Part shown: positions 1-35,009 of the stretch, in pieces
How the letters are laid out: the number at the start of each line of letters is the position of its first letter
How positions within the stretch are numbered: position 1 is the stretch's first letter
Assembly: GCA_015233245.1 (NCBI GenBank)
Contig: JADFYB010000017.1
Location: forward strand, 1-35,009
DNA: 35,009 bases
DNA from: Nitrospirota bacterium
GTDB taxonomy: Bacteria; Nitrospirota; Thermodesulfovibrionia; Thermodesulfovibrionales; Magnetobacteriaceae
Reading direction: 5' to 3'
Translations under genes and position numbers: made by a program
Notes under the pieces: generated by a model
Told to the model about the DNA's origin: nothing
Database searches by the model: none
The model's input: the letters and a program-made list of their open reading frames with translations, nothing else

Positions 1-1382
1 TATGATGTAAGCCACCTAATTCCCCTTTTTAATATAAACTTTAAATGCTCAAAACTCTTTATCGTTCTTACTAATTGCAAGAATATTCTCGGTCTAAAAT
101 AAAACCTCAAAAAACCCTTAAATCTTAGGATTTTTATGGCATTATAACTCATACCCTCAGGAATAAAGCTTATCGTGTGTAGTGAGTGATGAGCGTTTTC
201 AAGGTCAAAACTATACTGTTTAGAGTCAAGCAGCTGTTTAAAATCCTCTGTGCCTGGATATGGCTGGAAATATGAAATACCTATTCTGTCTAATTCAAGC
301 TCAGTGGTGAACTTTAATGTCTGCTCGATTTCCTGCCGTGTCTCCCCAGGAAATCCTATTATAAAAAAACCGCCTATATCCATTCCTGCCTGTTTGACCA
401 GAGCAATCTTTTCTTTTATTTTTTCCTTTGTTATTTTCTTTTTAATGAGCCTGAGTCTGCTTTCATTTCCACTTTCCACCCCAACATTTACCGAGTAACA
501 ACCGGCACGGTTCATTAATTTTAAGTCATCAAGATCAAGTTTATCTAATCTTAAGCCGTTTGGCAAAGCCCATGTTATATTAAGGTTTGTTCGCATAAGT
601 GATTCGCAAAAATCTATAACACGCTCTCTTTCCATAGAAAAGTTATCGTCTTCAATATGAACTTCTTTAACATTAAAATATTTATTCAGATATTTGATTT
701 CTTCGATAACATTTTCTACGCTTCTGTACCTGATTTTTTTTCCTGATATGAACCCAGCTGAACAAAAAGTACACGGATATGGACAGCCCCTTGAAGTAAT
801 CATAGGAGCGTATGGGAATTGTTTATAGAAAGCACCATGCGGCGCTTTGGGATAACTGCCCGGCGGCATTAAATCCCATCGAGGAAAGGGGAGTTCGTCA
901 AGATTTTTAGGGGCTATGATAAGATTTTCCTTTACCTGGCCATCTTTTATCCATACAAGATTATCAAAACCATCGAGATTATCCCCTGGTCGGGGGAGTT
1001 GCTCTGTAAATTTTTTAAATGCAAGCTCGCATTCACCTTTAAAACCATAATCTATGAGCCCACCCAAATATTTAAACGTTTCCACAGGCATTAACGTAAT
1101 CTGAACACCGCCTAAAACGATAATGGTATCGGGTAAAAAAGGCCTGATTTGTGAAACAAAGCGCTTAACAAATGAGATGTCTTTTGTGTATGCAGAAAAA
1201 CCAAGGATATCCGGCTTTTCAGCAATTATCTTTTTAATTAAAACTGTGTCAGAGTTCCTGTCCCTAAGCTGGTCAAAAATCAAAGCGTTTTTGCTTGACA
1301 TTGATGAACTAAGATAACCATAATTTAACGGCGGAATTATCTCATCAGCAGTTGTATGTAAACGCACAAAAACTGTTTTCAT
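1..1382 (-). CDS. Radical SAM protein with N-terminal B12-binding-like domain (C-terminus off the left edge)
   Basis: An open frame runs leftward from ATG at 1382 and has no stop before base 1, so about 460 residues are visible and the C-terminus is missing. Residues 1-125 look like the Rossmann-type cobalamin-binding domain common in B12-dependent radical SAM proteins, although I do not see the DxHxxG cobalamin motif. The radical SAM cluster motif is clear: C200-x3-C204-x2-C207, in the context RGCPYPCTFCSAG, and it would bind a 4Fe-4S cluster and S-adenosylmethionine. Downstream comes an Elp3/MiaB-like barrel with the segment VGVESGNESRLRLIKKK and a GFPGET motif. Such proteins commonly methylate or rearrange lipids, cofactors or natural products, but the substrate cannot be told here. 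A possible ribosome binding site (GCGAGG) sits just before the ATG. The family call is secure; the specific function is unknown. Confidence 0.85.
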   Translation of the reverse strand, partial: MKTVFVRLHTTADEIIPPLNYGYLSSSMSSKNALIFDQLRDRNSDTVLIKKIIAEKPDILGFSAYTKDISFVKRFVSQIRPFLPDTIIVLGGVQITLMPVETFKYLGGLIDYGFKGECELAFKKFTEQLPRPGDNLDGFDNLVWIKDGQVKENLIIAPKNLDELPFPRWDLMPPGSYPKAPHGAFYKQFPYAPMITSRGCPYPCTFCSAGFISGKKIRYRSVENVIEEIKYLNKYFNVKEVHIEDDNFSMERERVIDFCESLMRTNLNITWALPNGLRLDKLDLDDLKLMNRAGCYSVNVGVESGNESRLRLIKKKITKEKIKEKIALVKQAGMDIGGFFIIGFPGETRQEIEQTLKFTTELELDRIGISYFQPYPGTEDFKQLLDSKQYSFDLENAHHSLHTISFIPEGMSYNAIKILRFKGFLRFYFRPRIFLQLVRTIKSFEHLKFILKRGIRWLTS

Positions 1383-1493
1383 CCGAACCTCGCTGTGAGC
1401 ATATGATATCCCATCGCACCGGCAGTCTATCATATTTTCTCTTCTTTGTCAAATAAACATGTTCAATAAAAATTCACCTTGTAAAACCAATAA

Positions 1494-1527
1494 AAAAGGA
1501 CAGCAGCCTCATAGCTGCTGTCCTTTT
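1494..1527 (-). terminator. Rho-independent terminator after the small lysine-rich protein gene
   Basis: A perfect 14-bp inverted repeat (1494-1507 with 1514-1527, loop ctcata) lies 20 bases past the stop of the small gene at 1547-1738. Read on the minus strand, the 3' arm ends in a T-run. It separates the two small exported-protein genes from the radical SAM gene. Confidence 0.8.
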
Positions 1528-1546
1528 CTTATCATACAGAAAAAAA

Positions 1547-1738
1547 CTACTTCTTCTCTTCTGTTTTCTTCTCGTCTTTCTTTTCGTCTTTCTTAGCGTC
1601 TTTCTTAGCATCCTTCTTTGCATCGGCTGCAGGTGAAGCTGCAGGTGAAGCTGCAGGTGCTTTATCCTCTGCAAACGCCACTACTGAAAGTGAAAGTGCA
1701 AATACTGCTGCTACTAAAACTGATAAAAGCTTCTTCAT
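1547..1738 (-). CDS. Small exported Lys/Ala/Asp-rich protein
   Basis: Encodes 63 residues. The N-terminus is a typical Sec signal peptide: MKK, a hydrophobic core and AFA for cleavage near residue 23. The mature part is only about 40 residues and of low complexity: an Ala/Pro/Ser stretch with repeated AASP, then repeated DAKKDAKKDEKK blocks and a Lys/Glu tail, so it is highly charged and probably disordered. The start is backed by an AGGAGA ribosome binding site about 5 bases upstream. It lies about 50 bases after a similar gene at 1787-2008, with which it shares the architecture (signal peptide, Ala/Pro linker, Lys-repeat tail). A strong terminator follows. I do not recognise a family. A periplasmic polycation that binds anionic polymers is possible but only inferred. 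The alternative frame at 1474-1674 is a repeat-driven shadow. Confidence 0.75.
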   Translation of the reverse strand: MKKLLSVLVAAVFALSLSVVAFAEDKAPAASPAASPAADAKKDAKKDAKKDEKKDEKKTEEKK

Positions 1739-1786
1739 TCTTGTCTCCTGTACATTCCAAACCTTCTTTTTAACTAAATAAAAAGA

Positions 1787-2008
1787 TTACTCTGCTTTCT
1801 TAGGCTCTTCTTCTGCTGCTTTTGCCTTCTTTGCCTTTTTTGCCTTTTTTGCCTTTTTTGCCTTTTTTACCTTTGCAGGCTTTTCTGCTGCGGGTGCTGC
1901 TGCTGCAGGTGCTGCTGCTGCGTCTTTTGCTGGCTCCTCAGCCACTGCAAATGCTGCAAATGACAGGGTAAGTGCTAAAGTTGCAAGGATTGCTAATAAT
2001 TTCTTCAT
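1787..2008 (-). CDS. Small exported Ala/Lys-rich protein with KKA repeats
   Basis: Encodes 73 residues from ATG at 2008. A GTG at 2017 would add MTQ, but it overlaps the GGAGG ribosome binding site (cctcc at 2017-2021 on the plus strand), so the ATG is preferred. The signal peptide is MKK, a hydrophobic core and an AxA cleavage site around AFAVA-EE. The mature protein has an Ala/Pro stretch (AAAAPAAAAPAAEKPAK), about five tandem KKA/KKAKKA units resembling histone H1-type tails, and an acidic/basic tail. Signal peptide and low complexity match the next gene (1547-1738), which suggests duplicated paralogues. Because it is predicted to be exported, a DNA-binding histone-like role is unlikely unless the signal peptide is not used. 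No family recognised. Confidence 0.75.
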   Translation of the reverse strand: MKKLLAILATLALTLSFAAFAVAEEPAKDAAAAPAAAAPAAEKPAKVKKAKKAKKAKKAKKAKAAEEEPKKAE

Positions 2009-2220
2009 CTGTGTCACCTCCTTTACACTCTTTTTTTACTTATTTACAGTATAACCATGTTCAACACTCTTTTAGCGCCTCCACCATCTTCAGGCGATAA
2101 CTATTGTATTAGATAGCAAGTACCATGCCAAAGGCTAAAATAGGTGATTTGATAAAAACTCTTGCTTTAAAATGTAAAAATATATTCCTAAATAAGCAGT
2201 GTTATCCTCATATGAGGATT

Positions 2221-3795
2221 TTACTTTTCCTTGCCCGTTAAGTAGTTAATCGCTAAAGGAATGTATTCTATGAGGTCTGACGCAATAGTGGAATATACCC
2301 CAATCTTATCAGCAGCAATCTCGCCAGCCATGCCATGTATATAGACTCCTAAGAGGGCAGCATATAGCGGAGGCAAGCCCTGTCCTGAAAATGATGATAT
2401 TATGCCCGTAAGGACATCCCCAGCCCCTGAGGTTGCCATAGCCGGGCTGCCTGTGGGATTGATAAATGTGTTTCCCTCAGGGTCAGCCGTTATAGTAGGC
2501 ACTCCCTTAAGTATCAGGTAAGAGGTTGAGAGGGCAGAAAACTTTGATGCCTCACCCACTCTGTCCCTTTCCACCTCCATACACTTAGGAGAGAGGTTTG
2601 AAGTTTTACCCTCAAGCACGAGCCTTGCCATTTCAGCCGTGTGTGGTGTGATAGTTACCGGGGACGGAGATGTGTTTAAAATGTTTATCCTCTCATGGTA
2701 CTTTAGTGCTGATAGCGAATTTATACCATCAGCGTCAAGCACTATGGGAACAGGAGAGTTAGCTATTAACTCTCTGACCAGTTCCACTGTGTCAGTGTCA
2801 ACACCCATACCCGGCCCTATGGCTATAACATCACAACGCCTTTCTGCAAAATCCAGTATCTCTGTAAGTGCCTTTTTAGAAAACCTTCCCTTGCCCTTAT
2901 CTGCAACAGGCAGGGTCATCTCCTCGGTAACCCGTGACTGATAGGTGTCCAGCAGTGAGGATGGCACCCCGATTGTGGCAAGCCCCGAGCCTGATCTCAT
3001 AGCGGCCTTTGCCGCCATTACAATGGCGCCGGTTTTACCCCTTGCACCGCCTATAAAAAGTACATGTCCATAATTACCCTTATATGAGTAGTCAGGACGA
3101 GTCGGCAAAAACATTGATACCAGATTTCTTTCCACAGTTTCACAGGTGATATTTTCATCAGTAAGAAAAACTCTCGGAAATCCTATATCCTCTACAAACA
3201 GCTCCCCTGTGTAATCACGTCCTGGATGTAACAAGTGGCCGCGTTTGGGTAGTCCGAATGTTATTGTATGTGTTGCTTTAACAGCATGTCCTAATATCTC
3301 ACCAGTATCTGAGGATATCCCTGAGGGAATGTCAACTGAAAAAACAAAGCAGCCGCTTGAATTTATATAATCAATGGTTTTAGCCATAGAATCCTTTACC
3401 TGCCTGATGAGACCGGTACCAATCATTGCATCAACTAAGATATTACCAGCAATATCACTGTCACGAACGACAGGTTTAGAAAAGATCTCAATATCGTATT
3501 TCTTTAAAAGCTCAAATTGAAAACGACAAGCATCGCTTAAAGAAGCAAGCTCGGCAGCCATAAACACATGCACACAGAAGCCGTTATTATAAAGCTCTCT
3601 TGCAGCGACAAGACCATCACCGCCATTGTTTCCTCCGCCACAGATTATAGTTACCGACTGGGGCGCAAACCGTTCCATTATCCGCTTTGCAACAGCAAGT
3701 CCCGCTCTTTCCATAAGTATCACCTGCGGAATCCCCACGTCCTCTATAGTCCTGCGGTCTATTTCCATCATCTCTTTTGCTGTAACTGCTTTCAC
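2221..3795 (-). CDS. nnr: Bifunctional NAD(P)H-hydrate epimerase / ADP-dependent NAD(P)H-hydrate dehydratase
   Basis: Repairs hydrated NAD(P)H (NADHX/NADPHX): the N-terminal domain epimerises the S and R forms and the C-terminal domain dehydrates the S form using ADP. The protein is 524 residues, usual for the fused enzyme. Residues 1-215 are the YjeF_N epimerase domain with the glycine-rich loop GGGNNGGDG at 53-61. Residues about 235-515 are the ribokinase-like dehydratase with DADGIN, an ITPHTAEM segment and the nucleotide-site GAGD at 457-460. The start is GTG at 3795, whose last bases overlap the TGA of acpS (GTGA, 4 bases), so it is translationally coupled. The order pdxJ-acpS-nnr is a recurrent cofactor operon. 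Nothing appears to be missing. Confidence 0.95.
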   Translation of the reverse strand: MKAVTAKEMMEIDRRTIEDVGIPQVILMERAGLAVAKRIMERFAPQSVTIICGGGNNGGDGLVAARELYNNGFCVHVFMAAELASLSDACRFQFELLKKYDIEIFSKPVVRDSDIAGNILVDAMIGTGLIRQVKDSMAKTIDYINSSGCFVFSVDIPSGISSDTGEILGHAVKATHTITFGLPKRGHLLHPGRDYTGELFVEDIGFPRVFLTDENITCETVERNLVSMFLPTRPDYSYKGNYGHVLFIGGARGKTGAIVMAAKAAMRSGSGLATIGVPSSLLDTYQSRVTEEMTLPVADKGKGRFSKKALTEILDFAERRCDVIAIGPGMGVDTDTVELVRELIANSPVPIVLDADGINSLSALKYHERINILNTSPSPVTITPHTAEMARLVLEGKTSNLSPKCMEVERDRVGEASKFSALSTSYLILKGVPTITADPEGNTFINPTGSPAMATSGAGDVLTGIISSFSGQGLPPLYAALLGVYIHGMAGEIAADKIGVYSTIASDLIEYIPLAINYLTGKEK

Positions 3796-4175
3796 TGTCT
3801 TTTGGCCTCCTGACTCTCAAGTACTACCATTGCCACACTGTGGGTTGACTCATGACTTATACTTAGGTGCATACGGCATACTCCGTGTTGTTTTGTAAAA
3901 TCATCCGCACCTCCATAAAGCAAAAGGTAAGGTTTACCCAATTTATCATTACATACCTCAATCAGCGTAAAAGGAAAAAACACACCCGCTGCTTTTATAA
4001 AAGCCTCCTTAGCAGCAAACCTTGCAGCCAGGGAGGTTTCTGAAAAACGCTGTCCAACACAATAATCACGTTCCGTCTTTGTATATATACGGGTTAAAAA
4101 CCTGTCGCCCCATTTTTCAAATGCCTTTCTTATGCGCTGATTTATGATTATATCAACTCCGATACCAAAAATCAT
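3792..4175 (-). CDS. acpS: Holo-[acyl-carrier-protein] synthase
   Basis: Transfers the 4'-phosphopantetheine arm of CoA to the conserved serine of acyl carrier proteins, activating them for fatty acid synthesis. The 127-residue length is normal for AcpS. The N-terminal GIGVDIIINQRI segment holds the magnesium-binding aspartate, and FAAKEAFIKA in the middle is the second family signature. The ATG overlaps the stop of pdxJ by 4 bases (ATGA), and its own TGA overlaps the GTG of nnr, so the three genes form a tightly coupled unit. It is a plausible activator of the unusual carrier protein encoded at 19526-20113, which carries its own serine attachment site. Confidence 0.95.
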   Translation of the reverse strand: MIFGIGVDIIINQRIRKAFEKWGDRFLTRIYTKTERDYCVGQRFSETSLAARFAAKEAFIKAAGVFFPFTLIEVCNDKLGKPYLLLYGGADDFTKQHGVCRMHLSISHESTHSVAMVVLESQEAKRQ

Positions 4176-4891
4176 CCGGCCTGCCTTATTAAATCACGCA
4201 TTTGCCGCACTGCCTTTTCAATGCCTGTCATTATAGCCCTGCTCATTATGCCATGCCCGATATATAGCCCTCTTACTTCTCTTATTGCCGCTATGGCTGA
4301 TACGTTTCTGTAGTTTAAACCGTGTCCGGCATTTGAGATTAAACCAACATTTTGTGCTATGCAAACTACATGTACAATTTTTTGCAGTTCAGTTGCTTTT
4401 GCTTTCTCACCAACCGCATTGGCGTACAGCCCTGTGTGGATTTCAACCATTTCTGCTGAGATCTCTGCACTGGTTGTAACATCAGCCTCAGTTGGGTTTA
4501 TAAACAGGCTGACCGGTATCCCCTCAGACTGGATTTTACCTATCACATAACTTAGCCGTTGCTTTTGCCCTCTGACGTCAAGTCCACCCTCTGTGGTCAG
4601 CTCCTGCCGTTTTTCAGGAACAAGCGTGACCATGTCAGGTTTAACTGATAGCGCTATTGCTATCATCTCATCGGTTGCAGCCATTTCAAGATTTAAAGGG
4701 GCGGTTATTACCTGCCGGAGCAGTGTTAAATCTCTGTCAGAGATGTGCCGCCTGTCTTCTCTGAGATGAGCTGTAATACCGTCAGCGCCTCCTGAGATGG
4801 CAAGCAAAGCGCCCTCTACAGGATCGGGCTCAGCCCCAAGCCGTGCCTGCCTCAAAGTTGCTATATGATCAACATTAACACTTAAAAACAT
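4172..4891 (-). CDS. pdxJ: Pyridoxine 5'-phosphate synthase
   Basis: Condenses 1-deoxyxylulose 5-phosphate with 3-amino-2-oxopropyl phosphate to form pyridoxine 5'-phosphate in the DXP-dependent vitamin B6 route, in the cytoplasm. The protein is 239 residues, the family norm. The characteristic N-terminus VNVDHIATLRQAR, the catalytic-region EDRRHI and the C-terminal phosphate-binding GHGLNYRNV and IGHGIMSRA segments are all present. The start ATG at 4891 is preceded by a GGGAG ribosome binding site. It is the first gene of the pdxJ-acpS-nnr unit and overlaps acpS by 4 bases. The other DXP-pathway gene, pdxA, is not in the window. Confidence 0.96.
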   Translation of the reverse strand: MFLSVNVDHIATLRQARLGAEPDPVEGALLAISGGADGITAHLREDRRHISDRDLTLLRQVITAPLNLEMAATDEMIAIALSVKPDMVTLVPEKRQELTTEGGLDVRGQKQRLSYVIGKIQSEGIPVSLFINPTEADVTTSAEISAEMVEIHTGLYANAVGEKAKATELQKIVHVVCIAQNVGLISNAGHGLNYRNVSAIAAIREVRGLYIGHGIMSRAIMTGIEKAVRQMRDLIRQAG

Positions 4892-4966
4892 ATCTGCTCC
4901 CTGCGAGTATTATACATTATCAGACGTTTTTTTAACAGACTAACAGTGGGAGAGCACCCCAAAAAA

Positions 4967-5842
4967 TTAATTGAAAAACTCCTCAAGCACAGCGTCAATT
5001 TCGCCCTGTGAAATACCGCGTTTTTTCTCGCACGCTAACTCACGGTCAGACCTCTCAAGTCGTCCCATAAGCCGCTGCACAATAAAAATCAGTATCGAAA
5101 TTGATGACTTCGGATAGTATTTCAGAAAATTTATGAATGCCGTGCGATTAAATTTTACCAGAACCGTTTCGGTTTCAGTTATAACGTTTGCTGTGCGCCT
5201 GCCGCGATCAAATATGCAAGACTCACCAAATACATCGTGAGCTTGAATGCTCCCCACATAGCACGTGCCACCTTCTGTATCTTGTGTGTTTTTTGTGATT
5301 TTTAAGGAGCCGGAAACTATGCAGAAAAATTCGTCTGCCTCATCATCTTCCCTTAGAACCGTCTCCCCTGTATCGTATCTTTCTGTTAGAGCAATGTATG
5401 CCAGCGACTCAAGAGCATTTTCATCAAGCAGCTCAAATATTTTTATTTTTTTCAAAGCCTCAGCTAAATCCAGATACTTCTCAGTCACCTGATCATAGGA
5501 GCTAATAACCTCGTCTAATTTCTCCTGAGTTATTTTGTTAGCACTGACAAGGATTTTCCCTAAAAACGGTCTTGTATCTATGATTATGTTGTTAACTCTT
5601 ATCACTTGCTCCTGAGTCAGGTATTTTTTTCTCAATGCAACCTCTGCAAATGTAAGGTCAGAGTCAGCCTGATATGTAAGCAGTTCAAATATTTGTTTCA
5701 TTGTAAGAAACTCTAAGTCAAGTGATACCTTTTCAAAAGCAGGACTTTCTCTCCTTTGAATTTCAAGGGCATCTATAACGTCCTCCTCCATAACGAGGCC
5801 TCTATCTATTAAGTACTTACCTAAGAAAAAATCTTTTCCCAT
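4967..5842 (-). CDS. Cyclic nucleotide-binding-domain protein with duplicated MshEN/GspE_N-like N-terminus
   Basis: Encodes 291 residues from ATG at 5842. A GTG five codons upstream lies in the G-rich ribosome binding site (GGGGGGA) and is less likely. The N-terminal 120 residues contain two copies of a pattern resembling the N-terminal domain of GspE/MshE-type ATPases: FLGKYLIDRGLVMEEDVIDA at 6-25 and FLGKILVSANKITQEKLDEV at 93-112. Some MshEN domains bind cyclic di-GMP; binding here is untested. Residues about 135-265 form a cNMP-type beta-roll with a phosphate-binding cassette near 205-220 (FGESCIFDRGRRTANV, with Gly-Glu and Arg-Thr-Ala). There is no DNA-binding helix-turn-helix and no catalytic domain, so it is probably a sensor or adaptor acting on a partner. 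The C-terminal 25 residues are charged. Confidence 0.75.
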   Translation of the reverse strand: MGKDFFLGKYLIDRGLVMEEDVIDALEIQRRESPAFEKVSLDLEFLTMKQIFELLTYQADSDLTFAEVALRKKYLTQEQVIRVNNIIIDTRPFLGKILVSANKITQEKLDEVISSYDQVTEKYLDLAEALKKIKIFELLDENALESLAYIALTERYDTGETVLREDDEADEFFCIVSGSLKITKNTQDTEGGTCYVGSIQAHDVFGESCIFDRGRRTANVITETETVLVKFNRTAFINFLKYYPKSSISILIFIVQRLMGRLERSDRELACEKKRGISQGEIDAVLEEFFN

Positions 5843-5880
5843 ACACAATCCCCCCACGCATTATATCATAACGAAAACAG

Positions 5881-6819
5881 CTATTGTTCAATAATAATTT
5901 CATGAGTTACAGTGTCTGTTTTAACCGTGTCCACCTCAAAGTAGTATGCAAAAAGGCTTGCCATAAAAACATAGCTCAAATAAATGAACACAACCGGCAT
6001 CGCAATATTAAGTGTAAAGCCAAAAACCACACCAATCAGAGGGATAGCCGACATGAGCACAATTATGACAAGCAACATTATCTTTGCAACAATCAGGAGA
6101 AACATTGCAAACAGATAAAACCAAAATGTTGACGGGTTTTTAAACATCAATCTTATACAGTCTTTGAAAACCTCTAAGGTTTTCAAATTGCCGGATGCAA
6201 TAGCAGCAGAGCCGTAAAAGGTCAGAGCAACAACTGCGTTAAACGCAAAAAAAACAGCCGTAAGTATAACCAGTAAAACCAGATATTTCAGGAAAGTAGC
6301 GGCAAAACTGGTTGTAATGCTGTCAGAGGGTAAGACATTGTAAAAAATAAATAAAACCACCGCCAACACTACTAATATAACAACAGAGGCAAGGCCAATT
6401 AACGTCGTATAGCCAAGCATGGGGGTAAAAAGCCGCTTTCCTTCTAACATAAAAGAGTTAAAGGAAAAATCGAACCCCTCATTGTCCAGAGTTTTAGCAA
6501 AAACCCCTGAGGATGCTCCATAAATAAACAGCATTGCAGACATCACAAAGATTGTATAAACAAAGGCCAGGGCGGCAAAAAACAACACAAGCCCAAGGTA
6601 CTTAGTGCTAAACAGGGTAAAAAGCGGCTCAGGGTCAATGTTTTTGAGAGAATCAGCCGAGTTGATTCCGGCAACAACAAGAAGTACGACTAAAGGTACA
6701 ATTATAATTATGGCAAAACCAATCAGTGCTACAATCATTGAGATGACATTAATAAGCACCAGCATCCAGTTCTTGTTGGTAGTGTTAATACCGGTTTTTA
6801 TGGCATCAGAAAATGTCAT
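5881..6819 (-). CDS. Polytopic inner-membrane protein of unknown function
   Basis: Encodes 312 residues from ATG at 6819. Upstream in-frame ATGs up to 6876 exist, but a textbook GGAGGTGATA ribosome binding site stands immediately before 6819 and the extension would lie inside the helicase gene. The sequence holds about six long hydrophobic segments (roughly residues 18-50, 70-105, 135-160, 175-205, 230-260 and 265-300), separated by short polar loops and one longer loop near 105-130. The C-terminus is a short charged tail. I see no catalytic motif; the overall look resembles general DUF-type membrane proteins of about six helices. The first 14 bases overlap the 3' end of the helicase gene, so translation is probably coupled, but no functional link is evident. 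Confidence 0.7.
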   Translation of the reverse strand: MTFSDAIKTGINTTNKNWMLVLINVISMIVALIGFAIIIIVPLVVLLVVAGINSADSLKNIDPEPLFTLFSTKYLGLVLFFAALAFVYTIFVMSAMLFIYGASSGVFAKTLDNEGFDFSFNSFMLEGKRLFTPMLGYTTLIGLASVVILVVLAVVLFIFYNVLPSDSITTSFAATFLKYLVLLVILTAVFFAFNAVVALTFYGSAAIASGNLKTLEVFKDCIRLMFKNPSTFWFYLFAMFLLIVAKIMLLVIIVLMSAIPLIGVVFGFTLNIAMPVVFIYLSYVFMASLFAYYFEVDTVKTDTVTHEIIIEQ

Positions 6820-8830
6820 TATCACCTCCATAAGAAATTTCAAGCGGCTGATAAAGACGGCTTTCAAGCTCATCAATAAATCTTGACGGTTTCACAGGCC
6901 CTACTATATTAGACATCTGTGTGTTGCAAAGATAGAGCTCATCACAGGCCCTCGTTACAGCTACATAAAAAAGCCTCCTTTCCTCCTCCTCTTCGCCTGC
7001 GGCAATGGATTTAAATAGCGGAAACTGACCGTCGTTTAGCCCGATTATAAAGACCCGTTTCCACTCCAGTCCCTTTGCCTGATGCACCGAGGTCAGTACG
7101 ACTTTGCCCATAAAACTGTCTCCTGTCTCCTCATCCTCATCTGTGTCGCCCCCAATTGCCATATCGCTGACAAATGTGGAAATGCTGTCGTACTTTATAG
7201 CATACTCCGACATTTTCTCTATATCCTCAAGTCTGCTCTCAGCGTTAGTATAAGCCTCATAGATAAACTGTTCGTAGCCACCCTCGGTGATAAGTTTTAT
7301 AGCCCTTGATGGTGATTTTTGTACCTTTATTTGTTCAATTGTTTCTAAAAGCTGACGGAAACGTTCTCTGCCTTTTTGCGGCACAGAGTTGTTAAGTTTC
7401 GGCAGTGCGTCTAAGGGGGTCTCCTCCTGATTTCGAGTCAAAATAACCCAGAACTTCTCTATGGTTTTATTTCCAACACCCGGAATCATTTTTAAAATCC
7501 GTTTCCAGCCAATTTCATCAAAAGGATTTACCACAACCTTAAGGTATGCCATCACATCCTTGATATGAGCCATTTCAAAAAACTTCATGCCGGAGCGCAC
7601 CTCATAGAAGATCCCATGCCGGGTCAACTCCAGTTGTAGCTCAAGGGACTGGTAGTGAGCGCGATAAAGCACAGAAACGTTCGATAATGAGCCTCCCTCC
7701 TCGGCTATATCCCTTAGCTTAGAGCACACAAACTCCGCCTGTGCCTCAACATCGGAAAGCTCTACCAGATATGCGAGCGGATACGGCTTGCCCTCATGTG
7801 TTATGTCTTTCCGGCTGGATTCAAGGTCCTTTCTGTATTGCCGTCGATTTCCTCTGATTATGGCATTAGCAAGATTCAGAATTTGAGGAGTGCTGCGGTA
7901 GTTGTAGGTAAGGCGGAATATCTTTGTGTTTGGATAATAATTATGAAAATTTAAAATGTTATCGAGATTTGCTCCCCTAAAGGAAAATATCGCTTGTGCA
8001 TCGTCTCCTACAGCCATGATATTTTTGTGTACAGAGGAAAGAAGATAGACAATCTCAGCCTGAACTGAGTTCGTGTCCTGGTACTCATCCACCAGCACGT
8101 GCTTAAATCTGCCGCTTAGTTGTTCCCGCACGTCGGGAAAATCAGTGAGCAGAACTTTTAAGTTGATAAGCAAATCGTCAAAATCCATTAAATTCAGCGT
8201 GGATTTTTTATGTTCATAGAGTTTAAATATTGCTATAATATCGTCAGTTGAAGTGCGGAGTTTACTGTATTTTTTTGCTATAGAATCCTCGATGGTTTTA
8301 GAAGTGTTTTTCACATACGAATAAATATCAGAAAGTACAGCGGCTTTAGGAATAGGAGCCACTCCGTAAGCTTTCCCTCCTGAATATCCTGTCGTTAGTT
8401 TAGAGCCTTCAATTTCTGATTTACAGAGATCAAAGAGTTCGTTAGTGTCTGCTCTGTCCAAAATGGTAAAGTCTTTGGTGTAGCCCAGAAGTTCAGCGTA
8501 TCTGCGTAGTAAGGTGTTGCCTATGTGGTGAAACGTGCCGCCCCACAGTGAGCTAATCTCTCCGCCTGCCAAAGTTTCCGCCCGTGACATCATCTCCTTT
8601 GCCGCTTTATTTGTAAATGTGAGAAGGAGTATTTCAGAGGGTCTGACCCCCTGGTCTATAAGCCATGCGACACGATAGGTTACAGTTGTGGTCTTACCGG
8701 TGCCGGCCCCTGCCAGTACAAGCATAGGCCCGCCCTTATAGGTAACCACATCCAGTTGCGAGGGGTTTAGCTCCTCTGAAAAATTGATTTTTCTGGATGC
8801 AATATCTCTGCGTATTGTGTATTTTTCCAT
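6806..8830 (-). CDS. UvrD/PcrA/Rep-family ATP-dependent 3'-5' DNA helicase
   Basis: Superfamily 1A helicase of 674 residues, close to Rep/PcrA length. Visible motifs in order: Q-motif LNPSQLDVV near residue 25; Walker A AGAGTGKTTT at 40-49; Walker B HVLVDEYQDTN; motif III GDDAQAIFSFRGA; motif IV TYNYRST; motif V SVHQAKGLEWKRVF; motif VI EERRLFYVAVTRA. These indicate an ATP-driven translocase acting in repair, replication restart or recombination. The start ATG at 8830 gives the standard N-terminus, though a strong ribosome binding site is not obvious. The gene lies between the DUF4160/DUF2442 pair upstream and a membrane protein that overlaps its stop by 14 bases. Sequence alone does not separate UvrD, PcrA and Rep, so no symbol is given. 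Confidence 0.93.
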   Translation of the reverse strand: MEKYTIRRDIASRKINFSEELNPSQLDVVTYKGGPMLVLAGAGTGKTTTVTYRVAWLIDQGVRPSEILLLTFTNKAAKEMMSRAETLAGGEISSLWGGTFHHIGNTLLRRYAELLGYTKDFTILDRADTNELFDLCKSEIEGSKLTTGYSGGKAYGVAPIPKAAVLSDIYSYVKNTSKTIEDSIAKKYSKLRTSTDDIIAIFKLYEHKKSTLNLMDFDDLLINLKVLLTDFPDVREQLSGRFKHVLVDEYQDTNSVQAEIVYLLSSVHKNIMAVGDDAQAIFSFRGANLDNILNFHNYYPNTKIFRLTYNYRSTPQILNLANAIIRGNRRQYRKDLESSRKDITHEGKPYPLAYLVELSDVEAQAEFVCSKLRDIAEEGGSLSNVSVLYRAHYQSLELQLELTRHGIFYEVRSGMKFFEMAHIKDVMAYLKVVVNPFDEIGWKRILKMIPGVGNKTIEKFWVILTRNQEETPLDALPKLNNSVPQKGRERFRQLLETIEQIKVQKSPSRAIKLITEGGYEQFIYEAYTNAESRLEDIEKMSEYAIKYDSISTFVSDMAIGGDTDEDEETGDSFMGKVVLTSVHQAKGLEWKRVFIIGLNDGQFPLFKSIAAGEEEEERRLFYVAVTRACDELYLCNTQMSNIVGPVKPSRFIDELESRLYQPLEISYGGDNDIF

Positions 8831-8933
8831 TTAACTTTTCTCTTATGGTAAAAGGATAATATGTACGCTATTATAATACAAAGAGGCGCTATTAGCAATA
8901 TTTGAAAAAAGATAGAATTCGTATTAGCAGCAA

Positions 8934-8972
8934 CAAAAAGAGAACTAAACGGTGCCGAGTCTGTTTAGTTCT
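8934..8972 (-). terminator. Rho-independent terminator after the DUF2442 gene
   Basis: A 10-bp perfect stem (8941-8950 AGAACTAAAC with 8963-8972) and a 12-base loop are followed on the minus strand by CTTTTTG (8935-8940). It lies 15 bases past the DUF2442 stop and isolates that pair from the helicase gene. Confidence 0.8.
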
Positions 8973-8986
8973 GTACTGCTTGATAG

Positions 8987-9247
8987 CTACTTTGCAGTTA
9001 AGTGGTATTTCTCAGGATTTTTAAGGCTATCCTCCGATAAATCAACATCAAGCTCCGGCCAGTAAAGATGATGTGGGGTTTGGAAAACGACGTTAAAAAT
9101 TTGACTGATCCTCGCATTTTTAAACCATGGGTAATCCTCGTAAGGCAAAAAATACTCACTGTCTTTCAGGCAAAGCCAAATTCCAAAGGGAGAAATATTT
9201 GTGACCTCAACATCCAAAGTATTCACTCCACTTGTTTCTGATTTCAT
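8987..9247 (-). CDS. DUF2442 family protein
   Basis: Encodes 86 residues. The sequence VEVTNISPFGIWLCLKDSEY followed by FLPYEDYPWF and later HLYWPELDVDL closely follows the DUF2442 pattern, in the subgroup with a C-terminal DLSxxSLxNPEKYxL tail. The start at 9247 has a purine-rich TAGGGG site about 10 bases upstream and overlaps the DUF4160 gene by 41 bases, a strong sign of coupling. DUF2442 and DUF4160 genes recur side by side in many bacteria and are often listed as a candidate toxin-antitoxin or regulatory pair. I know of no demonstrated activity. A terminator follows directly. Confidence 0.85.
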   Translation of the reverse strand: MKSETSGVNTLDVEVTNISPFGIWLCLKDSEYFLPYEDYPWFKNARISQIFNVVFQTPHHLYWPELDVDLSEDSLKNPEKYHLTAK

Positions 9248-9446
9248 TTACATTATCCCCTACTATTTTTTTAATTTCATTAATCTGATTTTCTTTAAGG
9301 CCATAATTTATGGCAAGGGATACTTCAGGTTCTAACCAAAATTTCACCTCCCCGTCACTACAGTTAACATGTACATGAGGACGTGATTCCTCTTTTGAAA
9401 AAAAGAAAAACCTGTAACCCTTATAAACAAATACAGTGGGACTCAT
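9207..9446 (-). CDS. DUF4160 family protein
   Basis: Encodes 79 residues matching the compact DUF4160 pattern: an N-terminal MSPTVFVYKGYRFFFFSKEE, the hallmark RPHVHV, then the charged segment SDGEVKFWLEPEVSLA and a C-terminal helix with NEIRNKWSEYF. The His-x-His within PHVHV is the most conserved element. No clear Shine-Dalgarno precedes the ATG at 9446, but the N-terminus is the family norm. It is the first gene of a two-gene unit with DUF2442, overlapping by 41 bases in a different frame. DUF4160 is the presumed effector of this pair in toxin-antitoxin predictions; this is inference from the recurrent association. Confidence 0.87.
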   Translation of the reverse strand: MSPTVFVYKGYRFFFFSKEESRPHVHVNCSDGEVKFWLEPEVSLAINYGLKENQINEIKKIVGDNVNEIRNKWSEYFGC

Positions 9447-9533
9447 ATTTTTAATTCTATCATAATCTGCAGAAATTAACGAAATAATATAAATTGGTTC
9501 TCTGCCAAATTGCTTAAACTGCTTGTTAATCGG

Positions 9534-10847
9534 TCACGGTTTCTGATGTTTGTCGAAATTGAAGTCGTAGGTGTTCCACGATTTACACGATGGGCAGCGC
9601 CCCTCCCAATCTGTGGCCTCGTGTTTACAGTTTAAGCAAATGTAGGGAATTCTCAGTGCTCTCTTAAGTCCTATGACTTTTAAAAACTCAGCGGCTGCCT
9701 TCTCACATTCGTTTCTTCTTAAGTAGAGGCTACCCTTTATCTTATGCACCTCTGAGTATGTGGATGTGCTGTCAAAGGAGTTGAAAATATCCAGCGCCTC
9801 GTCAAGCATTTCAAGCCGATAGTAGAGTTTACCAAGGAAGAGTTTTATAGCATCGGCCTCTGGATTGTCAGATAGCGCATTTTTATAAATTCTGATAAGT
9901 CGCGACGGTTCACTTTCATTTATGAGCAGATCCTCAAGCCTTGCAAGTATTATCAGGGAGTTTGTTTCCTTATGAACCTTCTCAAGATAATTTATGCCGG
10001 ACTCGGTATTGCCTTCAAGCAAAAACACCTCAGCAAGCCCCAGATGCGCAGGGATAAACGACTTATCATACTTGATCACTTCTTTAAACACTTTCCTTGC
10101 CTTCTCAATTTCGGAATTTTCCAGAGACTGTCTGCCATACTCGTATTCATAACCGTGGAGAATTCTCTCTTGTGCCTCTTTATGGGAATCGTTATCTGGT
10201 AAACTCTTAAGTATCGTCTTTTGCAGGTGTATTAGTTCATCCCACCGGGATTGCTGTTCAAATATCTCGCGCTTCTTATACAAAGCTAGTGCATTGTGCG
10301 GTTCTAAAACAAGAATTTTATCGGCTGTCTCCTCCGCTTCATGTAACACTCCCTGCGCTATTCGCACATCCAGAGACTTAAAGAGTACCTCAATGTTTCC
10401 TGAGTCCATGGTGAGCGCCTTGTGGTAAAGCTCCATTGCCTTCATGGTTTCATTTTTTTCACTGTACGTATCGGCTAACTTTACAATTGAGGGAATGTGC
10501 TCCGGATTTTCTTTTAGCACATTTTGTAGCTCCACCACTGCCTCATCCACAAGATTAGCCGCGGCATAATTGACTGCCTTTGAGTACAGAACCTGCGACA
10601 TTTCCTCTTTTTTACGTTTCTTTTGCGTTAACCTCGACTGAATATAGTTTCTGGTATCACGTATAAAGAAAATCACAAACATTAAAGCAGCTCCGATTAT
10701 AGTTGAGACAGCCATCAGAGCTATTAAAGGAAGATCATAGGCAAGTTCCTTTGTAAGATGCAGCCTTACTGAATCACTGTTGTATATGGCAAGATAAAAC
10801 ACGCCACAGAGCACAACAAGAAACAATAACGATGTAAATCTTATCAT
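9534..10847 (-). CDS. LapA-LapB fusion: lipopolysaccharide assembly regulator with TPRs and zinc ribbon
   Basis: Encodes 437 residues. Residues 1-65 have two membrane helices (about 6-22 and 41-62) separated by YNSDSVRLHL and DLPL, which matches the LapA (DUF1049) layout. The following 330 residues are tetratricopeptide repeats (for example SIVKLADTYSEKNETMKAME). The C-terminus is the rubredoxin-like LapB metal site C404-x2-C407 ... C418-x2-C421. In E. coli LapA and LapB are separate neighbouring proteins at the inner membrane; LapB promotes FtsH degradation of LpxC and so limits lipopolysaccharide synthesis. Here both appear in one polypeptide. The ATG shares a single base with the rsfS stop, so it is cotranslated in a nadD-rsfS-lapAB run. 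The LapB assignment is firm; the LapA assignment rests on topology and motif. Confidence 0.85.
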   Translation of the reverse strand: MIRFTSLLFLVVLCGVFYLAIYNSDSVRLHLTKELAYDLPLIALMAVSTIIGAALMFVIFFIRDTRNYIQSRLTQKKRKKEEMSQVLYSKAVNYAAANLVDEAVVELQNVLKENPEHIPSIVKLADTYSEKNETMKAMELYHKALTMDSGNIEVLFKSLDVRIAQGVLHEAEETADKILVLEPHNALALYKKREIFEQQSRWDELIHLQKTILKSLPDNDSHKEAQERILHGYEYEYGRQSLENSEIEKARKVFKEVIKYDKSFIPAHLGLAEVFLLEGNTESGINYLEKVHKETNSLIILARLEDLLINESEPSRLIRIYKNALSDNPEADAIKLFLGKLYYRLEMLDEALDIFNSFDSTSTYSEVHKIKGSLYLRRNECEKAAAEFLKVIGLKRALRIPYICLNCKHEATDWEGRCPSCKSWNTYDFNFDKHQKP

Positions 10848-11224
10848 CAGTTTAAAGCCGCCGATACAATGCCCTGAGTATTATCAAAAGTTATTCTGCG
10901 CGCATCAAGCCAAAATCTCTCTAACTCGTAGTACTCTCTTGCCTCCGGATTAAATATGTGAACCAGCATGTCGCCGTAGTCTAAAATAATCCAACTGTTG
11001 TTCCTTTGTCCCTCTATATGCAACGGTTTGATCTTATTTTCCTTTAGCTTACTCTCCACACCATCTGAAAGTGCCCTTATATGCGGCACAGAGCTGCCCG
11101 TACAAATAACAAAATAATCTGCTATCTGGGTTAGTCCCCTTAAATCCAACACCACTGTATCCTCGCCCTTTTTTTCTGAAAGAGCCTCCACTACTGTTTT
11201 TAAGTATTGTTCAGTTTTTTTCAA
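10847..11224 (-). CDS. rsfS: Ribosomal silencing factor RsfS
   Basis: Encodes 125 residues of the RsfS/Iojap family. It binds ribosomal protein uL14 on the large subunit and blocks subunit joining when nutrients are scarce. The characteristic segments VVLDLRGLTQIADYFVICTG, HIEGQRNNSWIILDYGDMLV and HIFNPEAREYYELERFW are present in the expected order. It lies 36 bases after nadD, a very common pairing, and its stop shares one base with the start of the LapA-LapB gene. Confidence 0.95.
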   Translation of the reverse strand: MKKTEQYLKTVVEALSEKKGEDTVVLDLRGLTQIADYFVICTGSSVPHIRALSDGVESKLKENKIKPLHIEGQRNNSWIILDYGDMLVHIFNPEAREYYELERFWLDARRITFDNTQGIVSAALN

Positions 11225-11260
11225 ATTACCCGCCTTTTTTGACTTAAATTAACACTGATT

Positions 11261-11926
11261 CTATAACTCCGTGCTTTGCCCTCTGTACAGTCCCTTATCA
11301 ATTATATACGATTGAACGTTTTCAGGCAAGAGGTATTTTACACTTTTCTCCCGGTTGATTAATTGTCTTATCATGGTTGATGAAATGTCAAGAGCGGTTA
11401 TATTTAAAAGAAACGCCTCTCCTTTTTGTTTAAGTTTAACCTTAGTTACACTTTCTGATGCGGGAAAATTCAGTGCCTCAGCATCAACATAGGGGGATGC
11501 TAAAATTTCACTTTCATTCAGAGGCGGCCTTGTAAGTATTATGAAGTTAACAGTTGAGATAACAGCCTCAGCCTGATACCAGTTAGGCATATCCATAAAT
11601 GAATCCATGCCCAGTATAAAGTAGAGGACGGCGCGGTCCCCGTAATTTTGAACCAACTCCTGCAGCGTACAAATTGTGTAGGAAAGTCCCTGCCGTTTGC
11701 ACTCAATGTCTGAGACCTCAAAGCGATCGTTACTGTCTGTGGCAAGTCTGACCATTTCAAGTCTGTCATCAGACGGGACAAGTCCGTGTCTTTTCAGAGG
11801 TGGATTATATGAGGGGATAAACACCACCTTGTCTAAGGAAAATGCGCTCAAGGCCTCCTCTGCCGCCCTGAGATGCCCGTAGTGGACAGGGTTAAAGGTG
11901 CCGCCAAATAGTCCCACACCTCTCAT
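11261..11926 (-). CDS. nadD: Nicotinate-nucleotide adenylyltransferase
   Basis: Converts nicotinate mononucleotide and ATP into deamido-NAD in cytoplasmic NAD synthesis. The protein has 221 residues. The nucleotidyltransferase signature GGTFNPVHYGHLRAAEEAL (HxGH) is near residue 10, the substrate segment FIPSYNPPLK follows, and ISSTMIRQLI near the C-terminus is the second phosphate-binding motif. It leads a run with rsfS (36-base gap) and lapAB, and begins 16 bases after the stop of the small carbohydrate-binding protein gene. The ATG at 11926 gives the canonical N-terminus. Confidence 0.95.
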   Translation of the reverse strand: MRGVGLFGGTFNPVHYGHLRAAEEALSAFSLDKVVFIPSYNPPLKRHGLVPSDDRLEMVRLATDSNDRFEVSDIECKRQGLSYTICTLQELVQNYGDRAVLYFILGMDSFMDMPNWYQAEAVISTVNFIILTRPPLNESEILASPYVDAEALNFPASESVTKVKLKQKGEAFLLNITALDISSTMIRQLINREKSVKYLLPENVQSYIIDKGLYRGQSTEL

Positions 11927-11942
11927 CTTTTCCGTGTGTTGA

Positions 11943-12332
11943 TTAATCTCTGTAAAGCTCCACTACCGAGTTTTCAAAATTACCCAGACAGCTTTTTTCA
12001 TATCTGTCGGCATTCCAGTCATTTTCCCAATGCTCATCGTCTATCAAAAACTTATATTGATGTTCCGTTTCAGCTTCTAATTCAACTGTGACTGAAAAAA
12101 TGCCGTTTTTATCTTTTTTTAGTGGTGTAGCCTCTGTATCCCAGTCGTTAAAGTCACCGGTTAAAGTTACCTTGTGAGCGTTTTCAGTAGCCTCTTTTGG
12201 CAGCATAAAAGTGACCTTGCAGAGGTTAGTTCCCTCCATGTATTGTTTTGTAAGCCTGGTTAGCTCCGGCTCCTCTGTCTGTTTTGCTGTATCATTTGCT
12301 TTTTTTGCGATTATATTCTGTGTTTCTTTCAT
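11943..12332 (-). CDS. Small stand-alone CBM48-type (isoamylase N-terminal / AMPK glycogen-binding-like) protein
   Basis: Encodes 129 residues from ATG at 12332. A GTG six codons upstream sits inside the GGGAGG ribosome binding site and is rejected. The first 45 residues are charged and probably disordered. Residues about 45-129 form an E-set sandwich of the CBM48/AMPK-beta glycogen-binding type: VTLTGDFNDWDTEATPLKKD, then GIFSVTVELEAE, HQYKFLIDDEHWENDW and a C-terminal NSVVEL strand. The tryptophans in FNDW and in the HWENDW segment are typical carbohydrate contacts. There is no catalytic domain and no glycogen enzyme next to it; it sits between nadD and a polysaccharide gene run. It may target a partner to a glucan or act as a scaffold; that is inference. 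Confidence 0.8.
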   Translation of the reverse strand: MKETQNIIAKKANDTAKQTEEPELTRLTKQYMEGTNLCKVTFMLPKEATENAHKVTLTGDFNDWDTEATPLKKDKNGIFSVTVELEAETEHQYKFLIDDEHWENDWNADRYEKSCLGNFENSVVELYRD

Positions 12333-12421
12333 CAGAGACCTCCCTCGCACCTTAAAGTATCAAGCCAGATAGCTTCACTTTAGTATTGTAACACTATCGG
12401 AAACATTAATTATACCAACAT

Positions 12422-13543
12422 TCATTTGCACAGATTGGCAATAAAGGCAAATGTCTCGTTGGCAGTACGATGCCACGTGTAGCTTTCTGATAGCTCAAAG
12501 CTTCGCAATGCGCATTTATACCGTAACTCAGGGGTTTCCATCAGAGCTTTAAGCGCTGAGGCAATGCTCCCCACCTCTTCAGGGTTAAAATACACTCCGC
12601 CGTCTTTAAGAGTCTCTTTCATTGAACTCATATCCGAGCACGCTATCGGGAGTCCTGACGACATCGCTTCAAGTAGAATGTTTGAAATCGTTTCACAGCT
12701 GGATGCAAAGACAAATCCATCAGCCTCCCTGTAGGTTTGAGAAAGCTGATCGTAAGGAATCAATTCTTTATAAGTGATAAACTCGCCATGAGGATCTCTT
12801 TTCCTTATCTCTTTCATAAGAGCATTCAAAGACGGTTTATAGTAAGAACCTACAAGTGAGAGAGTTACCGGATACCCTTTTTCCTGCAACTCTGAGATTG
12901 CCCTGACAACGCTGCCCTGATGCTTGTACACGTCCACTATGGACACGTATAGCCACTTAAACGGACTCGGTGTGCTCAGTAATTTATTATTATCCGGCAT
13001 GTTTCTAAAAACCGGAGAAACACCGTGGGGAATAACAATGGTGTTACAAGGGAGTTTCCCTGAAAGTTCAAAAACCTTTTTTTGGGTATATTCAGTCAGA
13101 AAAATCACTCCGTCAGCTTTTCTGAATGTGCTTATCTGGGACTTACGAAGGGCCATAAGCCTGAGAGTCATAAAGGACGGACCATATCTTAGTAATTCCC
13201 TTGTCTCAAACGGCAGAAGGTTTCTTGCCATAGTGACAAACGGTTTAAAGTTCCCGCTGAAATTTCCGCCGGGCACAAATAAAATATCCGCAAAACGGGC
13301 GGCAAGTTTAGAAAGCACCCGGTTTTGCCAGTAAAGCCTGTATGGGAGCGGTTTATCAAGCATTGGCTCATGGCAAAGAGTTAAGTCCTCTATGGGAGTT
13401 ATTTTGCTAAGTGTATCCCTGCCTCCCCAAAGAGTCACGTTGCTAAAGCCATGAGCTCTAAAGTCTGCCGCTTTAAAAAGCTCAACTAAATGTGTAAGAC
13501 CGCCGCCAGCCCTTAAATTAGAGCAATCAACGCCAAGTCTCAT
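12422..13543 (-). CDS. Glycosyltransferase family 4 protein
   Basis: Encodes 373 residues of a GT-B, retaining GT4-type transferase. The N-terminal Rossmann half begins MRLGVDCSNLRAGGGLTHLV with an acceptor-side glycine loop. The C-terminal half has the donor-binding stretch PFKWLYVSIVDVYKHQG, the segment FVFASSCETISNILLEAMSS containing the E-x7-E nucleotide-sugar signature, and GLPIACSD. It overlaps the amidotransferase gene upstream by 4 bases and belongs to one transcription run with that gene and the sugar phosphotransferase at 15418-16776. It is therefore likely to add a sugar to the lipid-linked chain started by that enzyme. Donor and acceptor cannot be told from sequence. Confidence 0.9.
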   Translation of the reverse strand: MRLGVDCSNLRAGGGLTHLVELFKAADFRAHGFSNVTLWGGRDTLSKITPIEDLTLCHEPMLDKPLPYRLYWQNRVLSKLAARFADILFVPGGNFSGNFKPFVTMARNLLPFETRELLRYGPSFMTLRLMALRKSQISTFRKADGVIFLTEYTQKKVFELSGKLPCNTIVIPHGVSPVFRNMPDNNKLLSTPSPFKWLYVSIVDVYKHQGSVVRAISELQEKGYPVTLSLVGSYYKPSLNALMKEIRKRDPHGEFITYKELIPYDQLSQTYREADGFVFASSCETISNILLEAMSSGLPIACSDMSSMKETLKDGGVYFNPEEVGSIASALKALMETPELRYKCALRSFELSESYTWHRTANETFAFIANLCK

Positions 13544-15414
13544 CGTAAGTGGTCTCTTCTATAGAAATCCACAAGCACCGCTACTGCCCACAAAATTGAA
13601 GCGGCGTTTCTGCTTCCGCTTAAATGTGAATCGTAGAGTTTGATAATTTCCGTGTGATTAAGATATAGCGCTCTTAGTGATTCCTTATCATTAAACCTTT
13701 CCATAGCCCATTCTTTAAGTCCACCCCTAAGCCATATGGCAACAGGGGCAGAGAATCCCTGCTTTGGCCTGTCAAGAATTTCACGGGGAATGTACCTGTA
13801 GGCAAGTTTCCTCAGCAGGTATTTATTTGTTAGTCCGCGAACTTTCCATGTTTCAGGCAGCCTCATAGCAAACGATACGACTCCGGGATCAAGAAGCGGA
13901 GCACGTGCCTCAAGTGAATAAGCCATTGAGGAGACATCCACCTTTTGCAGATAATCATCCGGCAGCGTAAACAGAGTGTCAAGGCGCATCGCCATTTCAG
14001 TTGCCGAAAGACTTTTGGGAAATTCCCGTGCGGCAGTTAAAAAGCCCTCTGCTATGCCCTCTGTGTGGCTGGTTAAATCGTTTAGCATAATAGCAGAAAA
14101 ATCCTTAATGATACTTCGTGTAAATGCAAACGCACTGACAGGATCGGACTTTGTGAGCATCTGTGAGAGGAGTTTTAACTTATGAGACGGTAAAAATGAA
14201 AGTGCAGTTGAGGGTATTTTTCTGAAAGCAGACGGTATTTTAAACAAGGCATCAAGACGCTTCAAAAGCACATAGTAATGATACCCGCCAAATAACTCGT
14301 CTCCACCGTCTCCTGTTAACGCTACTGTTACAAACCCTCGAGCAAGCTCAGAGACAGCCATCGAAGGGAGTGCCGAGTAGTCAAAAAAAGGCTTGTCAAA
14401 GACCTCCCTAAAGCGAGGAATCAGGGTAAGCAGGTCATCCACGCTCATAGTGTGTTGATGATGGTCTGTCTCAAGGTGTCTTGAAACTCTGAGAGCATGT
14501 GCGCTTTCGTCATACTGTGCCTCTTTAAATCCAATGGTAAATGTTTTAACGCCAGAGGTTGAAAGTTTTCTCATTAGGGCGACAACAAGTGAGCTGTCTA
14601 TACCTCCCGATAAAAATGCCCCAAGCGGGACATCGCTTATCATTTGCAGCTTTACCGCTCTCAGAAGTGTTTCATCAAGCTCGTCAAGCAAGTCGCCCTC
14701 TTTTGCCCTCTCTAACTTTTTATCCGGCACTGTTTGCCGTAAATCATAATAGCGTTTAATTGTGATGCCATCATTGTTCACAATAAGGTAATGGGCTTGC
14801 TGGAGTTTTCTAATTTCGTTATAAATGGTAAGAGGAGCTGGAAAATAGCCGATTTCAATGTAGTATCTAAGCCCTTGCATATTTATATCACGTGAGAGTC
14901 CTGGTAACAGTTCATAAATAGCCCTTGAACGGGATGCAAAGGCAAACACACAGTCGTCGTAGTGATAATAAAAAGGTTTTTCGCCCATTCTGTCACGAGC
15001 GGCAAAAAGGGATTTTTCCTGTCTGTCCCACACGGCAAAAGAAAACATTCCGCGCAGATGGTTTAGGCACTCCACCCCCCATCTTTTGTACGCTTCAAGC
15101 AACACCTCGGTGTCGCTGCCACCTGTCCAACTTACAACTGATTCGGCCTCAAGAGCCGCCCTAATCTCCTGAAAATTATAAATCTCCCCGTTATATACAA
15201 TAACAAAGCGCCCACTGTGTGATGCCATAGGCTGATGCCCCTCAGCGGTGACATCAATAACGGAAAGCCGCCTGTGAGCAAGACCGGTTTGGCCCTCTGT
15301 CCAAATTCCGACATCATCTGGGCCACGCTCAGAAAGCAGATCACGAGCTTTTGTTAGTCTCTCAACATTTATCCCGCCACTTCTGAAACTTACCATCCCA
15401 ACTATCCCACACAT
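13540..15414 (-). CDS. asnB: Glutamine-hydrolysing asparagine synthetase-like amidotransferase (AsnB family)
   Basis: Encodes 624 residues with both expected domains. Residues 1-200 are a class II glutamine amidotransferase: MCGIVG with the catalytic Cys2, LAHRRLSVID and YNGEIYNF. Residues about 240-600 are the ATP-pyrophosphatase/synthetase domain with SGGIDSS at 269-275, DGGDELFGGY and SLEARAPLLDPG. The reaction is glutamine- and ATP-dependent amide formation, classically aspartate to asparagine. Its position between a sugar phosphotransferase (3-base gap) and a glycosyltransferase (4-base overlap) matches the many bacterial polysaccharide loci that carry an AsnB paralogue. It could amidate a sugar acid or peptide in the polymer instead of making free asparagine. 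The family is certain; the substrate is inferred. Confidence 0.9.
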   Translation of the reverse strand: MCGIVGMVSFRSGGINVERLTKARDLLSERGPDDVGIWTEGQTGLAHRRLSVIDVTAEGHQPMASHSGRFVIVYNGEIYNFQEIRAALEAESVVSWTGGSDTEVLLEAYKRWGVECLNHLRGMFSFAVWDRQEKSLFAARDRMGEKPFYYHYDDCVFAFASRSRAIYELLPGLSRDINMQGLRYYIEIGYFPAPLTIYNEIRKLQQAHYLIVNNDGITIKRYYDLRQTVPDKKLERAKEGDLLDELDETLLRAVKLQMISDVPLGAFLSGGIDSSLVVALMRKLSTSGVKTFTIGFKEAQYDESAHALRVSRHLETDHHQHTMSVDDLLTLIPRFREVFDKPFFDYSALPSMAVSELARGFVTVALTGDGGDELFGGYHYYVLLKRLDALFKIPSAFRKIPSTALSFLPSHKLKLLSQMLTKSDPVSAFAFTRSIIKDFSAIMLNDLTSHTEGIAEGFLTAAREFPKSLSATEMAMRLDTLFTLPDDYLQKVDVSSMAYSLEARAPLLDPGVVSFAMRLPETWKVRGLTNKYLLRKLAYRYIPREILDRPKQGFSAPVAIWLRGGLKEWAMERFNDKESLRALYLNHTEIIKLYDSHLSGSRNAASILWAVAVLVDFYRRDHLR

Positions 15415-15417
15415 ATG

Positions 15418-16776
15418 TCAGCGTGCCCCTTTGCCAAACAGAACCGTCTTAACAGTTTCAAACATAATAAGCAAATCCAACATAAAAGAAAGCCGCTTGA
15501 TGTAAAAAAGATCATACTGCAGCTTTATGACAGTATCGTCATAGGATGCCCCATAGCGATACTTTATCTGAGCCCAGCCGGTAATCCCGGGCCGTACGCT
15601 GTGCCTGAGGGAATAGTACGGAATACTTGAGTTAAAACCCTGTACAAAATCAGGCCTTTCCGGACGCGGCCCGATAAAACTCATCTCCCCTCTCAGAACG
15701 TTTACAAGCTGCGGGAGCTCATCTATCCGGAATTTCCGTATGATTTTTCCAACTCTTGTCACTCTGGGGTCGTTGCTGCTTGCCCACACGGCGCCATTTG
15801 TTTCGGCATCAGCTTTCATAGAACGAAATTTTATAATTTTAAACGTTTGGCCATTAAATCCCACCCGATCCTGAGTAAAAAACACAGAGCCTCTTGAATC
15901 AAGTTTAATTAGCACAGCAGTCAGTGCAGCAACCGGCGCCGAGATTATAAGAATGACAACAGAGATGATTTTATCCACAATGTGTTTTAACTTTGAATTA
16001 TAGATGTTATTGTTAATACCGTAAAATGAGGCATAGCTAAGCCATATATCGTCAAGGCTGAACACTGGCATCATCGTGGTAAGCTCTTCAAACATATCCG
16101 GCATGTCGTAGATTTCAATGCCTTTAAATTTAGCTTCTACAATTGCAGCAAACGTTTCAGCCGTATGGGTCAGATCGGAGGCTATGACAATTCTATCCAG
16201 TTTGTCCTCATGAACGAGAGATTTTAACAGTGCGGTTGTGCCTATCACGTTGGGCGTCTTTTCTGAGTAATTATCGTCAAGAAATCCAAGAAACTCAAAA
16301 CTAAGGTTTTCTTTGAGTTTTTCAGCAAGGATTTCTCCTTTTTTGCCAGCACCTATAATGACCAGCCGGATTTTGCTTTTTGTTTTCTCAATAATGGCTC
16401 TGAATAGCGCTCTCCATCCGGATATGAAAGTAAACACAAAAGCCGCATTTAGTATAAATATGCCTCTGTGCCAAAAGGGAATAATATAGAATAAGACGGC
16501 ATTAAGGGCAGAGGCCAGTAACACGGCAGATGCCACGCGCATCGTGTATCTCTGCCCGATTGATAATTCATGCGTTGAATACAGGTTAAGAATATAAAAG
16601 CAAAACAGATGAACCACAGTGCTTATGGCAAGAGCTTTCATAAAATAAGCAGGACTTAAAAAATAATCCATCCGTAAATACACGGCAAGGTACAAAGACA
16701 GCGAAATTAAAATCACATCGCCAAAGGCTAACACTACCGCCTTAATGGGGACAATCCTAAAAGAGCCTTGAGCCAT
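15418..16776 (-). CDS. Polyprenyl-phosphate hexose-1-phosphate transferase (WbaP/CpsE-type exopolysaccharide initiator)
   Basis: Encodes 452 residues. It starts polysaccharide repeat-unit assembly by moving a sugar-1-phosphate from a UDP-sugar to undecaprenyl phosphate at the inner membrane. Four hydrophobic segments fill residues 10-125. A Rossmann-like domain follows with GAGKKG at 142-147, then a further membrane segment near 265-290. The C-terminal catalytic bacterial sugar-transferase domain has the signatures VGFNGQTFKIIKFRSM, FRIDELPQLVNVLRGEMSF, IGPRPERPDF and PGITGWAQIKYRYG. It is the first gene of the run with the AsnB-like amidotransferase and GT4 protein, and it is divergent from mqnB. 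I see no Wzx, Wzy or export genes in the window, so the locus is either compact or split. Confidence 0.92.
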   Translation of the reverse strand: MAQGSFRIVPIKAVVLAFGDVILISLSLYLAVYLRMDYFLSPAYFMKALAISTVVHLFCFYILNLYSTHELSIGQRYTMRVASAVLLASALNAVLFYIIPFWHRGIFILNAAFVFTFISGWRALFRAIIEKTKSKIRLVIIGAGKKGEILAEKLKENLSFEFLGFLDDNYSEKTPNVIGTTALLKSLVHEDKLDRIVIASDLTHTAETFAAIVEAKFKGIEIYDMPDMFEELTTMMPVFSLDDIWLSYASFYGINNNIYNSKLKHIVDKIISVVILIISAPVAALTAVLIKLDSRGSVFFTQDRVGFNGQTFKIIKFRSMKADAETNGAVWASSNDPRVTRVGKIIRKFRIDELPQLVNVLRGEMSFIGPRPERPDFVQGFNSSIPYYSLRHSVRPGITGWAQIKYRYGASYDDTVIKLQYDLFYIKRLSFMLDLLIMFETVKTVLFGKGAR

Positions 16777-16915
16777 ACAGCACTATTGTATCATAAGCTG
16801 ATTACGTTTAGAGATAGAAAGAATTGGACACCACAATGGTGGGATGTTTTCCTGTGTATTTTAAGATATTTCACTGGACGTGCTCCTGACTTACCTGTTA
16901 GAATAACCAGCAATT

Positions 16916-17659
16916 ATGGTAGTTGTGGTTTTATATGCGGTCTCAGCAGAGGGCAAATACATCACAAGAGCGCTTTCTGAAAGAGTCTCTGTCTCCGGCT
17001 ATACTCACGTTGGATATATTAACAGAAGCAAAGTTGTCTGCATTGAAACGCAAATGGGTAAAGTTAATGCAGCGTGTGAGTCGTCATCAGCTATAAAAAC
17101 TTATGCACCTGACGTTATTATTTCAACCGGAATAGGCGGCGCTTATCCAGGCACAGACCTAAATATTGGAGATGTAGCTGTTTCAACTTGTGAAATATAC
17201 GGCGATGAGGGTGTTTTATTAAAGGACGGTTTTCTGGACACCTTTCAGATGGGAATTCCTCTGTTAAAAAAAGGCAAAAAACTTTTTTTTAACGAATTTG
17301 ATATGGACACTCCTGTTACGCAGAAAGCATATGAAATAATATCAGGTGTATTGTCAGGCTACGGAGTAAAAAAGGGCAAATTTCTAACCGTATCCTCCTG
17401 CACAGGGGATAATGAACGGGCAGTTATGCTCAAAGACAACCACTCTGTTATATGTGAAAACATGGAGGGGGCAGCTGTAGCCCATGTTTGCACTAAGTAC
17501 AGGGTGCCCGTCATCGAGATAAGAGGAATCAGCAATATAGTTTCAGACAGGGATAAGAGTAAGTGGGATATTGCACTTGCTATAAAAAACTGCTCTAACG
17601 CCGTTATTTTATTGTTAAATACATTAAACACTCAGAGGTTACAAACTTGGTTGAAATAA
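16916..17659 (+). CDS. mqnB: Futalosine hydrolase (menaquinone biosynthesis), nucleosidase family
   Basis: Encodes 247 residues of the nucleoside phosphorylase/MTAN superfamily. Family features include the N-terminal VLYAVSAEGKYI, the glycine loop ISTGIGGAYPG, the CEIYGDEGV segment typical of futalosine hydrolases, SSCTGDNERA, and the active-site ENMEGAAVAH. The enzyme removes hypoxanthine from futalosine in the alternative menaquinone route of many anaerobes. A methylthioadenosine/S-adenosylhomocysteine nucleosidase is the main alternative, but the YGDEGV and SSCTG elements favour MqnB. No strong ribosome binding site is visible before ATG 16916. The Nudix gene begins inside its last 13 bases. 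No other mqn gene lies in the window. Confidence 0.85.
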   Translation: MVVVVLYAVSAEGKYITRALSERVSVSGYTHVGYINRSKVVCIETQMGKVNAACESSSAIKTYAPDVIISTGIGGAYPGTDLNIGDVAVSTCEIYGDEGVLLKDGFLDTFQMGIPLLKKGKKLFFNEFDMDTPVTQKAYEIISGVLSGYGVKKGKFLTVSSCTGDNERAVMLKDNHSVICENMEGAAVAHVCTKYRVPVIEIRGISNIVSDRDKSKWDIALAIKNCSNAVILLLNTLNTQRLQTWLK

Positions 17660-18195
17660 CAGACAAAAAGACAGCATGGACGGGTAAATTTTTAAAGACA
17701 GTTTTAATTGAATTAAAAAATTCAAAGGGTGAAAAGTTTGTATGGGAGGCATTTAAGCGGCAAAACTGTAATGGCATCATAGCAGTTGTGCCATTTACCA
17801 AAGACGGGCAGGTAGTGGTTATAAAGCAATTCAGACCCCCTGTGGAAAAATACGTAATAGAGTTCCCGGCTGGTTTAAGCGACAAAGGAGGAGAATCACT
17901 GATAGAAGTAGCGCACAGGGAACTACTTGAGGAAACCGGCTACAGCTCCCCTGTAATGAAATTAATAGCAACCGGCCCGCTCTCTGCCGGAGCCTCCACT
18001 GAGGTACTGACTGTTTTCGTTGCTGTGAATGCTGAAAAAACATCCGGCCAGAACCTTGACCACGGAGAGGAAATTGAAATCATCACCCTGCCTGTAAAAA
18101 ACTTTTACGAAAATGCCTATGCCCTTGAAAATGAAAACACATATATAGACCTGAAACTCTTCGGACTGTTTGAACTGGCAAAGAGATTTATTTAA
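17647..18195 (+). CDS. Nudix hydrolase, ADP-ribose pyrophosphatase-like
   Basis: Encodes 182 residues beginning at a TTG (17647), preceded by AGAGG 7 bases upstream and lying inside the last codons of mqnB. The Nudix box is recognisable at 76-99: GLSDKGGE, then SLIEVAHRELLEETGY. The REL-x-EExG metal-binding core is intact, but there are six residues rather than five between the first Gly and the first Glu. Flanking features (KQFRPPVEKYVIEFPAG upstream, GASTEVLTVFVAV downstream) are those of ADP-ribose/ADP-sugar pyrophosphatases, which hydrolyse ADP-ribose to AMP and ribose 5-phosphate. The exact substrate is uncertain. The 3' end lies 25 bases from the convergent ketosynthase gene, with no visible terminator between. 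Confidence 0.9.
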   Translation: MVEITDKKTAWTGKFLKTVLIELKNSKGEKFVWEAFKRQNCNGIIAVVPFTKDGQVVVIKQFRPPVEKYVIEFPAGLSDKGGESLIEVAHRELLEETGYSSPVMKLIATGPLSAGASTEVLTVFVAVNAEKTSGQNLDHGEEIEIITLPVKNFYENAYALENENTYIDLKLFGLFELAKRFI

Positions 18196-18219
18196 TACAA
18201 AGTATTCCTCTTATCTCAA

Positions 18220-19524
18220 CTATTCGGCAGCACTGATACACAGACATGCGTTTTGGCCGCCAAAGCCAAAAGAGTTGGAAAGTACATAGCTATGCTGCCT
18301 CTGTATTGCAGCATTTGGTACGTAATTGAGGCTGCACTTGGGGTCGGGAAATTCGTAGTTAATCGTAGGAATAATAGTTGAACTATTAATACCCATTATG
18401 CTAAGAACACATTCAATTGCCCCTGCCGCGGCTATAGTGTGTCCAAGCATTGATTTATTCGAGCTTATCGGGACAGTATCAGAAAGGGTGCCAAACACTT
18501 CTTTAATAGCCATGGTTTCAGTAGCATCGTTTTGAAGGGTTGAGGTGCCGTGGGCGTTTATATATCCAATATCGGCAGGACTTAGTGAAGCATCCTCAAG
18601 GGCTGCCCGCATGGCAATTACAGCGCCCTCCCCTTTTGGGTGCATATCGGTTATCCTGTAGGCATCGGCAGAGGAGCCATAGCCTCTAATTTCAGCATAA
18701 ATGTTAGCGCCGCGCTTTTTAGCGTGGCTAAACTCTTCTAAGATTACAGCCCCTGCACCCTCAGACATAACAAAGCCGTTCCTTTTTCTGTCAAACGGGC
18801 GTGAGGCCTTATCAGGCGTGGAATATTTTTCAACCAATGCCTTTATAAGAACAAAGCCTATAAAACCGGTAAAATTAAGCGAAGACTCACATCCGCCAGC
18901 TATCATAACATCCGTTGCACCGGACTTTATAAACGCACAGGCCTCGCCTATGGCCTGAGAGCCCGCTGCACAGGCGCTTGCTATAGCAAGATTAGGCCCC
19001 TTACAGTTAAACAGCGCAGAAAGCAACGTTGAACCCACGTCTGATTTTCGCCTGAAGAAGTTAAAATACGAATATCCGCCTTTGTTTCTAAGCCCTTCAA
19101 TATCCCATCCGCCTTTACCGTCATAAAACCTGTGCAGAAACACCATGTCGCTAACAACCGGATTCTCACCATGAAAACCAAGAGCGACCCCTGCGCTCTC
19201 CGGTATAGTTTTGGCACTTAGCCCTGCTCTCTTAAGTGCCTCATCAGTGGCTCCTATCATAAACCTTGAGCCTCTTGTCACATATTTTTCAAGCCGTTTA
19301 ACATCTATTTCATTGTTGATGTCTTTAATGTTTACGTTCCATGAACCGTTAACCTCACCGCCAACCGTGCAGGGGAGCCCTCTTGTATCAAAATTAGTAA
19401 TTTCTCCTATGCCGGAGCGCCCCAAACGTGCATTTTCAAACGTTTCATCGGCAGTTACCCCAAGCGGAGTTATCATACCGTAACCGGTAACCACAATCCG
19501 GCGCTTTTTCTGCTCCGTACTCAT
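18220..19524 (-). CDS. Beta-ketoacyl-ACP synthase, FabF/KAS II-like
   Basis: Encodes 434 residues from ATG at 19524. Frames open further upstream to 19614, but RRIVVTGYGMITPLG is the normal FabF N-terminus and the upstream gene ends one base before this ATG. The catalytic triad of condensing enzymes is complete: C185 (IASACAAGSQ), H325 (NAHGTST) and H362 (KSMLGHT). The segment FGFGGQNA near the C-terminus is also conserved. It elongates an acyl chain on a carrier protein by Claisen condensation. Residues about 118-165 (FHGENPVVSDMVFLHRFYDG and onward) look longer and less FabF-like than usual. It sits directly after an atypical carrier protein gene and a FabL-like reductase, not in a standard fab operon, so a secondary lipid or polyketide-like product is likely. 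Confidence 0.9.
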   Translation of the reverse strand: MSTEQKKRRIVVTGYGMITPLGVTADETFENARLGRSGIGEITNFDTRGLPCTVGGEVNGSWNVNIKDINNEIDVKRLEKYVTRGSRFMIGATDEALKRAGLSAKTIPESAGVALGFHGENPVVSDMVFLHRFYDGKGGWDIEGLRNKGGYSYFNFFRRKSDVGSTLLSALFNCKGPNLAIASACAAGSQAIGEACAFIKSGATDVMIAGGCESSLNFTGFIGFVLIKALVEKYSTPDKASRPFDRKRNGFVMSEGAGAVILEEFSHAKKRGANIYAEIRGYGSSADAYRITDMHPKGEGAVIAMRAALEDASLSPADIGYINAHGTSTLQNDATETMAIKEVFGTLSDTVPISSNKSMLGHTIAAAGAIECVLSIMGINSSTIIPTINYEFPDPKCSLNYVPNAAIQRQHSYVLSNSFGFGGQNACLCISAAE

Positions 19525-19525
19525 T

Positions 19526-20113
19526 TCAGGATTTAATAATGTTATGGTCTTTTTGGGTTTTCTCAAGCCAGTTTTTAATGAGATCATCTCCGTTTTCATA
19601 AGGCGCCTCGGCACTGCAACCGCCGCATATTACGTGTGTGCCGTCCTCGGTTTTCCAGCTTGATGCGCCACAGGCAGGACACTTTTCAGGCAGAGAATCC
19701 AAAATATCCATAACTGCCATTGACATTGACTTTACGGTCACCATTGCCGGCAGGGCATCCATATCCATACCCGGAGTGAGTTCATCAAAACTCTCCCCCG
19801 CCTCCTTTCCGGCAGACAGACGTATCTTCATGAGCTTAACGGCAGTTTCGGTAAGTTGACCGTTAGAGTCAACCGCCGTGCCCTCTCCAAACATCTCCTC
19901 TATGTGCTCTATTATGAAGTGGCGTGCCATCTTTATACCAAATGTCTGCTCAAGGCGGTAATTAATGTCAAGAAAGTCCAGTGACTCGGCTCCAAGGTCT
20001 TTTATCAGAGAGCTATCCGACGTAATTTTCTCTTTGTCTATCGTCAGAGTGTCCGATATTGCTGTTTTCATCTCCTCTATCACCCGTTCAAATGGTATCA
20101 GGTTTTGTTTCAT
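19526..20113 (-). CDS. Acyl carrier protein fused to a C-terminal zinc-ribbon domain
   Basis: Encodes 195 residues, more than twice a normal ACP. Residues 8-75 form a carrier domain: ITSDSSLIKDLGAESLDFLD, with S44 in the phosphopantetheine attachment position, then INYRLEQTFGIKM and IIEHIEEMF. Residues about 85-140 are a linker with hydrophobic helices. Residues 145-166 contain C145-x2-C148 ... C163-x2-C166 (CPACG and CGGC), a zinc-ribbon pattern, followed by a charged C-terminal helix. A GGAGATGACC ribosome binding site precedes ATG 20113. It is followed one base later by the ketosynthase gene and preceded by the reductase gene. I do not recognise this two-domain protein as a named family. 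The zinc ribbon may mediate protein contacts. Confidence 0.8.
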   Translation of the reverse strand: MKQNLIPFERVIEEMKTAISDTLTIDKEKITSDSSLIKDLGAESLDFLDINYRLEQTFGIKMARHFIIEHIEEMFGEGTAVDSNGQLTETAVKLMKIRLSAGKEAGESFDELTPGMDMDALPAMVTVKSMSMAVMDILDSLPEKCPACGASSWKTEDGTHVICGGCSAEAPYENGDDLIKNWLEKTQKDHNIIKS

Positions 20114-20152
20114 AAGGTCATCTCCTTTTACTGATATTTATATGTTTTTCTG

Positions 20153-20932
20153 CTATTTCGTAAAGTTTCTGAATAAACTGTTGCTCATACCGCGGTCAAC
20201 TACTATTGTTTGCCCCGATATGCCGCGGCTCTGGCCGCTGCACAGAAAATACACGACATCTGCAATTTCCTCAGGGGTAACAAAAAACGACTCCGGCATC
20301 ATATCAAGCCCCTCAACGTACTGTCTAAGCACTTTAAATGAATCGGTTTTCACAATCCCCCCTGAAACGGCATTTACGGATATTCCTTTTTTAGATAGCG
20401 TCTCCGATAAATCCCTGACCACGGCCTCCATAGCCGCCTTCATGCTGCCAAGCGGGTAGCTTGCATTGTAGTACTTACTACCCAGGCTTGATATGAAAAC
20501 TATTTTTCCGCTGGCTGCCTCTAAATAACTGAGTGCCTCCTGGACACAGAATATGTTTCCCATATAATTAGTTCTGACAAGATCATTTAGCTCCCGTTCA
20601 AAGAGTTTCTCAATCGGCTTAAACGGTGCCTTTGCTGCGTTTAAAACAAGATAATCAAGACGGCCTAAATTGCTGATGGTTTCAGCAATCAGATATTTAA
20701 CCTCGTCTTTTTTAGAAATATCAGCTTTTATTGAAACCGCATTAACTCCCAGAGATTTAAACTCCTCAACAAGCGCCTTGGCGGCACTTTCGGACTTTCC
20801 ACCCTCGCGGGAATAGTTAACGGCCACATCAACTCCGCTTTTGGCAAACCTAACGGCTATTGCCCGCCCAATTCCACGTGAACTGCCGGTTATCAAAGCA
20901 CATGGTCGTATGTTATTTGAACTGTCTTCCAT
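20153..20932 (-). CDS. FabL-like short-chain dehydrogenase/reductase with displaced active-site tyrosine
   Basis: Encodes 259 residues with an SDR Rossmann fold: cofactor motif TGSSRGIG at 15-22, an NAA motif near 98-100 and ISSLGS at 147-152. Overall it resembles FabL-type enoyl-ACP reductases (SSLGS, then a Tyr...Lys pair, then VNAVSGG...TD). FabG enzymes have Y-x3-K and FabL/FabI have Y-x6-K. Here the nearest tyrosine is Y159 with K165, giving Y-x5-K, and the position expected for FabG tyrosine is a leucine. It could be a reductase with shifted geometry or a degenerate partner subunit. It lies 39 bases before the carrier protein gene, within the minus-strand acyl island. No strong ribosome binding site was seen before ATG 20932. 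Confidence 0.82.
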   Translation of the reverse strand: MEDSSNNIRPCALITGSSRGIGRAIAVRFAKSGVDVAVNYSREGGKSESAAKALVEEFKSLGVNAVSIKADISKKDEVKYLIAETISNLGRLDYLVLNAAKAPFKPIEKLFERELNDLVRTNYMGNIFCVQEALSYLEAASGKIVFISSLGSKYYNASYPLGSMKAAMEAVVRDLSETLSKKGISVNAVSGGIVKTDSFKVLRQYVEGLDMMPESFFVTPEEIADVVYFLCSGQSRGISGQTIVVDRGMSNSLFRNFTK

Positions 20933-21027
20933 TTAACTTTCAATTTTAACAAAACACCAGTTTCTTTATCAACCAATTCAGAGGAAAGCGCCGCAGTGAG
21001 GATGAAAGAAAAATCTTACTAAATGCT

Positions 21028-21867
21028 TTACAACTCTACTACATTGCCTTTTGCCACGGCAAAGCATGTGGTAGAGGAATTAATTTTTCTTATGTGTGCC
21101 CGGCAATTTTCCACCATAGCGTCTATCTCATCGTCTGTTCTGTTTTGATTATGGTGGAATAAACCGAAGTTTTTTACATTGGCCTCTAAGGCAAGTTTAA
21201 GCGAATCAGTGTATATGGAGTGTCCCCATGTTATCTTTTCCGGGTACTCCTCCTCGATATATTCTGAGTCATGGTAAAGCAAGTCCGCCCCTTTTGCAAA
21301 TTCCATATAGTCCTTATAATCCAGTCCGCCAGGTTGTTTATACCGCAGCTCATTATCTGTTATGAATACAAAAGTTTTGCCGTTTTCCTGGAATTTATAA
21401 CCAAGTCCTTTGTTTGGATGACTGAGATAAATAGGGGTTACAGTCATTGAGTCTATTTGAAAAGTGCCGCTACAAAGATCAGTGTATTTAAACTCAGCCT
21501 TAACCTCATTGAAATTAACAGGAAAATTTGGCGACACCATAGTCTTTGAGCTCATCTCCTCTATAGTTTCCTTAGTAAAGACACATCCATAAAAGTCAAT
21601 TTGTGTACCCTCTTTATAAATCGGCCTGAAAAAAGGAAACCCCATGATGTGGTCCCAGTGAAAATGGGTAAAGAAAATATGAAACCTTGTTTGATTTTCG
21701 TCAATCATTTTCTTGCCTAACTCTCTGATTCCGGAGCCAGTATCAATTATTAACCTTGCGCCGCTGTCTGTCATTATTTCGATGCAGGTCGTATCTCCCC
21801 CATATTTCAGATATTCCTTACCTGATACCGGTATCGAACCTCTTGAACCCCAGCATCTTATCAGCAT
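21028..21867 (-). CDS. Metallo-beta-lactamase-fold hydrolase
   Basis: Encodes 279 residues. The N-terminal MLIRCWGSRGSIPVSG and the GGDTTCIEI segment match the PhnP/RNase Z-like branch of MBL hydrolases. The metal motif is THFHWDH (H68, H70, D72, H73). Likely further ligands are H150 (YLSHP), D171 (FITDNE) and H216 (TWGHS), so a dinuclear site appears complete. Members hydrolyse phosphodiesters, thioesters or lactones; the substrate here is unknown. A GAGGAA ribosome binding site precedes ATG 21867. It is upstream of, and same-strand with, the SDR-ACP-ketosynthase genes (95-base gap). A thioesterase-like or chain-release role is thinkable but unsupported by motif. Confidence 0.88.
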   Translation of the reverse strand: MLIRCWGSRGSIPVSGKEYLKYGGDTTCIEIMTDSGARLIIDTGSGIRELGKKMIDENQTRFHIFFTHFHWDHIMGFPFFRPIYKEGTQIDFYGCVFTKETIEEMSSKTMVSPNFPVNFNEVKAEFKYTDLCSGTFQIDSMTVTPIYLSHPNKGLGYKFQENGKTFVFITDNELRYKQPGGLDYKDYMEFAKGADLLYHDSEYIEEEYPEKITWGHSIYTDSLKLALEANVKNFGLFHHNQNRTDDEIDAMVENCRAHIRKINSSTTCFAVAKGNVVEL

Positions 21868-21946
21868 TTATATTTCCTCTTCATTGTTCCCAATCATAAT
21901 TCCCATGGCCTAGCAAAGGAATACACATTTCCCACACATCAATAGC

Positions 21947-21952
21947 ATTATA
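21947..21952 (-). promoter_or_regulatory. Candidate -10 element for the acyl island
   Basis: A perfect TATAAT (minus strand, 21952 to 21947) lies about 80 bases upstream of the MBL hydrolase start. An A/T tract (21960-21990) sits at the -35 region and beyond, and no TTGACA-like hexamer is visible. The tract could act as an UP-like element shared with the divergent gene. Confidence 0.4.
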
Positions 21953-22058
21953 AAATATTTTATTTAAAAAAAAAATTATTTTTTTTAGTATTTTCTAATT
22001 ATCCGGCATGAGTCAGACATGCCATTAAAAAATTATGGATTTTTCTTTAACATAAGTT

Positions 22059-22241
22059 TATAATAACCCTGTGGTGGCTCACGCAAAGCATGTGCCGGAG
22101 ATAGATCCGCTGGCTATAATTTAATAACAAACTTGCAGGGGCGGCGGTACTCAGACAGGAATGATTTGACAATGAAAGCTCTGTTTGTATCTAACTGGCA
22201 AAAGCGGTTGTTATACCGGGGAGCGTGATTAAAGTTCTGAT
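22059..22241 (+). promoter_or_regulatory. Candidate promoter and long, possibly structured leader of the CNNM/CorC gene
   Basis: The 374-base divergent gap 21868-22241 has no full gene. TATAAT at 22059-22064 is a good -10, with only a weak TGGATT at -35 spacing. A start near 22071 would leave about 170 bases of leader, more G+C-rich than the A/T tract upstream, with several GC-rich blocks (for example TGCCGGAG, GCAGGGGCGGCGG). Within it is an 18-codon frame at 22172-22228 (MKALFVSNWQKRLLYRGA), preceded by AGGA, which ends 13 bases before the transporter start. I could not match it to a known riboswitch class. Confidence 0.4.
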
Positions 22242-23567
22242 ATGTGGATAGAAATAATATTAGTCTTAGTGTTTATAGTGTTCAGTGGCTTTTTTGCCAG
22301 CGCTGAAATAGCAGTTGTCACCTCTCGTAAGGCACGGATAGAGGCTCATGCTAAGGAGGGTGTGAGGTCAGCAAAGACATTGCTCACTCTTATAGGAAAT
22401 CCAAACAGATTTTTGGCTACAGTGCAGGTGGGCGTCACAATAGGCGGGGCTGTGGCCTCATCATTAGGCGGTGTGTTAGCTATAAAGGCTCTTAAGCCAG
22501 TGATTGCAGGTGTACCAATTCAAATGATATCAAGATTGGCAGAACCTCTGGCTATTGGTATAGTCATATGTGTGACATCATATCTGACTCTGATTTTAGG
22601 CGAGCTGGTTCCTAAATCCATTGCCCTCATGTTTCCTGAAAAAGTAGCACTTTTTGTGGCTAAACCTATTGCAACATTTTCTAAAATAAGCTCAGTTGTG
22701 GTTAACGTGCTCTCTGCCAGCACCAACCTCCTCCTAAAACCATTTGGTAAAACCGCTTTCATGGACCGGGCATTAATATCTCAGGAGGAGATAAAAATGC
22801 TCATTAAGGAGGGTAAAGAAAGGGGAATTTTTGAACTGACCGAACAGGAACTTATTCAAAGTGTTTTTGAGTTTACCGATATATCAGTCAAAGAGGTTAT
22901 GGTGCCCACAGGCCAGGTAGTGGCGCTGTCTCTTGATGATCCGCTTGAGAGCGTCCTTGCCAGGATTTACGAGGAGCAATACTCACGATACCCGGTCTAT
23001 AGTAAGGAGATAAATAACATACTTGGCATTATTCACACAAAAGACGTATGTAATATGCTTTCAAAACATCGGGAAATTAACCTTAGAAAGTTACTAAGGC
23101 CACCTTTTTATGTGCCTGAGACCCTAATGATAAGCACGCTTTTGGCAGATATGCGGAGAAAACGCATGCACATGGCTATAGCTGTTAATGAACATGGACT
23201 TGTAACAGGAATTGTCACAATTGAAGACCTCCTTGAGGAAATCGTAGGAGAAATCAGAGACGAGCACGACACAGAACAGCCTGTAATAGAGTTAGGCAAT
23301 AACACCTACATTGTCTATGCTTCTATTAACATCAGGGACTTAAAAGACGACTATGAGATAGCACTTCCCGAGTCTCCGCAATACGACACGCTTGCCGGGT
23401 TTGTTCTGACCACACTTCAGAAAATTCCCAGATGCGGCGAGACAATCGAGCTGCCCGATATGAAACTTACCGTTGTTGAGGTGGTTCACACAAGGGTGGC
23501 CAAAGTTAAAATCGAACTGACTAAAAAAGAAGAGGTGATTAATGAAAGTGATCTACAAACTGAATAA
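22242..23567 (+). CDS. CNNM/CorC (HlyC/TlyC) family membrane transporter with CBS pair
   Basis: Encodes 441 residues. Residues 1-190 are the DUF21/CNNM membrane domain with several helices, opening IEIILVLVFIVFSGFFASAE and including the conserved small-residue stretch LGELVPKSIAL. Residues about 205-335 are two CBS domains (EVMVPTGQVVALSLDD; GIIHTKDV; GIVTIEDLLEEIVGEI). Residues about 350-430 are the CorC/HlyC cytoplasmic domain ending in HTRVAKVKIELT. Relatives are implicated in magnesium or other divalent cation efflux and were once annotated as haemolysins. The gene follows a long leader with a possible short reading frame, and its 3' end overlaps the first M16 peptidase gene by 26 bases. 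The ribosome binding site is weak. Confidence 0.92.
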   Translation: MWIEIILVLVFIVFSGFFASAEIAVVTSRKARIEAHAKEGVRSAKTLLTLIGNPNRFLATVQVGVTIGGAVASSLGGVLAIKALKPVIAGVPIQMISRLAEPLAIGIVICVTSYLTLILGELVPKSIALMFPEKVALFVAKPIATFSKISSVVVNVLSASTNLLLKPFGKTAFMDRALISQEEIKMLIKEGKERGIFELTEQELIQSVFEFTDISVKEVMVPTGQVVALSLDDPLESVLARIYEEQYSRYPVYSKEINNILGIIHTKDVCNMLSKHREINLRKLLRPPFYVPETLMISTLLADMRRKRMHMAIAVNEHGLVTGIVTIEDLLEEIVGEIRDEHDTEQPVIELGNNTYIVYASINIRDLKDDYEIALPESPQYDTLAGFVLTTLQKIPRCGETIELPDMKLTVVEVVHTRVAKVKIELTKKEEVINESDLQTE

Positions 23568-24930
23568 GTTATATCCCTGCAGCAGATTTTTCATTTTTAT
23601 AACGGTGCTTCTTTTTATGTTACCGTTGTTTTCATGTAGCGGTTTAGAAGAGAATCGAAACACATCTGGTTACTTTAAAGAAACAGAAACTTTAGACAAC
23701 ACAAAAACCTATACTCTTTCAAACGGCCTTAAGTTGATAATAATAGAGGACCACAGAAGCCCGATTGCAACCTTCCAGGTGTGGTACAGGGTTGGATCAA
23801 GAAATGAAAAAACCGGAAAGACCGGTATAAGCCATTTCCTTGAGCATATGATGTTCAAAGGGACCAAAAACTATGGCTCTAAGGTGTTCTCTAACCTTAT
23901 CCAGAAAAACGGCGGCACTGACAACGCCTTCACAACAAAAAACTACACCATGTACTACCAGACTGTGGCCTCAGACAGGATAGACATCTCTATAGAGATG
24001 GAGGCTGACAGGATGTCCAACCTTCTTGTGAGAGCGGAGGATGTCAACTCGGAACGAAAGGTGGTTATGGAGGAGCGCAGGCTCAGGACCGACGACGACC
24101 CGCAGGACCTGCTTTTGGAAAAGCTTAACGCCAAGGCCTTCTCACTGCACCCTTACGGCAATCCTGTAATTGGATGGATGAAAGAAATAGAAAATATTTC
24201 CCGCGATGAGCTTTATCGTTACTATAAGACGTACTACAGTCCGGATAATGCTGTTATAATAATTGCCGGTGACGTTGACTCTGTCAAAATCCTGGAGAAA
24301 GTTAATAAATATTTTGGGAAAATCAAACGAGGTCCGGCCAAAGAGCCTGTGACTGTAACTGAACCAACCCAGACAGAGGAAAAACGCATAACTCTTAAAA
24401 AACAGGCTAAACTACCGTATCTTGTCATGGCCTACCACGTGCCCTCCGTGCCTGATAAGGACAGCTACGCAGTGGATGTGTTAACCATAGCGCTGTCGGG
24501 TAAAAGCGGACGCCTTTACCGTGATCTCGTAAAGGAGCAGCGAATTGCTTTTAACGCCTTTGCCTCCTACAGCGGTCTGTACATTGATCCATACCTGTTT
24601 TATGTGGGAGGAACCACCAAAAATATGGGGGACATTGACAAGTTTGAAAAAGCATTGAACATAGAACTTGAGAAGCTTAAGGAGGAGCCTCTGTCAGAGC
24701 GGGAGCTTCAAAAGGCAAAAAACATGGTTGAATCCACATTCATAATGGGACAGGACTCGATTTTCTTTCAGGCGGAAATTCTTGGTATGTACGAAATGCT
24801 TGGAAACCGGCGGCTTAAAGATGAATACCTTAAGGAAATCAGCAAAGTCACCGCTCTTGATGTCATAAGAGTAGCTAAGAAATATTTTGTACCGACAAAC
24901 AGAACTGTTGGAGTTCTGATACCAGAGTAA
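23542..24930 (+). CDS. M16-family zinc peptidase, predicted lipoprotein (catalytic subunit)
   Basis: Encodes 462 residues. The N-terminus has a signal segment ending in a lipobox, LPLFSC with C32, so the mature protein is probably a lipoprotein. The inverted zinc motif H98-x2-E101-H102 (SHFLEHMMFKGT) is intact and VVMEERR near 174-180 provides the distal glutamate ligand. The second half is the usual M16 C-terminal domain with AGDVDSVKILEKV, PYLVMAYHVPS and a C-terminal ADRM-type repeat region. It is the active, beta-type partner of the following M16 gene. The start ATG overlaps the transporter gene by 26 bases and has a GAGGTG site. Such pairs degrade or process small proteins and peptides in the periplasm; targets are unknown. 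Confidence 0.92.
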   Translation: MKVIYKLNKLYPCSRFFIFITVLLFMLPLFSCSGLEENRNTSGYFKETETLDNTKTYTLSNGLKLIIIEDHRSPIATFQVWYRVGSRNEKTGKTGISHFLEHMMFKGTKNYGSKVFSNLIQKNGGTDNAFTTKNYTMYYQTVASDRIDISIEMEADRMSNLLVRAEDVNSERKVVMEERRLRTDDDPQDLLLEKLNAKAFSLHPYGNPVIGWMKEIENISRDELYRYYKTYYSPDNAVIIIAGDVDSVKILEKVNKYFGKIKRGPAKEPVTVTEPTQTEEKRITLKKQAKLPYLVMAYHVPSVPDKDSYAVDVLTIALSGKSGRLYRDLVKEQRIAFNAFASYSGLYIDPYLFYVGGTTKNMGDIDKFEKALNIELEKLKEEPLSERELQKAKNMVESTFIMGQDSIFFQAEILGMYEMLGNRRLKDEYLKEISKVTALDVIRVAKKYFVPTNRTVGVLIPE

Positions 24931-24954
24931 TATTTTTAACAGGAGAGATGCGGT

Positions 24955-25485
24955 ATGAAAATTAAAAAACCGGTATTTAACATATACAACACAGTACGAA
25001 CAAGGGTTACGGAATCATTGACAAACAGTATCTGCCTTACAGCAGTAATGCTTATTGTTTTAACTGCAGGTGCTTTTATGCCGGGCGTCTCAGAGGGTGT
25101 AGAGGCAAGGCGGGAGGTTTTGCCGAATGGGTTAAAGGTAATAGTGTCAGAGCGGCATAATCTCCCTATAGTGAAGCTTGAGATGATTGTTGCAGCCTCA
25201 CGGCTGGATGAGCCAGCGGCTAAGGCTGGGCTATCCCACCTTGTTGCCGAAATGCTACTTGAGGGCACTAAGGAGCACACATCTAAGGAAATCATAGAGG
25301 AGATAGAGTTTATGGGCGCCTCCTTAGAGGTAAACTCAGAAGCTGACTATACCTCGATAAGACTCTCAGTTCTTAAAAAAGACTTCAGCAGAGCATTTGA
25401 AATATTCGCCGACTGTGTAATGCATCCAGCATTTACAGAGTCAGAATTAAGCCAAAAAAAGGATTTGGTTCTTGGCGCTTTGTGA
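24955..25485 (+). CDS. M16 alpha-type peptidase, N-terminal fragment
   Basis: Encodes 176 residues ending at the internal TGA. It has a hydrophobic export segment (residues about 24-48), then REVLPNGLKVIVSERHNLPI and the degenerate zinc motif AGLSHLVAEMLLEGT. A GGAGAG ribosome binding site precedes the ATG, 24 bases after the first M16 gene. Alone it lacks the C-terminal half of the first M16 domain, so it would be unlikely to fold into a working subunit. Confidence 0.6.
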   Translation: MKIKKPVFNIYNTVRTRVTESLTNSICLTAVMLIVLTAGAFMPGVSEGVEARREVLPNGLKVIVSERHNLPIVKLEMIVAASRLDEPAAKAGLSHLVAEMLLEGTKEHTSKEIIEEIEFMGASLEVNSEADYTSIRLSVLKKDFSRAFEIFADCVMHPAFTESELSQKKDLVLGAL

Positions 25486-25509
25486 CAAGAGGAGGAATCC
25501 CCGGAGTTT

Positions 25510-26367
25510 GTGGCGAATAGGGCTTTTATTTCGGAGGTTTATGGAAACAGCCCATACGGCAGGCTCTCAACCGGGACTCCAAAAACTATTAATACCATAA
25601 AGCAGCAGGATTTAGTTAATTTCCACCATGAGCGCTACGTTCCGTCAAACAGCATTCTTGCCGTAGCCGGTGATATTACATATGATGAGGTTGCAGCGTT
25701 GGTAGATAAGCACATGGGCAACTGGAAAGAAGGACACGTAAAAGCGCGTGGTGCAATTAAGTCGGAAAAATATCTCACAAAGAAAAACGTCACACTCATA
25801 GACAGAGACATAACTCAAGCCAACATAATACTTGGCGGAGTCGGCATAAAACGTGACAATCCCGACTACTACACAATTAGCGTTATGAACTATATTTTAG
25901 GCGGCGGAGGGTTTGCCTCAAGAATGGTTAAAACCATAAGGGACGATCTGGGGCTTGACTATGATGTTCACTCGCACTTCCTTGCTTACAAGTATGGCAG
26001 AGACTTCAGGGTAACTACTCAGACAAAAAATGAATTTGCCAAAACCTCCATTGCTGAAATTTTAAAGCAAATAAAAATAATGAAAGAAACCCTCGTAAAG
26101 GATGAAGAGCTTAGTGATGCAAAGTCATATTTAACCGGCAGTTTTCCCAGACGCCTTGATACGACCGATAAAGTTGTAACCTTTATGGCTCAGACCGAGT
26201 TTTATGGACTGGGACTTGACTACGATAAGCGCTATATAGACTACATTAACGGCATAACCAAAGAAGCTGTGAAACGTGTTGCTTTGAAGTATCTGAATGA
26301 CACCAACTATCAATTAGTCATAGTGGGAAGTAAGAGCAAAATTAATGCGGCACAGGACGTAAAATAA
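25510..26367 (+). CDS. M16 alpha-type peptidase, C-terminal fragment
   Basis: Encodes 285 residues if restarted at GTG 25510, in the same frame as the preceding fragment. GAGGAGG at 25489-25495 lies 14 bases before the GTG, long but possible for re-initiation. It contains the rest of the first M16 domain (SEVYGNSPYGRLSTGTPKTI, RYVPSNSILAVAGDI) and the second domain (QANIILGGVGIKRDNPDYY, YILGGGGFASRMVKTIRDDL). It carries no export signal, so a separately made product would stay in the cytoplasm. Confidence 0.6.
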   Translation: MANRAFISEVYGNSPYGRLSTGTPKTINTIKQQDLVNFHHERYVPSNSILAVAGDITYDEVAALVDKHMGNWKEGHVKARGAIKSEKYLTKKNVTLIDRDITQANIILGGVGIKRDNPDYYTISVMNYILGGGGFASRMVKTIRDDLGLDYDVHSHFLAYKYGRDFRVTTQTKNEFAKTSIAEILKQIKIMKETLVKDEELSDAKSYLTGSFPRRLDTTDKVVTFMAQTEFYGLGLDYDKRYIDYINGITKEAVKRVALKYLNDTNYQLVIVGSKSKINAAQDVK

Positions 26368-26372
26368 CCGCA

Positions 26373-27248
26373 GTGGTTGAATCGTTAAAGACTCCCGATG
26401 CTATGCAGCAGTGGTCACAGAAAAAATACAAAATGGGTAAGACTGTTGGGTTAGTGCCTACAATGGGAGCTCTCCACAGAGGACACATTAGTCTGATTGA
26501 AGCCTCAAAGCAGGAAAATGACCTCACCGTGGTAAGCATCTTCGTTAATCCAACTCAGTTTTCCGCAGGGGAGGATTTTGAAAAATATCCGAGAGATTTT
26601 GCCGGCGATTGTAAAAAACTTGAACAGGCTGGCATAGACGCTCTGTTTTTGCCTAAAACCTCGGATATGTATAGCGAGGGGTTTGCAACATATATAGAGG
26701 TAAGGGGAATTTCCAACAGACTATGCGGCGCTTACAGAGCAGGACACTTCACAGGTGTTGCAACGATTGTAGCCAAACTCTTTAACACCGTAATGCCAAC
26801 ACATGCATACTTTGGACTCAAGGACTACCAGCAGTGTGTAGTCATCAGAAAAATGGTGTCAGACCTTAACATACCGGTTACTCTGAGGTTTTGCGACACA
26901 GTGAGAGAACACGATGGTCTTGCAATGAGCTCAAGAAACACATATCTGACCTCTGAACAAAGACTTGATGCCCCCATACTTTACAAGGCACTGTGTAAGG
27001 CCAGCTTATTGATAAGTGAAAGACGGCTGGTTAAATTCAGAGAGGCCGCTTCACTTATGCAGCAACTACTAAAATCCTCGGCACACATTAGTGAAATTCA
27101 GTATGGCTCCGTGTATGACTCAGAGACACTTGATGATATTTCAGAGCAAGATGCATCCTCTTACAGCGGAAAACCAGTGGCTCTTGCCATAGCCGTGAAA
27201 ATCGGCTCTACCCGCTTGATAGATAACCTGATAGTCACCGTCCCATAA
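26373..27248 (+). CDS. panC: Pantoate--beta-alanine ligase (pantothenate synthetase)
   Basis: Joins pantoate and beta-alanine using ATP to form pantothenate, the precursor of CoA and the phosphopantetheine arm. The 291-residue length is normal. Signatures are GLVPTMGALHRGHISLI (HxGH adenylate site), SIFVNPTQFSAGEDFEKYPR, YFGLKDYQQCVVIRKM and AMSSRNTYLT. The start is GTG at 26373, 5 bases after the M16 stop; no clear ribosome binding site is seen, so translation may depend on coupling to the upstream frame. If that frame is silenced by its internal TGA, polar effects on panC are possible. panB and panD are not in the window. Confidence 0.95.
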   Translation: MVESLKTPDAMQQWSQKKYKMGKTVGLVPTMGALHRGHISLIEASKQENDLTVVSIFVNPTQFSAGEDFEKYPRDFAGDCKKLEQAGIDALFLPKTSDMYSEGFATYIEVRGISNRLCGAYRAGHFTGVATIVAKLFNTVMPTHAYFGLKDYQQCVVIRKMVSDLNIPVTLRFCDTVREHDGLAMSSRNTYLTSEQRLDAPILYKALCKASLLISERRLVKFREAASLMQQLLKSSAHISEIQYGSVYDSETLDDISEQDASSYSGKPVALAIAVKIGSTRLIDNLIVTVP

Positions 27249-27259
27249 CTTTCCGCATG

Positions 27260-27384
27260 ATACCAAGCCGCATCCTATCGCCTAACTTTGTTGGCATCGT
27301 CAAAAGCTCCTCAACGTACTCAAAAGTACGCCTGCGTCGCTTTCTCCTTGCCGCCTCGTTATGCTTCTGACTGCAGCTCGGTAT
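27260..27384. repeat. Imperfect palindromic (MITE/REP-like) element
   Basis: About 60-base arms face each other around a central hairpin CGTACT-caaa-AGTACG (27315-27330). The outer ends ATACCAAGC.GCA and TGC.GCTCGGTAT are near-perfect inverted copies; along the arms, blocks GC.TAAC, GGCA, AAAGC and CA.CGTACT recur in inverted order. It fills the panC-hydrolase gap and its last bases contain the ATG used by the hydrolase. Such elements are usually dispersed copies; copy number cannot be checked here. Confidence 0.6.
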
Positions 27385-28135
27385 GACAGAACTTCATTTT
27401 ATAAAGGCTGGCTCAGGGGACAAAAAAATTGTATTTATACACGGAAACCTTGCCTCTTCGCTGTGGTGGAAAAAAACCCTTTCAGATATTAAAGCACCAT
27501 GTGAGGGCTATGCTGTGGATCTTCCGGGATGTGGCAAAACCAAAGAGACCAAAGCTGTGACAACACTTGAATATTTAGCCTCGCTTATTAACAATTTTTT
27601 GACAACATCAGAATTAGAGCGGGTAGCCCTTGTAGGGCATTCTATGGGAGGCGGCATAGCCCAGTTGACAGCGATAAATTATCCGGAGCGTATTGAAAAA
27701 CTGGTGCTGGTAAACTCCATCCCGATGCACGGATTTCAGGGGTTTTATAGCTATGGAGAAGACAAACTCAGACAGTTAAGACAACGCGACACGGTATTTA
27801 GAAAATCAATCAAAAATGTGATGCCAAAACTTAGAGATTCGGAATTTTTTGAGGAAATAGTAACACAGGCAAAAGCAATTTCGGATAATACCTACATTAG
27901 CCATTCTAAGGCCATGTATGATGCCAACTGGACAGACAGGATCGGTATGATAAACTCTCCAACCCTATTTATACAAGGACAGCTGGACAGATTTGTAACA
28001 ATGAAAGGGAGCCTGAAAACAGCTAAAGCAATTAAAAATTGTATCTTTGTAACCATTCCCAACTGCGGGCACAGCCCTATGGTAGAAGTCCCTGATGAAT
28101 TCAACAAGGTTTTGTTTGATTTTGTTGGCTGTTAA
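27383..28135 (+). CDS. Alpha/beta-fold hydrolase
   Basis: Encodes 250 residues with the alpha/beta hydrolase fold. The oxyanion-loop HGN (VFIHGNLASSLWW), nucleophile elbow GHSMGG, acid Asp in GQLDRFVT and catalytic His in NCGHSPMVEVP are all in the expected order. Esterase, lactonase or C-C hydrolase activity is possible; the substrate cannot be named. The only plausible start, ATG 27383, lies at the very end of a palindromic repeat and lacks a recognisable ribosome binding site, so the translation start may have been supplied or altered by that insertion. The gene is followed by a 9-bp inverted repeat and a dispersed-type repeat before the sulfur-relay promoter. Confidence 0.88.
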   Translation: MTELHFIKAGSGDKKIVFIHGNLASSLWWKKTLSDIKAPCEGYAVDLPGCGKTKETKAVTTLEYLASLINNFLTTSELERVALVGHSMGGGIAQLTAINYPERIEKLVLVNSIPMHGFQGFYSYGEDKLRQLRQRDTVFRKSIKNVMPKLRDSEFFEEIVTQAKAISDNTYISHSKAMYDANWTDRIGMINSPTLFIQGQLDRFVTMKGSLKTAKAIKNCIFVTIPNCGHSPMVEVPDEFNKVLFDFVGC

Positions 28136-28145
28136 AAAATTAGAC

Positions 28146-28178
28146 CGTATCAGACTTATAACGAAGTAATCTGATACG
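28146..28178. repeat. Inverted repeat after the hydrolase gene
   Basis: A 9-bp perfect stem (28146-28154 CGTATCAGA with 28170-28178) and a 15-base loop lie 10 bases past the hydrolase stop. It lacks a T-run, so termination is possible but not certain. Confidence 0.45.
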
Positions 28179-28205
28179 TTTAAGTAAGGAACCCTTAAAA
28201 AGATT

Positions 28206-28275
28206 AATCCGCAGATGACACAGATGAACGCAGATAGAAAAATATATATCTGTGAAAATCTGCGCAATCTGCGGA
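28206..28275. repeat. Imperfect palindromic dispersed-type repeat (CCGCAGAT family)
   Basis: The left arm 28206-28236 (ATCCGCAGATGACACAGAT then GAACGCAGATA) and the right arm 28247-28275 (TATCTGTGAAAATCTGCG then CAATCTGCGGA) are interrupted inverted copies. This type of sequence recurs as dispersed noncoding repeats in many bacterial genomes. It occupies part of the 315-base gap 28136-28450, which has no gene and otherwise holds the preceding inverted repeat and the promoter at 28356-28385. Confidence 0.6.
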
Positions 28276-28355
28276 AAAAATCCTTTTTCTATATTCTCAA
28301 AGCTTTACTATTTTTGGACATTTTCATTTTGATTAAACAAATCCTGGTATAAGTG

Positions 28356-28385
28356 TTGACAATATTATGCTCTAATTGTTTTAAT
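28356..28385 (+). promoter_or_regulatory. Sigma-70-type promoter of the sulfur-relay operon
   Basis: A perfect TTGACA at 28356-28361, an 18-base spacer and TTTAAT at 28380-28385 (5 of 6 matches to TATAAT). Transcription would begin near 28392, about 60 bases before the first gene, which has a GGGGGG-rich ribosome binding site. Confidence 0.6.
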
Positions 28386-28450
28386 TAGTGACATGTTTGA
28401 ATAGAATTCAGGTAATTGAATAATACTAAAACGAAAGGGGGGTTGTATTT

Positions 28451-28747
28451 ATGAAGTTAGGAGTATTTGTAAGTGAATATGGCACAACGAACGATACCCT
28501 CGAAAGGCTGAAAGCGGATTTTCTGGGAATAGTGTTAGTGCAAAACGGCGTTTACAATGCTGTGGTCAGTGAAAACGGCCAGACGTCGCCGGTTCTTGGA
28601 AAAGGTACGAAAGTGTATGCTCTTTCGGAGGATTTGCTGGTAAGAGGGTTTGATCCGTCAAAGGTGGACAAGAGAGTAACAGTGGTGGATTACGGCGGAG
28701 TCGTGGATTTGATTTTTAACAATTTTGAAAAATTAATATGGCTATAA
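28451..28747 (+). CDS. DsrH/TusB-like sulfur-relay protein
   Basis: Encodes 98 residues. The pattern IVLVQNGVYNAVVSENG followed by KVYALSEDLLVRGFD matches the DsrH/TusB fold (LIxDGVY ... YALxEDLxARG). DsrH forms a hexamer with DsrE and DsrF that relays persulfide sulfur either to tRNA 2-thiouridine synthesis (TusBCD) or in dissimilatory sulfur metabolism (DsrEFH). There is no cysteine in this protein, as in many TusB-type subunits, so it would be a structural subunit. It is the first gene of the operon, downstream of a good promoter; the next gene starts 16 bases later. Confidence 0.8.
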   Translation: MKLGVFVSEYGTTNDTLERLKADFLGIVLVQNGVYNAVVSENGQTSPVLGKGTKVYALSEDLLVRGFDPSKVDKRVTVVDYGGVVDLIFNNFEKLIWL

Positions 28748-28763
28748 GGGGGAACAGAAAAAG

Positions 28764-29123
28764 ATGAGCAAATTAACGATAGGATGTTTTTCATCCCTTG
28801 TGGGGTCTATGACGCTGGATTTTGCCGTAAAGCTTGCCGAGGCCGCAAGAAAAAAAGGCCATGATGTTGATATGTGGCTTTCCGGTAACGGCACCATGCT
28901 TGCAAAGAAAGGACAGCGCTCTTTTAAGGATTACTCATCGCTTGAAAAAACCATGACTGATTTGGTGGCTGGCGGGATGACTGTTGTAGCCTGTGAGGCT
29001 TGTGCTGAGGCACGAGGGTACCACAAAGAGGACTTCATAGACAGTTTTGGCAGAAAGAGTATGGATTGGTATTTAGCCAGTTGTTTTGGCGCCGACCGGG
29101 TGCTTCATATAGGAGGTGAGTAA
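28764..29123 (+). CDS. DsrE/TusD-like sulfurtransferase subunit
   Basis: Encodes 119 residues of the DsrE family. The N-terminal LTIGCFSSLVGSMTLDFAVK and KKGHDVDMWLSGNGTML are typical, and VVACEACAEARG places C77 in the position of the persulfide-carrying cysteine of TusD/DsrE, with a second cysteine C80 three residues on. The C-terminal half (SMDWYLASCFGADRVLHIGG) is also DsrE-like. An AAGGGGGAA ribosome binding site precedes it. Its last codons contain the AGGAGGTG ribosome binding site of the next gene, so the two are tightly linked. The cytoplasmic sulfur-relay role is inferred from the family and from TusA at the operon end. Confidence 0.85.
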   Translation: MSKLTIGCFSSLVGSMTLDFAVKLAEAARKKGHDVDMWLSGNGTMLAKKGQRSFKDYSSLEKTMTDLVAGGMTVVACEACAEARGYHKEDFIDSFGRKSMDWYLASCFGADRVLHIGGE

Positions 29124-29126
29124 GCT

Positions 29127-29537
29127 ATGGCTATTAAAAAAATAGCTTTCGTTGTTGATAAGTTACCGTATAAGGGAGAAAGTTCAAGATTGGCACTGAC
29201 TCACTGCATAGCAAGCCAGACTGTGGAGATACACCTTGAGGAGGACGAAAACGTGGAGCCCGTGCTGGCCTTTGTCGGCAACGGCGTTTTAAACTGTTTG
29301 AGGAACCAAAACGCAGAGGCTTATGGTGTTTCAACTATGGAATCCCACATTAAAAATGCACTCCTTACCGATATCAAAGTGTTGATTTGTGAGGAGGATG
29401 TTAAGAGGCTTGGCATAGCAGAAGAAAACCTGATTATGGATGCCGAGGACTTTGGTGCAGACATGACGAGCCAGATTGTTCCCTTTAGTGAGATAATGGC
29501 TGAGATAGAGTCGTCTGTTCACTTAATGTATTTTTAA
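29127..29537 (+). CDS. DsrF/TusC-like sulfur-relay protein
   Basis: Encodes 136 residues. The start IKKIAFVVDKLPYKGESSRL and the VLAFVGNGVLNCLRNQ segment (compare the family AVFFIxDGVxQLL) place it with the DsrF/TusC subunits. The C-terminal half contains VLICEEDVKRLGI, with a cysteine near the usual position, and ends in VHLMYF. It starts 3 bases after the DsrE stop, with its AGGAGGTG site inside the end of dsrE. With its neighbours it would complete a DsrE-DsrF-DsrH style heterohexamer. The match is weaker than for DsrE because the middle is longer than usual TusC. Confidence 0.75.
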   Translation: MAIKKIAFVVDKLPYKGESSRLALTHCIASQTVEIHLEEDENVEPVLAFVGNGVLNCLRNQNAEAYGVSTMESHIKNALLTDIKVLICEEDVKRLGIAEENLIMDAEDFGADMTSQIVPFSEIMAEIESSVHLMYF

Positions 29538-29567
29538 ATAAAAAATTTATTTTGGAGGAAAAACTAT

Positions 29568-29822
29568 ATGGGCGATTTAAGAGCGGAGGAACCCACAGAG
29601 GTACTGGATGTGTTAGGCAGGGTTTGTCCATATCCGTTAGTGTTGACAAAGAAAAAACTCGAAAAAATGGAAAAAGACACACTTCTTAAAGTTCTGTGTG
29701 ATGCCCCGGCATCAGCCGAGGACTCTATTCCAAAGTATGCAGAAAAACAGGGTTTTGGCTTTGACTCCGTTAAGGTAGAAGATAAGGGCCACTGGGAACT
29801 CTACATTAAGAAAACCAAGTAA
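29568..29822 (+). CDS. TusA-family sulfur carrier protein
   Basis: Encodes 84 residues. The family signature LGRVCPYPLVLTKKKLEKM (CPxP, with C20 as sulfur carrier) is present, followed by LLKVLCDAPASAEDSIPKYA and a short beta-strand end. TusA accepts persulfide sulfur and delivers it to a DsrE-type complex, linking this gene to the three upstream. A TTTGGAGGAAA ribosome binding site sits 8 bases before the ATG, 30 bases after the DsrF-like gene. A strong hairpin follows. The operon could serve tRNA thiolation or sulfide/sulfur metabolism; the window gives no dsrAB, apr or sqr gene to decide. Confidence 0.92.
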   Translation: MGDLRAEEPTEVLDVLGRVCPYPLVLTKKKLEKMEKDTLLKVLCDAPASAEDSIPKYAEKQGFGFDSVKVEDKGHWELYIKKTK

Positions 29823-29846
29823 GTTTATACAAAATATAGTATATAG

Positions 29847-29882
29847 TACCCCAGGGCGGCTTTAGCGCTGCCCCCTGGGGTA
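29847..29882 (+). terminator. GC-rich hairpin after the sulfur-relay operon
   Basis: A 10-bp stem TACCCCAGGG / CCCTGGGGTA (29847-29856 with 29873-29882), extended inward by GGC/GCC after one bulged base. It lies 25 bases past the tusA stop. No T-run follows, so rho-independent termination is likely weak or the hairpin stabilises the mRNA end. The remaining gap to 30042 shows no gene. Confidence 0.5.
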
Positions 29883-30042
29883 TGCAATAAAATCAGACGT
29901 AAAAAAAGGGTAGTAAAACAATTGTTATTTTAACTTGGGAGAGTATTTTAAAGTGCACAGCTGAGTACAAATAACACATGGGATAAAGCGGCTGTAGGGG
30001 TTTCTTTGAAACTCTAAAATATATAAAACGAGGTGCTTTAGT

Positions 30043-31140
30043 ATGAAAAAGATTTTGTTGTTATCGTTGTGTTGTGTTTTGCTGTTTATGATGTTGTCAT
30101 GTAAAACAACCTATAGCGATTATCGTGCTGACGCAGTTGTCAAACAGCAGCTAAGTACAGTGGATATCGCAATGGAACTGTGCAGATATTTACCTAAAGG
30201 CATAACATGTCCAGACAACTACACGCTTACTACCACTAAAGACAGTGAGGCGCAGGAACGCATAAGTCAGTCACTGTTTTTATTTAATGACAACCAAACA
30301 GGAAATAAGTACAGAGAACATCGCAATAATGTACAAAACCATATTTTATGGCTATCAGACGCTCAGTGCAGTGAATTTGAGAACCGTTTGAAATTAAAGC
30401 AAGATTTTTTTAACACTCTAACCTCAGGTTTAGCAACCTCCTTTGCAGGAGTTGCCTCAATCGTTAGTAGCCCGCTTGCGGTTGCCAAAGCTTTATCAGC
30501 AAGTTCCGCTATTACTACTGGCATACAATCTGAAGTGAATCATCAAGTTTATGGAGAGCTGGTAAGCCAAATTTTAAAATCCTCCATAGATGCAAAGAGG
30601 TACTATTTATTAAAAGACATACAAATAAAACAAACCTATTGCAAAAGAAATTACACGATCGAAGCTGCAATAAAAGATGCTATTGACTATAATAACGCCT
30701 GCAGTCTTATATCCGCCTTAGAAACAGCGAAGGATGCTGTTACAGACTTAAAATCACCCGCAATTGGCACCATGGTACAATGGATAAATCAATACAGCGA
30801 ACTTAAAACTGCTGTAAACAATGCTTCATCTGCCAACCCTGCAACAACTACTAAAACACAAGACAATAAAACCTTTACAGTCACGACATATATAATAGAC
30901 AATACCACTGCTGCAAAAGCTCCACTTCCAACTGCATGGTATAACTGCGATAATGAAACCAGTTATCAATTAATATTACCAGATCCAAACGCCAAGGCTG
31001 ATTCAAAAGATAACACAACAAAAATAAAAAAGGCTCCCAAAAAGCCAAAGAAAAAGAAAGTTGCAAAGAAACCAACCGATAATAACGCTGCTGCTAAACC
31101 AGCTGCAGACCAAACTGCACTTAAGCCAATCGGTAATTAA
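30043..31140 (+). CDS. Predicted lipoprotein of unknown function with lysine-rich C-terminus
   Basis: Encodes 365 residues. The N-terminus MKKILLLSLCCVLLFMMLSC is a lipoprotein signal with the lipidated cysteine at 20. The mature part has several cysteines (for example ELCRYLPKGITCPDN), a small-residue, weakly hydrophobic stretch at about 125-165 (LTSGLATSFAGVASIVSSPL) of the kind that lies in or against a membrane, and a helical region to about 255. The C-terminal 50 residues carry a Lys/Pro/Ala run (KIKKAPKKPKKKKVAKKP) like that of the small exported proteins near the left end. A GAGGTG ribosome binding site precedes the ATG. I do not recognise the family. The coding sequence appears more A+T-rich than its neighbours. 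Confidence 0.7.
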   Translation: MKKILLLSLCCVLLFMMLSCKTTYSDYRADAVVKQQLSTVDIAMELCRYLPKGITCPDNYTLTTTKDSEAQERISQSLFLFNDNQTGNKYREHRNNVQNHILWLSDAQCSEFENRLKLKQDFFNTLTSGLATSFAGVASIVSSPLAVAKALSASSAITTGIQSEVNHQVYGELVSQILKSSIDAKRYYLLKDIQIKQTYCKRNYTIEAAIKDAIDYNNACSLISALETAKDAVTDLKSPAIGTMVQWINQYSELKTAVNNASSANPATTTKTQDNKTFTVTTYIIDNTTAAKAPLPTAWYNCDNETSYQLILPDPNAKADSKDNTTKIKKAPKKPKKKKVAKKPTDNNAAAKPAADQTALKPIGN

Positions 31141-31163
31141 TAAAACTCTGGTAAAACTATCCT

Positions 31164-31214
31164 AACGGCTTGGCTGGCTAGCTCCTCGCATATCGCGTAG
31201 GGCAGCCAGCCGTT
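31164..31214. terminator. Hairpin between convergent genes
   Basis: AACGGCT-t-GGCTG (31164-31176) pairs with CAGCCAGCCGTT (31203-31214) with one bulged base, around a 26-base loop. It sits in the gap between the lipoprotein gene and the convergent receiver-PAS gene and could terminate either. There is no T-run on either side. Confidence 0.4.
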
Positions 31215-31293
31215 GCCGTCCATTTACTGTCCTGGGGGAAAATATCTATAGAGGTACTTCAAAGAATTTCATTTTAAGCAACGGCATTTCTGC

Positions 31294-32856
31294 CTACGTG
31301 GTTGTCGTCGTGTTGCCTTCAACGCTCTGTGCCGTTTCAGTAACAGGATACGCATACATAACCACGCCTGAGATGCCGTTTCCGGAATCCGTATATGGAA
31401 TAGCATCCATTTGAAAGTGTTTTGTTTCACCTGAGGGCATCACTCTCCCAAGTGTCAAATTAGTTTGTGGTTTTCCAGATTCAATTAAGTCAAAAATTTC
31501 TGAACTTTCAATATCCGCAAAAACCTCTGAAAATGGTGTACTCCTAAGTTCATCCATCATGGCACCGGAATTTTCAACGGCATATCTGTTTGCGTTTACT
31601 ATCAAACCGGCACTGTCTAAGACCCAAATGCAGGCAGGTATTGAGTCTAATATGAGATTAATTTCCCTTGTTTTTTTCTGAAACTGCTCCTCTAAATCTT
31701 TCTTTCTCTGAATGTCTTCAACTATATACAAAAGATTAGCAGGAGAGCTCTCCACTCCGTAAATCAGAGACACTGTTATCTGTCCCCAGCAATACCCTCC
31801 GGTTTTCCTGAGGTAACGCGCCTCCATCGTGAAATGATTTCTGTTGCCCACGAGAATTTCATTAAAAAAGTTCTTTGCCGTTTCAATATCATCAGGGTGG
31901 GTCAAATCATAAACGAAGCGCCCGGCAATATCCCCTGCTTTATAGCCAAGCATTTTTTGAAACGTTTTATTGGAATTTGTAATTCTACCGTTTATCTCTG
32001 TGATGATTATACCGGCTATATTTTTTTCAAACATAGCCTTAAAAAACTCTTTCTGTTTGATTTCTTTTATAACGGTTTTCTTAAGCGTTTTCTCTATTGC
32101 GGTAAGCCTTGATATATCCATGTCGGCACACATAACCCGTGTTGGTTTACCCTTTTTGCCACAATATACTTTACCTCTTGCAAGCATTGACAAGACTGTG
32201 CCGTCTTTGTGCTTTAGCTTGTGTGTGATTTCAAAATTTGACATACACTGGCCTATCGCCTTTTGTAATTCACTCTTAAAATAAATAGTATCCTCCACAC
32301 TTATAAGACTATAAAGAGCGCTCATAGAGTTTTCTATTTCATCGTCATTGTAACCAGCCATTCTTTTCAGGTTGGTATCAATAAACACATCACCGGACTC
32401 TATATCCCAGTCCCATATCCCAATCCCTCCGGCACTTGAAGCCATAGCATAGCGTTCGGAATTTTCCTTCAGCTTTTTTTCCATGCCATGTTTAAAGAGA
32501 GTCATCTCTATTGAGGCATACAGTGACCTGTCATCAAAGGGTTTCAGGATGTAGCCAAAGGGTCCTGTCACTTTTGCTCTCTTTAATAATTGTTCATCTG
32601 AGTAGGAGCTTACAAATATTACAGGGATGTCGTAATAGTTATGAATCTCACTTGCTGCCTCTATGCCGTCAATGTCGCCGATGAGCTGTATGTCCATAAG
32701 AATCACATCCGGCTTTAACTCTAATACTTTATCTATTGCATCCTGCCCTGTGGAGGCTGACCCTACAACATCATACCCAAGTTTCTTAAGGGTTACTGTT
32801 ATATCCTGAGATATTATTACCTCATCGTCAACAACAAAAATTCTGCCGCTTGCCAT
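31294..32856 (-). CDS. Response-regulator receiver protein with three PAS domains and no output domain
   Basis: Encodes 520 residues. Residues 1-125 are a receiver domain with acidic pair D10/D11, phosphoacceptor D55 (ILMDIQL), the VSSYS switch and K105 (LKPF). A short coiled linker (124-135) leads to PAS1 (about 135-255: GIGIWDWDIESGDVFID), PAS2 (about 275-390: IAGIIITEINGRITNSNKTF, a Q/W-containing FTMEARYLRKTGGYCWGQIT and a PAC end) and PAS3 (about 405-505: IPACIWVLDSAGLIVNANRY). It ends in five threonines. No histidine kinase, GGDEF, EAL or helix-turn-helix follows, in this frame or in the 150 bases downstream. It likely works by protein contact with a separate kinase or effector. The gene is divergent from gpmI across a 161-base gap. 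Confidence 0.88.
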   Translation of the reverse strand: MASGRIFVVDDEVIISQDITVTLKKLGYDVVGSASTGQDAIDKVLELKPDVILMDIQLIGDIDGIEAASEIHNYYDIPVIFVSSYSDEQLLKRAKVTGPFGYILKPFDDRSLYASIEMTLFKHGMEKKLKENSERYAMASSAGGIGIWDWDIESGDVFIDTNLKRMAGYNDDEIENSMSALYSLISVEDTIYFKSELQKAIGQCMSNFEITHKLKHKDGTVLSMLARGKVYCGKKGKPTRVMCADMDISRLTAIEKTLKKTVIKEIKQKEFFKAMFEKNIAGIIITEINGRITNSNKTFQKMLGYKAGDIAGRFVYDLTHPDDIETAKNFFNEILVGNRNHFTMEARYLRKTGGYCWGQITVSLIYGVESSPANLLYIVEDIQRKKDLEEQFQKKTREINLILDSIPACIWVLDSAGLIVNANRYAVENSGAMMDELRSTPFSEVFADIESSEIFDLIESGKPQTNLTLGRVMPSGETKHFQMDAIPYTDSGNGISGVVMYAYPVTETAQSVEGNTTTTT

Positions 32857-32962
32857 ATTTAAAATCTCCAGGTTTGCATTTTTTATAGTAACACTAAATG
32901 AAATTTTTTCTCAAATTTTTTGTGCTGAGAAAAGGCTATTTATAATTAGCCGCCAATTGTTA

Positions 32963-32968
32963 TATAAT
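32963..32968 (+). promoter_or_regulatory. Candidate -10 element for gpmI
   Basis: TATAAT at 32963-32968, 50 bases before the gpmI start; the -35 region has no good TTGACA match. The 161-base divergent gap 32857-33017 is A/T-rich near the receiver-PAS gene. Confidence 0.4.
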
Positions 32969-33017
32969 CACACTACAGGGAGAGATAATAACTATAAAGA
33001 ATAAATCAGGAGGGTGG

Positions 33018-34643
33018 ATGGAGAAACTGAATAAATTAAAGGGTTTTGCCGGACGAAAGGGCCCGCTTCTTATGATAATCATGGATGGCGTGGGACTAGG
33101 CAAAGAGGATGAAACCAATGCAGTGTTTTTAGCAAAGACGCCGACTTTGGATAAACTGTTTAAGAGTGAGTTTTTTACCTCGATACGGGCTCATGGTGAG
33201 GCCGTGGGGCTGCCCTCGGATGAGGATATGGGTAACAGCGAGGTAGGACATAACGCCTTCGGTGCAGGCCGTGTGTTTGCTCAGGGGGCAAAACGGGTAA
33301 ATGAGGATTTTGCCACAGGAGCAGTGTTTAGTGGGAAACTTTGGCAAAAAATCGTAGAGCGCGGTAAAAACGGCGGCGCTGTTCACTTTATAGGCCTCTT
33401 TTCAGATGCTAACGTCCACTCAAATATCAGCCATTTATACGCAATGATTAATAAACTTGCCGAGGTTGGAGTTAAAAAAGTGCGGGTGCATCCGCTTTTA
33501 GATGGACGCGATGTGGGGCCAAGAACCGCCCTTGAATACGTCACCCCTCTTGAGGAGGCGCTTAAAAAAATCAGGGATGAACGCGGGTTTCATTACGTCA
33601 TAGCCTCCGGAGGCGGGCGAATGAACGTCACCATGGACAGGTATGAAGCCGACTGGCGGATTGTTAAACGGGGCTGGGATGCTCACGTAAACGGTATCGG
33701 CACCCCCTGTAAGTCCTGCACTGACTATGTTAACGATTCCTATGCAAAAGACATTGACGACCAAAACATGGACGCATTTGTCGTGGTTGATGAGGCAGGT
33801 AATCCTGTTGGACGCATGGAGGACGGGGATTCTGTAATCTTTTTCAATTTCAGGGGAGATAGGGCAATAGAAATCTCTAAGACATTTGATTCAGGCCCGG
33901 AGTTTGATAAGTTTGAACGGGGACGTTTTCCCGATGTATTTTATGCCGGTATGATGGAGTACGACTCTGACGCAAAGGTACCCAAAAATTATCTGGTCGT
34001 TCCGCCTCAGATAGATAAAACTGTGTGTGAGTATCTTGCTAAGGATAGCATTCCAATGTTTGCAATATCTGAGACTCAGAAGTATGGTCATGTGACATAT
34101 TTTTGGAATGGTAATCGCTCCGGGTATATAGACGAAAAACTTGAAAAATACATGGAAATTCCATCCGATAAATTAACCTTTGACAAGGCTCCTAAGATGA
34201 AAGCGTATGAGATAACTGAAGCAGTCACTGAAGCTCTTAAGTCCGGCAAGTATCGTTTTGTGAGGCTTAACTTTGCTAACGGCGATATGGTTGGACACAC
34301 TGGTGTAATGGAGGCTGCAATCACAGCAGTAGAAACGGTTGATGAATGTGTTGGGAAACTCCTTGATGTAGTCAACTCTCTTGGCGGTATAGCGATTGTA
34401 ACGGCAGATCATGGAAATTCAGACGAGATGATTTCAATTAAAAAGGGCAAAAAAACCGTTAAGACCTCACACACGCTAAACCCTGTGCCATTTATCATAT
34501 ACGACCCGGGCTTTGCTGGCGAGTATAAACTTTCTAAGGTAGAAAAACCCGGGCTTAGTAATGCGGCAGCCACACTGTGCAATCTGCTTGGGTTTGAAAG
34601 TCCGGCGGGCTATGATCCGTCGCTAATTACTTTTGTTAAATAA
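33018..34643 (+). CDS. gpmI: 2,3-bisphosphoglycerate-independent phosphoglycerate mutase
   Basis: Interconverts 3- and 2-phosphoglycerate in glycolysis and gluconeogenesis using a phosphoserine intermediate and two metal ions. The protein has 541 residues, slightly long for the family. The alkaline-phosphatase-fold motifs are all present: IIMDGVGLG with metal D23, the catalytic S74 in DMGNSEVGHNA, LLDGRDVGPRTALEY, ASGGGRMNVTMDRYEADW, NFANGDMVGHTG and TADHGNSDEM. The GGAGGG ribosome binding site is 4 bases from ATG 33018. A chain of hairpins follows the stop. Confidence 0.96.
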   Translation: MEKLNKLKGFAGRKGPLLMIIMDGVGLGKEDETNAVFLAKTPTLDKLFKSEFFTSIRAHGEAVGLPSDEDMGNSEVGHNAFGAGRVFAQGAKRVNEDFATGAVFSGKLWQKIVERGKNGGAVHFIGLFSDANVHSNISHLYAMINKLAEVGVKKVRVHPLLDGRDVGPRTALEYVTPLEEALKKIRDERGFHYVIASGGGRMNVTMDRYEADWRIVKRGWDAHVNGIGTPCKSCTDYVNDSYAKDIDDQNMDAFVVVDEAGNPVGRMEDGDSVIFFNFRGDRAIEISKTFDSGPEFDKFERGRFPDVFYAGMMEYDSDAKVPKNYLVVPPQIDKTVCEYLAKDSIPMFAISETQKYGHVTYFWNGNRSGYIDEKLEKYMEIPSDKLTFDKAPKMKAYEITEAVTEALKSGKYRFVRLNFANGDMVGHTGVMEAAITAVETVDECVGKLLDVVNSLGGIAIVTADHGNSDEMISIKKGKKTVKTSHTLNPVPFIIYDPGFAGEYKLSKVEKPGLSNAAATLCNLLGFESPAGYDPSLITFVK

Positions 34644-34660
34644 AGGGAAATATTTAAGGA

Positions 34661-34803
34661 GGAGGCACTGCCTCCCCCTTATACCCCCTCCGCACGGGGA
34701 AATGATTTCCCCGTGACCCCTCGGTTTTTTGGCTACTGGGTTTTATTTAGTGTTTTGTTTGTTAGGTAAAGAATTTTTTAACCGGCATTTTGCCGGTTAA
34801 AAA
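34661..34803. repeat. Cluster of hairpins after gpmI
   Basis: The 274-base gap 34644-34917 has no gene but a row of perfect inverted repeats: GGAGGC/GCCTCC (34661-34675), CACGGGGAAA/TTTCCCCGTG (34693-34715) and a 12-bp stem with TTTTTAACCGGC (34775-34786 / 34792-34803), then GGGGA/TCCCC near 34812-34823. At least one probably terminates gpmI; the number of repeats suggests a repetitive element. Confidence 0.55.
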
Positions 34804-34917
34804 GTCTTACAGGGGAATCCCCTTAGGGGAGGCGAGCTCCGCCCGCACAACATACGAAAAGATTAAAAAATTTATAATTATTATTGGTTTGAAAGTAACT
34901 CGGTATTAATTACAAAA

Positions 34918-35009
34918 GTGAAAAACGCCTTTATAATCTCCGCCATACAAAGCGGAGCAGGTAAAACCACGGTTTCACTTGCCCTTATGGCTCTCTTTAA
35001 GCATCATGG
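34918..35009 (+). CDS. CbiA/CobB-like P-loop amidotransferase, N-terminal fragment (runs off the right edge)
   Basis: Thirty codons are visible from GTG 34918. The protein begins VKNAFIISAIQSGAGKTTVS then LALMALFKHH, with a P-loop of the SGxGKTT type and the following LALM helix characteristic of cobyrinate a,c-diamide synthase (CbiA) and its relatives, including siroheme amidase DsrN of sulfur metabolisers. Other P-loop amidotransferase or BioD-like proteins share this start and cannot be excluded from 30 residues. No in-frame ATG exists upstream before a TAA at 34864. The ribosome binding site is weak. Confidence 0.6.
   Translation, partial: MKNAFIISAIQSGAGKTTVSLALMALFKHH

Follow-up and report, generated by a model that had tools for sequence, protein, structure and literature searches.

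The gene under study in the window (the whole stretch of DNA that was analysed, 35,009 nucleotides from a Nitrospirota bacterium) encodes an acyl carrier protein (ACP) of an extended type that ends in a four-cysteine ribbon. We consider it likely, with a probability of roughly 60%, that this carrier is dedicated to an accessory type II fatty-acid or polyketide-like synthase producing a special envelope-lipid acyl chain, and that the Cys4 ribbon is most likely a structural, zinc-held surface used to select partners. The protein seems to be unnamed, as a ribbon carrier is described neither in the curated families nor in the papers found. Literature searches returned no paper combining acyl carrier protein and zinc ribbon with a ketosynthase and, judged by titles and abstracts, none on such a carrier. 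An earlier note on this DNA already knew of no named family with such a layout, and Pfam and NCBIfam indeed cover no ACP-plus-ribbon architecture. Features of the gene and its surroundings are collected in Table 1.

Table 1 Coordinates of the ribbon carrier, its domains and associated genes in the window
Feature	Position	Strand	Basis and remarks
Acyl carrier protein gene with putative zinc ribbon	19526..20113	(-)	ORF, 195 aa, coordinates including stop codon, ATG start; Pfam PP-binding; 52 distinct homologues
Carrier domain of extended type, residues 8-139 (helices I to IV, with the insertion after II)	19697..20092	(-)	AlphaFold model; alignment to ribbonless carriers ending at helix IV
Ser44 codon, predicted phosphopantetheine attachment site	19982..19984	(-)	Motif GAESLDFLD; invariant in the 31-sequence alignment and in an alignment mixed with ribbonless carriers
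Helix II-III insertion, residues 59-117	19763..19939	(-)	Model; same helices in ribbonless relative
Four-cysteine ribbon, residues 141-172	19598..19693	(-)	Cysteines invariant; strands 153-155 and 161-163 in model
Codons of C145, C148, C163, C166	19679-19681, 19670-19672, 19625-19627, 19616-19618	(-)	
C-terminal helix after ribbon, residues 175-190 (NGDDLIKxWL)	19544..19591	(-)	Model; G175, D176, L178 invariant
KS1, FabF-like ketosynthase	18220..19524	(-)	Pfam, NCBIfam; Cys-His-Lys-His intact
SDR1, FabL-like short-chain reductase	20153..20932	(-)	Top match in the PDB is FabL of B. subtilis (3oic), E 1.4e-42
AcpS	3792..4175	(-)	Pfam ACPS; beside pdxJ-like and NAD(P)HX-epimerase-type, housekeeping-type genes

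The reading frame follows the reductase gene after a gap of 38 nt and is preceded by a GGAG Shine-Dalgarno-like sequence, while its TGA stop is separated by a single base from the ATG of the ketosynthase gene (junction TGAAATG). That two genes had been joined by a frameshift or sequencing error was rejected, as the full length is retained in more than 50 independent homologues. The Pfam PP-binding domain (PF00550) matches residues 15-69 (E 1e-6, 29.3 bits against a cut-off of 20.8) and, together with the acceptor Ser44 at the start of helix II, places the protein among the acyl carrier proteins. In an alignment of 31 homologues with 52-89% identity to the window carrier as query, all 31 match PF00550 at E <= 0.01, and Ser44 and the preceding Glu are invariant, the motif being ESL and not the usual DSL.

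An AlphaFold2 model built on this alignment is compact and confident (pLDDT 90.2, pTM 0.86) and contains the four ACP helices at residues 8-23 (I), 44-58 (II), 118-124 (III) and 127-138 (IV). The insertion of about 60 residues between helices II and III carries two helices (67-75 and 89-100) and a low-confidence loop near 103-106, and it is because this insertion interrupts the carrier domain that the Pfam match ends early. In extended ACPs, helix III comes after an FTV/ITV-type motif, and alignments and models place the window carrier in this type. The earlier note had taken the carrier domain as normal, with an extension of 100 residues behind it, and had called for a structure prediction of the protein alone. 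The model corrects that layout: half of the supposed extension consists of the insertion and helices III-IV, and only the last ~55 residues (about 141-195), comprising the ribbon and the C-terminal helix, are extra. On this model, and given ribbonless relatives that end where the ribbon starts, the protein is best described as an extended ACP with a ribbon tail. A Foldseek search of the model against the PDB returned ordinary ACPs and the AcpXL-type RPA2022 over the carrier part only, none at E <= 0.001 and no whole-chain structure; 3lmo was aligned over 126 columns with a TM-score by target of 0.59.

The ribbon starts directly after helix IV in the model, with two short strands lying between its cysteine pairs C145/C148 (CPAC) and C163/C166 (CGGC). 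All four cysteines are invariant in the 31-sequence alignment, present in 51/51 distinct ribbon carriers complete over the ribbon and likewise invariant in the set of 50 used for the tree. Conservation of this degree, of all five residues including Ser44 in the alignment and of the cysteines in the tree set, is far beyond chance. The combination of acyl carrier and four-cysteine ribbon that the earlier note had proposed therefore stands, and the loss of the cysteines in orthologues, by which it could have been refuted, is not seen. Further invariant residues of the tail in the 31-sequence alignment are W153, G175, D176, L178 and Q187. Most members have the spacing CxxC-14-CxxC; six have a 13-residue loop and a few a CxC first knuckle. 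As the four cysteines form the two conserved CxxC-type knuckles general to zinc ribbons, zinc is their putative ligand. No curated zinc-ribbon family of Pfam or NCBIfam matches the C-terminal part over its cut-off, the best scores being 17.8 against 26.5 bits for RUBY_RBDX, 18 against 27 for DZR_2 and 16.9 against 37 for NF047912. On these grounds the ribbon was not taken as a copy of any known family of zinc ribbons, and when the rest of the genome was searched for another ribbon of this kind, nothing came below E 0.49.

A total of 52 distinct ribbon carriers were collected from Nitrospirota, deltaproteobacterial, gammaproteobacterial and Acidobacteria genomes, one of which (L055) is cut by a contig end and was left out of the 51 complete over the ribbon. 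Going by the titles of the metagenome-assembled genome (MAG) records, the hosts are Nitrospirae (among them Candidatus Magnetominusculus), Deltaproteobacteria, Gammaproteobacteria and Acidobacteria. Ribbon carriers occur in 21/296 Nitrospirota genomes and in 14 of the 56 genomes of the class around a Syntrophobacteraceae MAG (G066), with full-length representatives also found in the phylum of an Acidobacteriota MAG (3 among 199 genomes) and in the order around a MAG labelled Chromatiales (2/147). This patchy spread suggests horizontal transfer. At looser E-values, ribbonless extended carriers of about 130-141 aa were found, which match the profile to about position 130 and then end. They have the insertion and the TV helix-III motif in common with ribbon carriers in alignments, and one was modelled with pLDDT 86.9 and pTM 0.78 (helices 3-18, 39-53, 61-68, 85-94, 109-115 and 118-131). 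In a tree of the ACP domain only, all 50 ribbon proteins group together on a long stem with no ribbonless sequence inside, at a low node support of 0.19. This single clade can be read as one gain of the ribbon on the extended carrier type, keeping in mind the low support of the deepest node.

Both genes flanking the carrier are near-constant companions, SDR1 lying upstream in 49 of the 51 testable loci and KS1 downstream in all 51. The ketosynthase and reductase that the earlier note had singled out as partners are thus the right neighbours. NCBIfam FabL is the best-ranked model for SDR1, yet the score is 205 bits against a cut-off of 328, and the Y-x5-K motif differs from the FabL spacing, which leaves enoyl reduction by SDR1 uncertain. 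In distant genomes the full cluster reads SDR1-carrier-KS1-CLF2-DH1-KS3-KR-AcpS-DH2-KS4-LpxL-like acyltransferase (PF03279), with the order kept apart from small changes. KS1 (10/10) and KS3 carry the active site Cys-His-Lys-His (CHKH), CLF2 is without the Cys and KS4 has Ser in its place. This makes two KS-decoy pairs plausible, in which KS1 and KS3 would each be matched with a Cys-less decoy (CLF2, KS4). Genes next to some clusters encode an MMPL/RND exporter (L088) or a condensation-like protein with paired lipoprotein-like proteins (L096, L091).

In the window's genus, the SDR1-carrier-KS1 trio stays together despite displacement of the other cluster genes. These lie at ~2,690.6-2,697.2 kb in a complete genome (G001), where the carrier sits ~41 kb away at 2,648.7 kb, and a matching displaced group is found on a separate contig (L097) in G000. 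No further carrier was detected within the displaced gene group of G001. Beside the displaced half-cluster of the genus no LpxL-like gene was seen, its place being taken by a trypsin-like secreted protein (L087:6791-8608 (-), L097:2820-4604 (-)). The cluster has its own second AcpS gene, which in a same-genus genome is ~41 kb from the carrier. Given this second gene, the AcpS of the window, which sits among housekeeping-type genes, may not be cognate; it is a possible PPTase for the carrier but probably not the dedicated one. In two gammaproteobacterial ribbonless clusters, read by eye, AcpS is apparently fused in frame to the LpxL-like acyltransferase (L136:4842-6290 (-), L137:14139-15362 (+)), an arrangement that connects carriers of this type with the transfer of acyl chains to lipids.

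Several other genes were observed in the window and genus. A membrane-anchored TPR protein with a rubredoxin-like CxxC...CxxC end (9534-10847 (-)) resembles, by eye, LapB/YciM, a regulator of lipid A synthesis. A futalosine hydrolase (16916-17659 (+), TIGR03664 over cut-off) points to menaquinone synthesis via the futalosine route. Genomes G001, G003 and G000 contain several very large modular polyketide synthase frames of 2,000-3,470 aa (e.g. G000:C155:58058-58813), unrelated to the carrier cluster.

We hypothesize that AcpS would attach phosphopantetheine to Ser44, as motif and neighbours suggest. Judging by gene content and active-site residues, the chain would be extended by KS1 and KS3, probably with CLF2 and KS4 at their side, and reduced by KR, DH1/DH2 and SDR1. 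The LpxL-like acyltransferase may transfer it to a lipid acceptor. The zinc-held ribbon could select or hold a partner enzyme of the cluster, and going by linkage the best candidates are KS1 and SDR1, since they remain tightly linked to the carrier when other genes are displaced. A more specific proposal, which we put forward tentatively and rate well below even odds, is that the ribbon is a built-in docking module, along the lines of the docking onto ketosynthase or reductase raised in the earlier note. No acyl carrier known so far would then recruit one of these enzymes of its own cluster via a zinc ribbon as this one does. If so, intermediates of the accessory synthase would be kept apart from the housekeeping fatty-acid synthase.

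A strong rival to any role in partner choice, and one about as possible as docking itself, is that the ribbon serves as a structural cap only, a small zinc-held fold stabilising helices III-IV. The placement of the ribbon directly after helix IV and the prediction of the whole chain as one compact unit (pTM 0.86) agree with this, as does the tolerance of the knuckles for CxC and for a 13- or 14-residue loop, which a structural site might allow. The gene linkage is also compatible with a ribbon whose sole effect is to stabilise the carrier. However, the ribbonless relatives do without the ribbon and give a confident model of their own, and the invariant non-cysteine residues of the tail suggest that a surface or core is conserved in addition to the metal site. 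It is highly improbable that the ribbon senses redox state or metal and so switches the carrier on or off, for example by releasing zinc on cysteine oxidation. The four invariant cysteines would suit such a switch, and many hosts of ribbon carriers are anaerobes or microaerophiles, but Cys4 ribbons are usually structural and no sequence evidence separates a sensor from a structural zinc site.

With respect to the product, it is rather unlikely, though not negligibly so, that the cluster makes an aryl-polyene-like pigment lipid and not a reduced long-chain fatty acid. It shares with the APE cluster of E. coli a KS with its chain length factor, an additional KS, two dehydratases, a KR and an acyltransferase (PMC8253772), and an RND/MMPL exporter adjoins some clusters. 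Against this, no acyl-ACP synthetase (ApeH) for an aromatic starter was seen among the genes read in the clusters, and the FabL-like reductase, a constant member, would remove double bonds. With this reductase constant and no ligase for aromatic loading in sight, a reduced chain is favoured, while the Y-x5-K motif leaves room for other outcomes. An accessory synthase for a special envelope-lipid acyl chain, served by a ribbon that selects partners, remains our preferred reading. The ribbon carrier bears on how cells that run several type II synthases keep their carriers separate: its conserved extra domain, together with natural ribbonless relatives in similar clusters, offers a direct test of whether a bolt-on domain sets partner choice. 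The ribbon carrier also marks an unnamed lipid gene cluster across several phyla, including relatives of magnetotactic Nitrospirota.

Precedent for ribbon domains in complexes of thiolase-fold enzymes may be seen, as a functional analogy only, in the DUF35 zinc-ribbon/OB-fold proteins PhlB, Shy and ChsH2, whose Cys4 ribbon-bearing domains are complexed with thiolase-fold acyl enzymes (PMC6392133, PMC11321319, PMC2954200). DUF35 proteins differ in having an OB fold and in binding no phosphopantetheine arm; the tests made show no homology, and Pfam gave no DUF35 match in the window carrier. The unnamed ribbonless extended ACPs (L118-L121, L131, L132, L143-L148) share the insertion, the helices and, in most, an ESL/ESI motif, and they occur in related multi-KS clusters with AcpS, KR and FabZ. 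However, they end at helix IV, and those in the aligned set are 22-33% identical to the window carrier. AcpXL, the carrier for the very-long-chain fatty acid (VLCFA) of lipid A, provides the best PDB sequence match (RPA2022; 2kw2, 3lmo; E 1.7e-8 with a single sequence, 1.4e-11 with a profile) and the top ACP model in NCBIfam, PRK06508. Membership was rejected at a PRK06508 score of 46.8 against a cut-off of 83 bits. AcpXL is about 92-101 aa long, lacks the ribbon and has a much shorter helix II-III region; its dedicated KS/FabZ/dehydrogenase/LpxXL cluster (PMC11901934) has another gene order and a different dehydrogenase. The aryl polyene cluster likewise encodes an accessory synthase of type II; its components are KS-CLF, another KS, DHs, KR, an acyltransferase and an RND exporter (PMC8253772). 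Compared by gene content, SDR1 is an addition in the ribbon-carrier cluster, and no ribbon is reported in PMC8253772 for the aryl polyene carriers ApeE/ApeF. In layout, the AcpXL-LpxXL cluster (PMC11901934) and the aryl polyene cluster (PMC8253772) are the nearest characterised relatives of the ribbon-carrier system.

Follow-up and report, generated by a model that had tools for sequence, protein, structure and literature searches.

The window, by which we mean the whole stretch of 35,009 nucleotides analysed here (contig JADFYB010000017.1 of Nitrospirota bacterium assembly GCA_015233245.1), carries panC followed in the same direction by an alpha/beta hydrolase gene, with a mobile element between the two (Table 1). 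An earlier note, made from the letters of the window, had described an imperfect palindrome of roughly 125 bases with ATACC/GGTAT ends in this gap. The palindrome is present and lies between the panC stop codon and the hydrolase, and alignment with its copies sets its length at 123 bp.

Table 1. Features at the panC-hydrolase junction (window coordinates).
Feature	Position	Strand	Basis and remarks
panC (pantoate-beta-alanine ligase), upstream neighbour	26373..27248	+	Pfam PF02569 5e-102; stop TAA 27246-27248
Original start codon (ATG) position	27257..27259	+	alignment with G003 and G001 empty sites
37-codon ORF from surviving original ATG	27257..27370	+	TGA end 12 nt before hydrolase ATG
Left TGA target duplication copy	27258..27260	+	TNA rule, 79 copies
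Mobile element	27261..27383	+	123 bp, TACC...GGTA; copy alignment, copies, empty sites
Left terminal inverted repeat TACCAAGCCGCATCC	27261..27275	+	copy alignment; resembles IS630-type element ends
Reverse-strand cassette ATG (MPTKLGDRMRLG...)	27295..27297	-	in frame through left end
Conserved core CTCCTCAACGTAC-loop-GTACGCCTGCG	27307..27336	+	phylum searches
GAGGAG, Shine-Dalgarno-like in minus-strand reading of element	27307..27312	-	
Right terminal inverted repeat, minus-strand reading TACCGAGCTGCAGTC	27369..27383	-	copy alignment
Present start codon: A = element's last base, TG = target duplication	27383..27385	+	
Alpha/beta hydrolase gene, 250 aa	27383..28135	+	PF00561 1.6e-26; N-terminus aligns with G001, G002 and G003 orthologues
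Right TGA target duplication copy	27384..27386	+	

The element occurs once in the window. In its own genome (G000) it has at least 41 matches at about 40 places, the second best with an E value of 7e-49 (40 of 81 candidates scored); one copy accounts for two of these matches, L013 appears to be identical to L014, and contig ends truncate several others. Its repeat status is far above chance. Thirty of the matches were read as loci, and three of them (L006, L016, L017), truncated by contig ends, were left out below. Six of the 40 genomes searched, the own genome included, match the element, namely four of the same genus, which may be Magnetobacterium, G006 and G030. All copy numbers are lower bounds, with up to 21 matches scored per relative, and four element loci were read in G002. 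Among the relatives, copies were left out if their best match did not reach near both element ends. The length is 122 bp in 34 and 123 bp in 22 of the 74 copies measured. Small additional hairpins of the CCCCTGAAGGGGAATCCCC type lie within some copies, in the loop of L021, L024, L026 and L027 and in the right arm of L019 and L023, and distinguish orthologous copies (L027 from L108, L161 from L131).

The insertion has left a target duplication of the form TNA. Of the 27 complete copies in the own genome, 14 are bordered by identical TNA triplets and three by unlike ones, while the other ten are without TNA on at least one side. Taking all 79 two-ended copies from six genomes, TNA stands on both sides in 45, and in 40 of these the triplets are identical (TTA 18, TGA 13, TAA 8, TCA 1), as compared to a mean of 15.4 and a maximum of 28 identical pairs in 10,000 shuffled pairings. 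The triplet at the window locus is TGA.

The same gap is without the element in G003 and G001, both of the same genus, where 11 and 10 bases, respectively, the panC stop included, separate the frame of panC from that of the hydrolase. The empty site in G003 reads CCATAACTTTCCGC directly followed by ATGGCTGACCTG, as against CCATAACTTTCCGCATGA-(TACC...GGTA)-TGACAGAACTT in the window. The joined flanks of 26 own-genome copies (L013, being the same as L014, was left out) were then compared with both genomes. In G003, 17 of the 26 loci gave a contiguous match across the junction, although some of the weaker junction matches (about 80% identity) may be paralogues. Split matches, which filled sites or larger inserts would produce, were seen at L007, L009, L014, L026 and L028, and L004, L005, L020 and L030 gave no spanning match. 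In the 23 junction alignments, which cover 14 loci, the relative has one TNA against two in the window genome, among others at L002, L012, L021 and L022, and in G001 at L011; those of L008, L010, L015, L018, L024 and L029 are less clean. The view of the earlier note that the palindrome is mobile is therefore borne out by copies with defined ends, the TGA duplication and the empty sites; the element is neither single-copy nor conserved upstream of the orthologous gene, the gap being empty in two genomes of the genus. That the element is a fixed part of the panC operon, as a regulatory RNA or a terminator hairpin, is extremely unlikely, since, although it folds and lies between co-directional genes, the empty sites already contradict it, many copies lie elsewhere in the genome, Rfam gave no match in 26900-27700 and no terminator-like site was found in the element.

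At L027 (G000) and L108 (G001) the element occupies the same site, but in G003, the closer relative, this site (L213) appears to be perfectly empty; this pattern reflects either precise loss or two insertions at one site. In G002 the hydrolase and panC are on different contigs (L092 and L060) with a right-half remnant of the element upstream of the hydrolase, as if a rearrangement breakpoint lay at the panC-hydrolase gap.

With a size of 123 bp, no transposase gene, numerous copies, terminal inverted repeats of the form TACCAAGY.../...RCTTGGTA and a target duplication matched by empty sites, the element has the properties of a MITE, that is, of a non-autonomous transposon with a usual form of 122-123 bp. 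The ends point to its mobiliser. A narrow search for the end pattern found 15 places in G000 and a wider one 29 in G001, 55 in G003, 351 in G002, 53 in G006 and two in G030, with no match to the reversed control of the wider pattern; the unpaired ends include those of further small families that share these ends and differ in their interiors. The number in G002, against 29-55 in G001, G003 and G006, represents a strong expansion (L189, L190).

In G001, TACC-type ends (TACCAAGTAGCAATC...GCTACTTGGTA) surround a decayed transposase with HTH_33 and DDE_3 pieces (L185/L192), of which G003 has partial relatives. L185, the one fully readable TACC-ended IS, is decayed and its flanks, TAA and TCA, are not identical. 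A second type of ends, TTCC...GGAA with TAA on either side, was found at L197 in the own genome, L206 in G003 (both 1004 bp) and L200 in G005, of the same family (1120 bp). The transposase pieces scanned match NCBIfam NF033545 (IS630), Pfam HTH_33 or DDE_3, the NCBIfam cut-off being passed by the C-terminal piece of L200 only. Hence, elements with an IS630-type transposase share the ends of the element (L185/L192) or carry the second type (L197, L206, L200). The duplication is not the TA known from RUP, as identical TNA triplets were found in 40 of 45 copies and TAA at L197, L206 and L200, and the element was therefore filed as a variant of an IS630-mobilised element. Two own-genome copies, L028 and L030, have second-type-like ends around the same interior, which suggests that ends can be exchanged, and a further copy, L021, is inserted within a second-type IS.

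On this evidence it is very likely that the element is a MITE with a TNA target and a link to IS630. An IS630 (Tc1/mariner-like) transposase would most likely move it in trans, with insertion at TNA and duplication of those 3 bp. The distributions of transposase and element coincide incompletely: neither transposase query had a match in G002, which has the most ends, in G006 or in G030, and G005 and G013 contain IS630-type transposases and show no match to the element. In G013 (contig C62), IS630-type elements with repeated 16-bp ends form a tandem array (L194, L199).

Within the IS5 family, the IS1031 group is known to generate TNA duplications, and the 3-bp duplication of the element might thus suggest an IS5-family transposase. 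We consider this very improbable and have rejected it: DDE_Tnp_1, the IS5-type Pfam family searched, has no member in the complete genome of G001 and four in G000, around which a single weak end pair with identical TNA was found (L170, 12/16), unlike that of the element, while similar ends do occur on IS630-type elements.

What the insertion did to the hydrolase can be read by comparison with the relatives, whose gene begins with ATGG in G003 and G001 and ATGA in G002. By this alignment, the insertion target is the TGA within the ATGA with which the hydrolase gene opens. With A as the last base of the element and TGA as the duplicated triplet, ATGA arises at both junctions, and the start codon and the whole N-terminus were kept. 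The protein begins with MTELHFIKAG, matching MTELHF in G002 and MADLHF in G003 and G001, and the orthologues of all three genomes align from the same ATG. A scan of a further collection of genome contigs with the hydrolase yielded a single, remote relative. The earlier note had counted the hydrolase ATG as part of the right end of the element, which is correct for the A, whereas TG is duplicated target. The start codon was therefore rebuilt, not supplied by the element as had been proposed, and the original ATG still exists at 27257, separated from the panC stop by 8 nt, a spacing also seen at the empty site of G003. The same note had suggested that the insertion may account for the missing ribosome binding site. 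This was not supported: no Shine-Dalgarno sequence precedes the hydrolase start in the empty sites of G003 (TAACTTTCCGCATG) and G001 (TGATTTTTGCATG), and hence its absence is probably ancestral. None is present in the forward orientation of the element, either. With no Shine-Dalgarno sequence and a start 7-8 nt past the panC stop, translation in the relatives is probably coupled. In the window this distance has grown to 134 nt.

The surviving ATG opens the 37-codon ORF, which runs through the element in the same frame as the present ATG. A relay is therefore conceivable in which ribosomes finishing panC would reinitiate at the old ATG (27257), read the ORF through the hairpin to its stop at 27368-27370 and reinitiate a second time 12 nt further at 27383. 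Judged from sequence, this is a plausible mechanism, to which we assign nearly an even chance. The ORF itself is not special to the window copy, as 19 of the 22 123-bp copies, if preceded by ATGA, would have their stop at the same codon; special is only the joining of the preceding ATG to it. The forward frame is open in frame +0 in 38 of 74 copies, with 14.2 expected from base shuffling, an excess that was set aside as evidence because the copies are related.

Alternatively, the hydrolase could be translated independently from 27383 without a Shine-Dalgarno sequence, coupling to panC now being irrelevant. The intact start codon and the likewise Shine-Dalgarno-free empty sites of G003 and G001 speak for this. 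In the minimum-energy fold, however, A and U of the start codon are predicted to be paired at the base of the hairpin. Such pairing would impede free initiation, and we rate independent initiation as possible at somewhat below an even chance. The fold of the window element reaches -34.2 kcal/mol (shuffle mean -27.5; z -2.0), and since 10 of 200 shuffles folded equally well, folding by itself is modest evidence. No promoter was predicted in the element, the one weak minus-strand match lying outside.

An ATG lies on a junction in 23 of 79 copies and opens at least 150 codons in four, 68 and 83 codons in two and at most 40 in the rest. The four long frames are the hydrolase, a Y-family DNA polymerase (L102, PF00817 2e-46), a pseudopilin-like protein (L111, N_methyl) and a kinase-like protein (L101). 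In L101 and L111, the reversed element reads GAGGAG, 9-10 bases, ATG and 12 codons of the host frame, of the type MPTKLGDRMQLG. This arrangement, with GAGGAG before an ATG that is in frame through ATN at the junction, is intact in the reverse orientation in 32 of 68 same-genus copies and in the forward orientation in none, the rate in base shuffles being 0.025. In the common 122-bp form, the incoming frame stops at a TGA 2-3 nt before the element's own ATG (31 of the 50 copies that have the cassette ATG). Read in reverse, about half of the same-genus copies thus contain what looks like a ready-made restart cassette, consisting of GAGGAG, usually a stop, ATG and in-frame codons to the end. In the window copy, the cassette frame points away from the hydrolase and meets a stop 7 codons beyond the left end. 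A role of the cassette in serving the hydrolase was therefore rejected, the window copy being oppositely oriented and no copy having a forward cassette.

Intact cassettes are associated with host genes. A frame of at least 85 codons continues into the host in 13 of 30 copies with an intact cassette and 3 of 35 others (Fisher p 0.0015); the 65 copies compared exclude duplicate or orthologous ones (L128, L108, L014) and all outside the genus. The deduplicated counts at 60, 85 and 120 codons, for which L128, L108, L013 and L014 were omitted, preceded the choice of 85 for the final comparison. At the left end, frame 0 is open for at least 85 codons in 16 of 65 copies and frame 2 in three; at the right end, the numbers are three for frame 0 and five for frame 2. 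Frame 1 did not serve as a control, as its first codon is TNA and thus in many cases a stop. The difference between the 16 of left-end frame 0 and each control of three (p 0.002) and the p-value above are approximate, since copies are related by descent.

Pfam scans of the 13 fused hosts were run on ten with the leader and two without it, L152 being left aside. The hosts include UbiA, DNA polymerase III delta-prime, a GtrA-like protein, type II secretion system (T2SS) protein G and an NRPS; the host of L029 had no Pfam match. In 12 of the 13 fused copies, a stop followed by an ATG lies within the element, with GAGGAG before the ATG; the incoming upstream frame ends 2-3 nt before this ATG in nine and 13-21 nt before it in three. 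L115, a 123-bp copy, shows straight read-through within an adenylation domain. Five hosts could be compared with empty sites in relatives, and in these the insertion lies near the native start. An in-frame ATG is found upstream in the empty site at 3 codons for L008 and 11 for L011 (both relatives in either case) and at 6 for L029 (G001 only), while at L019 and L027 the frame is open backwards for 15 and 17 codons without an ATG. The leader MPTKL(V/G)DRMPLG(L/I)IGHERA precedes delta-prime in G000, G003 and G001 (with Pfam confirmation for G000), and the element appears to supply the start of this gene in three species. Other copies, too, appear from their sequences to carry their own translation start signals and to give host genes new beginnings.

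The interior of the element extends beyond the genus. In the phylum, 43 of 395 genomes match the window copy at an E value of 1e-4 (with up to two matches scored per genome), and the exact pattern CTCAACGTACN{3,8}GTACGCCTGCG is found in 50 of the 395, with none in the control. Longer matches occur in five more genomes of the order beyond G030 (G204, G231, G257, G314 and G393). Outside the order mostly the core alone matches, the longest match being in G042 (query 13-116). Other families of the phylum also have this core of about 30 nt, there enclosed by palindromes whose ends differ: at 16 of 17 loci tested it lies within a palindrome of about 57-63 nt on each side with ends of its own, under a strict palindrome-end test that the window copy failed. 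Half of the 20 loci fetched are directly upstream of one and the same gene (ATGGATGTACAAGA...) and are hence orthologous, not independent; they come from ten genomes in three genera of another class (L246-L248, L252-L256, L258, L263). A relative of the element was found on a Trichlorobacter lovleyi plasmid. Pattern scans of viral contigs gave no match to the core, and there was none in phages.

A start codon follows 9-23 nt on at 4 of 17 core loci (16 from other families, one plasmid), GAGG being part of the search pattern; at L256 and L258 the cassette frame continues through the gene behind. The start cassette as the reason for the phylum-wide core is therefore unsupported, and the core is kept there for another reason.

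A restart cassette would explain why copies lie at the 5' ends of genes of the host and share their reading frame. We consider it probable that this is a transposon family with a translation relay, in which insertion at a 5' end would be nearly harmless and host N-termini, including that of delta-prime in three species, would be rewritten. It is rather unlikely, by contrast, that the in-frame fusions are merely tolerated by-products, the cassette being accidental and the hosts using other starts. That no long host frame follows 17 of the 30 intact cassettes would fit such by-products, as would the start codon at cassette spacing in only four of the core loci of other families and the plasmid; the relatedness of copies also means that the tests are not fully independent. 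By-products would leave unexplained the bias in frame and orientation (16 against 3, 3 and 5 of 65), the association of intact cassettes with host frames and the same arrangement at delta-prime in three species.

Several known repeats resemble the element. Like it, REP and BIME sequences with their RAYT transposases are dispersed palindromes; they are not known to make a target duplication. REP units are given as 20-40 bp in the abstract of PMC3733652, whereas the present element is about 120 bp long (123 bp in the window) with full ends and a TNA duplication, and so lies outside this class. RUP of Streptococcus pneumoniae, according to excerpts of PMC2229807, is 107 bp long, has IS630-Spn1 as its proposed mobiliser and TA as its target, and is catalogued there without an open reading frame. 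Both are short palindromic MITEs with IS630-type ends, many copies and insertion in an IS (here L021); as far as these excerpts go, they differ in that RUP has the TA target and no ORF listed, and the present element the TNA duplication and a start cassette in many copies. ORF fusions are mentioned for RPE (Rickettsia palindromic elements), ERIC and Correia elements in the same excerpts of this review by Delihas (PMC2229807), and in-frame fusions of RPE in excerpts of a 2024 review (PMC10969869). RPE, ERIC and the 107-bp Correia element, as these excerpts present them, are likewise short palindromes forming in-frame fusions with genes of their hosts; a difference is that all but one of our fused copies restart inside the element, L115 alone being read through within a gene. 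Multicopy palindromic sequences have also been reported from Geobacteraceae (excerpts of PMC2700814, PMC2996986 and PMC3543383), where one of the palindromic intergenic families, in the excerpt of PMC2996986, also occurs inside genes without frameshifts. These resemble the element as intergenic palindromic families, by description in the excerpts and not by alignment. Among the open papers searched, titles and opening lines of abstracts contained no recognised description of the element.

The window locus illustrates how a mobile palindrome can strike a start codon and yet leave one, by means of a TGA target and a last base A. If true, the reverse-strand cassette would make such elements agents that replace gene starts and N-termini. 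The core of about 30 nt among different ends suggests that MITEs can keep their interior while swapping the ends recognised by the transposase. For annotation, start codons beside such repeats, like short ORFs within the repeats, are easy to misassign.

Two further observations concern the surroundings. Behind the hydrolase, at 28205-28280, lies another likely dispersed repeat (...ATCTGCGCAATCTGCGGA...), and numerous places in G001 and G003 match similar pieces located next to the own-genome copies L014 and L026. At 24955-26367, an apparent single peptidase gene (M16-like by eye) is divided by a stop into two ORFs that share a frame.
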